A DNA stretch of 46,436 bases from Clostridia bacterium. Lineage in GTDB: Bacteria > Bacillota > Clostridia > TANB77 > UBA1234. Below the pieces are notes generated by a model. It saw only the letters and a program-made list of their open reading frames with translations, had not been told where the DNA came from and searched no databases. The position numbers were made by a program, and so were the translations under genes. Position 1 is the stretch's first letter. Each line of letters begins with the position of its first letter. The DNA is taken from NCBI GenBank assembly GCA_017469565.1, contig JAFUGC010000022.1, positions 1-46,436 on the forward strand, in the 5' to 3' direction. This document shows, one piece after another, positions 1 through 46,436 of the stretch.

Positions 1-533
1 CATTATTTCATATTAGCACCACATTTTTAGGGATTAATGTTGGAAATCTCATTATTTTAGCAATCTTCCTAATTGCTTCTATTACAGACTTTTGGGATGG
101 CTATTTAGCAAGGAAACACAATTTAGTAACGGATTTTGGAAAATTCTTAGATCCTATTGCTGATAAGCTTTTAGTTGTTACTGCCTTGATTATGCTAGTA
201 GAAATGGATATGATTCCAAGCTGGATTCCTATTATTATAATTGCCAGAGAATTTATGGTATCGGGAATTAGAATGATTGCGGCTGGCAAAGGAAATGTCA
301 TTGCGGCAAGCTGGTATGGGAAAGTGAAAACGGTATCACAGATGATTGCTATCTCTCTTGCCTTTATTGATAAAAATCCATTTATAGCATTTATTGGTGG
401 TGGATTATCAGGTATAGACCTTGTTATTAATATCCTAATGTCACTAGCGATGATTGTTTCTGTCATCGCCACAATCTGGTCAGGAGCAGATTATTTTATG
501 AAATCAAAGGATTTCATTTTAAAGACAAAATGA
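1..533 (+). CDS. pgsA: CDP-diacylglycerol--glycerol-3-phosphate 3-phosphatidyltransferase, 5' partial
   Basis: The open frame runs in from the left edge (first full codon at base 3) to TGA at 531-533, so the N-terminus is missing. The visible part carries the CDP-alcohol phosphatidyltransferase signature D-G-x2-A-R-x8-G-x3-D-x3-D (DFWDGYLARKH, then DFGKFLDPIAD), whose aspartates bind the metal and the CDP-lipid. Several hydrophobic membrane segments follow. The family makes phosphatidylglycerol phosphate in the cytoplasmic membrane, the first committed step to phosphatidylglycerol. A hairpin with a T-run lies directly downstream, so ligA is probably a separate transcript. The family is clear; assignment to PgsA rather than another CDP-alcohol transferase rests on size, motif and the usual clostridial context. 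Confidence 0.88.
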   Translation, partial: LFHISTTFLGINVGNLIILAIFLIASITDFWDGYLARKHNLVTDFGKFLDPIADKLLVVTALIMLVEMDMIPSWIPIIIIAREFMVSGIRMIAAGKGNVIAASWYGKVKTVSQMIAISLAFIDKNPFIAFIGGGLSGIDLVINILMSLAMIVSVIATIWSGADYFMKSKDFILKTK

Positions 534-540
534 TGCATTT

Positions 541-577
541 GTGCCACAGAGGGGACAGACTTCTTTGGCACTTTTTT
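541..577 (+). terminator. Intrinsic terminator after pgsA
   Basis: GTGCCA (541-546) pairs with TGGCAC (566-571); the stem extends by AGA/TCT after one mismatch and is followed by six T (572-577). The loop holds a GGGGACAG word resembling dispersed palindromic repeats seen in some clostridial genomes, so it may also be a repeat copy. Confidence 0.7.
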
Positions 578-599
578 GAATGCAAAAGATGCAAAAAGG

Positions 600-682
600 T
601 GCAAAAAGGGACACCTTCCAAAAGCATCAAAACTTTGATTGTGCAAAAAGGGACACCTTCCGAATGCATCAAAATTTTAAAC
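600..682. repeat. Two-copy 42-bp direct repeat upstream of ligA
   Basis: The word TGCAAAAAGGGACACCTTCC occurs at 600-619 and again at 642-661, each followed by a near-identical GCATCAAAA stretch, giving a period of 42 bp. A third, partial TGCAAAA word precedes them near 581-600. Across the first copy AAGGTG (596-601) can pair with CACCTT (612-617). The repeats end about 15 bp before the ligA ribosome binding site. They look like non-coding repeats; I see no open frame in them. Confidence 0.7.
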
Positions 683-706
683 GAATTATATCTATGAGGA
701 GAATGA

Positions 707-2713
<2,007 letters not shown>

Positions 2714-2767
2714 GTTAAAGATTCTTTATAAAAATGTAAAGTACTTTGAGAAGTATATTGAAAACAA

Positions 2768-2804
2768 ATGCTTTGAGGTTTTTATCTCAAGGCATTTTGT
2801 TTTA
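2768..2804 (+). terminator. Intrinsic terminator after ligA
   Basis: ATGCTTTGAG (2768-2777) pairs with CTCAAGGCAT (2786-2795), with one G-U pair, and a T-rich tail follows. Confidence 0.85.
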
Positions 2805-2828
2805 TTAGCTATTATTTTTGAAGGTTAT

Positions 2829-2856
2829 TTGAAATATTTTTAGGGTATGATACAAT
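2829..2856 (+). promoter_or_regulatory. Predicted sigma-A promoter of the NAD operon
   Basis: TTGAAA (2829-2834), a 16-bp spacer, and TACAAT (2851-2856), about 33 bp before the pncB start. Confidence 0.55.
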
Positions 2857-2888
2857 ATTGGCAGAGGAAATTTTGAGAGGTGATTTTT

Positions 2889-4319
2889 GTGGAGAATAAA
2901 ACGATGATGACAGACCTTTATGAGCTTACTATGGCTCAGGTATATTTTAATTCTGGTGAAAAGGATAAGGTTGCTGTTTTTGATTGCTTTTTTAGGAGAG
3001 AGCCGGTGGATGCTGGTTATGGCATTATGGCGGGCCTAGATAATTTAATCAATTATGTTCAAAATTTAAATTTTACAGAAGAAAATATTTCTTATCTTAG
3101 GAGCCTAAATATATTTACGGAAGATTTTTTGAAGTATTTATCTGATTTCAGATTTACTGGAGATATCTATGCAGTTCCAGATGGAACTCCTGTTTTCAGA
3201 AACGAGCCATTAGTGACCGTGGTGGCTCCCATTATTGAGGCACAGATTATTGAAACAGCTTTGCTTTCTTATTTAAATGCTAGCATTTGTTATGCTACTG
3301 CGACCAAAAAGATTACAGAAGTGGCAGGTGCTATTGGAGTTATGGAATTTGGTGCAAGGCGCGCTTTTGGGCCTGATGCTGCAGTAGAAGCAAGTAAATG
3401 CAGTATTATTGGTGGTGCAGTGGGCACTAGTAATGTTTTAGCCGGAGAAAAATACGGAATGAATGTGATGGGAACCATGGCTCATAGCTTAGTAACGGAA
3501 GCGGATTCAGAATATGAGGCTTTTTTGAATTTTGCGAAAACCTATCCTAATAATTGTGTGTTACTAGTAGATACTTATGATACGCTTCGTAGTGGTGTGC
3601 CAAATGCCATTAAAGTAGCAAAGGATTATTTGATTCCAAATGGATATAGACTAAAAGGAATCAGAATTGACTCAGGAGACTTAGCATACCTTTCTAAGGA
3701 AAGTAAGAGAATGTTTGTAGAAGCTGGCATGGAAGATGTGAAGATTTGTCTTTCGAATGGTTTGAAACCTGATACCATTGCATCATTAATCTCACAGGGG
3801 GCTGTGATTGATTCTATTGGGCTTGGTGATAATATTGTGGCACCGGATCATGCAAGGGTTGGTTGTGTATATAAAAATGTTGCAGTGGTAAAAGATAATC
3901 AGATAGTTCCTAAAATAAAAGTTAGTAGTGATGTGGAAAAGACGATTAATCCTGGATTTAAAAAGGTTTATCGTTTTTATGATAATGCAACTGGATATGC
4001 GTTAGGAGATGTTCTTGCTCTTTATGATGAAGAGATTCCAAAAGACGAATATTTGCTGATTGACCCTCAAAATGAAACCAATCAGATGAGGATTACCAAT
4101 TATACAGTTAGGCAGTTACAGGAAAAGATATTCGATGGTGGTAAGCTAGTTTATCAGGACCCTAACATTTTTGAGAAAAGAGACTATTGCAGTGAGCAGA
4201 TGAAAACATTATATCCTGAAATAAAAAGGATAGAAAAGCCGCATAAATACTATGTAGATTTAAGTGAAACACTTTTGAGTCTTAAGAAAGAAATGATTAT
4301 CAAGAGTAAAAATCTATAG
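2889..4319 (+). CDS. pncB: Nicotinate phosphoribosyltransferase
   Basis: PncB converts nicotinate and PRPP to nicotinate mononucleotide, the entry step of the Preiss-Handler route to NAD. The protein shows the NAPRTase core: MTDLYELTMAQVYF at the N-terminus, EFGARRAFGPDAA near 150, the MGTMAHSLV segment with the conserved histidine, DTYDTLRSG, and GIRIDSGDLAYLS in the phosphoribosyl site. The length of 476 residues is typical. A longer frame opens at GTG 2880, but GAGGTG (2877-2882) is well placed (6-base spacing) for GTG 2889, so I use 2889. It is the first gene of a three-gene operon with nadE (17 bases on) and nadD. Confidence 0.95.
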   Translation: MENKTMMTDLYELTMAQVYFNSGEKDKVAVFDCFFRREPVDAGYGIMAGLDNLINYVQNLNFTEENISYLRSLNIFTEDFLKYLSDFRFTGDIYAVPDGTPVFRNEPLVTVVAPIIEAQIIETALLSYLNASICYATATKKITEVAGAIGVMEFGARRAFGPDAAVEASKCSIIGGAVGTSNVLAGEKYGMNVMGTMAHSLVTEADSEYEAFLNFAKTYPNNCVLLVDTYDTLRSGVPNAIKVAKDYLIPNGYRLKGIRIDSGDLAYLSKESKRMFVEAGMEDVKICLSNGLKPDTIASLISQGAVIDSIGLGDNIVAPDHARVGCVYKNVAVVKDNQIVPKIKVSSDVEKTINPGFKKVYRFYDNATGYALGDVLALYDEEIPKDEYLLIDPQNETNQMRITNYTVRQLQEKIFDGGKLVYQDPNIFEKRDYCSEQMKTLYPEIKRIEKPHKYYVDLSETLLSLKKEMIIKSKNL

Positions 4320-4336
4320 AAAAGAGAGGATAGTGT

Positions 4337-6181
4337 ATGAGTGAAAATAAGATAAGGGTTGGTGTCATTACTCCGGAAATAAGACTTGCCAATCCAGAGT
4401 GGAATGCAAACGAGTTGATTCAGCAAATAAAAAATGCAAGTGAAAAGGGAATGAGTATTGTTTGTACACCAGAACTGTCCATTACTGGTGCAACCTGTGG
4501 TGATTTGTTTTTTCAAGAGATTTTATTAGAGAAAAGTTTAGTTGCATTAAAGAATGTGATAGATTCAACGAAAAATCTTAATATTACTTGTATTATTGGT
4601 ACATATATTCCATTTGAAGAGGAATTATATCATGTGGCGGTAGTGATAAAGGAAGGGAATATATTAGGCATAATTCCTAAAATCAAATTATCTTATCATG
4701 AGAAGAGATACTTCAAGTGCGGAAAACACCTTATAGGAAAAAAAGTAGAGCTTTTTGGCGCAGAAATATTAGTTGGTAATTCATCTTTCCCTATTGGCAT
4801 TTCTTCCTCACATACTTTTGGAGTAATTTTCAGTGAAGATATCAAAAACTCTAAAACAGATGTTATTTTTGATTTGTCTGGTAATTATGAATTAGTAGGT
4901 AATACAGAAAAGATAACAAGGCAAATAAAAAGTCTTACAAGGGCAAATGAAAATGCCTATGTATATTGTACGCCTGGCATTAATGAGTCAACTTCAGATT
5001 TTGTTTATTCTGGATTTTCTGCTATTTTTGAGAATGGAAACGTATTGGTTGAAAGTAGTAAGTATTGTTTTGAGAGTACACTAACTTATGCAGATCTCAC
5101 ATTGAGTGAGAAAAGAAATATCTCAGAGAGATTAGAGATTGAAGGCAAAATGGATTTTACTTCTTTAGAAGAAAAAAAGAAAATGAAAGAGGAAATGAGA
5201 TATCCTTTTGTACCTGAGGAAAAAGAGGCATTAAAGAAAAGATGTGAAGAAGTACTAAAAATGCAAGCAGCTGCACTTTTAAGAAGGTTAAAGCAAGTTG
5301 GTAGCTTCAAGACGGTAATTGGCCTTAGTGGGGGAAGTGATTCTACATTAGCATTTTTAGTAATATTAGAAGCTTATAAAATGGCTGGAATCGATAACGC
5401 CAATATGATTGCCATTACCATGCCGGGTTTTGGTACTACTAATAGAACATACGAAAATGCCTGCAATTTGGCTAAAAAATATCATGTTACTTTAAGAGAG
5501 ATTAGTATTAAAGATGCTTGTGTTCAGCATTATAAAGATATAGGACTTGATGTAAATGATAGAAGTATTGCATATGAAAATGCACAGGCAAGAGAGAGAA
5601 CACAAATCTTAATGGATATTGCCAATCAAGAAGATGCTTTGGTTGTTGGGACGGGCGATATGTCTGAACTTGCCCTAGGTTGGTGCACATATAATGGAGA
5701 CCATATGAGTATGTATGCTGTAAATGCTGGTATTCCTAAAACGTTAATTAAACATATTATTGCCTATAAGGCAGAGGAAGAAGGGAACTTGACTCTTCAT
5801 GATATTATTGATACTCCTATTAGTCCTGAACTTTTGCCGCCTGATGAAGAGGGAAATATTGCCCAAAAGACAGAAAGCAGTATTGGGCCATATATCCTAC
5901 ATGATTATTTCTTGTATCATTTCCTTAGATATCAAACATCGCCAAGAAAGATATTAGAAACTGCTACCAAAACGTTTGTGGGTGATTACACGGCTAAGGA
6001 AATAAGAAAGTGGTTACAGGTTTTCATGCACAGATTTTTCACACAACAGTTTAAGAGAAATTGTGTACCAGATGGTCCAAAGATTGGAAGGATAGGATTA
6101 TCTCCAAGAGGGGATTTGTGTATTCCAAGTGATGCAGATAAGCATATATGGCATGCAGAAATAGAAAATGAAAAAAATTAA
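4337..6181 (+). CDS. nadE: NAD synthase with N-terminal nitrilase-type domain, catalytic Cys replaced by Ser
   Basis: NadE amidates nicotinate adenine dinucleotide to NAD. The 614 residues comprise a nitrilase/glutaminase domain (about 1-270) and an ATP-dependent synthetase domain with the pyrophosphate loop SGGSDST (331-337). In the glutaminase half Glu46 (CTPELS) and Lys115 (IPKIKLS) of the Glu-Lys-Cys triad are present. The segment that normally reads E-x-C-E-D-L-W reads IFSEDI, so the nucleophile is Ser166. About ten residues usually found just after it are missing. This suggests a dead or altered glutaminase, with the enzyme using free ammonia; that is inference. ATG 4337 follows GAGAGGA. 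It sits between pncB and nadD in one operon. Confidence 0.94.
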   Translation: MSENKIRVGVITPEIRLANPEWNANELIQQIKNASEKGMSIVCTPELSITGATCGDLFFQEILLEKSLVALKNVIDSTKNLNITCIIGTYIPFEEELYHVAVVIKEGNILGIIPKIKLSYHEKRYFKCGKHLIGKKVELFGAEILVGNSSFPIGISSSHTFGVIFSEDIKNSKTDVIFDLSGNYELVGNTEKITRQIKSLTRANENAYVYCTPGINESTSDFVYSGFSAIFENGNVLVESSKYCFESTLTYADLTLSEKRNISERLEIEGKMDFTSLEEKKKMKEEMRYPFVPEEKEALKKRCEEVLKMQAAALLRRLKQVGSFKTVIGLSGGSDSTLAFLVILEAYKMAGIDNANMIAITMPGFGTTNRTYENACNLAKKYHVTLREISIKDACVQHYKDIGLDVNDRSIAYENAQARERTQILMDIANQEDALVVGTGDMSELALGWCTYNGDHMSMYAVNAGIPKTLIKHIIAYKAEEEGNLTLHDIIDTPISPELLPPDEEGNIAQKTESSIGPYILHDYFLYHFLRYQTSPRKILETATKTFVGDYTAKEIRKWLQVFMHRFFTQQFKRNCVPDGPKIGRIGLSPRGDLCIPSDADKHIWHAEIENEKN

Positions 6182-6195
6182 AGCAGGTGAATGAG

Positions 6196-6795
6196 ATGAA
6201 GATAGGAATCTTTGGAGGTGCTTTTAATCCTCCTCATAAGATGCATAAAGAAATAGCAGTAGAATTATTGAGAAAAAACTTTATAGATAAAGTGATATAT
6301 GTTCCTGTTGCGGATAATTACAATAAGCCTAATATTTTAAAAGGCACTGATAGAATCAAGATGCTTGAGCTAATGTTTGAAGATCATGCTGAAAATATTG
6401 AAGTATCTAGTTTTGAAGTGGACGGGAGCTTATATACTATCCATACATTAAATCATTTTCATGAATTGTATCCGAATGATGAAATATACTTTATTTGTGG
6501 AACGGATAATCTAAATGATTTAGATCAATGGAATCATTATGAGGAAATCCTTACTAATTTTAAATTATTGGTGGTATCCAGAAATCATTTTGATTTTGAG
6601 AGTATCATGAAAAGATATGAAAAGTATCGTGAGCATATTATCCTTGCTCCTATTGAGGCAAGAAAAATTTCTTCCACTAGTATTAGAAATAAAATCGTAA
6701 AAAACGGTTTTACAGAGGAACTAAGAGATGATTTAGACGAAAATGTAATAGACTACTTAAAGAAGATTGATTACATGAAATATTGGAGTGAGTGA
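6196..6795 (+). CDS. nadD: Nicotinate-nucleotide adenylyltransferase
   Basis: NadD adenylates nicotinate mononucleotide to deamido-NAD, the step between PncB and NadE. The N-terminal GIFGGAFNPPHKMH is the nucleotidyltransferase GxFxPxHxxH motif, and ISSTSIRNKI near 160-170 is the second ATP-binding motif. At 199 residues the size is typical. GTG 6187 is in frame, but AGGTGA at 6185-6190 places the start at ATG 6196. With the two genes before it, it completes the nicotinate-to-NAD pathway in one operon. No clear terminator follows. Confidence 0.93.
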   Translation: MKIGIFGGAFNPPHKMHKEIAVELLRKNFIDKVIYVPVADNYNKPNILKGTDRIKMLELMFEDHAENIEVSSFEVDGSLYTIHTLNHFHELYPNDEIYFICGTDNLNDLDQWNHYEEILTNFKLLVVSRNHFDFESIMKRYEKYREHIILAPIEARKISSTSIRNKIVKNGFTEELRDDLDENVIDYLKKIDYMKYWSE

Positions 6796-6838
6796 AATAA
6801 AATCAAGTGCGCAGTCACAAGATGATGCATATCTTTTC

Positions 6839-6867
6839 TTGAAACAAAATAAATATTATCATATAAT
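6839..6867 (+). promoter_or_regulatory. Predicted sigma-A promoter
   Basis: TTGAAA (6839-6844), 17-bp spacer, TATAAT (6862-6867), 20 bp before the small membrane protein gene at 6888. Confidence 0.75.
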
Positions 6868-6887
6868 ATCTTCAGGAGGTGGAAAAA

Positions 6888-7139
6888 ATGACAAGTATTA
6901 TAAACATAGTAATTGGTTTACTACTTGGTGCAATTTCTGGATGGCTTGCAGGTAAAATTATGAAATCAGAAGGAAGTTTACTTAGAAATATCATTCTTGG
7001 TATTGTAGGTGGTGTAGTGGGAAGCGTAGTGCTTGGACTTGTTGGTATCGGAGGTTCTGGTTATTTAGGAACCATTGTTGTATCAGTAGTTGGTGCTTGC
7101 ATATTAATTTTCCTTGCTAGATTAATTACTAAGAAATAA
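6888..7139 (+). CDS. GlsB/YeaQ/YmgE-family small membrane protein
   Basis: The 83-residue product is almost entirely hydrophobic and glycine-rich, with about three membrane segments. It opens with GLLLGAISGWLAGKIM and has GIVGGVVGSVVLGL in the middle, the hallmark of the GlsB/YeaQ/YmgE (transglycosylase-associated) family. Members are small membrane proteins often linked to envelope stress; the molecular function is unsettled. A GTG at 6879 is in frame but overlaps the AGGAGG (6874-6879), so ATG 6888 is the start. It has its own strong promoter and a terminator, so it is probably monocistronic. Confidence 0.9.
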   Translation: MTSIINIVIGLLLGAISGWLAGKIMKSEGSLLRNIILGIVGGVVGSVVLGLVGIGGSGYLGTIVVSVVGACILIFLARLITKK

Positions 7140-7206
7140 TAAGATGAAGTGATTAAGAAAAAACTTAATTTGACCCCAAACAGTTTAATGGAAACCTAAA
7201 AATTGA

Positions 7207-7245
7207 TAAAAGCGGTTAGATATGTTATCTAGCTGCTTTTATATT
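7207..7245. terminator. Strong bidirectional terminator
   Basis: A 16-bp stem (7207-7222 with 7226-7241, two G-U pairs) closes a TGT loop; A- and T-rich flanks on both sides allow termination on either strand. Confidence 0.85.
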
Positions 7246-7317
7246 TATACTCTTTCTAAAATATGGTAATATGAAAAATGTGATGGGGAATGAGTATATT
7301 CATGGTAATGAAATCAG

Positions 7318-7346
7318 TTGACACATTATGTAAATTGGTGTAAAAT
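7318..7346 (+). promoter_or_regulatory. Consensus sigma-A promoter of the accessory pair
   Basis: TTGACA (7318-7323), 17-bp spacer, TAAAAT (7341-7346). A leader of about 80 nt follows, containing a small ACAAG/CTTGT hairpin (7394-7405). Confidence 0.8.
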
Positions 7347-7430
7347 AACTCTGTAGCAAAAAATAATTAATTGGCGTGTTTGCTATTAGCAAGACAAGCT
7401 CTTGTTATGCCGAAACAAGGAGGTTACATC

Positions 7431-7724
7431 ATGAATCGCAACGTTGTCGACATTTCTAAGAAGAACAAAGCCAGTGTACTGGCAACACTCTACAATTATT
7501 CCAAACCACAGGGAATGGGATGGTTCGAATATGAACCGCGGTATATAACTGACTTTGAAGCAAAAGAAATCATTGAGCAGCATGGGTTGCAGTTTGACTA
7601 TTTAAAAGGTCGGGTATTGAAGATTGATCTATCGGGAGATTTTTTGGATACTTCACTATATGACAGGGATAACGGTGAGGGATCTGCAGCTTGTCTCATT
7701 TCTTCAATTCCTAATGAAAAATAA
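7431..7724 (+). CDS. Small accessory protein of unknown function, probably mobile-element type
   Basis: The 97-residue soluble protein has no signal peptide or membrane segment. The segments LYNYSKPQGMGWFEYEP, FDYLKGRVLKIDLSGD and LYDRDNGEGSAA resemble short proteins I associate with plasmids and conjugative elements of gut Firmicutes, whose role I do not know. ATG 7431 is chosen because AAGGAGG lies 8 bases upstream; a longer frame from 7371 lacks a site. It uses CGG arginine codons (in EPRY and KGRV), unlike the core genes. It is first in a two-gene unit with the AcrVA2-like gene 22 bases downstream, under a consensus promoter. Confidence 0.8.
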   Translation: MNRNVVDISKKNKASVLATLYNYSKPQGMGWFEYEPRYITDFEAKEIIEQHGLQFDYLKGRVLKIDLSGDFLDTSLYDRDNGEGSAACLISSIPNEK

Positions 7725-7746
7725 GTATTGCGGAGGTTAGTATTCC

Positions 7747-8892
7747 ATGGAAAAGTTTTTGCCAATCCAGTATTATTTGGATGTGAACACAGAAGCAGGA
7801 GAACTGAAAGACAAGGAGTTAGATGATTTCTTCAGAGCATTTTCTGATCGGGATTTTGGTACCTTTGAGTATAGTTGCAGCAATAGATTTTATTCCAATT
7901 ATTCCAGGCAGCTTTCTCAAAGCTCTCCCAAAGCAAGGCGTGTGGAAGATACCATGCAGCCAATTGAGGTAAACCTTTTGTTAGAACTATGGCGGAGAAC
8001 AATGTGTTCCTATAAACCGGATGCAGAGTTTACAAAGGTGTTAAAGACAAATTCTGTGATGAAAGTGTATCCGGATGTTTTTCGGAAAATCCCTGTCAAT
8101 GATTTTTATATCAATCTTTCTGAGAATGATAGTATGAAGAGTGATGGTATCATTGTAAGTGTTAGGGTTTATGATAATGATATTAGAATTCTTTATATGG
8201 TTTGTGATTCAGCAAATCGTACAAAAATCGTTGATATCATTGATTTTACAACAGAAGTAGATCCCATGGGAAAACTGGCAAATGAGATTACACTTAGTAA
8301 GAATCAAAAAGCAATTCTCGATATGGATAGAATGATTATTGAAAGAAAGGGAGGCTCTTTAAAAGACAGGAGAATCTGTACAGGGGAAAATTTTGTCCCC
8401 AATTCTGATAAGGGTCCTTATTTCATTTATAAGAAAGAGATGAGTCCTGAATTCTACCAAGGGCATAATTACTGTGATATGAAGAGCAATAAGCCTTTAG
8501 ACTCCATTGCCGATATTACAGCATTTATCATTGAGTTCATCCATTATATTGGTTCAAAAGAACCTGATATTGTGGAATCTGAACTAACCAAGGTAACCTA
8601 TAAACCATCTGCAAAGGGTAAGCTAAAATTTGCAGGAGTTCAGGAATGGGATGTTGCTAAGTATTCTGGTGAAAAAATCAAGGTTCTCCGGCAAGGATAT
8701 AAAAAGGTATCTGAGTATCAAGGCGGAACCCATGCAAGTCCTAGGCCTCATTATAGAAGGAAGCATGAACACCGTTACTGGTGTGGCTCTGGAGAAAATA
8801 GGCACTTAGAAAAAAGAGTTATTGGCCGTATTTATGTGAATGGAACGAAAGATGATATCGTAGTTCGAGAAAGTGATGTTAGTTTGGTCTAA
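7747..8892 (+). CDS. AcrVA2-like protein (C-terminal RPHxRRxHxHxYW motif)
   Basis: The 381-residue protein is soluble, with no signal. Its C-terminus (about residues 335-375) contains SPRPHYRRKHEHRYWCGSG followed by a basic strand and IYVNG. This matches in order the end of the anti-CRISPR AcrVA2 from Moraxella (RPH-x-RR-x-H-x-H-x-YW-x-G-x-G, then FVNSG). An EPDI element about 60-70 residues before it is shared too, and the lengths are broadly comparable. AcrVA2 lowers Cas12a by acting on its mRNA during synthesis; relatives occur widely on mobile DNA and most are untested. Whether this one targets Cas12a is unknown and no CRISPR locus is present here. GGAGG precedes ATG 7747. It uses CGG arginine codons. 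A strong terminator follows. Confidence 0.75.
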   Translation: MEKFLPIQYYLDVNTEAGELKDKELDDFFRAFSDRDFGTFEYSCSNRFYSNYSRQLSQSSPKARRVEDTMQPIEVNLLLELWRRTMCSYKPDAEFTKVLKTNSVMKVYPDVFRKIPVNDFYINLSENDSMKSDGIIVSVRVYDNDIRILYMVCDSANRTKIVDIIDFTTEVDPMGKLANEITLSKNQKAILDMDRMIIERKGGSLKDRRICTGENFVPNSDKGPYFIYKKEMSPEFYQGHNYCDMKSNKPLDSIADITAFIIEFIHYIGSKEPDIVESELTKVTYKPSAKGKLKFAGVQEWDVAKYSGEKIKVLRQGYKKVSEYQGGTHASPRPHYRRKHEHRYWCGSGENRHLEKRVIGRIYVNGTKDDIVVRESDVSLV

Positions 8893-8900
8893 TGGAAGAA

Positions 8901-8929
8901 AGATGAAGGAAATATTCCTTCATCTTTTT
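8901..8929 (+). terminator. Intrinsic terminator of the accessory pair
   Basis: AGATGAAGGA (8901-8910) and TCCTTCATCT (8916-8925) form a perfect 10-bp stem with loop AATAT and a T-run. Confidence 0.9.
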
Positions 8930-9006
8930 GCATTTTACAGGAATGATTTTGAGCCTAACAGGTGGAGAAGAAGGAAGTAGCAGAAAACCAGATGATAAAG
9001 GTAGAA

Positions 9007-9045
9007 CCGGTATAATTTATTAATTAGCTTAATAAATTATACCGG
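9007..9045. repeat. Perfect 17-bp inverted repeat ahead of the deacetylase gene
   Basis: Bases 9007-9023 are the exact reverse complement of 9029-9045, with a 5-base loop TTAGC. Each arm starts with CCGG and continues AT-rich, containing TATAAT. The right arm runs into the GGGGGGA ribosome binding site (9044-9050) of the gene at 9057. It is too AT-rich for a typical terminator and could be an operator or a 5'-UTR stem-loop controlling translation. Confidence 0.85.
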
Positions 9046-9056
9046 GGGGATTTTTT

Positions 9057-9821
9057 ATGTTTTATGTTTTTAATTTAAAGAAAATGGTTTTCAATTTCAC
9101 ATTGTTATTTGCCCTAGCAGCCATACTGATTGGCTCCAACTATGTTGCAAATTATACAATTGAAGCATCTGCATCTGAAAAAAGATTATTGCCAATTTAT
9201 AGCGTGGAAACACCAGATAAGGCTGTGGCAATTACTTTTGATTGTGCTTGGGGAGCAGATGATATTGATGATATTATTAGTACCCTAACGGAAAATGATG
9301 TATATGCTACTTTTTTTGCAGTAGGAGATTGGGTAAAAAAATATCCGGATGCTGTTCAAAAGTTATCCGAGGCTGGAATGGAAATAGGAAATCATTCGTA
9401 TGCTCATGCACATGTGAATAAACTTTCCTTTGAAGATAATGTCAAAGATATGCAAAATTGTAATGCCCTTATTGAAGAAATCATTGATGGAAAAGTGAGA
9501 TTTTATCGAGGGCCTTATGGAGAATATAATAATACGGTTATTAAGGCCGTAGAAAACTTAAACATGAAGGTAATTCAATGGGATATTGACACGCTAGATT
9601 ACACAGGTAAAACTCCAGAGGAGATGTGTAAAAGGATTAAAGCCAAAATCAGAAATGGTTCTATCATTTTAATGCATAATGATACCAAATACACGGCAAG
9701 TGGCCTTCAGCAAGTTATTGATACTATCAAGGGGGAAGGGTATGAGATTGTCCCTCTTCACGCACTCATTTATGATGATAATTATGAAATCAATCATGAA
9801 GGTAGACAGTTCAAAAAGTAG
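9057..9821 (+). CDS. Secreted/membrane-anchored polysaccharide deacetylase (NodB domain, PdaB-like)
   Basis: The 254-residue protein has an N-terminal signal or anchor (about residues 10-30, FTLLFALAAILIGSNYV), then a NodB homology domain. AITFDCAWGADD is motif 1, in the variant form seen in PdaB-like enzymes where the second Asp of TFDD is replaced. NHSYAHAHVNKLS supplies the HxxxH metal histidines, FYRGPYGEYN is motif 3, and ILMHND is the C-terminal motif. The family removes acetyl groups from envelope glycans outside the membrane; PdaB-type members act on spore peptidoglycan, so a cortex or wall role is plausible but inferred. ATG 9057 follows GGGGGGA and the inverted repeat. It is probably monocistronic. 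Confidence 0.9.
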   Translation: MFYVFNLKKMVFNFTLLFALAAILIGSNYVANYTIEASASEKRLLPIYSVETPDKAVAITFDCAWGADDIDDIISTLTENDVYATFFAVGDWVKKYPDAVQKLSEAGMEIGNHSYAHAHVNKLSFEDNVKDMQNCNALIEEIIDGKVRFYRGPYGEYNNTVIKAVENLNMKVIQWDIDTLDYTGKTPEEMCKRIKAKIRNGSIILMHNDTKYTASGLQQVIDTIKGEGYEIVPLHALIYDDNYEINHEGRQFKK

Positions 9822-9874
9822 AAGACAAAATCAAAGAGTGAAAGGTTACATAAGATTGAAAATTGGAGGAAAAG

Positions 9875-9903
9875 TTTGCATTTATTCATATTTATGATAA
9901 AAT
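9875..9903 (+). promoter_or_regulatory. Predicted promoter of the membrane/lipid operon
   Basis: TTTGCA (9875-9880), 17-bp spacer, TAAAAT (9898-9903); moderate match, upstream of the four-gene run 9931-13631. Confidence 0.5.
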
Positions 9904-9930
9904 TATATGCAGTGAGAAGGGGGATTGTCC

Positions 9931-10482
9931 GTGAACACTGAAAAAATGGAAAATAAAAGAGTAGATATATTAGAAAAACTCTTTTTATTATCAGTAATCA
10001 TAGATATGAGTGTCATATCATTAATCAGTATTTTTATTGTTACGATTATTACAATATGTGTATTTTTTTCTGTTTTGATGTTTGGAATTGAGGCAGTTGT
10101 ATTATTATGTGAGGCAGTAAAGTTAATTTTTAATCTGCAAATTTTTGCAGGAATAGGTTTTATAGGTGCATCGCTTTCTTATGGCATTGCCACTTTTGCC
10201 TTTAGTGTGGCTTTTCACAAGTTAATAAAGTCTTATCCTAAAATATTACATGGACTTAAAAATTTTATTACTTCTAAGGATGAACAGGAACAGGATAATA
10301 TTACTACTATTGAGAAAGAAAAACATGTGGTACATGTCATGATTGTAACAATTGTCATATCACTTATTATGATATTTATTGCCATCTTTACGAATAATTT
10401 TAATATGATTACAGATTTTATCCAGGAAAACTTTAACTTTGAAACAATTGGAAATGTTTTTCAAAGGGGGATTAATGGATGA
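9931..10482 (+). CDS. Integral membrane protein of unknown function
   Basis: The 183-residue product has about four hydrophobic segments: roughly 20-50 and 55-70, one around 75-95, then a hydrophilic acidic stretch (SKDEQEQDN), and a last segment near 135-160. I do not recognise a family. GTG 9931 is chosen because AAGGGGG (9917-9923) is spaced 7 bases away; TTG 9925 is in frame but too close. Its stop overlaps the start of the next gene, so the two are translationally coupled. They sit ahead of PlsC and an acyl-CoA ligase, suggesting a role at the membrane; this is context only. Confidence 0.82.
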   Translation: MNTEKMENKRVDILEKLFLLSVIIDMSVISLISIFIVTIITICVFFSVLMFGIEAVVLLCEAVKLIFNLQIFAGIGFIGASLSYGIATFAFSVAFHKLIKSYPKILHGLKNFITSKDEQEQDNITTIEKEKHVVHVMIVTIVISLIMIFIAIFTNNFNMITDFIQENFNFETIGNVFQRGING

Positions 10483-11288
10483 TATTACAAAATTATAAAG
10501 AAATATATAAGCAATCAAAAAAGAGTTCCATTGTAGTATATTTATTACTTAGGGTACTAATTATACTGTGTTTAGTGAGAGAATTTATGCTTGGCAATTA
10601 TATGAATGCCATGCTTTGCATCTATTCCCTTATTTTACTTGCAGTGCCATTGTTTGTAAAAAGAAGATTGAAAATAAGCCTTCCTAGTGGACTTGAAATT
10701 TCTATTTTCTGTTTTATATTTGCCGCTGAGATATTAGGGGAAATCGATAATTTTTATGGAAATATTCCAATATGGGATACCATGCTTCACACAATTAATG
10801 GCTTTTTAGCGGCAAGTGTTGGATTCAGTCTGATTGACCTTTTAAATAATAATGTCAAAAATTTCAGCTTGTCGCCAGTTTTTGTTGCGATTGTTGCTTT
10901 TTGTTTTTCTATGACAATTGGTGTACTATGGGAGTTTTTTGAATTTACAGCAGATAATGTGGCACGTACCGATATGCAAAAAGATAGGATTGTTAATATC
11001 ATCAGTACAGTGGAATTAGATCCTGAGAAAAATAATAATGCAATCGTGATTAAAGATATTGCTTATACGGTATTATATGACGAAGAGGGAAATATACTTA
11101 CAACCATTGATGGTGGGTATTTAGATATTGGTATCATTGATACCATGAAAGATTTATTTGTCAATTTATTAGGAGCAGTTGTTTTCTCTGTATTTGGATA
11201 TTTGTATATTGTGGATAGGGACAAATATAAGATTGCAAAAAGGTTCCAGATTAAGAAGATTGATGAAGGTAAAAAGGAAGAAGTTTAG
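10479..11288 (+). CDS. YjdF/DUF2238-like membrane protein
   Basis: The 269-residue polytopic protein contains PIWDTMLHTINGFLAAS and SMTIGVLWEFFEF, matching the conserved WD-x2-LH-x3-G and GVLWE-x2-EF pattern of the DUF2238 (YjdF) membrane family. An extracytoplasmic or loop insertion (about 165-215) follows, then a final membrane segment and a basic tail. Function of the family is unknown. ATG 10479 overlaps the preceding stop by four bases, and AAGGGGG at 10464-10470 serves as its site. It is followed by plsC after 8 bases, in the same operon. Confidence 0.85.
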   Translation: MILQNYKEIYKQSKKSSIVVYLLLRVLIILCLVREFMLGNYMNAMLCIYSLILLAVPLFVKRRLKISLPSGLEISIFCFIFAAEILGEIDNFYGNIPIWDTMLHTINGFLAASVGFSLIDLLNNNVKNFSLSPVFVAIVAFCFSMTIGVLWEFFEFTADNVARTDMQKDRIVNIISTVELDPEKNNNAIVIKDIAYTVLYDEEGNILTTIDGGYLDIGIIDTMKDLFVNLLGAVVFSVFGYLYIVDRDKYKIAKRFQIKKIDEGKKEEV

Positions 11289-11296
11289 GAGGCTTT

Positions 11297-11902
11297 ATGG
11301 AAAATACACTGAAGAAGATAGCAAGAGTACTAGTGATTATTGTATTGAATATCGTTTTTAGAACATTTTATAGAATGAAAGTAATTGGCAAAAACAATAT
11401 TCCAAAGAGTGGTGCATTAATTTTTTGTGGGAATCATAAGAGTTATTTTGATGCTCCAGCAATTACGGTTACTAATCCAAGAAAAATGCGCTTTTTAGCA
11501 AAAGAAGAATTAAGAAAAGTTTTTCTTTTTGCTTTCCTTTGTTGGGCATTTGAAAGTATATGGGTAAAGAGAGATAGCAAGGATTTTACCCCTATCAAAG
11601 AGGCAATGAAAACACTAAAAAAAGGAGATTGCCTTGGAATTTTCCCGGAAGGTACCAGAAATGGAATGGAGAAAAATAATGGGGAATTCAAAAATGGTGC
11701 CGCATATTTAGCATTAAAAACGGGAGCCATGATTGTTCCTGTTGGAGTGATAGGAAACGGGAAAGCATTCAAGAAGAATGCGATTGTTTATGGAGAGCCT
11801 ATTGATTTATCGGAATATCAAGATATGAAGATAGATAAGGAAATAGAAGATGAGATAAACGAAAAATTAAAAATCAAAATTTTAGAATTGATTGGTGAAT
11901 AG
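11297..11902 (+). CDS. plsC: 1-acyl-sn-glycerol-3-phosphate acyltransferase
   Basis: PlsC acylates lysophosphatidic acid to phosphatidic acid in phospholipid synthesis. The 201-residue protein has an N-terminal membrane segment (about 8-25), the catalytic NHKSYFD (N-H-x4-D) motif near 50, and FPEGTR near 118, the glycerol-phosphate binding motif. GTG/ATG choices are unambiguous: ATG 11297 follows TTAGGAGG. It lies between a DUF2238-like protein and an AMP-forming acyl-CoA ligase 28 bases on, a plausible fatty-acid activation and acylation pair. Confidence 0.93.
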   Translation: MENTLKKIARVLVIIVLNIVFRTFYRMKVIGKNNIPKSGALIFCGNHKSYFDAPAITVTNPRKMRFLAKEELRKVFLFAFLCWAFESIWVKRDSKDFTPIKEAMKTLKKGDCLGIFPEGTRNGMEKNNGEFKNGAAYLALKTGAMIVPVGVIGNGKAFKKNAIVYGEPIDLSEYQDMKIDKEIEDEINEKLKIKILELIGE

Positions 11903-11930
11903 AATATTAAAAATTTAAGGAGGATTTAAA

Positions 11931-13631
11931 ATGAGAAACGAAGTAATTCCAATTACGGATTTAAAGGACATGCTTAATAAGACTAGGGATTTATTCCCTG
12001 ATAGGCCAGCATACAAGGTAAAAATAGAAGAGGGAGTTTATAAGACCATTACTCATAGAGAATTTAGAGATATGGTAAATTATTTGGGTACAGCCTTGAT
12101 TGATTTAGGATTAAAAGGTAAGAGGATTGCTGTTATCAGTGATAATCGCTATGAATGGGGGCTTTCTTATTTATCTGTTGCATGTGGTACCGGTATTATT
12201 GTTCCACTGGATAAAATGCTTCCAAGAAACGAGCTTGAAAGTTTAATTCAAAGGTCTGAAGTAGAGGCCATCTTTTATGCAAATAAATATGAGGATATGC
12301 TAAAAGAAATAAGACTTAGCGAAAAGAATAAATTAAAGCATCTTATTTCTATGGATGCAGAGGAACATGCAGAGGGCATCTATTCTCAAAAAGAATTAGT
12401 GGAAACAGGAAGAAAACTTGTGGAAAATGGGAATACGGAGTTTATTAATGCTGAGATTAATCCAGATATCATGAATATCATGTTATTTACCTCTGGTACT
12501 ACTGCTAAATCAAAAGTGGTTGCTTTATCTCATAAAAATTTAGTTTCTAATCTTATGGATATTGCTACTGTTTTAGATATTAATTCTAGTGATAGAGTTT
12601 TATCATTCTTACCACTACACCATGTGTTTGAATGTATGGCAGGGCTTTTGTATTCTTTGTACGTTGGAAGTGAAATGGCTTTCTGTGATGGAATTAGATA
12701 CATATTAAAGAACCTAAATGAATATAAGATTACTTTTACTTCATTTGTACCAGCTGTTTATGAAAATATGTACAGAAATATTATGAAGAATTTACAAGCC
12801 AGTGGTAAGCTTGAAATCATCAAACAATTAGAAGAAAAGTATAAAGATGCCAGCATGGCGGAGAAAAAAGCTGTATTTAAGGATATTCATAATCTTTTTG
12901 GAGGAGAGGTAAGGCTCTTTATTAGTGGAGCTGCCGCCTTAGATCCAGAGGTGGAAAATGCTTTTAGAAGATGGGGACTAAATCTTTGTCAGGGCTATGG
13001 CTTAACGGAAACTTCTCCGGTTATTGGAACAGAAACTTTTGATGAATTTAGAGTTGGTTCTATTGGTAGACCTCTTCCTCACATTGAAGCAAAGCTTGTT
13101 GATGTGAATGAAGAAGGAATTGGAGAACTTACGGTGAAAGGTCCAAATGTAATGCTTGGCTATTTTGATGATGAAGAGGCTACCAAAGAGGCAATTCAAG
13201 ATGGCTGGTTCCATACGGGTGATCTTGCAAAGATTGATGAAGATGGATATATCTTTATATGCGGTAGAAAGAAGAGTGTGATTGTTTTAAAGAATGGAAA
13301 GAATATTTTCCCTGAAGAAATGGAAGCACTTGTGAATAAAATAGAGGGTGTCAAAGAATCCTTTATCTATGGTAAAAAACAGTCGGATGATAATGAGGAT
13401 GTCAAAATCTACGTGAAAATCGTTTATGATAGAACCGTCATGCAAGATGCTTATAAAGTGGAATCTGATGAGGATATTCACCGCGTTTTATTAGAAAAAA
13501 TAAAAGAAGTAAACAAGACAATGCCGAGCTATAAGGCAATTAGAGGAATTTTAATCACGGAAGAACCTCTTATCAAAACTACAACTAATAAGATTAAAAG
13601 AAAAGAAAATTTGGAATTAATTGAACAATAA
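11931..13631 (+). CDS. Long-chain acyl-CoA ligase/AMP-forming synthetase
   Basis: The 566-residue ANL-superfamily enzyme activates a carboxylic acid, probably a fatty acid, with ATP. The P-loop motif reads LFTSGTTAKSKVV, a variant of TSGTTGxPKG that is usual in a clostridial subgroup. GYGLTETSP is the A5 motif, GWFHTGDLAKID the A7 motif, and GRKKSVIVLKNGKN the A8 hinge. The catalytic lysine region KTTTNKIKRKE is present at the C-terminus. ATG 11931 follows AAGGAGG. It is last in the operon with plsC, so exogenous or recycled fatty acids may be its substrates; this is inferred. No in-frame CGG was seen. Confidence 0.9.
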   Translation: MRNEVIPITDLKDMLNKTRDLFPDRPAYKVKIEEGVYKTITHREFRDMVNYLGTALIDLGLKGKRIAVISDNRYEWGLSYLSVACGTGIIVPLDKMLPRNELESLIQRSEVEAIFYANKYEDMLKEIRLSEKNKLKHLISMDAEEHAEGIYSQKELVETGRKLVENGNTEFINAEINPDIMNIMLFTSGTTAKSKVVALSHKNLVSNLMDIATVLDINSSDRVLSFLPLHHVFECMAGLLYSLYVGSEMAFCDGIRYILKNLNEYKITFTSFVPAVYENMYRNIMKNLQASGKLEIIKQLEEKYKDASMAEKKAVFKDIHNLFGGEVRLFISGAAALDPEVENAFRRWGLNLCQGYGLTETSPVIGTETFDEFRVGSIGRPLPHIEAKLVDVNEEGIGELTVKGPNVMLGYFDDEEATKEAIQDGWFHTGDLAKIDEDGYIFICGRKKSVIVLKNGKNIFPEEMEALVNKIEGVKESFIYGKKQSDDNEDVKIYVKIVYDRTVMQDAYKVESDEDIHRVLLEKIKEVNKTMPSYKAIRGILITEEPLIKTTTNKIKRKENLELIEQ

Positions 13632-13650
13632 TAAGCCTCCAAAGTCTCTC

Positions 13651-13679
13651 TTTACAAAATTTACATAATATGATATAAC
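13651..13679 (+). promoter_or_regulatory. Predicted promoter of the accessory gene at 13750
   Basis: TTTACA (13651-13656), 17-bp spacer, TATAAC (13674-13679). Confidence 0.5.
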
Positions 13680-13749
13680 ATTAGTGGAAAAATATCTTGA
13701 ACAATTCAAGTCACTTTAATAAGCGTTTGAAGAAAGGAGACATAAACCG

Positions 13750-14865
13750 ATGTCAGAGAAAAGTTTCTGGTCTATTTTTCGGAGGAATCCTCGTGCGGCT
13801 GAAAATACTTCCATTAGTCAGCGAGAAAATTCTACTCCGGCTACTGAGAATTCAGACATCTCTTTAGAACAAGTGGTTAATTTTGTCATGGAATTACAAA
13901 GTTATTATTACAATGACATTTGTAAGATGCAGACGGATTTACTGGTTCATGCGGGGTGGCCGGAAAATAAACTTGCTTATATCCATCAAAAGATGCAGCA
14001 AGAGCAAGTGGCCCTTTCAGAAATTGAGAAGATTCTTTCTTCCATTAATGAGATAGAAAGAGATTACCAAGAGGTATGGAGAAAGTCTGTTTATAGTTTT
14101 TATGATGATATTGAAAAATCAAAATTAAAGACGGTTCGGATGAAAGTATTTGAGGTTATTGTAAGGCTGTGTGCAGTGAATACAAAACCAGAACTGGATG
14201 AAGTGATCGCAAAGCGGATTGAGATGTACCGCGTCAATTGGGAGATTTCAAATGAAGTCGCTATTCCGAAAAATGTCAATGTCATCTTGGTAGATGAAAC
14301 AAATGGCATTTATGATTACCGTTTTGGGAGTTTTCAAAAAAGAGTGGATGCTTCTTCTGAAATTTATGCTCTTTCTGCTGAGAAGTTGGAAGAGATTAGA
14401 AACATCACATTTGAGTATGAAAAGGAAATTTCCACGGAGAGTGTATGGGTACGGGTTGCGAGCATCAGTAGGCTTGAGCTCAATTATATGAAGAAAACGT
14501 GTATGCTTGACATTCACTGGGAATCCGGCTCAGATAATCAGAGCGATTTATTTTTTGATATTGTTCCTAAAAAAGAGCTTGAACAGTATCTAAAGGGTGT
14601 GCTTCAGATTGCTTTTCGGCAAAGAAGATATGCAGTGATTTCCATGCTTATTCCCAAGCGGAAAATATTAGAAGTGATAGGAAACACGGAGATTGATGAT
14701 GAGGCAAAAAGGGTAAAAATTTGTAAGAAGTATCGGTTTATTTTGGGTGAGAGAAGTGATAAGTATTCGGGTAATCTCATGACTGCCAGAATTGACAGGA
14801 GACGTATTCCGGATATCGTAAGGCTGATTTCTTATCCTAAGTTTAAAAAAGAATATTTTGGTTAA
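13750..14865 (+). CDS. Unknown accessory protein at the edge of the Ter island
   Basis: I do not recognise this 371-residue protein. It opens with a short aromatic/basic segment (SFWSIFRRNP), followed by a Ser/Thr/Asn-rich linker to about residue 35. A long, mostly helical and charged middle follows (about 38-160, with a possible coiled coil around 75-120). The C-terminal half is mixed and basic (ARIDRRRIPDIVRLISYP near the end). No signal peptide or membrane helix is visible. ATG 13750 follows AAAGGAG. CGG arginine codons are frequent, starting in IFRRN, as in the TerD/TelA genes downstream, so it probably arrived with them. It is convergent with the PH-domain gene at 14915. Confidence 0.82.
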   Translation: MSEKSFWSIFRRNPRAAENTSISQRENSTPATENSDISLEQVVNFVMELQSYYYNDICKMQTDLLVHAGWPENKLAYIHQKMQQEQVALSEIEKILSSINEIERDYQEVWRKSVYSFYDDIEKSKLKTVRMKVFEVIVRLCAVNTKPELDEVIAKRIEMYRVNWEISNEVAIPKNVNVILVDETNGIYDYRFGSFQKRVDASSEIYALSAEKLEEIRNITFEYEKEISTESVWVRVASISRLELNYMKKTCMLDIHWESGSDNQSDLFFDIVPKKELEQYLKGVLQIAFRQRRYAVISMLIPKRKILEVIGNTEIDDEAKRVKICKKYRFILGERSDKYSGNLMTARIDRRRIPDIVRLISYPKFKKEYFG

Positions 14866-14868
14866 AAG

Positions 14869-14908
14869 AAGGCATGCAAATATGATTCATTATCATTTTG
14901 CATGCCTT
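14869..14908. terminator. Bidirectional terminator between convergent genes
   Basis: AAGGCATGCAAA (14869-14880) pairs perfectly with TTTGCATGCCTT (14897-14908); it serves the genes ending at 14865 (+) and 14915 (-). Confidence 0.85.
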
Positions 14909-14914
14909 AAGCTT

Positions 14915-15376
14915 TTAACGGACATCCCTAGCGTTTAACATTTTCATGGCATCATTTCCATTTTCAATAGAATGAAAAAGAATTTCCTCTTGATTTTCAG
15001 CAGAAATGTACAAATCCATGGTGTTACATTTTTTCTGACAGAAAGAAACAATGGGTACCACTTTTGCTTTATCCATAGGAATACTGACTTTCTTTTTCCT
15101 GATGATTCCAGAGGAAAAGTGAATCTTTCCATCTTGAATCAATAACTTTTGAGATGCGTTTTGCTTGATGGTAATCCATAAACAAAGTGCAACAATCAAA
15201 AGAGTGAGAATGATTGTCAGAAAAGTGATGGAATAGGGATTGCCTTCATAGTTAAAATAACCGGAAGAGAGAAAAAGGAACAAAAAAGCAAACATGGGAA
15301 TGCCATACGCAATTGTCCGGATACTATAGTACATAATATCTGCCCGGGGAGTATAAGAGAATGTCTTAGATGTCAT
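14915..15376 (-). CDS. Membrane protein with bacterial PH-like domain
   Basis: The 153-residue protein has two adjacent membrane helices (about 20-37 and 48-68). A short beta-rich domain follows, with LLIQDGKIHFSSGIIRKKKVSIPMDK, the arrangement of bacterial PH-2 (YdbS/YdbT-like, DUF304) proteins. The end of the domain carries ENGNDAMKMLNAR. Function of such proteins is poorly known. Start ATG at 15376 follows a GGAGGG site on the minus strand. CGG arginine codons (TPRAD, SIRTI) group it with the island. It is transcribed away from the TerD genes across a 289-bp AT-rich divergent region. Confidence 0.8.
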   Translation of the reverse strand: MTSKTFSYTPRADIMYYSIRTIAYGIPMFAFLFLFLSSGYFNYEGNPYSITFLTIILTLLIVALCLWITIKQNASQKLLIQDGKIHFSSGIIRKKKVSIPMDKAKVVPIVSFCQKKCNTMDLYISAENQEEILFHSIENGNDAMKMLNARDVR

Positions 15377-15510
15377 TTTGTTATCCCTCCTTTTTCGTGT
15401 TCACCAAAGAGTTTATTTTTAATTCAAGTGACATTTTATCAAATTCATTTGGTATTTTCAAGATATTAACATAAAAAGTTTCTGATTTTAAAATATATTT
15501 ACATAAATTA

Positions 15511-15538
15511 TTGACTTTTCTGGAAAATGTGATATGAT
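15511..15538 (+). promoter_or_regulatory. Predicted promoter of the terD operon
   Basis: TTGACT (15511-15516), 16-bp spacer, TATGAT (15533-15538), followed by a 125-nt leader. Confidence 0.65.
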
Positions 15539-15571
15539 AAATAGCGTCAATTTTATCCAAAGAATAATAGT

Positions 15572-15617
15572 GAAAGGAGGATTTTCTTGTCACTCTAGGT
15601 AAGTAATTTTCTTACCT
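15572..15617 (+). other. terD leader: orphan ribosome site, three-codon ORF and hairpin
   Basis: AAAGGAGG (about 15573-15580) is followed 6 bases later by TTG TCA CTC TAG (15587-15598), a start plus two codons and a stop. The stop overlaps a stem AGGTAAG (15597-15603) with CTTACCT (15611-15617). No long frame uses this ribosome site; the real terD site lies 60 bases further on. It could be a translated leader controlling the hairpin, or chance. Confidence 0.4.
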
Positions 15618-15665
15618 TTCTGTATGTGTTTAGGACCAAAAGGACGTGAGATTGGAGGAATTAGA

Positions 15666-16235
15666 ATGTCCGTAAATTTAACCAAGGGGCAAGGTGTAAA
15701 CCTGAAAAAAGAGGCTCCCAATCTGAGGCGGCTTATGATTGGATTGGGCTGGGACCCGGTAAAATCCTTTTTAGGGCGTGCCATTGACATTGATGCAAGT
15801 GTAATTTGTATCGATGAAAAGGGCAAGTTCCTGGATGTTGTGTATTATGGAAATCTGACTCACCGGTCTGGTGCTATTAAGCACATGGGAGATAACCTGA
15901 CCGGAGAAGGCGATGGTGATGATGAACAGATTACGATCGACCTGGAAAGGTTGCCTGCAAATATTGCAAAATGTTCTATCATCATTAATATCTACAGTGC
16001 CTATTCACGGAACCAGCATTTTGGTAAAGTGAGGAATTGCTTTGTCCATGCTGATGATATGGACACCAGAAAGGAACTGGTTCGCTATAATGTGGATGGT
16101 AACTTTGATGGTCTCACTGGTATTTTTGTTGCTGATGTGTACCGCTACAATGGTGAGTGGCGCTTCAAAGCAATCGGTGAGGGTGTCAAGGTTGCAGATA
16201 TCAAGGAAATGGTCAACATGAAGTGCAAGCGTTAA
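15666..16235 (+). CDS. TerD-family stress protein 1
   Basis: TerD proteins are calcium-binding cytoplasmic proteins of the tellurite/stress (Ter) system. The 189-residue sequence shows VNLTKGQGVNL at the start, MIGLGWD near 24-30, and the calcium site GEGDGDDEQI (80-89) with DIDAS (41-45). FGKVRNCFVH and the C-terminal WRFKAIGEG strands are also typical. ATG 15666 is chosen because TTGGAGGAA sits just upstream; an open frame from 15624 lacks a site. CGG arginine codons occur (LRRLM, THRSG, SRNQ). It heads a run terD-terD-telA-P-ATPase, a layout known for Ter-type stress islands. Confidence 0.92.
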   Translation: MSVNLTKGQGVNLKKEAPNLRRLMIGLGWDPVKSFLGRAIDIDASVICIDEKGKFLDVVYYGNLTHRSGAIKHMGDNLTGEGDGDDEQITIDLERLPANIAKCSIIINIYSAYSRNQHFGKVRNCFVHADDMDTRKELVRYNVDGNFDGLTGIFVADVYRYNGEWRFKAIGEGVKVADIKEMVNMKCKR

Positions 16236-16272
16236 GGTTTGTACAGGACAAGATGAAAAGGAGGATACTACA

Positions 16273-16851
16273 ATGGCAGTTTCTTTGACAAAAGGTGGAC
16301 GTGTGGATCTGACCAAGGGAACCGGACTGAAAGAGGCCATGATTGGCCTGGGCTGGGATACCAATCGGTATCAGGGCTCTGCGGAGTTTGACCTGGATTT
16401 GGTCATTTTCGAGTGTGATGCCAATAAGCGTTGCATTGGAGAAAAGAACTTCGTGTTCTATGGAAACCTGAAAGATGGTGAAGGCGCGATTGCGCACTCT
16501 GGTGACAATCGCACCGGTGCTGGAGATGGTGATGATGAAACCGCTACCATCAACTTTGCGAAGATTAATCCGCGGGTTGAAAATATTGTGATTGCGGTCA
16601 CTATCTATGAGGCGCGTAAGCGTAATCAGAACTTTGGTCTGGTGGACAATTCCTTTGTCCGTCTGGTGAATACGGAAACGGGAGAGGAAATTCTCCGCTA
16701 TGATCTGGGGGAAGATTTCTCTATTCAGACCAGTGTCATCTTTGCGGAAATCTACAAGGTTGGCACGGAGTGGAAGTTCAAGGCCGTTGGCGAGGGTTAT
16801 ACCAAGGAACTGGCTGACCTTTGCCGTGAGTATGGCATTGACGTTGCGTAA
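16273..16851 (+). CDS. terD: TerD-family stress protein 2
   Basis: This 192-residue TerD paralogue is closer to the classical sequence than its neighbour: VSLTKGGRVDLTK, MIGLGWDTN (23-31), EFDLDLVIF, FVFYGNLK, and the calcium-binding GDNRTGAGDGDDETA (77-91). The C-terminal EWKFKAVGEG and REYGIDVA are also typical. AAAAGGAGG precedes ATG 16273. It is clearly richer in G+C and CTG/GGC codons than the core genes around the island, a sign of acquisition. A strong terminator follows, so telA may be expressed by read-through or from its own start. Confidence 0.94.
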   Translation: MAVSLTKGGRVDLTKGTGLKEAMIGLGWDTNRYQGSAEFDLDLVIFECDANKRCIGEKNFVFYGNLKDGEGAIAHSGDNRTGAGDGDDETATINFAKINPRVENIVIAVTIYEARKRNQNFGLVDNSFVRLVNTETGEEILRYDLGEDFSIQTSVIFAEIYKVGTEWKFKAVGEGYTKELADLCREYGIDVA

Positions 16852-16859
16852 ATGACTTT

Positions 16860-16900
16860 GGAGGGTGTCCTATCTTGATTTTAGGGACACCCTCCCTTTT
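16860..16900 (+). terminator. Intrinsic terminator or attenuator between terD and telA
   Basis: GGAGGGTGTCC (16860-16870) pairs with GGACACCCTCC (16885-16895), then CTTTT. It would reduce transcription into telA and the P-ATPase. Confidence 0.8.
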
Positions 16901-16915
16901 CATGGAGGATGAAGT

Positions 16916-17950
16916 ATGGAAGTACCAGCGAATATGGATACTTTGAAATCTACCATTGATATCCATGATACGGGAAAAGTGATTGCCTTTGGACGGGAAG
17001 AGCAAGCATCGATTGGAAAGTTTGCCGACATAATCCTTCATGGAGCTGGTAAAAATGAAACCGAGGAAGCTAGTCAGTTACTGACCCAAGCAATCACTGC
17101 GGTCAATGGTTATCAATTGGAAGAAGAAAAGAAATCAGGTTTCTTTCGTTTTTTGAAAAAAGAAAAAAAGCCTGATCCTGTGAGTCTTCAGGAGAAATAT
17201 CATTCATTGTCATATGATATTGATGCCATTGTCAGGGAACTTCAAAAAAAGGATTTTGTCTTAATAGAAATGCAGCATTCCCTTGAGATGATGTATGAAC
17301 AAAACCTCAATATGTACCGGTATTTAACTGCTGTGGTGAGTGTAGGGGAACAGATTCTTGAGGAAGAAAAGCAAAAGCTTGAGAGTGCAAAGCTTTCTCA
17401 ACAAAATCCAGAAGACTTCCTAGAACGTCAGCATATCTTAGACCAAGAAGAAGACTTGAGACGCTTTGAAAGGCGTCTATATGACTTGAAACTTTCCCGA
17501 ACAGTGGCAATGCAGCAAGCTCCCCAGATCAAAGTTGTGCAAAAAGGCATTGAACAGGTATCTGAGGGAATTCGGTCTGCTATTAGCACAGCAATTCCTC
17601 TGTGGAAATCACAGATGGTAATTGCACTTGGAATTCAATCGGTTCAAGAGGGACTTGGTGCCGTTTCTTCTGTGAGAGATGCAACCAATCGAATGCTTCT
17701 CCAAAATTCTGAAAATGCGAAAAGACTTGCAATAGAGTCTGCAAGAGAGGCACAGAGAGGAACCGTGGATATAAAAGCTGTAAGTCAGGCAAATAAAAAT
17801 CTGATTGATGCTTTGAATAGTACGTTTGATATTGCTCGTTTTGCGATTTCTAACCGAGAAGAAGGAAGAGCAAGGCTAGAAGAAACAGAAACAATGTTAA
17901 AACTAGAGGCTCCCCAACAAACCGTTCCAACACTCAATCTTACTCAATAA
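16916..17950 (+). CDS. telA: TelA-family toxic anion resistance protein
   Basis: The 344-residue protein is helical and charged, without membrane segments. It begins with a short disordered region, then GREEQASIGKFADIIL, GFFRFLKKEKK, and a long coiled-coil middle with EMMYEQNLNMYRYLTAV. The family region ERRLYDLKLSRTVAMQQAPQ leads to IPLWKSQMVIALG, a hallmark of TelA/KlaA (PF05816). The family is associated with tellurite and other stress resistance; the mechanism is unclear. GGAGGATGAAGT precedes ATG 16916. It lies between terD and the P-ATPase with 13 bases to the latter, so those two are cotranscribed. Confidence 0.92.
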   Translation: MEVPANMDTLKSTIDIHDTGKVIAFGREEQASIGKFADIILHGAGKNETEEASQLLTQAITAVNGYQLEEEKKSGFFRFLKKEKKPDPVSLQEKYHSLSYDIDAIVRELQKKDFVLIEMQHSLEMMYEQNLNMYRYLTAVVSVGEQILEEEKQKLESAKLSQQNPEDFLERQHILDQEEDLRRFERRLYDLKLSRTVAMQQAPQIKVVQKGIEQVSEGIRSAISTAIPLWKSQMVIALGIQSVQEGLGAVSSVRDATNRMLLQNSENAKRLAIESAREAQRGTVDIKAVSQANKNLIDALNSTFDIARFAISNREEGRARLEETETMLKLEAPQQTVPTLNLTQ

Positions 17951-17963
17951 GGAGGAGAAAATT

Positions 17964-20573
17964 ATGGAAAAATTCGGTCTTACTACCCAGCAGGCGCTGG
18001 AAAACAAGAAAAGGGGTTCGAATGAACTTACCCAGCGGGAAAGCGAAAGCTTTTGGGATATGTTCAAGGAATCTCTGACGGACACCTGGCTGAAAATCCT
18101 GATGGCTGCATTAGCACTGGAAGTGATCTTCTATGCTATCGGCAGGATTTGGCCCTCTCTTGGCTCTGATGATTGGTTCAGTGCTGTTGCTATTTTCATT
18201 GTGATTGTTGCGGTTTCTTTCATTGGAACCTATATCAATTACAAGCAGGACCGTGGTGCTCAGGCTCTTCAAAAGGAAGCAAGTCAGATTACCGTGAAGG
18301 TTTACCGTGATGGAGAGCTGGTGGAAATGCCCATTAACAATATTGTTTGGGGAGACGCCGTATATCTCCAGCCTGGTGATAAGATTCCGGCGGACGGCAT
18401 TCTCCTTCAGGGCACATTAATGGTTGACCAGGCTGCTCTCAACGGAGAAAGCCGTGAGGCAGAAAAATTGGTGCTGGGTGATAAAGAGGTTCCCTCAAAT
18501 GATGACCTCTTCACCAAGTATAAGTGTTTCCGTGGCAGTGTGGTCACAAGCGGTTCTGCAGTGATGCAAGTTACCGATGTGGGTGACAACACGGTGCTTG
18601 GTACCATCAATGTTTCTTTGCAGGAAAAGGATGATACCAAGACTCCTTCTGAGGAAAAGCTTGACCGGCTTGCCAAGGGAATTGGTATCTTTGGTTACTG
18701 CGGTGGTGGTATTGCTGCAGTGGTGAACCTTATTTTGGGGCTCATTCACATGGGCACTTTTACCGTAGGTAGTGTTGCTTATCTGATTCTGAGCAGTTTG
18801 GTTCTGGGTGTTTCTATCGTTGTTATGGCGGTGCCGGAAGGACTTCCTCTCATGAATACCCTGGTTCAGGGGTTGAATGTAGGAAAGATGCTGAAGGCTC
18901 ACATCTATGTGAAGAATCCTAAGGCTATTGAAACTGCTGGTTACCTGACACATCTTTTCACAGACAAAACTGGTACGCTTACCAATGGCCATATGACTGT
19001 TACAAACGTTATCACTGGTGATTCTGAAATTTACGTTTCTTATGATACCGTATGTGATGCCGTGAAGAATGACATTATCATTGGTGCTGGTGTCAATAAC
19101 GATGCTACCATTAGTGGTGAAGGAAAAGCGATTGGTTCAAACGATACTGACAGAGCTCTGATGACATATCTTGCAGTTGAAAACAAGGTGAAGATTGACA
19201 AGAATATTGCTATCAGCCGTGAGCCGTTTGACTCCAAAGTGAAATATGCCGCTGTGACTCTTGCCAATGGCGTGCGGTACCTCAAGGGTGCTCCTGATAT
19301 CATCATGACAGGATGCACAAGCTATATCGACAAAAATGGAGAGAAAAAGGAACTCACAGACTCTGTTCTTGAGCAGCTCCGGAAAACCTGGGAAGCTCAG
19401 ACGGAACGGGCCATGCGCGTTATCGCCATTGTGAAGGAAAGCGGCAAGGAAAAGATTTTTGTTGCGCTGATTTCCATCCGTGATGATGTGCGGTCTGATG
19501 TGAAGCATTCTGTGCAGAAGCTCCAGAAGGCTGGTGTAAATGTTACCATGGTAACCGGTGACGTGATTGCCACAGCAAAGGCGATTGCAAGAGAAGCTGG
19601 ACTGATTACCAGCAGTAATGATATTTGCATCACGCATGAGGAACTCTCCCAAATGTCTGATGAAGAGCTGAAGAAGGCTCTGCCAAATCTGAAGGTTGTT
19701 GCACGAGCTGTCCCCTCTGATAAGGAAAGGCTGGTAAAGGTAAGCCAGTCTATTGGAGAAGTGGTCGGCATGACAGGTGATGGCGTAAACGATGCTGCCG
19801 CCCTGCACAAAGCCGATGTTGGTTTTGCCATGGGTAGTGGTACGGAAGTGGCCAAGGAAGCGGGCGATATCATTATTTTGAATGATAGCCTTACTTCTAT
19901 TGCAGATGCCGTCATGTATGGGCGGACGATGAGCAAGTCTGTGAAGAAGTTCATTATTTTCCAGCTGACGGTGAATGTGAGTACGGTGTTTACGGCTGTG
20001 CTTGGCCCGATTCTGGGATGGACAGAAGTGTTCACGATTGTTCAGATCCTTTGGATCAACATGATTATGGATACGCTTGCTGCCATTGCTTTTGGTCAGG
20101 AGCCTGCTCGAGAAGTTTACATGGAAGAAGAACCCGTTGCGCGTACGGCTGATATCCTCAATCCGTATCTGAAGAGCGCCATTTTGGTGGGTGGTGTGTT
20201 TATCACTATCATTTGCCTGGGCATCTTGAAGAATCTGTTTGGAGTACATAGTCTGATTGGCAGTACGCAGATGGACGTGGTGCGGACATTCATGTTTGCC
20301 ACATTTATCATGGCAATCATCTGGAACAGCCTCAATGCAAGAACAGAAAGCATGAACCTGTTTGAGCATATTTTGGAAAACAGAAACTTTATTTTAGTCA
20401 TGTCAGCTGTCACAGTCATTCAGATTTTGATTATTCAGATTGGCGGTGCTGTGTTTGGTACTACGCCGCTTACTCTGAGCAACTGGATTTATGTGGTACT
20501 GATTGCATTCCTGATTATTCCGATTGATCTGATTCGCAAGTCTATTGTGAAAAAGATGGGAATTAAGGAATAA
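17964..20573 (+). CDS. Calcium-type P-type ATPase
   Basis: The 869-residue P2-type cation pump has an N-terminal actuator with ALNGESREA and the PEGLP segment of membrane helix 4 (VPEGLPLMN). The phosphorylation motif is DKTGTLTNG (Asp334), with GDGVNDAAALHKADVGFAM in the hinge and a C-terminal six-helix region. The sequence is of the PMCA/SERCA calcium-exporter class, acting at the membrane. AAGGAGG precedes ATG 17964. Conserved arginines in DDVRSDV and YGRTMSKSVKKF are encoded by CGG, showing that CGG is read as Arg in this gene. Next to calcium-binding TerD proteins it fits a calcium-linked stress response. Codon use is GC-richer than core genes. Confidence 0.95.
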   Translation: MEKFGLTTQQALENKKRGSNELTQRESESFWDMFKESLTDTWLKILMAALALEVIFYAIGRIWPSLGSDDWFSAVAIFIVIVAVSFIGTYINYKQDRGAQALQKEASQITVKVYRDGELVEMPINNIVWGDAVYLQPGDKIPADGILLQGTLMVDQAALNGESREAEKLVLGDKEVPSNDDLFTKYKCFRGSVVTSGSAVMQVTDVGDNTVLGTINVSLQEKDDTKTPSEEKLDRLAKGIGIFGYCGGGIAAVVNLILGLIHMGTFTVGSVAYLILSSLVLGVSIVVMAVPEGLPLMNTLVQGLNVGKMLKAHIYVKNPKAIETAGYLTHLFTDKTGTLTNGHMTVTNVITGDSEIYVSYDTVCDAVKNDIIIGAGVNNDATISGEGKAIGSNDTDRALMTYLAVENKVKIDKNIAISREPFDSKVKYAAVTLANGVRYLKGAPDIIMTGCTSYIDKNGEKKELTDSVLEQLRKTWEAQTERAMRVIAIVKESGKEKIFVALISIRDDVRSDVKHSVQKLQKAGVNVTMVTGDVIATAKAIAREAGLITSSNDICITHEELSQMSDEELKKALPNLKVVARAVPSDKERLVKVSQSIGEVVGMTGDGVNDAAALHKADVGFAMGSGTEVAKEAGDIIILNDSLTSIADAVMYGRTMSKSVKKFIIFQLTVNVSTVFTAVLGPILGWTEVFTIVQILWINMIMDTLAAIAFGQEPAREVYMEEEPVARTADILNPYLKSAILVGGVFITIICLGILKNLFGVHSLIGSTQMDVVRTFMFATFIMAIIWNSLNARTESMNLFEHILENRNFILVMSAVTVIQILIIQIGGAVFGTTPLTLSNWIYVVLIAFLIIPIDLIRKSIVKKMGIKE

Positions 20574-20580
20574 CCTACTA

Positions 20581-20619
20581 ACCCGGCTAGTGTTAACCCG
20601 CTAGCCGGGTTTTCTTTTT
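20581..20619 (+). terminator. Intrinsic terminator of the Ter operon
   Basis: ACCCGGCTAG (20581-20590) and CTAGCCGGGT (20601-20610) form a perfect 10-bp stem followed by a T-rich tail. Confidence 0.92.
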
Positions 20620-20621
20620 CG

Positions 20622-20741
20622 GGAGGCCGTCAATTAGGGAGGTCGTCAATTAGGGACGCCCATTTTTGACGAAAAGAATTTTCCACTTTTCGTCAAAAAT
20701 GGACGTCCCTAATTGACGGCGAGCCTAATTGACGGCCTCCT
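20622..20741. repeat. 120-nt near-perfect palindrome with internal CGTCAATTAGG repeats
   Basis: Two arms of about 55 nt pair around the loop AATTTTCCA, with only a small internal block of mismatches (near 20637-20643 against 20720-20726). Each arm carries CGTCAATTAGG twice plus CATTTTTGACGAAAAG; degenerate half-copies continue to about 20763. It has no coding capacity. It looks like a palindromic miniature element or REP-like repeat lying between the Ter terminator and the M14 peptidase. Confidence 0.85.
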
Positions 20742-20820
20742 TAATTGACAGTGAGCTTAATTGGTCTGAGCACTCATATCTGGCAAGTTGTTTTCATATG
20801 GATATAGGGGGTGATTTTAT

Positions 20821-21963
20821 ATGGACACATTAAGACTGGGTTCTAGACGGGATAACAGTTCAGCTTTTACAAAGTACACTAAAGAAAATTGGTTATTATG
20901 TTGGGCCAATTGATGGGATTTTTGGTCCTAATACGAGAGACTTTGTCTACAAGTTTCAAAATGATTTTGGTCTCAAGGTGGATGGAATTGTTGGGACTGC
21001 AACCTGGAGAAAACTGACGCCATATATGAATGGAACTGTTCGGTACGATTGTTCCAACAGATATGAGTTATCCGTATTGGGTAATGCAGATGAATATTGA
21101 GGCATTAAAAACCAAATACAATTTTTTAGAAATCTTAAGTATGGGAAAGAGTGTATTAAATAAGGACTTAACTGTAATCAGGCTTGGAAGAGGACCTAAA
21201 GAGGTGTTTTATAGTGCATCGATGCATGCGAATGAATGGATTAACTCTGTGGTGATGATGAGATTTATTGAGGATTATGCTGAGGCGTACAGGACAAATA
21301 GTTCCTTATTTGGACAAAATACTCGAAATCTCTTTGAGCGTGTTTCTATTTACGTGGCACCTATGGTGAATCCGGATGGAGTAGACTTGGTTGTGGGGGC
21401 TCTCAATACTAATACTACCGCTTATAAAAATGCGAGGACGATTGCTGCAAATTATCCTGTAATACCTTTTCCCAATGGCTGGAAGGCAAATATTCTGCGG
21501 AATTGATTTGAATTTGCAATTTCCATCCAATTGGATTCTTGCTCGCGAAAACAAATTTGCACAAGGGTTTGTGAGACCGGCTCCAAGAGATTTTGTGGGG
21601 TATGGACCACTGACAGAGCCAGAATCTCTAGCAATCTATAATTATACTTTAGGCCATACATTTAGACTGATTCTTGCTTATCATACGCAAGGGGAGGTTA
21701 TCTTCTGGAGATATTTAGACTTAGAGCCTGACGAATCACAGGAAATTGCCAATCAATTTCGAGAGGCTAGTGGATATACACTAGATGATAGGGTAGATAC
21801 TGGCAGTTTTGCAGGATATAGAGATTGGTTTATTGATTATTATGGATTGCCCGGTTTTACTGTGGAAACAGGAAGTGGAACAAATCCACTTCCCATATCT
21901 CAATTTGAGAAGATTTATAATGATAATATTGGTATTTTGATGATTGGGGCACAGCAAGTATAA
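20821..21963 (+). pseudogene. M14-family zinc carboxypeptidase with peptidoglycan-binding domain, three +1 frame breaks
   Basis: Read across three frames this is one protein. It has an N-terminal peptidoglycan-binding domain (LRLGSR, then VQLLQSTLKKIGYY, GPIDGIFGPNTR, VDGIVGTATW) followed by an M14 peptidase. The peptidase shows zinc ligands HANE, the NPDGVD segment, GIDLNLQFPSNW, catalytic-pocket histidine AYHTQG and glutamate VETGSG. Such enzymes cleave gamma-D-Glu-diaminopimelate bonds in cell wall or spore peptides. The frame changes at C20848, C21041 and C21498. Dropping each C restores GSRGITVQLLQ, NGTVGTIVPTDMS and ANILGIDLNLQF. Each C immediately precedes a Gly codon. Apart from these, motifs are intact. 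AGGGGGTGA precedes ATG 20821. It may be decayed, mis-sequenced or recoded. Confidence 0.85.
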
Positions 21964-22034
21964 TCAAAGAATCCATGCAATGATAAATGATTTCATCATT
22001 CGTAGAAGTGTTTACATAACCTGCGAGAAATTTG

Positions 22035-22063
22035 TTGATTTTTTTTCTAATTTATAATATAAT
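22035..22063 (+). promoter_or_regulatory. Predicted promoter of the gene at 22183
   Basis: TTGATT (22035-22040), 17-bp spacer, TATAAT (22058-22063). The 120-nt leader contains AGGGGTGATAG followed by a three-codon frame TTG GAT AAT TAG (22103-22114 area) and a GTCAG/CTGAC hairpin near 22128-22142, echoing the terD leader. Confidence 0.6.
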
Positions 22064-22182
22064 AAAAAAGGTGTTTCAATAAATTTTATAGGGGTGATAG
22101 GTTTGGATAATTAGACAAACGTATACTGTCAGGCGGGCTGACAAAACACAGGTATCCTAAAAAAGCAGAAAGGATTTGTAAG

Positions 22183-22578
22183 ATGATAAGGACAGGATCG
22201 GCAGTTGGAAATTATGCTGCCAAATGTGTTCGCGAAGATAATCGCGATAAAATAGCCAGAGAACATATGCATGAAAAATACATGCACGATAAGAACGCTT
22301 TCTATGATGCAAATAAAGAATTCATAGATGCGGTCATGTATGTAGAACTGCCAAAAAAGTTCAAGGATCAGCAAAAATTTCTGGATCAAAACCTTTTTGA
22401 AACATGGCGGCATACGCAGCCTTCCATGCTGCCACAGCTGAGCTTGGCTTTTTCCAGAATGTTATGCATTTTGGAGCGTATGGGTCAGCCTCTTCTATCA
22501 AGGGTGATAGTGGAGTATTACAAAGAGGATGAGCAGGTGCAAAAGAAACTTCAGAAAGCACGCGATGTACATCCTTGA
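22183..22578 (+). CDS. Small accessory protein of unknown function
   Basis: The 131-residue soluble protein is charged and helical, rich in His/Lys/Asp near the start (REHMHEKYMHDKNAFYDANKEF), with a C-terminal helix ending KKLQKARDVHP. No family recognised. ATG 22183 follows GAAAGGA. It uses a CGG arginine codon (TWRHTQ) and is more GC-balanced than pheS, so it belongs to the accessory set. It has its own promoter and a perfect terminator, hence probably monocistronic, and marks the right edge of the island. Confidence 0.75.
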   Translation: MIRTGSAVGNYAAKCVREDNRDKIAREHMHEKYMHDKNAFYDANKEFIDAVMYVELPKKFKDQQKFLDQNLFETWRHTQPSMLPQLSLAFSRMLCILERMGQPLLSRVIVEYYKEDEQVQKKLQKARDVHP

Positions 22579-22583
22579 TGCAA

Positions 22584-22622
22584 AAAGAAAGAGCTCTGTA
22601 TAGTACAGGGCTCTTTCTTTTC
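22584..22622 (+). terminator. Intrinsic terminator after the gene at 22183
   Basis: Bases 22584-22600 pair with 22604-22620 (17-bp stem, wobble/mismatch at one position, loop TAG), then TTCC/T-rich sequence. Confidence 0.88.
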
Positions 22623-22634
22623 CTGTATTTTTTC

Positions 22635-22663
22635 TTGACATTTTATGAGTTACGGTGTAATAT
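22635..22663 (+). promoter_or_regulatory. Promoter of the pheST T-box transcript
   Basis: TTGACA (22635-22640), 17-bp spacer, TAATAT (22658-22663). Confidence 0.8.
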
Positions 22664-22669
22664 TGATTG

Positions 22670-22936
22670 TATTGAGGGCAAGGATTGCATATTAAGTAGT
22701 GTATTTTGAGTTCTTATAGAAAGGAAAATCCATCGGCTGAAAGGTTTTCTAAGATAAACAAATACATGAATTTCGGATGCAGGAGTCTCTTCATGAAAAT
22801 GAAGCGTGATGAAAGCGTTAATTCTATTGAAAGTGCTAACTTTTGAAGTTAGAATTTGGGTGGTACCGCGAGTACTGGTGATATAAAGTTTATTCGTCCC
22901 AAGTGTGTAGTAATACATGCTTGGGGCTTTTTATTT
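22670..22936 (+). ncRNA. T-box riboswitch controlling pheS-pheT
   Basis: The 379-base gap before pheS holds a T-box leader. The T-box sequence GGGTGGTACCGCG lies at about 22858-22870. It is followed by a terminator in which CCCAAGTGTGTA (22898-22909) pairs with TACATGCTTGGG and a T-rich tail (to 22936). The likely specifier is TTC (22772-22774), the phenylalanine codon, before GGATGC. Uncharged tRNA-Phe would pair with the specifier and T-box and favour the antiterminator, turning on the synthetase genes when phenylalanine is short. Specifier placement is inferred from sequence alone. Confidence 0.93.
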
Positions 22937-22957
22937 CATAAAAAAGGAGGATAAAAC

Positions 22958-24007
22958 ATGCAAGAAAAAATTGATGAATTAGTGAGTGAATTAAAAGAAA
23001 AATTTGCTAGTGTCACAAATATGAAGGAACTAAATGATTTAAAGGTTGAGTACATGGGAAAGAAAGGAATTATTACGGAACTTAGTAGTGGGATTAAAGA
23101 TGTAGTGAATGAAAAGAAGAAAGAATATGGAATGCATGTTAACACACTAAGAACTGCATTTAATGATGGTTTTGAGACTTTTAAAACGCGTTTAGAAGAA
23201 GAAATGGTAAATCAAAAATTGAAAGAAGAAACCATTGATATCTCCCTTCCATCTGACAAGCTTCAAAGAGGTTCTAAACACCCATTTAATAGAATCATAG
23301 AAGAAGTGGAAGATTTGTTTGTTTCTATGGGGTATGATGTGGTTGATGGCCCTGAGTTAGAAGATGATGAGCATTGTTTTAGACTACTAAATTATACGGT
23401 GGGACATCCTGCAAGAGATGCACAAGACACCTTCTATATTGATGAAGAATATCTCCTTAGAACTCAAACTTCTGCATCGCAGTCAAGGGTTATGCAGGCA
23501 AATACAGAGAAAACTCCTATTAGAGTGATTTGTCCTGGAAAAACTTACAGAAGAGATGATGATGCTACTCACTCTCATCAATTTGGTCAGGTAGAGGGAT
23601 TAGTCATTGATAAAAATATCTCCCTTGCTGATTTAAAAGGAACCCTTGAAATCTTTGCAAGAAGGCTTTTGGGAGAAGATACAAAAGTACGTTTTAGACC
23701 AAGTTATTTTCCATTCACATCGCCATCTTGTGAAGTGGACGTATCTTGCTTTAAGTGTGGGGGAAAAGGCTGTAATCTATGCAAAGGTACTGGTTGGATT
23801 GAGCTTCTAGGTGCCGGCATGGTTCATCCAAATGTTTTAAGAATGGGTGGATATGACCCAGATGTATTTACGGGATTTGCTTTTGGTACAGGTCTTGACA
23901 GGCTTGCCATGTTTAAATATGCAATACCAGATATCAGATACATGTACACGAATGATATCAGATTCTTGAAACAGTTTGATGCATGCGATTTAAGTGACAA
24001 ATCATAA
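22958..24007 (+). CDS. pheS: Phenylalanine--tRNA ligase alpha subunit
   Basis: PheS is the catalytic subunit of the (alpha-beta)2 enzyme that charges tRNA-Phe. The 349 residues comprise an N-terminal coiled coil (about 1-85), class II motif 1 (HPFNRIIEEVEDLF), motif 2 (CPGKTYRRDDDATHSHQF) and motif 3 (GFAFGTGLDRLAMFKY). A Cys-rich CFKCGGKGCNLCKGTGW insert precedes motif 3, as in many Firmicutes. AAAGGAGG precedes ATG 22958. Expression is controlled by the T-box upstream; pheT follows 56 bases later with its own ribosome site. Confidence 0.97.
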   Translation: MQEKIDELVSELKEKFASVTNMKELNDLKVEYMGKKGIITELSSGIKDVVNEKKKEYGMHVNTLRTAFNDGFETFKTRLEEEMVNQKLKEETIDISLPSDKLQRGSKHPFNRIIEEVEDLFVSMGYDVVDGPELEDDEHCFRLLNYTVGHPARDAQDTFYIDEEYLLRTQTSASQSRVMQANTEKTPIRVICPGKTYRRDDDATHSHQFGQVEGLVIDKNISLADLKGTLEIFARRLLGEDTKVRFRPSYFPFTSPSCEVDVSCFKCGGKGCNLCKGTGWIELLGAGMVHPNVLRMGGYDPDVFTGFAFGTGLDRLAMFKYAIPDIRYMYTNDIRFLKQFDACDLSDKS

Positions 24008-24063
24008 GTGTGCTAAAAAGTAAGAAACCTGAAATATAAAATAAAATAGGAGGAAAACGTTAA

Positions 24064-26430
24064 ATGAAACTTAGTTTAAATTTTTTAAGAGATTATGTTG
24101 ATGTTCCTGTTGATATGCATACACTTGGAGAGGATATGACCAATATTGGTAATGAATATGATAGTGCTAGAAAGCTTTTAGAAGTGGAAGGGCTTACGAT
24201 TGGTAAAATATTAGAATGCACAGATCATCCAAATTCTGACCACCTTCATCTTTGCAAAGTGGATATTGGAACGGAGGTACTTAATATTGTATGTGGTGCA
24301 CCTAACGCAAGAGCCGGTATTAAAGTGATTGTAGCAATGGTAAATGCTAAACTTCCTGGTGGTGTGATTAAAAAAGGAAAAATCAGAGGAGAAGAGTCAT
24401 GCGGCATGCTTTGCTCTATTGAGGAGCTTGGCTTGGAGCATAAGTTCTTAAAACCAGAAGATGTAGAAGGAATTGCAGAACTTGGGGAAGATGCTGAAAT
24501 TGGAACAGATCCTGTCAAATACCTTGGACTAGATGATGAAGTAATTGATTTTGAACTTACGGCAAATAGAGGAGATTTGCTTAGCATTCTTGGTATGGCT
24601 TATGAAGTGGCTGCCTTATATGATTTGCCAATCAAAGACATTGATTTATCTTACACCCAAACAAATGATAATTTTGCGGATAAATTTCATCTTAATATTG
24701 AAACAGATAATTGTAGTCTTTTCTATGCCAAAAAAGTAGAAAATGTTGTGATTAAAGAAAGTCCAACATGGCTAAAAAATAGACTCATCGCCTCAGGGAT
24801 TAGACCAATCAATAATGTAGTAGATATCAGTAACTATGTCATGCTAGAAGTAGGGCAGCCTCTTCACTATTACGATGCGGATAGGCTGGGAGACACACTC
24901 ACTGTTAGAATGGCTAAGAATGATGAAAAACTTACCACTCTTGATAACCAAGAAAGAGAATTATCTGAAAATGATATCGTTATCGCAGATAAGGAAAAAG
25001 CAATTGGGCTTGCAGGTGTGATGGGTGGTCTTTCTACAGAAGTTGAGGCAGATACGAAAAATATTGTGATTGAATCTGCTATCTTTAATCCGGTCAAAGT
25101 AAGGCTTACTTCTAAGAAAATCTTAAGAAGTGAAGCAAGTAATAGATTTGAAAAAGGATTAGATCCAAAGAGAAGTCTTATGGCAATTGAAAGAAGCTGT
25201 CATTTGCTTGAAAAATATGCAGATGCTAAAATTGTTGGCGGTATGGCTATATATGATAAGATGAATAAAGAAGATAAAGTCATTGAGATAACATTTGAAA
25301 AAATAAGGGATGTTTTGGGCATTGAAATCTCAAATGAGGATATTATAAGTATTTTGAGAAAACTTCGCTTAGAAGCAAAAATAGAAGGAAATAAGCTAAT
25401 TGTAAATGTCCCATCTAGAAGAATTGACCTTCAAATCAAAGAGGATTTAATTCATGATATTGGACGTTATTATGGAATGGATAATATTAAGGGAAAAGAG
25501 ATGATACTTCCAGTCATTCCAGGACATTATGATAAGTTTAAGAGAGCGGCCAGAAATAAAATGGTGGAACTTGGTCTAAATGAAACCTTAAGTTATGCTT
25601 TAATTCCAGTAGATGAAGTGAAAAAATATTCCACAGATGATTTTGAAGTAGTTAGAATTCTAGACCCTATGACAGAAGAAAGAAACGCTTTAAGATATAG
25701 CTTAATTCCATCCCTTAAGATGGTTTATGAATATAACAGAGCACGTAACGAAAAGGATATTTCTTTATTTGAAATAGGAAAGAGTTTCTTCAAAAAAGAC
25801 GGGAAATATGGGGAGCATTTATCCCTTGCATGCCTTATGACAGGTAATTACAAAGTAGGACTTGAAAAGAAAAATGTTGATTTTTATGTGATAAAGGGTG
25901 TAATGGAGGAACTTTTAGATTACCTTGGATATGAAGGAAGGTATGAATTAAAAGCAGAAGATATCCCAGCAGAACTTCACCCAGGGCAATCTGGAACAAT
26001 CTACGTGGACGGCAAGAAGGCAGGTGTCATTGGTAAAATGCATCCAAACATCTCTGCAAAAGAAAATATCTATGTTTTTGAAATAAATTTAGAAATGCTT
26101 TCTCAGATAGAATCTACAGAAATGAAATATAGGGAAATATCCAAATTCCCAAATGTAGCAAAAGATGTTGCTTTTGTGGTTTCTGATAATACAAAATCTG
26201 CAGATATTGAGGCAGTCATTAGAAAAGCAGCAGGGAAAAAGCTAATTGGACTAAAAGTATTTGATGTCTACAAGGGAGCAAATCTTCCATCAGACAAAAA
26301 ATCGATAGCCTACACACTAACCTTTAATGACAAGGAAAAAACATTAAGTGATGAAGAAGTATTGGCTGTGTTTAATAAAGTAATAGAAAAAGTAACCACA
26401 GAGTGTAACGCAACAGTAAGAGATGCATAA
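24064..26430 (+). CDS. pheT: Phenylalanine--tRNA ligase beta subunit
   Basis: PheT binds tRNA and edits mischarged Tyr-tRNA-Phe. The 788-residue protein has the usual order: N-terminal segment MKLSLNFLRDYVD, tRNA-binding OB fold (about 40-150, KVDIGTEVLNIVCGAPN), B3/B4 editing domain (about 200-380), B5 domain (about 400-475), the catalytic-like core, and C-terminal ferredoxin-like anticodon-binding domain (about 695-788, REISKFPNVAKDVAFVV). ATG 24064 follows AGGAGG. No in-frame CGG was seen. A terminator follows. Confidence 0.97.
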   Translation: MKLSLNFLRDYVDVPVDMHTLGEDMTNIGNEYDSARKLLEVEGLTIGKILECTDHPNSDHLHLCKVDIGTEVLNIVCGAPNARAGIKVIVAMVNAKLPGGVIKKGKIRGEESCGMLCSIEELGLEHKFLKPEDVEGIAELGEDAEIGTDPVKYLGLDDEVIDFELTANRGDLLSILGMAYEVAALYDLPIKDIDLSYTQTNDNFADKFHLNIETDNCSLFYAKKVENVVIKESPTWLKNRLIASGIRPINNVVDISNYVMLEVGQPLHYYDADRLGDTLTVRMAKNDEKLTTLDNQERELSENDIVIADKEKAIGLAGVMGGLSTEVEADTKNIVIESAIFNPVKVRLTSKKILRSEASNRFEKGLDPKRSLMAIERSCHLLEKYADAKIVGGMAIYDKMNKEDKVIEITFEKIRDVLGIEISNEDIISILRKLRLEAKIEGNKLIVNVPSRRIDLQIKEDLIHDIGRYYGMDNIKGKEMILPVIPGHYDKFKRAARNKMVELGLNETLSYALIPVDEVKKYSTDDFEVVRILDPMTEERNALRYSLIPSLKMVYEYNRARNEKDISLFEIGKSFFKKDGKYGEHLSLACLMTGNYKVGLEKKNVDFYVIKGVMEELLDYLGYEGRYELKAEDIPAELHPGQSGTIYVDGKKAGVIGKMHPNISAKENIYVFEINLEMLSQIESTEMKYREISKFPNVAKDVAFVVSDNTKSADIEAVIRKAAGKKLIGLKVFDVYKGANLPSDKKSIAYTLTFNDKEKTLSDEEVLAVFNKVIEKVTTECNATVRDA

Positions 26431-26449
26431 AGCAAAAAATAGCACTAGG

Positions 26450-26480
26450 GGCTGTATAACGCGGAGTTATACAGCTCTTT
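26450..26480 (+). terminator. Intrinsic terminator after pheT
   Basis: GCTGTATAAC (26451-26460) and GTTATACAGC (26466-26475) form a perfect stem with loop GCGGA, then TCTTTT. Confidence 0.9.
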
Positions 26481-26496
26481 TGCGTCCCCATAGGCA

Positions 26497-26525
26497 TTGA
26501 CATTTGCCACTTTTTTTTGTAAAAT
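26497..26525 (+). promoter_or_regulatory. Consensus promoter of der-plsY-gpsA
   Basis: TTGACA (26497-26502), 17-bp spacer, TAAAAT (26520-26525), 23 bp before the der start codon. Confidence 0.8.
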
Positions 26526-26547
26526 ATTAGGCGATGAGGTGAAATCT

Positions 26548-27879
26548 ATGGCAAAACCAATTGTTGCTTTAATCGGTAGACCAAATGTTGGAAAGTCTAC
26601 TTTTTTTAATTATATTATCGGAGAAAAAAAATCAATCGTGGAAGATACACCAGGTGTTACCAGAGATAGGGTGTATGCTGATTCTGAATGGAGAGGCAGA
26701 AAATTTACCTTAATAGACACTGGTGGAATTGAGCCAAATTCTGATGATGAGATTTTAATTCAAATGAAAAGGCAAGCAGAGATTGCAATGGAAACGGCAG
26801 ATGTCATTATCTTCTTAACAGACATTAAGCAGGGGGTAACGGCAGCAGATGAAGAGGTTGCTACCATGCTTAGAAAAACGAAAAAGCCAATTGTTCTTGT
26901 TTGTAACAAGGCAGATAGAATTGGAGCAGTTCCTAATGAACTTTATGAATTTTATAACTTGGGACTGGGAGATCCACTTCCTGTTTCTTCCCTTAACCAA
27001 CTTGGTACAGGTGAGGTTTTAGATGCCATTTATGATAATTTCCCAGAAGAATCTAATCTAGAAGATGAGGACGAATACATTCGAGTGGCAGTCATTGGAA
27101 AACCTAATGCTGGAAAATCATCGTTGATTAATAAAATTTTAGGAGAAGAAAGACACATTGTTTCTAATATTGCTGGAACCACTAGAGATGCTGTTGACTC
27201 ACAGTTTGAAAATGAATATGGAAAGTATATCTTTGTAGACACTGCTGGTATTAGAAGAAAAAGTAAAATAGAGGAGTCTATTGAAAAATACAGTATTATT
27301 AGAGCAAAGACTGCTATTGAAAATGCACATGTTTGTGTACTTGTCATAGATGCCACAGAGGGCGTTACGGAGCAAGATACTAAGATTGCTGGAGAGGCAC
27401 ATGAAGCTGGAAAAGGTGTCATTATTCTCGTTAATAAATGGGACTTGATTGAAAAAGAAACAGGAACATTAGAGGCTTTCAAACGTGAGGTTTATGAGAA
27501 ACTTGCCTATATGACATATGCTCCTGTCATATTTGTTTCTGCACTTACAGGTCAGAGGGTGGATAAACTTTTTCCATTAATAAACTCTGTCAATGAACAA
27601 AATGCTTTTCGTGCAACCACAGGTATGCTAAATAACGTCATTGAAGAGGCTATTACACTTGTGCAGCCACCTAGTGATAAAGGAAGAAGGCTAAAAATTT
27701 ATTATGCAACACAGGTTTCTATTAGGCCGCCAACATTTGTGGTATTTTGTAACAGTGCAAAACTATTCCATTTTTCTTATCAAAGGTATATTGAAAATCA
27801 GATTAGAAAAAACTTTGGAGGATTAGAAGGTACCCCAGTGAGGATTATTGTGAGAGAAAAGAAAAAGGAAGACAAATAA
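26548..27879 (+). CDS. der: Ribosome biogenesis GTPase Der
   Basis: Der (EngA) is an essential GTPase for 50S subunit assembly. Its 443 residues contain two tandem G domains. The first has GRPNVGKST, DTGGIE and NKAD; the second has GKPNAGKSS, DTAGIRRKSK and NKWDL. A C-terminal KH-like domain (about 360-443, RRLKIYYATQVSIRPPTFV) follows. A frame from 26497 is open but begins inside the promoter; GAGGTGA places the start at ATG 26548. It is the first gene of an operon with plsY and gpsA, a grouping common in clostridia. Confidence 0.97.
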   Translation: MAKPIVALIGRPNVGKSTFFNYIIGEKKSIVEDTPGVTRDRVYADSEWRGRKFTLIDTGGIEPNSDDEILIQMKRQAEIAMETADVIIFLTDIKQGVTAADEEVATMLRKTKKPIVLVCNKADRIGAVPNELYEFYNLGLGDPLPVSSLNQLGTGEVLDAIYDNFPEESNLEDEDEYIRVAVIGKPNAGKSSLINKILGEERHIVSNIAGTTRDAVDSQFENEYGKYIFVDTAGIRRKSKIEESIEKYSIIRAKTAIENAHVCVLVIDATEGVTEQDTKIAGEAHEAGKGVIILVNKWDLIEKETGTLEAFKREVYEKLAYMTYAPVIFVSALTGQRVDKLFPLINSVNEQNAFRATTGMLNNVIEEAITLVQPPSDKGRRLKIYYATQVSIRPPTFVVFCNSAKLFHFSYQRYIENQIRKNFGGLEGTPVRIIVREKKKEDK

Positions 27880-27915
27880 GTATAGAGAAAGAGTAGGAAC
27901 AAAGGAGGAATAAAA

Positions 27916-28629
27916 ATGGTTTGGCAATTGATTGTAATAGCTATGGCAGGCTATTTGTTAGGAAGCATTAATTTATCTATCATTTTATCAAAGCTTATGG
28001 GAAAAGGAGATATTAGAGATTACGGTAGTGGTAATGCCGGTACTACCAATACACTAAGAGTTTTAGGAGTAGTTCCTGCCATTTTAGTTTTTTTATTTGA
28101 TGCATGTAAGGGAATCCTAGCTATTATTATTGGTAGATGGTTAATATTACTTGGAAATAGTATACCTGCTGAAAATCTAGAACTTGCTTATGAGCTTGCA
28201 GTGCTAGTATCTGCGGCTGCTGCTATTATTGGACATAACTTTCCAATTTATTATGGCTTTAAAGGCGGAAAAGGTATTGCAACATCCCTTGGTGCCATTA
28301 CCATGATTGAATGGCCAATTGGGCTAGTTTGTATGTTATTTGGCGTTATCATGATTCTTGCTTCTAGAATGGTTTCGGTTGGCTCCATCATTGGAGCAAT
28401 TTTGTATCCTGTTTTAGTATTAGTGATGGGAGAGGCATTTGCATTTCCAATTCCCTATATTTTGTTTGCTTGTTTCCTTGCAGCTCTTGCCATATATAGA
28501 CATAAGTCTAATATTGAGAAATTATTAAATGGTACGGAGAATAAACTTTGGCATACAAAAGCAGAGAAAGCTGCTATGCAATTAGAAGGTAATCAATCTG
28601 AAGGAAAAGACAATAAGGAGGAAAATTAA
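27916..28629 (+). CDS. plsY: Glycerol-3-phosphate acyltransferase PlsY
   Basis: PlsY transfers an acyl group from acyl phosphate to glycerol-3-phosphate, the first acylation of phospholipid synthesis. The 237-residue protein is polytopic, with conserved motifs GSGNAGTTNTLRVLG (about 36-50), GHNFPIYYGFKGGKGIATSLG (about 110-130), and a third near ASRMVSVGSI. The C-terminal 40 residues form a hydrophilic charged tail longer than usual. AAAGGAGG precedes ATG 27916. gpsA begins directly after its stop and makes the substrate glycerol-3-phosphate, so the pair works in sequence. Confidence 0.95.
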   Translation: MVWQLIVIAMAGYLLGSINLSIILSKLMGKGDIRDYGSGNAGTTNTLRVLGVVPAILVFLFDACKGILAIIIGRWLILLGNSIPAENLELAYELAVLVSAAAAIIGHNFPIYYGFKGGKGIATSLGAITMIEWPIGLVCMLFGVIMILASRMVSVGSIIGAILYPVLVLVMGEAFAFPIPYILFACFLAALAIYRHKSNIEKLLNGTENKLWHTKAEKAAMQLEGNQSEGKDNKEEN

Positions 28630-29622
28630 ATGGCTGAAAATATTTCTGTAATTGGTAGCGGTAGTTGGGGAATGGCATTGGCACTTTTGCTTCATAGAAA
28701 TGGACATCATGTAAAGGTTTGGTCTTATTCAGAGGAAGAGGCTAGAGTAATCAATGAAGAGAGAAAATGTATCTTTTTAAAAGATGTTGAAATTCCAGAG
28801 GGATTAAATTGTTATACCAGTTTAGAAGAGACCATCAAAGATACTAATATCATTTTGATTGTCACTCCTTCTAATGCAATCAGAACTACTCTTAATCATA
28901 TGAAACCATTTGTCAATCAAGAACAAATTTTTGTGATGTGTTCTAAAGGAATGGAAAGTGATACGCAAAAGGTTTATACACAGGTAATTGAGGAAATTTA
29001 TCCGGAAAATAAAGTTGCTGCTCTTTCTGGTCCTAGTCATGCTGAAGAGGTATCTATTGAAATTCCTACAGCAGTTGTGATTGCAAGTAATGATGAGTCT
29101 GTTTCTGAATATTTACAAAAGGTTTTTATGAGCTCTGTATTTAGGGTATATACAAGTGATGATATGATTGGTGCTGAAATTGGAGGCTCTCTTAAAAATA
29201 TTATTGCCCTTGCTTGTGGTATGGCCATTGGACTTGGATATGGTGATAATACCATTGCAGCACTAATCACCCGTGGAATTGCTGAGATAGCAAGATTAGG
29301 TGTAGAAGCTGGAGCTAAGAAGCAAACTTTCTATGGTTTATCTTGTGTGGGAGACTTATTTGTTACTTGTAGCAGTAAACATAGTAGAAATAGAAAAGCT
29401 GGAATTCTAATGGGGCAAGGCAAAAGCCTTGAAGAGGCAAAGAAAGAAGTTGGCATGGTTGTAGAAGGTGCCAATGCTGTGGAAGGTGCTTATATTCTTG
29501 CTCATAAGTATAGTGTGGGAGCACCTATTATTGATGAGATGTATGATATTATTCATAATGGCAAAAGTCCAAAAGAGGCAACCATGGAACTCATGACAAG
29601 GGGAATGAAAACAGAATTTTAA
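28630..29622 (+). CDS. gpsA: Glycerol-3-phosphate dehydrogenase [NAD(P)+]
   Basis: GpsA reduces dihydroxyacetone phosphate to glycerol-3-phosphate for phospholipid synthesis. The 330-residue protein has the Rossmann motif GSGSWGMALA at the N-terminus, VTPSNAIR, the GPSHAEEVSIEIPT segment, and GGSLKNIIALACG with the catalytic lysine. The C-terminal substrate-binding domain contains GIAEIARLGVEAGA. ATG 28630 abuts the plsY stop; its AAGGAGG lies inside the plsY end. It ends one base before the convergent helicase gene, and its terminator lies inside that gene. Confidence 0.96.
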   Translation: MAENISVIGSGSWGMALALLLHRNGHHVKVWSYSEEEARVINEERKCIFLKDVEIPEGLNCYTSLEETIKDTNIILIVTPSNAIRTTLNHMKPFVNQEQIFVMCSKGMESDTQKVYTQVIEEIYPENKVAALSGPSHAEEVSIEIPTAVVIASNDESVSEYLQKVFMSSVFRVYTSDDMIGAEIGGSLKNIIALACGMAIGLGYGDNTIAALITRGIAEIARLGVEAGAKKQTFYGLSCVGDLFVTCSSKHSRNRKAGILMGQGKSLEEAKKEVGMVVEGANAVEGAYILAHKYSVGAPIIDEMYDIIHNGKSPKEATMELMTRGMKTEF

Positions 29623-29623
29623 T

Positions 29624-31071
29624 TTACTTGTCACAATTAGAACAAAACCAATATTTTATCCCATCTGATTCTTTTAGTTTCAGATGGTTTTTTTTACATA
29701 TAGGACAAATGGGTACTTCTTCTAGTTCCTGTTCTTCCTCTGTAAAAACGGTTTTTATCCATGTGATTTTAGACAGTTCTTGATAAAATAGAGAAGGTTT
29801 ATGAGTGGGTACCATCAAATAAACTCTATTTCTGGTTCTTGTTAGTGCAACATAAAATAATCTGCGCTCTTCTGCGTAAGGATATGTTTCCTTGTTATCT
29901 GATTCATTTTCCATTTTATTAGGAAATCCAATGATTGCATCTTTCATATTTAATATAATCACATTATCCGCTTCTAATCCTTTAGCCTCATGAATAGTCA
30001 TGAATTGAATCTGCATGTCAGGATGTAAGATATAGATGACTTTTCTTGTTTTAGGAGAGTAATATATTTTATTATCCACATAGTCATTCAAATCATATTT
30101 AGTACGGCCAAGGAGTAAAACTTCTGCTTTTTCACCATATCTTTGATAGATATCATGCAAGGCATATCTTAAAGCATGGGTAGGTTCAAAACTATATTTA
30201 CATGCAATAATTGGATTTCTTAATCTTTTATGAGAAGTAAGTTTTTTCTTGATTTGATCTGGATTTTGCTGAATAAATAAAGAGGCTTTGGCTATGAGAC
30301 CTTTTGAGTTTCTATATGTCCTTTTCAGTTTGACGATTTGTGTTTTGCCAAAATATTTTTCAAAATTACAAAACAAATCGATATCATTACCCGAAAATCC
30401 AAAAATAGATTGCCAGTCATCGCCAACACAAGTAAGTTTAGCTTTTGTCTTATCTTTAATTGCTTTTACTAATCGATATCTGTCATAAGAAATATCTTGA
30501 TATTCATCAATGATAATATATTGGTAGCTTAATGGAACCTTATTTTTTTCAACTAGTTCAGTTGATAGTTGAATCATATCACTAAAATCTATTTTGGAAT
30601 TCTTACTTAGGGGAGGTAAGTCTGGTATTGTATTTTCATTTGATTTTTGAAGATTCTCTGCCATATAGATGATTTTCAGTCCTAGTTTATGAAAGGTAAG
30701 TGCCCTCACATTTGTTTTTGTATTGAGTATTTTTTGGATTCTTTCTGTCATTTCATTGGCGGATTTGTTTGTAAACGCAATTAATAAAATGGATTCGGGA
30801 TTCACATTTTGAAAATCAATCAAGTATTTCACTTTAGCAGCAATCGTTAGCGTTTTACCACTGCCGTGCTCCGTGCAATAATTAAGCAATTATCTGCTTG
30901 GGATAATACCGCAGTACGCTGACTTTCATCTAATTTTTTTCCTTCCATCTGATGGAAGAAATGTTCTAAATGAGAGGAAGTAAAATTTTGCGTTTTTCGT
31001 TTTTGATGTGAAATGATACTAAAAAGAAGATAAAATCCAAATAAAGCAAAAATAAGAAGAAATAAAAGCAT
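29624..31071 (-). pseudogene. Membrane-anchored UvrD-like helicase with C-terminal zinc ribbon, two +1 frame breaks in Walker A
   Basis: In two overlapping frames this encodes one superfamily 1 helicase of about 480 residues. An N-terminal membrane segment (LLFLLIFALFGFYLLF) is followed by a Q-motif-like LDESQRTAVL. Then come Walker A, AFTNKSANEM (Ia), IDEYQD (II), GDDWQSIFGFSG (III), KRTYRN (IV), TIHEAKGLEADNV (V) and YVALTRTRNRVY (VI). The last 30 residues form a CPICKK...CSNC zinc ribbon. It is short, in the range of HelD-like enzymes. The frame breaks at G30866 and G30873 of the plus strand (C on the coding strand). Dropping both restores IIAGAGSGKTLT; without that the ATP site is lost. 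All later motifs are intact. AAGGAG precedes ATG 31071. Confidence 0.83.
29661..29695 (+). terminator. gpsA terminator embedded in the convergent helicase gene
   Basis: CCATCTGA (29661-29668) and TCAGATGG (29680-29687) with eight T (29688-29695), about 40 bp after the gpsA stop. The same bases encode the KKNHLKLKESDG part of the helicase zinc ribbon on the other strand. Confidence 0.85.
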
Positions 31072-31120
31072 TTTAATGAACTCCTTGAAATAAAATTTAA
31101 GATAAAAATAAGAAAAATAA

Positions 31121-31150
31121 AACCTGTTACAAAAATTATAACAGGTTTTT
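31121..31150. terminator. Bidirectional terminator between the 92-residue gene and the helicase
   Basis: AACCTGTTA pairs with TAACAGGTT across 31121-31148; on the minus strand the tail is T-rich (complement of the A-rich 31100-31120). Confidence 0.75.
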
Positions 31151-31170
31151 CATAAAAGTAAAGAAATGTT

Positions 31171-31449
31171 TTATATCCATACAAATAATTTAATGAGGTC
31201 CTCCAAATTTTCATTGGTAACTTTCAGTGTTGCTACTTTATCAATGATTAGGAGAGGCTCAATTTGATAATCCTCAGCATTATCGATAATTGCGGAAAGG
31301 ATATTCAGTGATTCTGAGGGACTTTCATAAAAGCAGGACCAACTAAATGCACCCTCTTCCATAATCACCTCTTTCTGATAATAACTCTTTAAAAAACGAC
31401 TAAGTTCACTCGGCTTTTGAGCAAGTAAAGTAACAAGCACTTTTTTCAT
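31171..31449 (-). CDS. Small protein of unknown function
   Basis: The 92-residue soluble protein begins MKKVLVTLLAQKPSELSRF, has a central FSWSCFYESPSESLNIL, and ends in an acidic/hydrophobic LEDLIKLFVW. No family recognised. AGAGGAG lies 8-9 bases before ATG 31449 on the minus strand, which with the downstream terminator supports a real gene. It lies upstream of the helicase on the same strand but a terminator separates them, and it is divergent from the ABC operon. No in-frame CGG was seen. Confidence 0.72.
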   Translation of the reverse strand: MKKVLVTLLAQKPSELSRFLKSYYQKEVIMEEGAFSWSCFYESPSESLNILSAIIDNAEDYQIEPLLIIDKVATLKVTNENLEDLIKLFVWI

Positions 31450-31538
31450 ATGTATCAGCTCCTCTTAAGTTAATTATAATGGTAATTGAGATTGTTTTAA
31501 AGGTGTAATTATTGGTAATCAAATTTTGTAATTTTCTC

Positions 31539-31567
31539 TTTACAAATGTCAAATGATGGTATAAAAT
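31539..31567 (+). promoter_or_regulatory. Predicted promoter of the ABC exporter operon
   Basis: TTTACA (31539-31544), 17-bp spacer, TAAAAT (31562-31567). Confidence 0.6.
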
Positions 31568-31628
31568 GTGTGCTAGTTCGTTTGAAAATTTAACATCGTG
31601 GTTTAGAAAATTTTAAGGAGGTGTTTTT

Positions 31629-32611
31629 TTGATACATCTAGAGAATATTTCTAAAACTTTTAAGGTAGCCAAGCGTCGTTCGTCTACCAAAGATGTGCTA
31701 AAATCATTTTTTCACAAGGAATATGAAGAGGTACATGCTTTAAGTAATGTTTCTTTTGATATTCCGGAAGGCGAAATTGTTGGTTACATACGGCCCCAAT
31801 GGTGCAGGCAAGTCCACTACTACTAAAATTATGTGTGGCATTTTAACGCCATCGTCTGGAAGCTGTGTTGTTAATGGAAAAGTTCCTTATCAGGACCGAA
31901 AAAACTATGTTAAAGATATTGGCGTTGTATTTGGTCAGCGCTCTCAATTATGGTGGGATGTTCCACCCGATGATTCTTTTTATCTTTTACGAGATATCTA
32001 CAAAATTCCCAAAACAGATTTTGAAAAAACAAGAAAAATGTTGATTGATTCTCTTCATTTAGGTGAGATTGTGCATGTTCCTACTAGGCAATTAAGTCTG
32101 CGGTCAAAGAATGAGGTGTGAAATTGCGGCATCGCTTTTGCATCAGCCTAAAATACTCTTTTTAGATGAACCAACCATTGGGCTGGATGCTGTTTCTAAA
32201 ATAACCGTGAGGCAGTTTATTAAAGATTTAAATAAGGAATATGGTACCACGGTAATTCTCACCACGCATGATATGCAAGATATTGAGGCACTAACCGATA
32301 GGATTTTGCTCATTGGAAAAGGAAGGCTTTTATATGATGGGAGCCTTGTGGATATTAGAAAGAAGTATTCTTCAAAATTTATGATGAGCGTTCAATATGA
32401 ATATACGAAAAATAAAATCAATATTGAGAATGTGGAAGTGATAGAGCAAAATGAGCAAAGAGCGGTTTTATCATTCAATTCTAATATTATTAAACTCCAA
32501 GATGTCATCAGATTTTTAACTACACAGGTGAATGTGCTAGATATTGAAGTGGAAAGCTCTCCTATTGAAGAAGTCATAGCCAAAATGTATATGGATATGA
32601 AGATAGAATAG
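31629..32611 (+). pseudogene. ABC transporter ATPase (viologen-exporter-like), two +1 frame breaks
   Basis: Across three frames this is one ATPase of about 327 residues: KTFKVAKRRS at the start, Walker A GPNGAGKSTTTKIM, FGQRSQLWWDVP (a subgroup hallmark), signature LSLGQRMRCEIAASLL, Walker B LFLDEPTIGLD and the switch THDM. It energises the two permeases downstream. The frame breaks at C31791 and C32101. Dropping each C gives GYIGPNGAGKS and RQLSLGQRMRCE, exactly the family sequence. Both Cs directly precede a Gly codon. Everything else is intact and the permeases are undamaged, which argues against old decay. The TTG start at 31629 is 7 bases after AGGAGG. Confidence 0.88.
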
Positions 32612-32622
32612 GAGGTGGGAGA

Positions 32623-33423
32623 ATGAAAGCATATTTATCTTTTATCAAACTGAGACTTGGTGTAGGGTTACAGTATCGATTTGCGGCAATTGCTGGCATT
32701 GCTACTCAGTTTTTCTTTGGTGCTATGTATGTCATGATGTATGATGCTTATTACAGAAGTGGCGTATCTACTGGAATGGAATGGCAGCAGCTTGTTTCTT
32801 ATGTATGGATTCAGCAAGCATTCTTTTATTTGACATATTTTAATTTAATGGATCCAGATATTTATGATTCGATTGTCACAGGACAAGTATCGTATGAATT
32901 TATTAGGCCTATCAATGTGTATTGGCTTTGGTATGCAAAACTTTTTGCAAAAAAAATAGCAGGAGCCGCATTAAGATTTTTGCCAGTGATTTTGATTGCA
33001 TCATTACTCCCAGTCCATTATTCACTCAAAGGGCCAGCTTCACCAGAAAGTTTTCTTTTATTTGTGATTACTCTGACATTAGGAGTTCTTTTATCGCTTG
33101 GAATAGGAATGTTAATTTATAGTTTGATGTTTTATACCACCTCTTCAAAAGGGATATTTTCTGTCTATACAGTAATAGCAGAGTTTTTTGCGGGTGGCGT
33201 AATTCCCATTCCTTTTATGCCGGAAATCCTTCAAAAAATATGTTATCTACTGCCATTTAGATTATCAGTTGATTTGCCATATAGGCTTTATGCAGGAAAT
33301 ATCTCTATAGAAGAAGGAATCCAAAGTGCTTTGGTACAGCTTATCTGGATTTTTATCGTCATAGCAGCAGGGCGTATCATACTGAAGAATGCAAGTAAAA
33401 AACTTGTGGTACAAGGCGGATAG
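32623..33423 (+). CDS. ABC-2 type permease (DUF990/ABC2_membrane_6), first subunit
   Basis: The 266-residue protein has about six membrane helices and the pattern of ABC-2 permeases in exporters of the DUF990 class: early RLGVGLQYRFAAIAGIATQFFFG, the middle SYEFIRPINVYWLWYAK, and late FFAGGVIPIPFMPE. Together with the next gene it forms the membrane channel of an exporter whose ATPase precedes it by 11 bases. Substrate unknown; related systems export cationic drugs such as viologens. ATG 32623 follows AGGAGGTGG. No in-frame CGG was seen. Confidence 0.9.
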   Translation: MKAYLSFIKLRLGVGLQYRFAAIAGIATQFFFGAMYVMMYDAYYRSGVSTGMEWQQLVSYVWIQQAFFYLTYFNLMDPDIYDSIVTGQVSYEFIRPINVYWLWYAKLFAKKIAGAALRFLPVILIASLLPVHYSLKGPASPESFLLFVITLTLGVLLSLGIGMLIYSLMFYTTSSKGIFSVYTVIAEFFAGGVIPIPFMPEILQKICYLLPFRLSVDLPYRLYAGNISIEEGIQSALVQLIWIFIVIAAGRIILKNASKKLVVQGG

Positions 33424-33435
33424 GAGGGGAGATTC

Positions 33436-34215
33436 ATGGGATTATATTTCAAATCAATCTTGATGGAAATCAAATGTGACCTAGAATATAAATTGTCCTT
33501 TATTCTCATGCTACTAGCATCTGCATTTAGTTCTTTCTTTATTATTTTTGGAACGGTGCTATTATTAAATAAATTTGGAACTATTGAGGGATGGACTTTG
33601 AATGAAATCATGCTTACGACTGGAATAGCAGTATTCGGGCATGTTACCACAGAAATGTTTGGAAGAGGATTAGATCATTTTTATAAGCAGGTCAAAAACG
33701 GATTATTAGATAGAATTTTGGTAAGACCAAGAAGTATTACACTTCAAGTACTCTGCTCGGAGTTTCAATTATCTAAAGTGGGAAGGCTGATAGAAGCAAT
33801 TATTGTTTTAGGATATGGCATTTGTACAGTTCATGTGACATGGACAGCATATAAAGTTTTGGTATTATGTCTGATGATTTTAGGCTCAATAACGTTATTC
33901 TTTTCCATTCTTTTGATAAAAGCAGCGTTTTCCTTCTGGACTATAGAGGGCATGGAATTTATGAATATTTTATCTGACGGGGGAAGAGATATGTCTTCTT
34001 ATCCCATCAGTATTTATCAAAAATGGTTTGCGGCAATTTTTACTTATGTGATACCATTTGGATGTGTCAATTATTTCCCATTACTATACTTGCTTGATAA
34101 GGGGAATGTTCCTGCATGGTATGGGCTTACTCCTTTGGTAACACTTGTTTTTGCAGGGATTTCATATGGGATTTGGAAATATGGATTATCACAGTATAAG
34201 TCTACGGGTTCCTGA
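33436..34215 (+). CDS. ABC-2 type permease (DUF990/ABC2_membrane_6), second subunit
   Basis: The 259-residue polytopic protein starts GLYFKSILMEIKCDLEYK, shows VKNGLLDRILVRP (the conserved loop of this permease class) and ends with FVIPFGCVNYFP-like and GLSQYKSTGS elements. It pairs with the preceding permease (12-base gap), forming an ATPase-permease-permease exporter operon. AGGAGGGGA precedes ATG 33436. A small weak hairpin follows and then the rnpB promoter, so the operon ends here. Confidence 0.9.
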   Translation: MGLYFKSILMEIKCDLEYKLSFILMLLASAFSSFFIIFGTVLLLNKFGTIEGWTLNEIMLTTGIAVFGHVTTEMFGRGLDHFYKQVKNGLLDRILVRPRSITLQVLCSEFQLSKVGRLIEAIIVLGYGICTVHVTWTAYKVLVLCLMILGSITLFFSILLIKAAFSFWTIEGMEFMNILSDGGRDMSSYPISIYQKWFAAIFTYVIPFGCVNYFPLLYLLDKGNVPAWYGLTPLVTLVFAGISYGIWKYGLSQYKSTGS

Positions 34216-34281
34216 TTCTAAGAATCACATCATAGTTTATGGATTTTTAGAAAGAATTCATTTGGCTAACAAGGAAAGTCA

Positions 34282-34310
34282 TTGACATAATGCAAAAAAG
34301 AAGGTAATAT
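34282..34310 (+). promoter_or_regulatory. Promoter of rnpB
   Basis: TTGACA (34282-34287), 17-bp spacer, TAATAT (34305-34310), a few bases before the RNase P RNA. Confidence 0.85.
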
Positions 34311-34316
34311 AGTTAA

Positions 34317-34655
34317 GAGAGTAAATCAGATAATCGCTGGTGTATGTGGAATACACGAGAGGAAAGTCCGGGCTCCACAGAGCAGGGTGCCAGCTAACGG
34401 CTGGTGGAGGTGACTCTAAGGAAAGTGCAACAGAAAGAAACCGCCTTTTTTAAGGTAAGGATGGAAAGGCAGGGTAAGAGCCTACCAGCAGTATGGAGAC
34501 ATACTGGCTATGTAAACCCCACCCGGAGCAACACTGGAAAAAAAGCAATAGGCTGCTCGTCTGCTTTTTTTCATCAAATGTGGCTTGAGGCATGTAGCGA
34601 TACATGTCCTAGATAAATGATTATCCAATACAGAACCCGGCTTATAGATTTGCTC
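34317..34655 (+). ncRNA. rnpB: RNase P RNA
   Basis: The catalytic RNA of RNase P, which trims tRNA 5' leaders. Conserved blocks are GAGGAAAGTCCGGGCTCC near the start (about 34359-34376), AGGGTGCCAGCTAACGGCTGG, GGAAAGTGCAACAGAAA, GGATGGAAAGGCAGGGTAAG, and the terminal ACAGAACCCGGCTTA that pairs with the 5' part. The arrangement resembles the ancestral class A type found in clostridia rather than the Bacillus class B. Boundaries are estimated from the promoter and terminator. An open frame inside it is not a gene. Confidence 0.95.
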
Positions 34656-34660
34656 TTAAA

Positions 34661-34703
34661 AAGAATCCAATAGAGAGTTGTCTCTTCGATTGGGTTCTTT
34701 TTT
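34661..34703 (+). terminator. Intrinsic terminator of rnpB
   Basis: AAGAATCCAAT-AGAGA (34661-34676) pairs with TCTCT...ATTGGGTTCTT (34681-34699), then T-run to 34703. Confidence 0.88.
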
Positions 34704-34752
34704 TGCCCATAGACACATATTCGTAGAGGAGTATTTAAGTGCTCTCTAAATA

Positions 34753-34781
34753 TTGAAATTTACATAAAGCTGTGATATGAT
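34753..34781 (+). promoter_or_regulatory. Predicted promoter of the accessory gene at 34869
   Basis: TTGAAA (34753-34758), 17-bp spacer, TATGAT (34776-34781). Confidence 0.7.
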
Positions 34782-34868
34782 AATGCCGTAATTGAAAAAT
34801 TGTTTTAAATTCTCTATATTATGGCAGAGAAATCCATTTCTATCAAGAATGAAGGGGGCAAATGGAAA

Positions 34869-37097
34869 ATGTTAAGTAAGGTGAAAACTTTATTTTTCAA
34901 TGTGAAAGGTGTTTTTGAACGGAAAATAAGCCCAACTAGATACTCTAGCTCTAGTGGGCCGGCAAATGCTGACCTAAGTATTTTTGACACTTCTTTGGTT
35001 TTTCTACCAAAGTATTCTGAATTAACTCCAGAGGATAAAAATACCGTAGATGGCATTATCAAAACACTTTCATTGGATGATTACGCTTCTTTTGTTAAGT
35101 TTGGGGATGTTTTTACATCAAAATCAAATGCAGTCACAGAAGTAATCATTCAGGTACTTGGCAGAATCAGTAAAGACAATCCTCAATATAACTTGGTACG
35201 GTATCAAAATGATGCACCACAGATGATTCCAAAACTAATAAGAGCAGAGATTTTACACAGAGAGCTCATCACATGTGTGCACACTTTAGAAGAAACGAAA
35301 AAAGATGCTTATCTTCATGCAGTTGCGTTAGATAGGTATATCAAGCGAGAAACCCTTAGAAAATTAGACTTTTTAGGTGTTTTTGGAAAGGCAAACCGCC
35401 TTTTATTTCTTAGGAATCAACATTCGTTAGAAGAAGCTAAACAGCGAGTTCTTATTTCCATTAAGGTTTTGGAACAACATAGTTTAGCGGTTGCTCAAAC
35501 ACTGAAAGGACAAGAGGAATTGCAAAAATCTTATGAAATTTATTCTGCTACAAAAGACAGGCTGAGGAAAGATGCAAATCATCTGCATTATCAGCAAATC
35601 ATGGTTAACACCCTTGATATTTTAACCATAGAGACAAGAAATTTTTGTGAGTTGCTATGGGAGAAAGAAGAAAAGATCTCTTACTTTGATTTTTTAGATA
35701 AGACACATAGAATGCTTGAATCCACTATTGATTCTCTTGAGGATAAGATGTTCTTGAAAGAGAAAATTCTAGAAACGCTTTCTATGATTTATTTGGAAAT
35801 AGACCTATATAGACTTGCACATAAGATGGAAAAGGAATTGTTTGTAGAAGAGATTCATACTGCTCTTTCTAATCATCTCAATATGGACCAAGTCAAAGAT
35901 GTTCTCCCTTCCTTTTATCGGAGACTTTGCATCATTCTTACCATTCTTCATCAAGATGAAAATCAACTTTCACAAAAGGAAACTACGGAGCTATTTTCTC
36001 TTTTTGCTAGTCTTGCCTATTCTGTGTTTTGCTTTGCACAAGAATGGTATTATGCAAACACAGAAGAAAAGTATCACATAGGTGTCAAAATTCCGGACAA
36101 AATGAAAGAAAAAATGATAAAGGAATGCTTGCAATATGTGGCAGAGGTAATTCAAAAACAATATGATATTGTAATACAGGATAAAGAAGAGAGAAAACGG
36201 GTATTAGAAACACTTGTCTCCAAATATAATAACTGGCTTTCTTTGATATTAAATGATAACATTGTAGAAAAAGAACTCCTAATTTTTGATGACGGCATTC
36301 GTAAGGAAAATGCAGATTTTACGAACCTCACGCATTATGTGGAAAATTACTTATCTCTTGGTGCATTTTCTTTTCGCGTAGGAAGTGATTTTTCTATTCA
36401 ACCTAAATATTTGATAAGTTCCGAAGAAGAGAGAGAGTTATTTTCTTTTATCGACTTATATGCCTATTTTCAATTTAATCCCCAAGTAACAACCAATCTT
36501 TTTAGTGATGGCTACAAAAAATACGATGTTACTTCCAGTGATTTTATTGCTGAGATTTTAGGAGGTATCGATTATTGGTCTGATAAAGAGGTAAAAAATC
36601 TTCTTACTCAAATCATCTATAAAGAGTTACAGCAGTATTTTGATTTTAAATCTTTTTATGGTAGAAAAGAAGAAAAAAGGGAAGTAGCCTATTTTCCTAA
36701 ACTTGTAGATGGTATTCGTGAATCTACACTAATGGTTAATCGGATTACTCATGAAAGATACACATTAGGACAGCAAAATATGCCAAAAGATATTTTTCAT
36801 GAAGGCACAAAAGGACTCTTTTTACATGACGATTTTAAGATAAGTTCAATATTTTTAAGGTCTCTTGAAGATGCTATCCCTAATGTAGAGTATTTTATTA
36901 TTTCTATGCAGAAATTTAAAAGACTTAATGAAGAAGTGAAAAATGGTGATAATTCATATTTTCGTGAGGTATTCTATTGTTTTCATGATATCACATGGTT
37001 AGTAGTGGATACTTCCGATGAAAACAAATTTGACAAAGTTGGAAGGCCACAAGGCCTAAATGAGCTAAAAAAGGGATATACCATCCAATTTCACTGA
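34869..37097 (+). CDS. Large accessory protein of unknown function
   Basis: The 742-residue protein is soluble and mostly alpha-helical, rich in Leu, Lys and Glu, with heptad-like stretches around residues 140-330. I see no signal, membrane segment or nucleotide-binding motif. The start is an aromatic, basic piece (LFFNVKGVFERKISPTRYSS), then FLPKYSELTPEDK. The C-terminus has FYCFHDITWLVVDTSDENK and GYTIQFH. ATG 34869 is chosen because AAGGGGG lies 10 bases upstream; a frame opening at 34821 has no site. CGG codes for Arg several times (FERK, LVRY, FYRR, VNRI). It is followed 96 bases later by another unknown accessory gene, and the pair sits between rnpB and the coat-like gene. Confidence 0.82.
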   Translation: MLSKVKTLFFNVKGVFERKISPTRYSSSSGPANADLSIFDTSLVFLPKYSELTPEDKNTVDGIIKTLSLDDYASFVKFGDVFTSKSNAVTEVIIQVLGRISKDNPQYNLVRYQNDAPQMIPKLIRAEILHRELITCVHTLEETKKDAYLHAVALDRYIKRETLRKLDFLGVFGKANRLLFLRNQHSLEEAKQRVLISIKVLEQHSLAVAQTLKGQEELQKSYEIYSATKDRLRKDANHLHYQQIMVNTLDILTIETRNFCELLWEKEEKISYFDFLDKTHRMLESTIDSLEDKMFLKEKILETLSMIYLEIDLYRLAHKMEKELFVEEIHTALSNHLNMDQVKDVLPSFYRRLCIILTILHQDENQLSQKETTELFSLFASLAYSVFCFAQEWYYANTEEKYHIGVKIPDKMKEKMIKECLQYVAEVIQKQYDIVIQDKEERKRVLETLVSKYNNWLSLILNDNIVEKELLIFDDGIRKENADFTNLTHYVENYLSLGAFSFRVGSDFSIQPKYLISSEEERELFSFIDLYAYFQFNPQVTTNLFSDGYKKYDVTSSDFIAEILGGIDYWSDKEVKNLLTQIIYKELQQYFDFKSFYGRKEEKREVAYFPKLVDGIRESTLMVNRITHERYTLGQQNMPKDIFHEGTKGLFLHDDFKISSIFLRSLEDAIPNVEYFIISMQKFKRLNEEVKNGDNSYFREVFYCFHDITWLVVDTSDENKFDKVGRPQGLNELKKGYTIQFH

Positions 37098-37193
37098 AGA
37101 ACTCTTATTTTTCTTTCATGATAGAAACTGATAATAGTATTGTTCCTAATTATATCGTGTATCATTAAATTACTTTTTATTAGGAGGAAAATT

Positions 37194-38186
37194 ATGAAAA
37201 TTGTCAGACGGTCCAGTGAATATAGCTTTCATAATTTGTATTATATTTTTGATGCCGTTAGATTAGAATATTCTCCATATGCATATTCTGAAGTGATAAG
37301 AAAGAAGATGGAAGAAGTATCAAAGAATGTAGAAATGCTTTTGCAAATTGGTGCAAAACTCTTTCCAGAAGAGAAGTATAAAAAGCTGCTGCCAGAAAAA
37401 TCTTTCCATTTGATGGAGGATGAGCTCATTTTTTCTAACATCAAATCTTTATTTATGATAGGTTCTGTAAATGATACTGACTATTTTTCTCTTAGCATTT
37501 CAGAGTGCCTAAAAATTTATAGTCAAAATGATGGTGTGGTTTATGATCAGTATTCTAAACTGAAAACAGATGTAGTAAGAAGAGTTGTTGTCTCGGAAGG
37601 AAGCGGAAGAGATTTTAGCTGGTGGACAGAGTATCATAATCTTTCATACATTGTCTTTGCAAAAGAGGGCGTGCGACTTTCTAAGAAACAATACACTCTT
37701 AAGGAGGTTTCTCAATTAGTAAACAATGGTGAAATTGTTATTGTTGATGTTCGGCGTGAGGAAATTCAGCATACAGGCGATTATATGAAAGAACTGAATC
37801 AATCAAAAAAATATGATAGGAACAATATAGATTATCCAACGGAACATTTGTTAAAAGACTTAGATGATGTCAATCACAAATATCATAAAACATATGTAAA
37901 ATATGTTTTGTCTTTTTTCACAAAAGAAATCCTTAACTCCGAGATAAAAGCACAGATAAAGTACTGTACAAGTCTATTAGCAAAGCCTGCTTCCAGTAAA
38001 TTGAGAAGTCTTTGCAATGATGAGTATGTATATGACATCTCACTCGGTCTTAGTACTCCTAAAGAGGCGGAAATGATGATTCAGAATTATTTGGATCAAA
38101 ACCATCTTATTAGTTATACGAAAAGTAGAATTACACGCTTAAATTTATATAAAAGATTGATGAAGATTTATTCTTCTATAGAGTAA
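37194..38186 (+). CDS. Accessory protein of unknown function
   Basis: The 330-residue soluble protein begins KIVRRSSEYSFHNLYYIFDAVRLEYSPYAYSEVI and contains FSWWTEYHNLSYIVFAKEG near residue 140 and GEIVIVDVRREEIQHTGDYMK near 180; it ends LNLYKRLMKIYSS. The aromatic/acidic middle is not a known motif to me. ATG 37194 has AGGAGG 8 bases upstream; a frame from 37140 is open but lacks a site. CGG arginine codons appear in VRRSS and DVRRE. It probably shares a transcript with the 742-residue gene upstream and ends at a strong terminator. Confidence 0.8.
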   Translation: MKIVRRSSEYSFHNLYYIFDAVRLEYSPYAYSEVIRKKMEEVSKNVEMLLQIGAKLFPEEKYKKLLPEKSFHLMEDELIFSNIKSLFMIGSVNDTDYFSLSISECLKIYSQNDGVVYDQYSKLKTDVVRRVVVSEGSGRDFSWWTEYHNLSYIVFAKEGVRLSKKQYTLKEVSQLVNNGEIVIVDVRREEIQHTGDYMKELNQSKKYDRNNIDYPTEHLLKDLDDVNHKYHKTYVKYVLSFFTKEILNSEIKAQIKYCTSLLAKPASSKLRSLCNDEYVYDISLGLSTPKEAEMMIQNYLDQNHLISYTKSRITRLNLYKRLMKIYSSIE

Positions 38187-38194
38187 ATAAAAGG

Positions 38195-38228
38195 CCAATG
38201 GGATATTTGATATCTCATTGGTTTTTTT
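38195..38228 (+). terminator. Intrinsic terminator of the accessory pair
   Basis: CCAATGGGATAT (38195-38206) pairs with ATATCTCATTGG (38210-38221) through one G-U pair, then seven T. Confidence 0.92.
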
Positions 38229-38292
38229 GGCTTACGAAACTTTATCAAAACAGTATTATTTACTTAGGATATGCACATCTTGGAATGATTCA

Positions 38293-38301
38293 CATATGAT
38301 A
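38293..38301 (+). promoter_or_regulatory. Possible mother-cell sigma (E/K) -10 element
   Basis: CATATGATA matches the CATAnnnTA -10 element of sporulation sigma factors, about 43 bp before the coat-like gene. The match is short and the -35 is not clear. Confidence 0.35.
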
Positions 38302-38343
38302 TAGTAAATGTTTTTGTCATGATGAATAGATAGGAGGGATTTG

Positions 38344-38758
38344 ATGAGTGCGTGCGGTGTAGGTGGCGTTAACAGAGGATGGAGTAGGAATTCAAATGCT
38401 ACACAAAACTTGTTTAGTAGAAGGCGGTAGTAGAAATAATGGCAGTAATAATAACAATAGTGGTAATAGCAACAGTAACAATCATAACAATAATAATAGC
38501 AATGTACTTGGTTTATCTCAAAATACATGCAATAACACAGATATTGAAGGACTTTCTTCCGATAATTGGTGTTGTTTATTAAATAATTTTATTGGGAGAA
38601 GATGTGAATGTGAATTTGATGTGGGGGATGAATTAGTAAGTAGAACAGGGATTTTGGAAGATGTGGGTACAGATTTTTTGGTACTTTCATCATTGAATAA
38701 TAATTCTAGTATTTTGCTTTGTGATACTTGTGCCTTAAGATTTGTAAGAGTGGAGTAG
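38344..38758 (+). pseudogene. Asn-rich spore-coat-like small protein, one +1 frame break
   Basis: Starting at ATG 38344 (AGGAGGGA just upstream), the frame reads MSACGVGGVNRGWSRNSN and stops at 38428-38430 directly after an in-frame CGG (38425-38427). If C38425 is skipped, it continues as GSRNNGSNNNNSGN, an Asn/Ser/Gly tract of about 35 residues. A conserved C-terminal domain follows (FIGRRCECEFDVGDE, LEDVGTDFLVL, LCDTCALRFV), typical of small clostridial coat-like proteins. The total would be about 137 residues. The inserted C lies between AGG and GGT (Gly). Function as a spore coat or surface protein is inferred from composition and the possible sporulation promoter. Confidence 0.72.
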
Positions 38759-38784
38759 TCCAGGTTTTCTGGAACTCCACTCTT
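38746..38784. terminator. Bidirectional terminator overlapping the coat-like gene end
   Basis: AAGAGTGGAGT (38746-38756) pairs with ACTCCACTCTT (38774-38784) and an inner TCCAG/CTGGA extends the stem. It separates the convergent coat-like and rluD genes. Confidence 0.8.
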
Positions 38785-38854
38785 ATATTTGAAGTTTTAC
38801 TTTTTGTGCTTTTAAAATTTGATTTTTAGATTGCTATTTTCCCTAAACTTTTTC

Positions 38855-39796
38855 CTATGTAATTTCAATCAATTTCATATCATCAGGAATGGGTGCGGTG
38901 ATTTCAACTTTTTCCTTTGTGATTGGATGGGGAAATGATATCTTCCATGCATGTAAGGCTTGTCTGTGAATAAAATCTGATGGTGAGCCATACAAAGTAT
39001 CACCAAGGATTGGATTCCCAAGATGGGCTAAATGCACACGGATTTGATGGGTACGACCAGTCTCTAGTCTTAAATGAATCAGTGAAAGATATTTTTCATT
39101 GTCTTTGTTTTCTTCATGATCTAAGTTTATGGAACACTTTAGAGCACTGTTACGAATGTCTTTCGTAATGCAGACTTCTTTTATCACGTCATAATGGGTA
39201 ATAGCGGTTTGACCAGTTTCAAAATTGATTTCACGTTCCATGATGCTTCCTGATTTTCTTGATATGGGTGCATTTATAGTACCTTTTTTGTCTTCTAACT
39301 TCCCAGAAACAATAGCTAAATATTCTTTTTGAATACTTTTTTCTTGAATCATCAGTTCTTGAATGTATTCATTCTTTGCAAAAAGTACAATTCCAGACGT
39401 ATCACGGTCTAGGCGGTTGATTGCCCTTATTTTTTTGTGATTATTTAAATAAGATTTGACGGCATTAGCAAGCGTGTCATTGGGATGATAGGAAGAGGGA
39501 TGAACTACCATATTTGATGGTTTATTTACTGCTAATAGATATTCATCTTCGTATAAAACATCAAGTGGTATTGCTTGAGGAAGGATATTATCCGCCTCTT
39601 CAAAATCAATTTTTACCATTACTTCATCGAATGGATGAACGATGTAATTAGAAAATACTGGTTTACCATTTACCAGTATTTTCTCGTTCATCTTTAATTT
39701 GGTTAAAAGTCTTGCAGAAATATTTAATTTATCTCGTAAGATATGACTTACTGAAAATCCATCTTCTAATTCTGAGATATGATATTCTAAATTCAT
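38855..39796 (-). CDS. rluD: RluA/RluD-family pseudouridine synthase
   Basis: The 313-residue enzyme isomerises uridines in ribosomal (or transfer) RNA. An S4 RNA-binding domain (about 15-75, SVSHILRDKLNISARLLTKLK) precedes the synthase domain with catalytic Asp in INRLDRDTSGIVLFAKN. RLETGRTHQIRVHLAHLGNPILGD-type motif pieces and the terminal HAWKISFPHP follow. A longer frame starts at 39898 inside the upstream gene; AAAGGAG places the start at ATG 39796. It lies 10 bases after the membrane-protein gene on the same strand, so the two form an operon. RluD-type specificity is inferred from the family. Confidence 0.9.
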   Translation of the reverse strand: MNLEYHISELEDGFSVSHILRDKLNISARLLTKLKMNEKILVNGKPVFSNYIVHPFDEVMVKIDFEEADNILPQAIPLDVLYEDEYLLAVNKPSNMVVHPSSYHPNDTLANAVKSYLNNHKKIRAINRLDRDTSGIVLFAKNEYIQELMIQEKSIQKEYLAIVSGKLEDKKGTINAPISRKSGSIMEREINFETGQTAITHYDVIKEVCITKDIRNSALKCSINLDHEENKDNEKYLSLIHLRLETGRTHQIRVHLAHLGNPILGDTLYGSPSDFIHRQALHAWKISFPHPITKEKVEITAPIPDDMKLIEIT

Positions 39797-39806
39797 TTTT
39801 TCTCCT

Positions 39807-41468
39807 TTATTTCGAGATTGCTTGTACGATATTGATAGCTTCTTCATAATAAGAAACCGTAACTTTATCGCCAGTTTTAAGCAAAACTTGCATTTCATCT
39901 ATTTTGATAGATGCCTTAAATAATTTATCTTCTATTACATAGAAAAAGTATGTGGTCCCATCCATTTCTACTTGATGAATTTCAGCAATTTCTCCTGTGA
40001 TTTGAAGCAGTTCACCAGTAGGAGAAACCTTAGTATTGTTTGATTCTTCCATACCAAGTTTTATTAGGTAATCACTTAAAGTAGTAGCAAAGTTTTGTCC
40101 TACTGTGGCAACGGAATAATTTTGTACATTAACCAAAGCGGTGCGCTGGATAATCCCAGCTTTATCTTTCAAATTCATCAAATAAGTTGGATTTCCTGCA
40201 ATATTGACAATGATAGGGTAGGTAGCAACATAACCAAGATTTTGCACAATTCCCTCTGCCACACTTTGTGCAGAGCTTTCTTCTGCACCAGGAATATCAT
40301 AATACTTCACCACGCCTGTTGCCGTATTCATGGTAATAAATCCTGTGTTTGATTCTGTCATATTGGCGGCCGTAAGTCCCGTATAGAAGCACACCTCGCC
40401 GTCTTTATTTACTAAACTATTATAGCCATAAAAGTTAGCGTTTGTTTCAAATTCATCATCTTCATTGTAACGATAATAATATGATGTGCGTTGTACACCT
40501 GTTTTTGAAAAATTGATGACACCATTTTCATATTCAAAATGCCAGTAGGCAAGCTCTGTAAGATAGTCTAACGAGAATACATGGTCAATCCATTCAGGTC
40601 TTTCTGATACCAAATATTCTTTTGATTCTCCAGTTGATGCATCTGTCAGTATGAAACTAGAAACTACTTTTGCACCAAAAAGTCCAGCAGTAGATCTTTT
40701 GACACCCGTTATCCAATATGGTTTTCCTGTTTCATCAATTTCTAAGAAAGAAGTATCAAAAACATAAGATGGAAATTGTACTCTAAGGTGTCTGTTTAAG
40801 TTTTTACTAAAGTATCCACTAGGAGAATAATGGATTGGTTGCGCACTTTTCACAAATTTGGCATCACCAGTACGGACATTGACAAGAACATAACCAGGGA
40901 TACCAGAATCATTCGCACTCATATATTTGAAAAATCCACCATAGCTAAGAGGAGATAATCTGTATTGTTCCCCTTGATATAGAATCAAATTATATTCATC
41001 ATCTACGTTATACCATGATGCATTTGGAATAGAACCTACCATTCTGTCACCCAAGCGGATGGCGGTATCTAAATCTAGCATATCATAGTTCATTTCAGAA
41101 CGAATGTCTGGAAAATCCTCTTCAAAATTTCCTACTTCTAGTGCCATTGCATTCTTATATGTTTCCGTATTGAATAGTGGAGAACTAAAAAGACCAAGTA
41201 GTCCAAAGATAATCAGGATACTTCCAGTGATGATGGAAATATACTTAAGTGAAGAGGTCCTTTTTATTTTATCAATGATTAATGCAAAATTTGAAAGTGT
41301 AATGAGCACCAAAACAATATAGCTCCAAAATCCTGCAGATACGAGTGAAAATGCTGGAAGAGCAACGTAAGCAATCAGAAATAAAAAAATAAGAATCATC
41401 AGTGTTGAAACAATGAAAGTCATTCTAGATGGAATTTTCTTTCCTGTATTTTTGGCGATATTTGACAT
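39807..41468 (-). CDS. Large membrane protein with extracytoplasmic domain, unknown function
   Basis: The 553-residue protein has three N-terminal membrane helices (about 15-35, 42-60, 75-97). A long extracytoplasmic part follows, with repeated sheet-like segments such as GYVLVNVRTGDAKFVKS, ITGVKRSTAGLFGAKVV, ILTDASTGESKEYLV and GFITMNTATGVVKYYD. A small OB-like end (QITGEIAEIHQVEMDG...VSYYEEAINIVQA) closes it. The segments resemble PepSY-like or beta-sandwich repeats but I do not assign a family. ATG 41468 follows AAAGGA at 8 bases; a frame from 41519 has no site. It is upstream of rluD in an apparent operon. No in-frame CGG was seen. Confidence 0.85.
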   Translation of the reverse strand: MSNIAKNTGKKIPSRMTFIVSTLMILIFLFLIAYVALPAFSLVSAGFWSYIVLVLITLSNFALIIDKIKRTSSLKYISIITGSILIIFGLLGLFSSPLFNTETYKNAMALEVGNFEEDFPDIRSEMNYDMLDLDTAIRLGDRMVGSIPNASWYNVDDEYNLILYQGEQYRLSPLSYGGFFKYMSANDSGIPGYVLVNVRTGDAKFVKSAQPIHYSPSGYFSKNLNRHLRVQFPSYVFDTSFLEIDETGKPYWITGVKRSTAGLFGAKVVSSFILTDASTGESKEYLVSERPEWIDHVFSLDYLTELAYWHFEYENGVINFSKTGVQRTSYYYRYNEDDEFETNANFYGYNSLVNKDGEVCFYTGLTAANMTESNTGFITMNTATGVVKYYDIPGAEESSAQSVAEGIVQNLGYVATYPIIVNIAGNPTYLMNLKDKAGIIQRTALVNVQNYSVATVGQNFATTLSDYLIKLGMEESNNTKVSPTGELLQITGEIAEIHQVEMDGTTYFFYVIEDKLFKASIKIDEMQVLLKTGDKVTVSYYEEAINIVQAISK

Positions 41469-41620
41469 GATTATCATCCTTTCTCTTGGAACGAATATTT
41501 TATTCATCAACAAGCACATTTACTAGTATTAGTGATTTTAAAATGCTTTATTCTTTCTAAATTTGTATTATATAATCACCATACATGGATTGTCAACGAA
41601 GTTTTCCTTGAAATCTTCTC

Positions 41621-41649
41621 TTGAAAATCGCACCCAATCAGTATATAAT
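41621..41649 (+). promoter_or_regulatory. Promoter of pta
   Basis: TTGAAA (41621-41626), 17-bp spacer, TATAAT (41644-41649). Confidence 0.8.
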
Positions 41650-41687
41650 CGTAAAGAAATGTAAAAAGGAAAGAGGAGGAAAAAGCA

Positions 41688-42677
41688 ATGAGTTTTGTTG
41701 ATGTAATCAAACAAAAAGCAAAAGAGTCTATTAAGACTATCGTACTGCCAGAAAGTACTGATATTAGAGTAATAGAAGCTGCAAGAAAAATAACCGATGA
41801 AGGTTTTGCAAAAGTAGTTCTTGTTGGAGAAAATAGAAACCTTGCTGAAATTGCAGGAGGTATTGACATTTCAGATATTACAGTAGTGAATCCAGAATCT
41901 TTTGAACAATTTGAACGCTATGTGAATGATTTTTATGAGCTTAGAAAAGCCAAAGGAATGACACCAGAAAAAGCAAGAGAAACATTAAAAGATCCTATCT
42001 ATTTTGGTACCATGATGGTAAAAGAAGGAGATGCAGATGGGCTTGTTGCTGGTAGCGTTTGTTCTACAGCAGATACCTTAAGACCTGCTCTTCAGATTTT
42101 GAAAACTGCCCCTGGCGTAAAACTTGTATCATCATTCTTTATTATGAATGTTCCTGATTGTGAGTTCGGAGAAAATGGCATGTTCTTATTTTCAGACTGT
42201 GGGCTAAACGTCAATCCAAATGCCGAAGAATTATCGGAGATTGCAATTTCTTCTGCAAAGAGCTGGCATGATATCACAGGAAAAGAAGCAAGAATATCCA
42301 TGCTTTCTTATTCTACCCTTGGAAGTGCTCCACTTACTGATATGACTTCCAAAGTCATAGAAGCAACAAAACTTGTGAAAGAAAAGGCTCCTGAACTTGC
42401 TGTAGATGGAGAGTTACAATTAGATGCTTCCATCGTTTCTGGTGTTGCATCGAAAAAGGCTCCTGAGAGCAGTGTTGCTGGAAAGGCAAATGTTTTAATC
42501 TTCCCAGATTTAAATGCAGGAAATATTGGATATAAATTAGTGCAAAGACTTGCGAAGGCTGAGGCTTATGGACCAGTCACGCAAGGAATTGCAAAACCAG
42601 TGAATGATTTAAGTAGAGGTTGCAGTGCTGAGGATATCGTTGGAGTTGTTGCAATTACTGCACTACAAGCTAAATAA
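41688..42677 (+). CDS. pta: Phosphate acetyltransferase
   Basis: Pta converts acetyl-CoA and phosphate to acetyl phosphate and CoA, the first step of acetate fermentation. The 329-residue short-form enzyme has TIVLPESTDIRV-type opening, GLVAGSVCSTADTLRPALQ (conserved SxxxR active-site region), the MNVPDCEFGENGMFLFSDCG segment, and the C-terminal DLNAGNIGYKLVQRLAKAEAYGPVTQG motif pieces. AGAGGAGG precedes ATG 41688. ackA follows 128 bases later and completes the pathway with ATP formation. Confidence 0.96.
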   Translation: MSFVDVIKQKAKESIKTIVLPESTDIRVIEAARKITDEGFAKVVLVGENRNLAEIAGGIDISDITVVNPESFEQFERYVNDFYELRKAKGMTPEKARETLKDPIYFGTMMVKEGDADGLVAGSVCSTADTLRPALQILKTAPGVKLVSSFFIMNVPDCEFGENGMFLFSDCGLNVNPNAEELSEIAISSAKSWHDITGKEARISMLSYSTLGSAPLTDMTSKVIEATKLVKEKAPELAVDGELQLDASIVSGVASKKAPESSVAGKANVLIFPDLNAGNIGYKLVQRLAKAEAYGPVTQGIAKPVNDLSRGCSAEDIVGVVAITALQAK

Positions 42678-42804
42678 TGGGACAATTCGTATTGGGTTGT
42701 AAAAATTGAATTTTTTAAGAAAATTGAGATAGGTATTTTGATATGAAAATTGGTAGATAAAATCAGTAGAATAGAGATATCAAAATTGATAGGAGGTTTT
42801 TTAA

Positions 42805-44016
42805 ATGAAAGTTTTAGTAGTTAACTGTGGCAGTTCATCTCTTAAATATCAATTAATTGATATGGAGGATGAAAGTGTTTTAGCAAAGGGAAAGTGTGAT
42901 GTTATTGGTGGTAGCATGAATGCTATCACTCCACCATTTATTGAATATAAAGGAAAAACAGGTGATAAGATAAAAGAGGTTATGCCTCTTCCAGATCATT
43001 TAGCTGCATTTAAAGCTGTTGTAAAATATTTAACAGATCCTGAGGTTGGTGTGGTAAAGAGCCTTGATGAGATTTCTGCTATTGGTCATAGAATCGTCAA
43101 TGCAGGTCCATTCTTTAAAAAATCAACTGTTGTTACGGATGATGTATTAAAGCTATTTAAAGAAAGTTCCATTCCTTATGCACCACTTCATAATCCACCA
43201 GCACTTCAAGGAATTAATGCTTGCTTAGAAACAATGCAAGGCATTCCTCAAGTGCTAGTATTTGATACAACTTTCCACCAAACAATGCCGGAAAAAGCAT
43301 ATATGTATGGTCTTCCTTATGAATATTATGAAAAATATGGTGTAAGAAGATATGGTGCTCATGGTATGTCACATGAATTTGTTACTCATGAAGCAGCAAA
43401 GCTTTTAGGAAAGCCTGAAGAGGAACTTAATATGATTTCTTGTCATCTAGGCAATGGTTCTAGTATTACCGCCATTAAAAATGGTAAGTGTGTAGATACT
43501 TCCATGGGATTTACTCCACTTGAGGGACTTGTCATGGGAACTCGTAGCGGTGATTTAGACCCAGCTATCTTAGAGTTCATCATGCAAAATGAAGGAATTG
43601 ATATCCATGAAATGCTTACTATATTAAATAAAAAATCTGGTCTTCTTGCTTTATCTGGAAAAACAGGAGATGTTCGTGATTTAAGAGCTCTTCGTAAAGA
43701 TGGTGATGAAAGAGCTGCCATGGCACTTGATGTTTTAACTTATAGAATCAGAAAATATATTGGTGCATACATGGCTGTTTTAGGACATGTTGATTGCATT
43801 ACCTTTGAAGGTGGAATAGGGGAACATAACCCTGATGTGGTAAAGGCTTGCATTGATGGTTTAGAAGAGTTTGGTATTATCTATGATGATTCTCATATTG
43901 AGGATGAAATGTATGAGGGAATCGTAAGTACCCCAGAATCAAAGATTAAGATGTTTGTGATTGCAACGAATGAAGAAATTGTTATTGCCAAAGAAGCTTT
44001 GAAATTAGTGCAATAG
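42805..44016 (+). CDS. ackA: Acetate kinase
   Basis: AckA makes ATP from acetyl phosphate and ADP, releasing acetate. The 403-residue protein shows VNCGSSSLKYQ at the N-terminus, GHRIVNAG, DTTFHQTMP, RRYGAHGMSHEFV, the HLGNGSSIT and GVMGTRSGDLDP-like segments, and FEGGIGEHNPDV near the end, all acetate kinase signatures. TAGGAGG precedes ATG 42805. The gene is next to pta, the usual pair for acetate production. No clear terminator follows; a small charged gene begins 32 bases after the stop. Confidence 0.97.
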   Translation: MKVLVVNCGSSSLKYQLIDMEDESVLAKGKCDVIGGSMNAITPPFIEYKGKTGDKIKEVMPLPDHLAAFKAVVKYLTDPEVGVVKSLDEISAIGHRIVNAGPFFKKSTVVTDDVLKLFKESSIPYAPLHNPPALQGINACLETMQGIPQVLVFDTTFHQTMPEKAYMYGLPYEYYEKYGVRRYGAHGMSHEFVTHEAAKLLGKPEEELNMISCHLGNGSSITAIKNGKCVDTSMGFTPLEGLVMGTRSGDLDPAILEFIMQNEGIDIHEMLTILNKKSGLLALSGKTGDVRDLRALRKDGDERAAMALDVLTYRIRKYIGAYMAVLGHVDCITFEGGIGEHNPDVVKACIDGLEEFGIIYDDSHIEDEMYEGIVSTPESKIKMFVIATNEEIVIAKEALKLVQ

Positions 44017-44048
44017 TAGCCTAAAAACTTATGAAGGAGTAAATGATT

Positions 44049-44222
44049 ATGGATAAAAGAGAAGAGAAAAAGCGTTTGGAAGAGAAATTGAAAACAGTAA
44101 GAGAAACTAAAGAAGAGCGTTACCAAAGAGTAACAAGTGGAAGAGAACCAAAGGCTCATGTGATACCAGATAAAAGAAATAGGAAACCAAAACATAAAGA
44201 TAGAGACTATGATGAGAGATAG
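44049..44222 (+). CDS. Small highly charged protein after ackA
   Basis: The 57-residue frame encodes a very hydrophilic protein, MDKREEKKRLEEKLKTVRE followed by TKEERYQRV, HVIPDKRNRKPKHKDRD and a DER end; a helix is likely for the first half. AAGGAG (44034-44039) lies 9 bases before ATG 44049; ATG 44043 is in frame but too close. Function unknown. It is probably cotranscribed with ackA. The good ribosome site supports expression, but the gene is small and I cannot name a family. Confidence 0.6.
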   Translation: MDKREEKKRLEEKLKTVRETKEERYQRVTSGREPKAHVIPDKRNRKPKHKDRDYDER

Positions 44223-44249
44223 TTGAAATGATTTACATAAGCTAATATA

Positions 44250-44278
44250 TTGAAAAATATGGTAATTTATGCTATAAT
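44250..44278 (+). promoter_or_regulatory. Promoter of the gene at 44413
   Basis: TTGAAA (44250-44255), 17-bp spacer, TATAAT (44273-44278). The resulting leader is about 125 nt and holds a TACCATA/TATGGTA hairpin (44318-44337) with a T6 loop. Confidence 0.75.
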
Positions 44279-44412
44279 GATATATGAGTTAACAAACTTG
44301 TCATTTGTGCATGCTTTTACCATATTTTTTTATGGTACTTTGACATGTATGGTGTGAGCTAAATCTTTTCATGGCTTGCATTTGGCTGGTGAGTTGACTG
44401 GAGGAGTACATC

Positions 44413-44628
44413 ATGTTAAAAAAAGTGAAGAAGTATATCCGGGAGAACCAAAGAATCCGGCGTATTGAGAAATATGACCGGGTACATCGGAATACCATGC
44501 GGCGCTTAGCCAAGTGGTATCCACAGATGGATCCTCTTATGAGGCTCCATTTATCAGCCGAAATGGCTGACTGGAAGGTGCTAAATATAGCACCCAAGGA
44601 TACCAACAAAAGGTATCTTAGAATTTAG
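44413..44628 (+). CDS. Small basic accessory protein of unknown function
   Basis: The 71-residue protein is rich in Arg and Lys: IRENQRIRRIEKYDRVHRN, then TMRRLAKWYPQMDPLMRLH and a KRYLRI end. Two helices are likely; it might bind nucleic acid, but that is only composition. GGAGG precedes ATG 44413. It contains five CGG arginine codons in 71, the densest use in the window and in sharp contrast to pta/ackA next door, so it is an acquired gene. It has its own promoter and terminator. Confidence 0.75.
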   Translation: MLKKVKKYIRENQRIRRIEKYDRVHRNTMRRLAKWYPQMDPLMRLHLSAEMADWKVLNIAPKDTNKRYLRI

Positions 44629-44639
44629 TCAGTCACTTG

Positions 44640-44665
44640 ACCACCCCTTGTTGGGTGGTTTTTTT
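44640..44665 (+). terminator. Intrinsic terminator after the gene at 44413
   Basis: ACCACCC (44640-44646) pairs with GGGTGGT (44653-44659), then seven T. Confidence 0.92.
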
Positions 44666-44728
44666 ATGCAATAATAGAAATATCTTTGATAAAAACGAAC
44701 ATAATTTTGTATTTTTTGATAAAAAGTC

Positions 44729-44757
44729 TTGACACAGAATAAATGTTCGTATATTAT
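44729..44757 (+). promoter_or_regulatory. Promoter of the YneA-like gene
   Basis: TTGACA (44729-44734), 17-bp spacer, TATTAT (44752-44757). Confidence 0.7.
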
Positions 44758-44771
44758 AATACATGTAATAA

Positions 44772-44783
44772 GAACATACGTTC
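44772..44783. promoter_or_regulatory. LexA (SOS) operator
   Basis: GAACATACGTTC matches the Firmicute LexA/DinR box GAAC-n4-GTTC exactly. It lies just downstream of the predicted transcription start and ends before the AAGGAGG of the gene at 44799. A half-site TGTTCG occurs inside the promoter spacer. Confidence 0.8.
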
Positions 44784-44798
44784 AAGGAGGTTTTTTAT

Positions 44799-45083
44799 AT
44801 GAAAATAGTAAACTTACCCAAATTTATAATATTTATGATAATTGTCATGTTTCTAATATCTTTTGTAACAAGCATGCTTACTAAAACCGTATTCTCAGCT
44901 TCCCCTACAGAATATGAAACAATAGTTGTAGCAAAAGGGGATACAATTTGGTCAATTGCTTCTGATATTGGTGGAAATATAGATAAAAATGTGCATGAAA
45001 TCAAAGAAATAAATAATATCCCTAATTCTATCATTTATGTTGGACAAGAACTTAAAATTCCTGTAAATTTTCATGCAAACTAA
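44799..45083 (+). CDS. YneA-like SOS-controlled LysM membrane protein
   Basis: The 94-residue protein has an N-terminal membrane segment (about 8-28, FIIFMIIVMFLISFV) and an extracellular LysM domain (about 40-90, ETIVVAKGDTIWSIASD, then NSIIYVGQELKIPV). This is the architecture of YneA, which blocks cell division during the SOS response in Bacillus. The LexA box directly upstream supports the same role here. lexA itself is not in the window; in many Firmicutes it lies next to yneA. AAGGAGG precedes ATG 44799. Calling it a division inhibitor is inference from size, architecture and operator. Confidence 0.82.
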   Translation: MKIVNLPKFIIFMIIVMFLISFVTSMLTKTVFSASPTEYETIVVAKGDTIWSIASDIGGNIDKNVHEIKEINNIPNSIIYVGQELKIPVNFHAN

Positions 45084-45125
45084 TGACTAAGATTTTTTAA
45101 TGGATTTCCTGAATCATGTTCCTGT

Positions 45126-45154
45126 TTGACTTTATTGTTATGTCATGGTATGAT
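45126..45154 (+). promoter_or_regulatory. Promoter of the gene at 45230
   Basis: TTGACT (45126-45131), 17-bp spacer, TATGAT (45149-45154). Confidence 0.7.
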
Positions 45155-45229
45155 AATAAAGATGATAATCATTGTTTGTTTTCTATTTTTTCAATAAAAT
45201 TAGGAGTAATATGAAAGGAGAGAAGAGTA

Positions 45230-45478
45230 ATGTATCTTCGCGCACGGCCGCTTTCTCACAAGCAACTAGAAGAAATCACACAGGCATTCAATGAAAAGGG
45301 GTACTTACAGTTCGCCACTCATGTAAAAAGTCTCATATGGTATCCTATCACAAATTTTTCATCGAATAGTGATGAAGTATGGGGAACACACTGGGGTTAT
45401 TACACTCTTCTTGCATGGAAAACATGTTCCGGATGGAATGTGAATGTTACATCATGGTGTGAATCAGGCAAAAACTAA
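45230..45478 (+). CDS. Small Trp-rich accessory protein of unknown function
   Basis: The 82-residue protein starts MYLRARPLSHKQLEEITQAF (a short helix) and then becomes Trp/Tyr/Ser-rich: SLIWYPITNF, VWGTHWGYYTLLAWKTCSGW and a VTSWCESGKN end. No signal peptide; family unknown. AAAGGAGAG precedes ATG 45230. A second frame with its own site (AGGAG, ATG 45211) reads 27 codons through the start region and stops at 45294, possibly a regulatory upstream frame. An in-frame CGG (RARP) places it in the accessory set. Confidence 0.7.
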   Translation: MYLRARPLSHKQLEEITQAFNEKGYLQFATHVKSLIWYPITNFSSNSDEVWGTHWGYYTLLAWKTCSGWNVNVTSWCESGKN

Positions 45479-45492
45479 TCGTAACCATATAG

Positions 45493-45540
45493 AAGGCATA
45501 TCCTAAGTATATCTTTAAACTTAGGATATGCCTTCATTTT
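45493..45540. terminator. Bidirectional terminator between convergent genes
   Basis: AAGGCATATCCTAAG (45493-45507) pairs perfectly with CTTAGGATATGCCTT (45520-45534), followed by a T-rich tail. Confidence 0.92.
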
Positions 45541-45551
45541 ATGAAATGTGA

Positions 45552-46436
45552 TTACGGATTATCAGGATGATAATTGGCAAGTGGATTGTTTTCAATAGCC
45601 TCTCTGATTTGAGAATTATCCACATGAGTGTATATTTCTGTAGTGGCAATACTTTCATGTCCTAAAATTTCCTGTAAAGCCCTGATATCAACATTTCCAT
45701 ATTGATACATTAGAGTGGCTGCCGTGTGTCTTAATTTATGCGTAGAATAATGATCTGTTAAACCAACAATATTTCTTAAATCATTTTTGATTAGATTTTG
45801 AACAGTCCTTCTACTGATCCTTGTTTTTCGTTCACTTAAAAATAGAGCTTTTTCATCCATCACGCCATCTGTTGGTCTGATTTCTAGGTATTTTTTGATA
45901 GCATCTATAGAGGCTTTATTCAAATAAACTGTTCTTTCTTTATTACCTTTTCCAATAACGGTCATTAACGCCTCATCAAATTTAATATGACTGATATCAA
46001 TATTTACAAGCTCTGATAAACGCATACCACAATTTAAAAATAGAGTAATAATAGCATAATCCCTGACTCTATTATCATGCTGCTTAGGCGTAAGCTTACC
46101 ATTTAAAACACCATCTAGTAGGGAAGCACTTTGCTCTAATGTGAGAAACTTAGGAAGCTTTTTTCCAAGTTTAGGAGTTTCAAGCTCTTTTGCAGGGTTA
46201 TCATCAATGACTCTGGCTTTGGTATGTAAATACTTAAAAAAGCCCCTAATACTAGCAACTTTTCTAGCGCGCGTGGTTGCAGAATCTTTATGAACATCTT
46301 TTAAATATGTCATATATGCATATAAATCATTTATGTCAACTTGATTCAAGAATTTTGAATCAATATCAGAAATCGTTTCAATATCATCAATTGTAAAATT
46401 TTTAGGCTTATCTAATCTAACTTCCTGATATTTTAA
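45552..46436 (-). CDS. Tyrosine recombinase XerC/XerD-like, 5' partial
   Basis: The frame runs off the right edge of the window; 294 residues are visible. The N-terminal SAM-like core-binding domain includes LYAYMTYLKD and TRARKVASIRGFFKYL. The catalytic domain has Arg in CGMRLSELV, Lys in GKGNKERTVYL, HKLRHTAATLM (His-x2-Arg), LGHESI and the nucleophile Tyr in TEIYTHV, a complete set. Size and motifs fit the chromosome-dimer resolvase or a close integrase. Without the rest and the neighbours I cannot separate XerC/XerD from a mobile integrase, although no element ends are seen. No in-frame CGG was seen. Confidence 0.9.
   Translation of the reverse strand, partial: LKYQEVRLDKPKNFTIDDIETISDIDSKFLNQVDINDLYAYMTYLKDVHKDSATTRARKVASIRGFFKYLHTKARVIDDNPAKELETPKLGKKLPKFLTLEQSASLLDGVLNGKLTPKQHDNRVRDYAIITLFLNCGMRLSELVNIDISHIKFDEALMTVIGKGNKERTVYLNKASIDAIKKYLEIRPTDGVMDEKALFLSERKTRISRRTVQNLIKNDLRNIVGLTDHYSTHKLRHTAATLMYQYGNVDIRALQEILGHESIATTEIYTHVDNSQIREAIENNPLANYHPDNP

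Follow-up and report, generated by a model that had tools for sequence, protein, structure and literature searches.

The window analyzed here, a 46,436-nucleotide stretch from a gut bacterium of the Clostridia (contig JAFUGC010000022.1), contains a gene whose product resembles AcrVA2, the anti-Cas12a protein of Moraxella. The locus raises the question of whether this product is an anti-CRISPR protein from a mobile element or belongs to a wider family with a role in mRNA control; both readings had been offered in an earlier note made from the sequence alone.

Organization of the locus

The 7747-8892 open reading frame was found to be intact, with 381 codons, an ATG start and a GGAGG ribosome site (Table 1). 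The consensus promoter described in the earlier note was located as well, as a promoter-like site. It preceded the small upstream gene and hence lay in front of both genes, which were therefore probably co-transcribed. Behind the 381-aa gene, a hairpin followed by a T-run likely formed an intrinsic terminator between it and the deacetylase gene that follows. At 9007-9045, just 5' of the deacetylase start (9057), lay a perfect 17-bp inverted repeat (fold -20.4 kcal/mol, z -6.4), which is a possible operator or terminator.

The neighbors, whose names were taken from translated sequences and not from annotation, were ordinary chromosomal genes: ligA, nadE, nadD-like, polysaccharide deacetylase, acyl-CoA synthetase-like and pheST-like genes and RNase P RNA. 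The GC content of the 381-aa gene was a little above that of most of them. As had been noted earlier, no phage genes were present within the 46-kb window.

Table 1. Features of the AcrVA2-like locus (positions in the window)
Feature	Position	Strand	Basis
Sigma-70-type promoter-like site, TTGACA-N17-TAAAAT	7318..7346	+	11/12 consensus positions; consensus match only
Small protein, 97 aa	7431..7724	+	Distinct, widespread family; 22 bp ahead of the 381-aa gene
AcrVA2/FinQ-family (phrog_6160) protein, 381 aa	7747..8892	+	phrog_6160 profile E=1.4e-14; leave-one-out profile E=4.5e-27; AcrVA2 7ci2 fold match
Candidate disordered insertion, ~40 residues (205-244)	8359..8478	+	pLDDT <50; stretch longer than in most relatives (alignment)
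C-terminal signature tail RPHYRRKHEHRYWCGSG, residues 333-349	8743..8793	+	Family alignment
Hairpin (14-bp), then T-run	8898..8935	+	Fold -16.5 kcal/mol, z -6.2

The 97-aa gene had been regarded in the earlier note as a mobile-type partner of the 381-aa gene. The small gene is real, but none of its relatives adjoined any other AcrVA2-family member among 150 loci; the idea of a conserved partner in an acr-aca-like operon was rejected on this ground, and the partnership is unsupported. Homologs of the 97-aa protein were found in two genomes of the same order as the host, G014 (52%) and G032 (45%), either adjoining dnaE or embedded in a longer ORF, and an AcrVA2-like gene was found in neither genome. 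Further relatives occurred in Streptomyces and Xanthomonas phages, in a primate-associated phage and in plasmids; the 97-aa protein itself, as a single-protein query against the viral collection, returned no relatives. In G032 (L036:7380-8786), the family lay within a 468-aa ORF, which suggests that it may be a domain that can form part of larger proteins.

Homology to AcrVA2

When the 381-aa protein alone was used as the query, AcrVA2 was matched weakly in the PDB (E=0.0083), mostly through the tail, and no relatives were found in the viral and genome collections. No useful match came from Pfam, NCBIfam or PADLOC, none was obtained in the defence library, and a match to MlaC at 0.24 was below the cut-off. 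The other weak PDB matches of the single-sequence search were judged to reflect chance or a common helical arrangement. A weak match carried mostly by the tail would suit a chance resemblance of a short His/Arg-rich C-terminal motif, and this explanation was weighed against profile and structural comparisons.

A search of the phage families of PHROG returned phrog_6160, a sequence cluster of phage proteins without an assigned function (E=1.4e-14, residues 59-368). The score of the window protein was weak, at 55 bits, compared with 72-332 bits for eight relatives. Relatives were gathered from phages, plasmids and genomes and aligned, and profiles were built from the alignments. Two family profiles, both of which contained the window protein, matched AcrVA2 over most of its length (1.9e-32 and 2.1e-48). 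When the window protein was withheld from profile building, the resulting profile matched it at E=4.5e-27 and matched its residues 1-260 alone, that is, without the tail, at E=2.2e-5, whereas the best of 500 shuffled whole-protein copies reached 0.11. When the clostridial relatives were also omitted, the corresponding values were 2.4e-22 for the window protein and 3.6e-4 for residues 1-260.

The structure of the window protein was modeled from 44 sequences (pLDDT 72.6, pTM 0.73). The predicted fold was matched to AcrVA2 (7ci2) over 266 aligned residues with Z 15.9 and an rmsd of 4.6; the next unrelated chain, 1txu (Rabex-5), had Z 7.4 over 80 helical residues and was judged a chance match or a common helical arrangement. 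Three AcrVA2 chains ranked at the top in Foldseek (1.8e-8), all other entries being at 0.2 or above.

The match to AcrVA2 therefore reaches beyond the short C-terminal motif in both kinds of comparison, which the earlier note had proposed as checks while holding that a resemblance confined to the motif would undo its claim. Both the structural comparison and the leave-one-out profile already contradict a chance resemblance of the motif, the probability of which is considered negligible. It may be concluded that the window protein is a very divergent homolog of AcrVA2 with a shared predicted fold.

Sequence features of the 381-aa protein

The elements by which the likeness to AcrVA2 had originally been recognized were recovered in the alignment. 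The tail RPHYRRKHEHRYWCGSG was aligned without gaps with RPHIRRGHWHGYWQGTG of AcrVA2, in identical order and spacing, and the hydrophobic strand that follows reads IYVNG in the window protein and VFVNS in AcrVA2. The EPDI element, at about 272-275, fell in the same region as 'AEPDI' of AcrVA2. Residues H335, R337 and G347 showed no variation across 44 members of the family, the window protein among them, and W82 of the body, also invariant in the family, was present. In total, 13 of the 15 near-invariant family residues were kept. The other two were replaced (W341E, in which the tail Trp became Glu, and G304A), and the identity of the window protein to its relatives was 13-24%. According to the model, residues 205-244 look like a disordered insertion.

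The phrog_6160 family

The window protein and the other 43 aligned members all matched phrog_6160, and none of them (0/44) matched a relevant Pfam family; no Pfam or NCBIfam model covers the family. Members were found in Firmicutes, Proteobacteria, Bacteroidota, Cyanobacteria, Actinobacteria, Nitrospirota, Acidobacteriota, Planctomycetota, Thermus and phages, and they were carried by phages, plasmids and chromosomes. Structure matches in BFVD pointed to predicted AcrVA2-fold proteins in Erwinia phages RisingSun and Yoloswag and in Dickeya phage JA13; one such phage protein bears the name 'putative mycothiosynthase'.

In the neighborhoods that were read, many members adjoined ParA, resolvases or phage structural genes. 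The only recurrent partner gene was ParA, at 7 loci. An RNase partner was also considered, and this candidate was dropped, as only ParA and phage-gene clusters emerged from the family neighborhoods.

In the tree, the window protein fell inside a gut Firmicutes/phage group of 10 rows (support 98/95), on a long branch that leaves its exact place unsure. AcrVA2 paired with a Moraxella homolog (100/100), well apart from the window protein, and FinQ and the window protein were on different branches. Conservation peaked in the tail, with 2.52 bits per column at residues 326-366 versus 1.27-2.10 elsewhere. The window gene is a new, highly diverged chromosomal member of a known, little-studied family, AcrVA2/FinQ (phrog_6160).

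FinQ and AcrVA2 belong to one family

The plasmid matches to the family included about 500 records whose matching gene, where annotated, was mostly named finQ; 511 of the 523 FinQ records were typed as conjugative. FinQ matched AcrVA2 directly in phmmer (E=3.9e-17) in two collinear stretches. A profile from which FinQ-like rows had been removed matched FinQ at 2.5e-61 and the first 250 residues of FinQ at 5.9e-22. For L088, a FinQ homolog of about 78% identity, the predicted structure was aligned with AcrVA2 across 274 residues (Z 17.9), compared with 2.3 for the next entry. Therefore, FinQ, the IncI fertility-inhibition protein, and AcrVA2 are in one family. A literature search returned no paper naming both FinQ and anti-CRISPR; the primary AcrVA2 papers (Science 2018; bioRxiv 2022) were outside the reach of this search and may mention the link.

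In the published account of FinQ, transcription of the tra operon stops prematurely at several positions and independently of Rho (PMC8744291). For AcrVA2, a translation-dependent loss of cas12a mRNA via the nascent N-terminal LSKT peptide has been described (PMC13131331), and this is the first documented bacterial case of mRNA destruction by the reading of a nascent peptide (PMC13131331). Both descriptions end in a missing target mRNA.

Chromosomal residence

In each of the sister genomes G004 and G005, two family members were found, and their chromosomal positions corresponded between the two genomes. The orthologs were 81-83% identical between the species, with dN/dS of about 0.06 and 0.04; dS exceeded 1.6 and was saturated, so these ratios are rough and only their direction is safe. 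This direction indicates purifying selection on the orthologs of the sister pair. One copy in each genome (loci L037 and L039) lay directly downstream of a genus-conserved deacetylase gene. In the window, the ortholog of this gene (9057-9821) was located directly downstream of the AcrVA2-like gene, that is, on the opposite side. The deacetylase gene thus adjoins AcrVA2-like genes in three genomes.

No close ortholog of the window gene was found in the other five genomes of the genus. The missing orthologs, the long branch, the W341E and G304A replacements and the slightly raised GC content would fit a cargo gene that an earlier mobile element left behind in the chromosome and that is now drifting without a present function. 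However, the intact 381-codon frame with its promoter-like site, ribosome site and terminator, the 13 of 15 near-invariant residues kept and the intact predicted fold argue against this explanation, which is considered unlikely.

Cas12a in the carrier genomes

The earlier note had proposed checking for cas12a in the genome. Neither a Cas12a nor a Cas1 match was found in the host genome (G000, 1.24 Mb), which is 89.6% complete, so that this absence is not proof. Among the six carriers G000, G001, G004, G005, G017 and G514, cas12a was found only in the sister genome G004, where the Cas12a locus adjoined cas1 and further cas-like genes and the two family members lay elsewhere. This detection served as a positive control for the Cas12a model. 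Among 50 other carrier genomes from many phyla, Cas12a was found in none (0/50). Therefore, Cas12a inhibition cannot be the general role of the family.

The Cas12a of G004 (L067:226-4407) starts with MNELQEFTNLYPLLKTLRF, having LLKT where AcrVA2 is said to recognise LSKT. In a genome with two AcrVA2-like genes, this difference may reflect target-site variation.

Inhibition of Cas12a by the window gene is unlikely. If the product were a true anti-CRISPR protein, it would lower Cas12a as AcrVA2 does and would have been left by, or be awaiting, a mobile element. The family and fold common to AcrVA2 and the coexistence of a Cas12a locus with two family members in G004 agree with such a role, but the carrier-genome counts, the lack of a detected cas12a or cas1 in the host and the wide separation of AcrVA2 and the window protein in the tree make it quite improbable. 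The description "AcrVA2-like" in the earlier note was borne out, and of its two readings "broader mRNA-controlling family" fits better than "anti-CRISPR" as far as function may be judged by homology.

Proposed function

The window protein is probably a target-specific down-regulator of mRNA whose target is other than Cas12a; a probability of roughly 55% is assigned to this reading, which was reached from homology to known members. By extension from AcrVA2, the variable helical/beta body would recognize a specific peptide as the ribosome makes it, and the constant His/Arg-rich tail would couple this recognition to loss of the translated mRNA, either directly or via the ribosome or a host RNase. 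The tail, as the effector, might contact the ribosome, RNA or an RNase, or might be catalytic; this last step is our own inference. Either a host gene might be targeted or, as with FinQ and the tra operon of the F plasmid, one belonging to a mobile element that invades the cell. The pattern of a most conserved tail and a variable body fits an arrangement of variable recognition and constant effector. Given the 13-24% identity, the W341E and G304A replacements and the lack of a close ortholog, the window protein may also have changed its function.

In a narrower form of this mRNA down-regulation, the protein would be a resident fertility-inhibition or anti-mobile-element factor, a chromosomal counterpart of FinQ that, by destroying mRNAs, silences genes for transfer or replication carried by plasmids, ICEs or phages entering the cell. 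The membership of FinQ in the family is consistent with such a factor, as are the orthologs that the sister genomes retain, under purifying selection, at constant chromosomal positions and the many members on phages and plasmids, expected of weapons between elements. However, there is no conserved defence partner and no defence-library match to the protein, and we regard this narrower form as possible but less likely than not.

Target-specific down-regulation of mRNA may also be viewed at the level of the whole family. It is conceivable, though only as a tentative proposal, that AcrVA2, FinQ and many uncharacterised relatives constitute one widespread system of nascent-peptide-guided mRNA destruction, with bodies tuned to different target peptides and the tail as the constant effector, and that in the host genus this system acts as a resident chromosomal regulator or defence. 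The presence of AcrVA2 and FinQ in one family suggests an old family that silences chosen target genes, and chromosomal members in genomes without detectable Cas12a indicate that anti-CRISPR activity is not what it does in general. The most interesting outcome of this analysis is that AcrVA2 and FinQ are linked at the family level. This link offers a testable explanation for fertility inhibition by FinQ, described decades ago only as early-ending tra transcripts. The family is also a source of possible target-specific mRNA silencers.

Comparison with known systems

The window protein shares with AcrVA2 (PDB 7ci1, 7ci2) the full-length fold, the W-Y-P-Y-G body positions, the EPDI region and the RPH-x-RR-x-H-x-H-x-YW-x-G tail. 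It differs in that the identity is about 12% in the structural alignment, Glu replaces the tail Trp, an extra disordered stretch is present, and the gene is chromosomal in a host without detectable cas12a.

FinQ, like the window protein, belongs to phrog_6160, and the predicted fold of its homolog is that of AcrVA2, as is the fold of the window protein; like AcrVA2, FinQ lowers target transcripts (PMC8744291). Unlike the window gene, which lies in a chromosomal neighborhood, FinQ is found on conjugative plasmids and has a known target, the F plasmid tra operon. In contrast to a mechanism of the AcrVA2 type, the FinQ literature speaks of transcription termination and not of mRNA decay.

With TTC5-dependent tubulin autoregulation in eukaryotes, the analogy is one of mechanism only, and no homology is claimed. 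In that system, a nascent N-terminal peptide is recognized and the mRNA that encodes it decays, which is the principle proposed for AcrVA2 (PMC10403363, PMC13131331).
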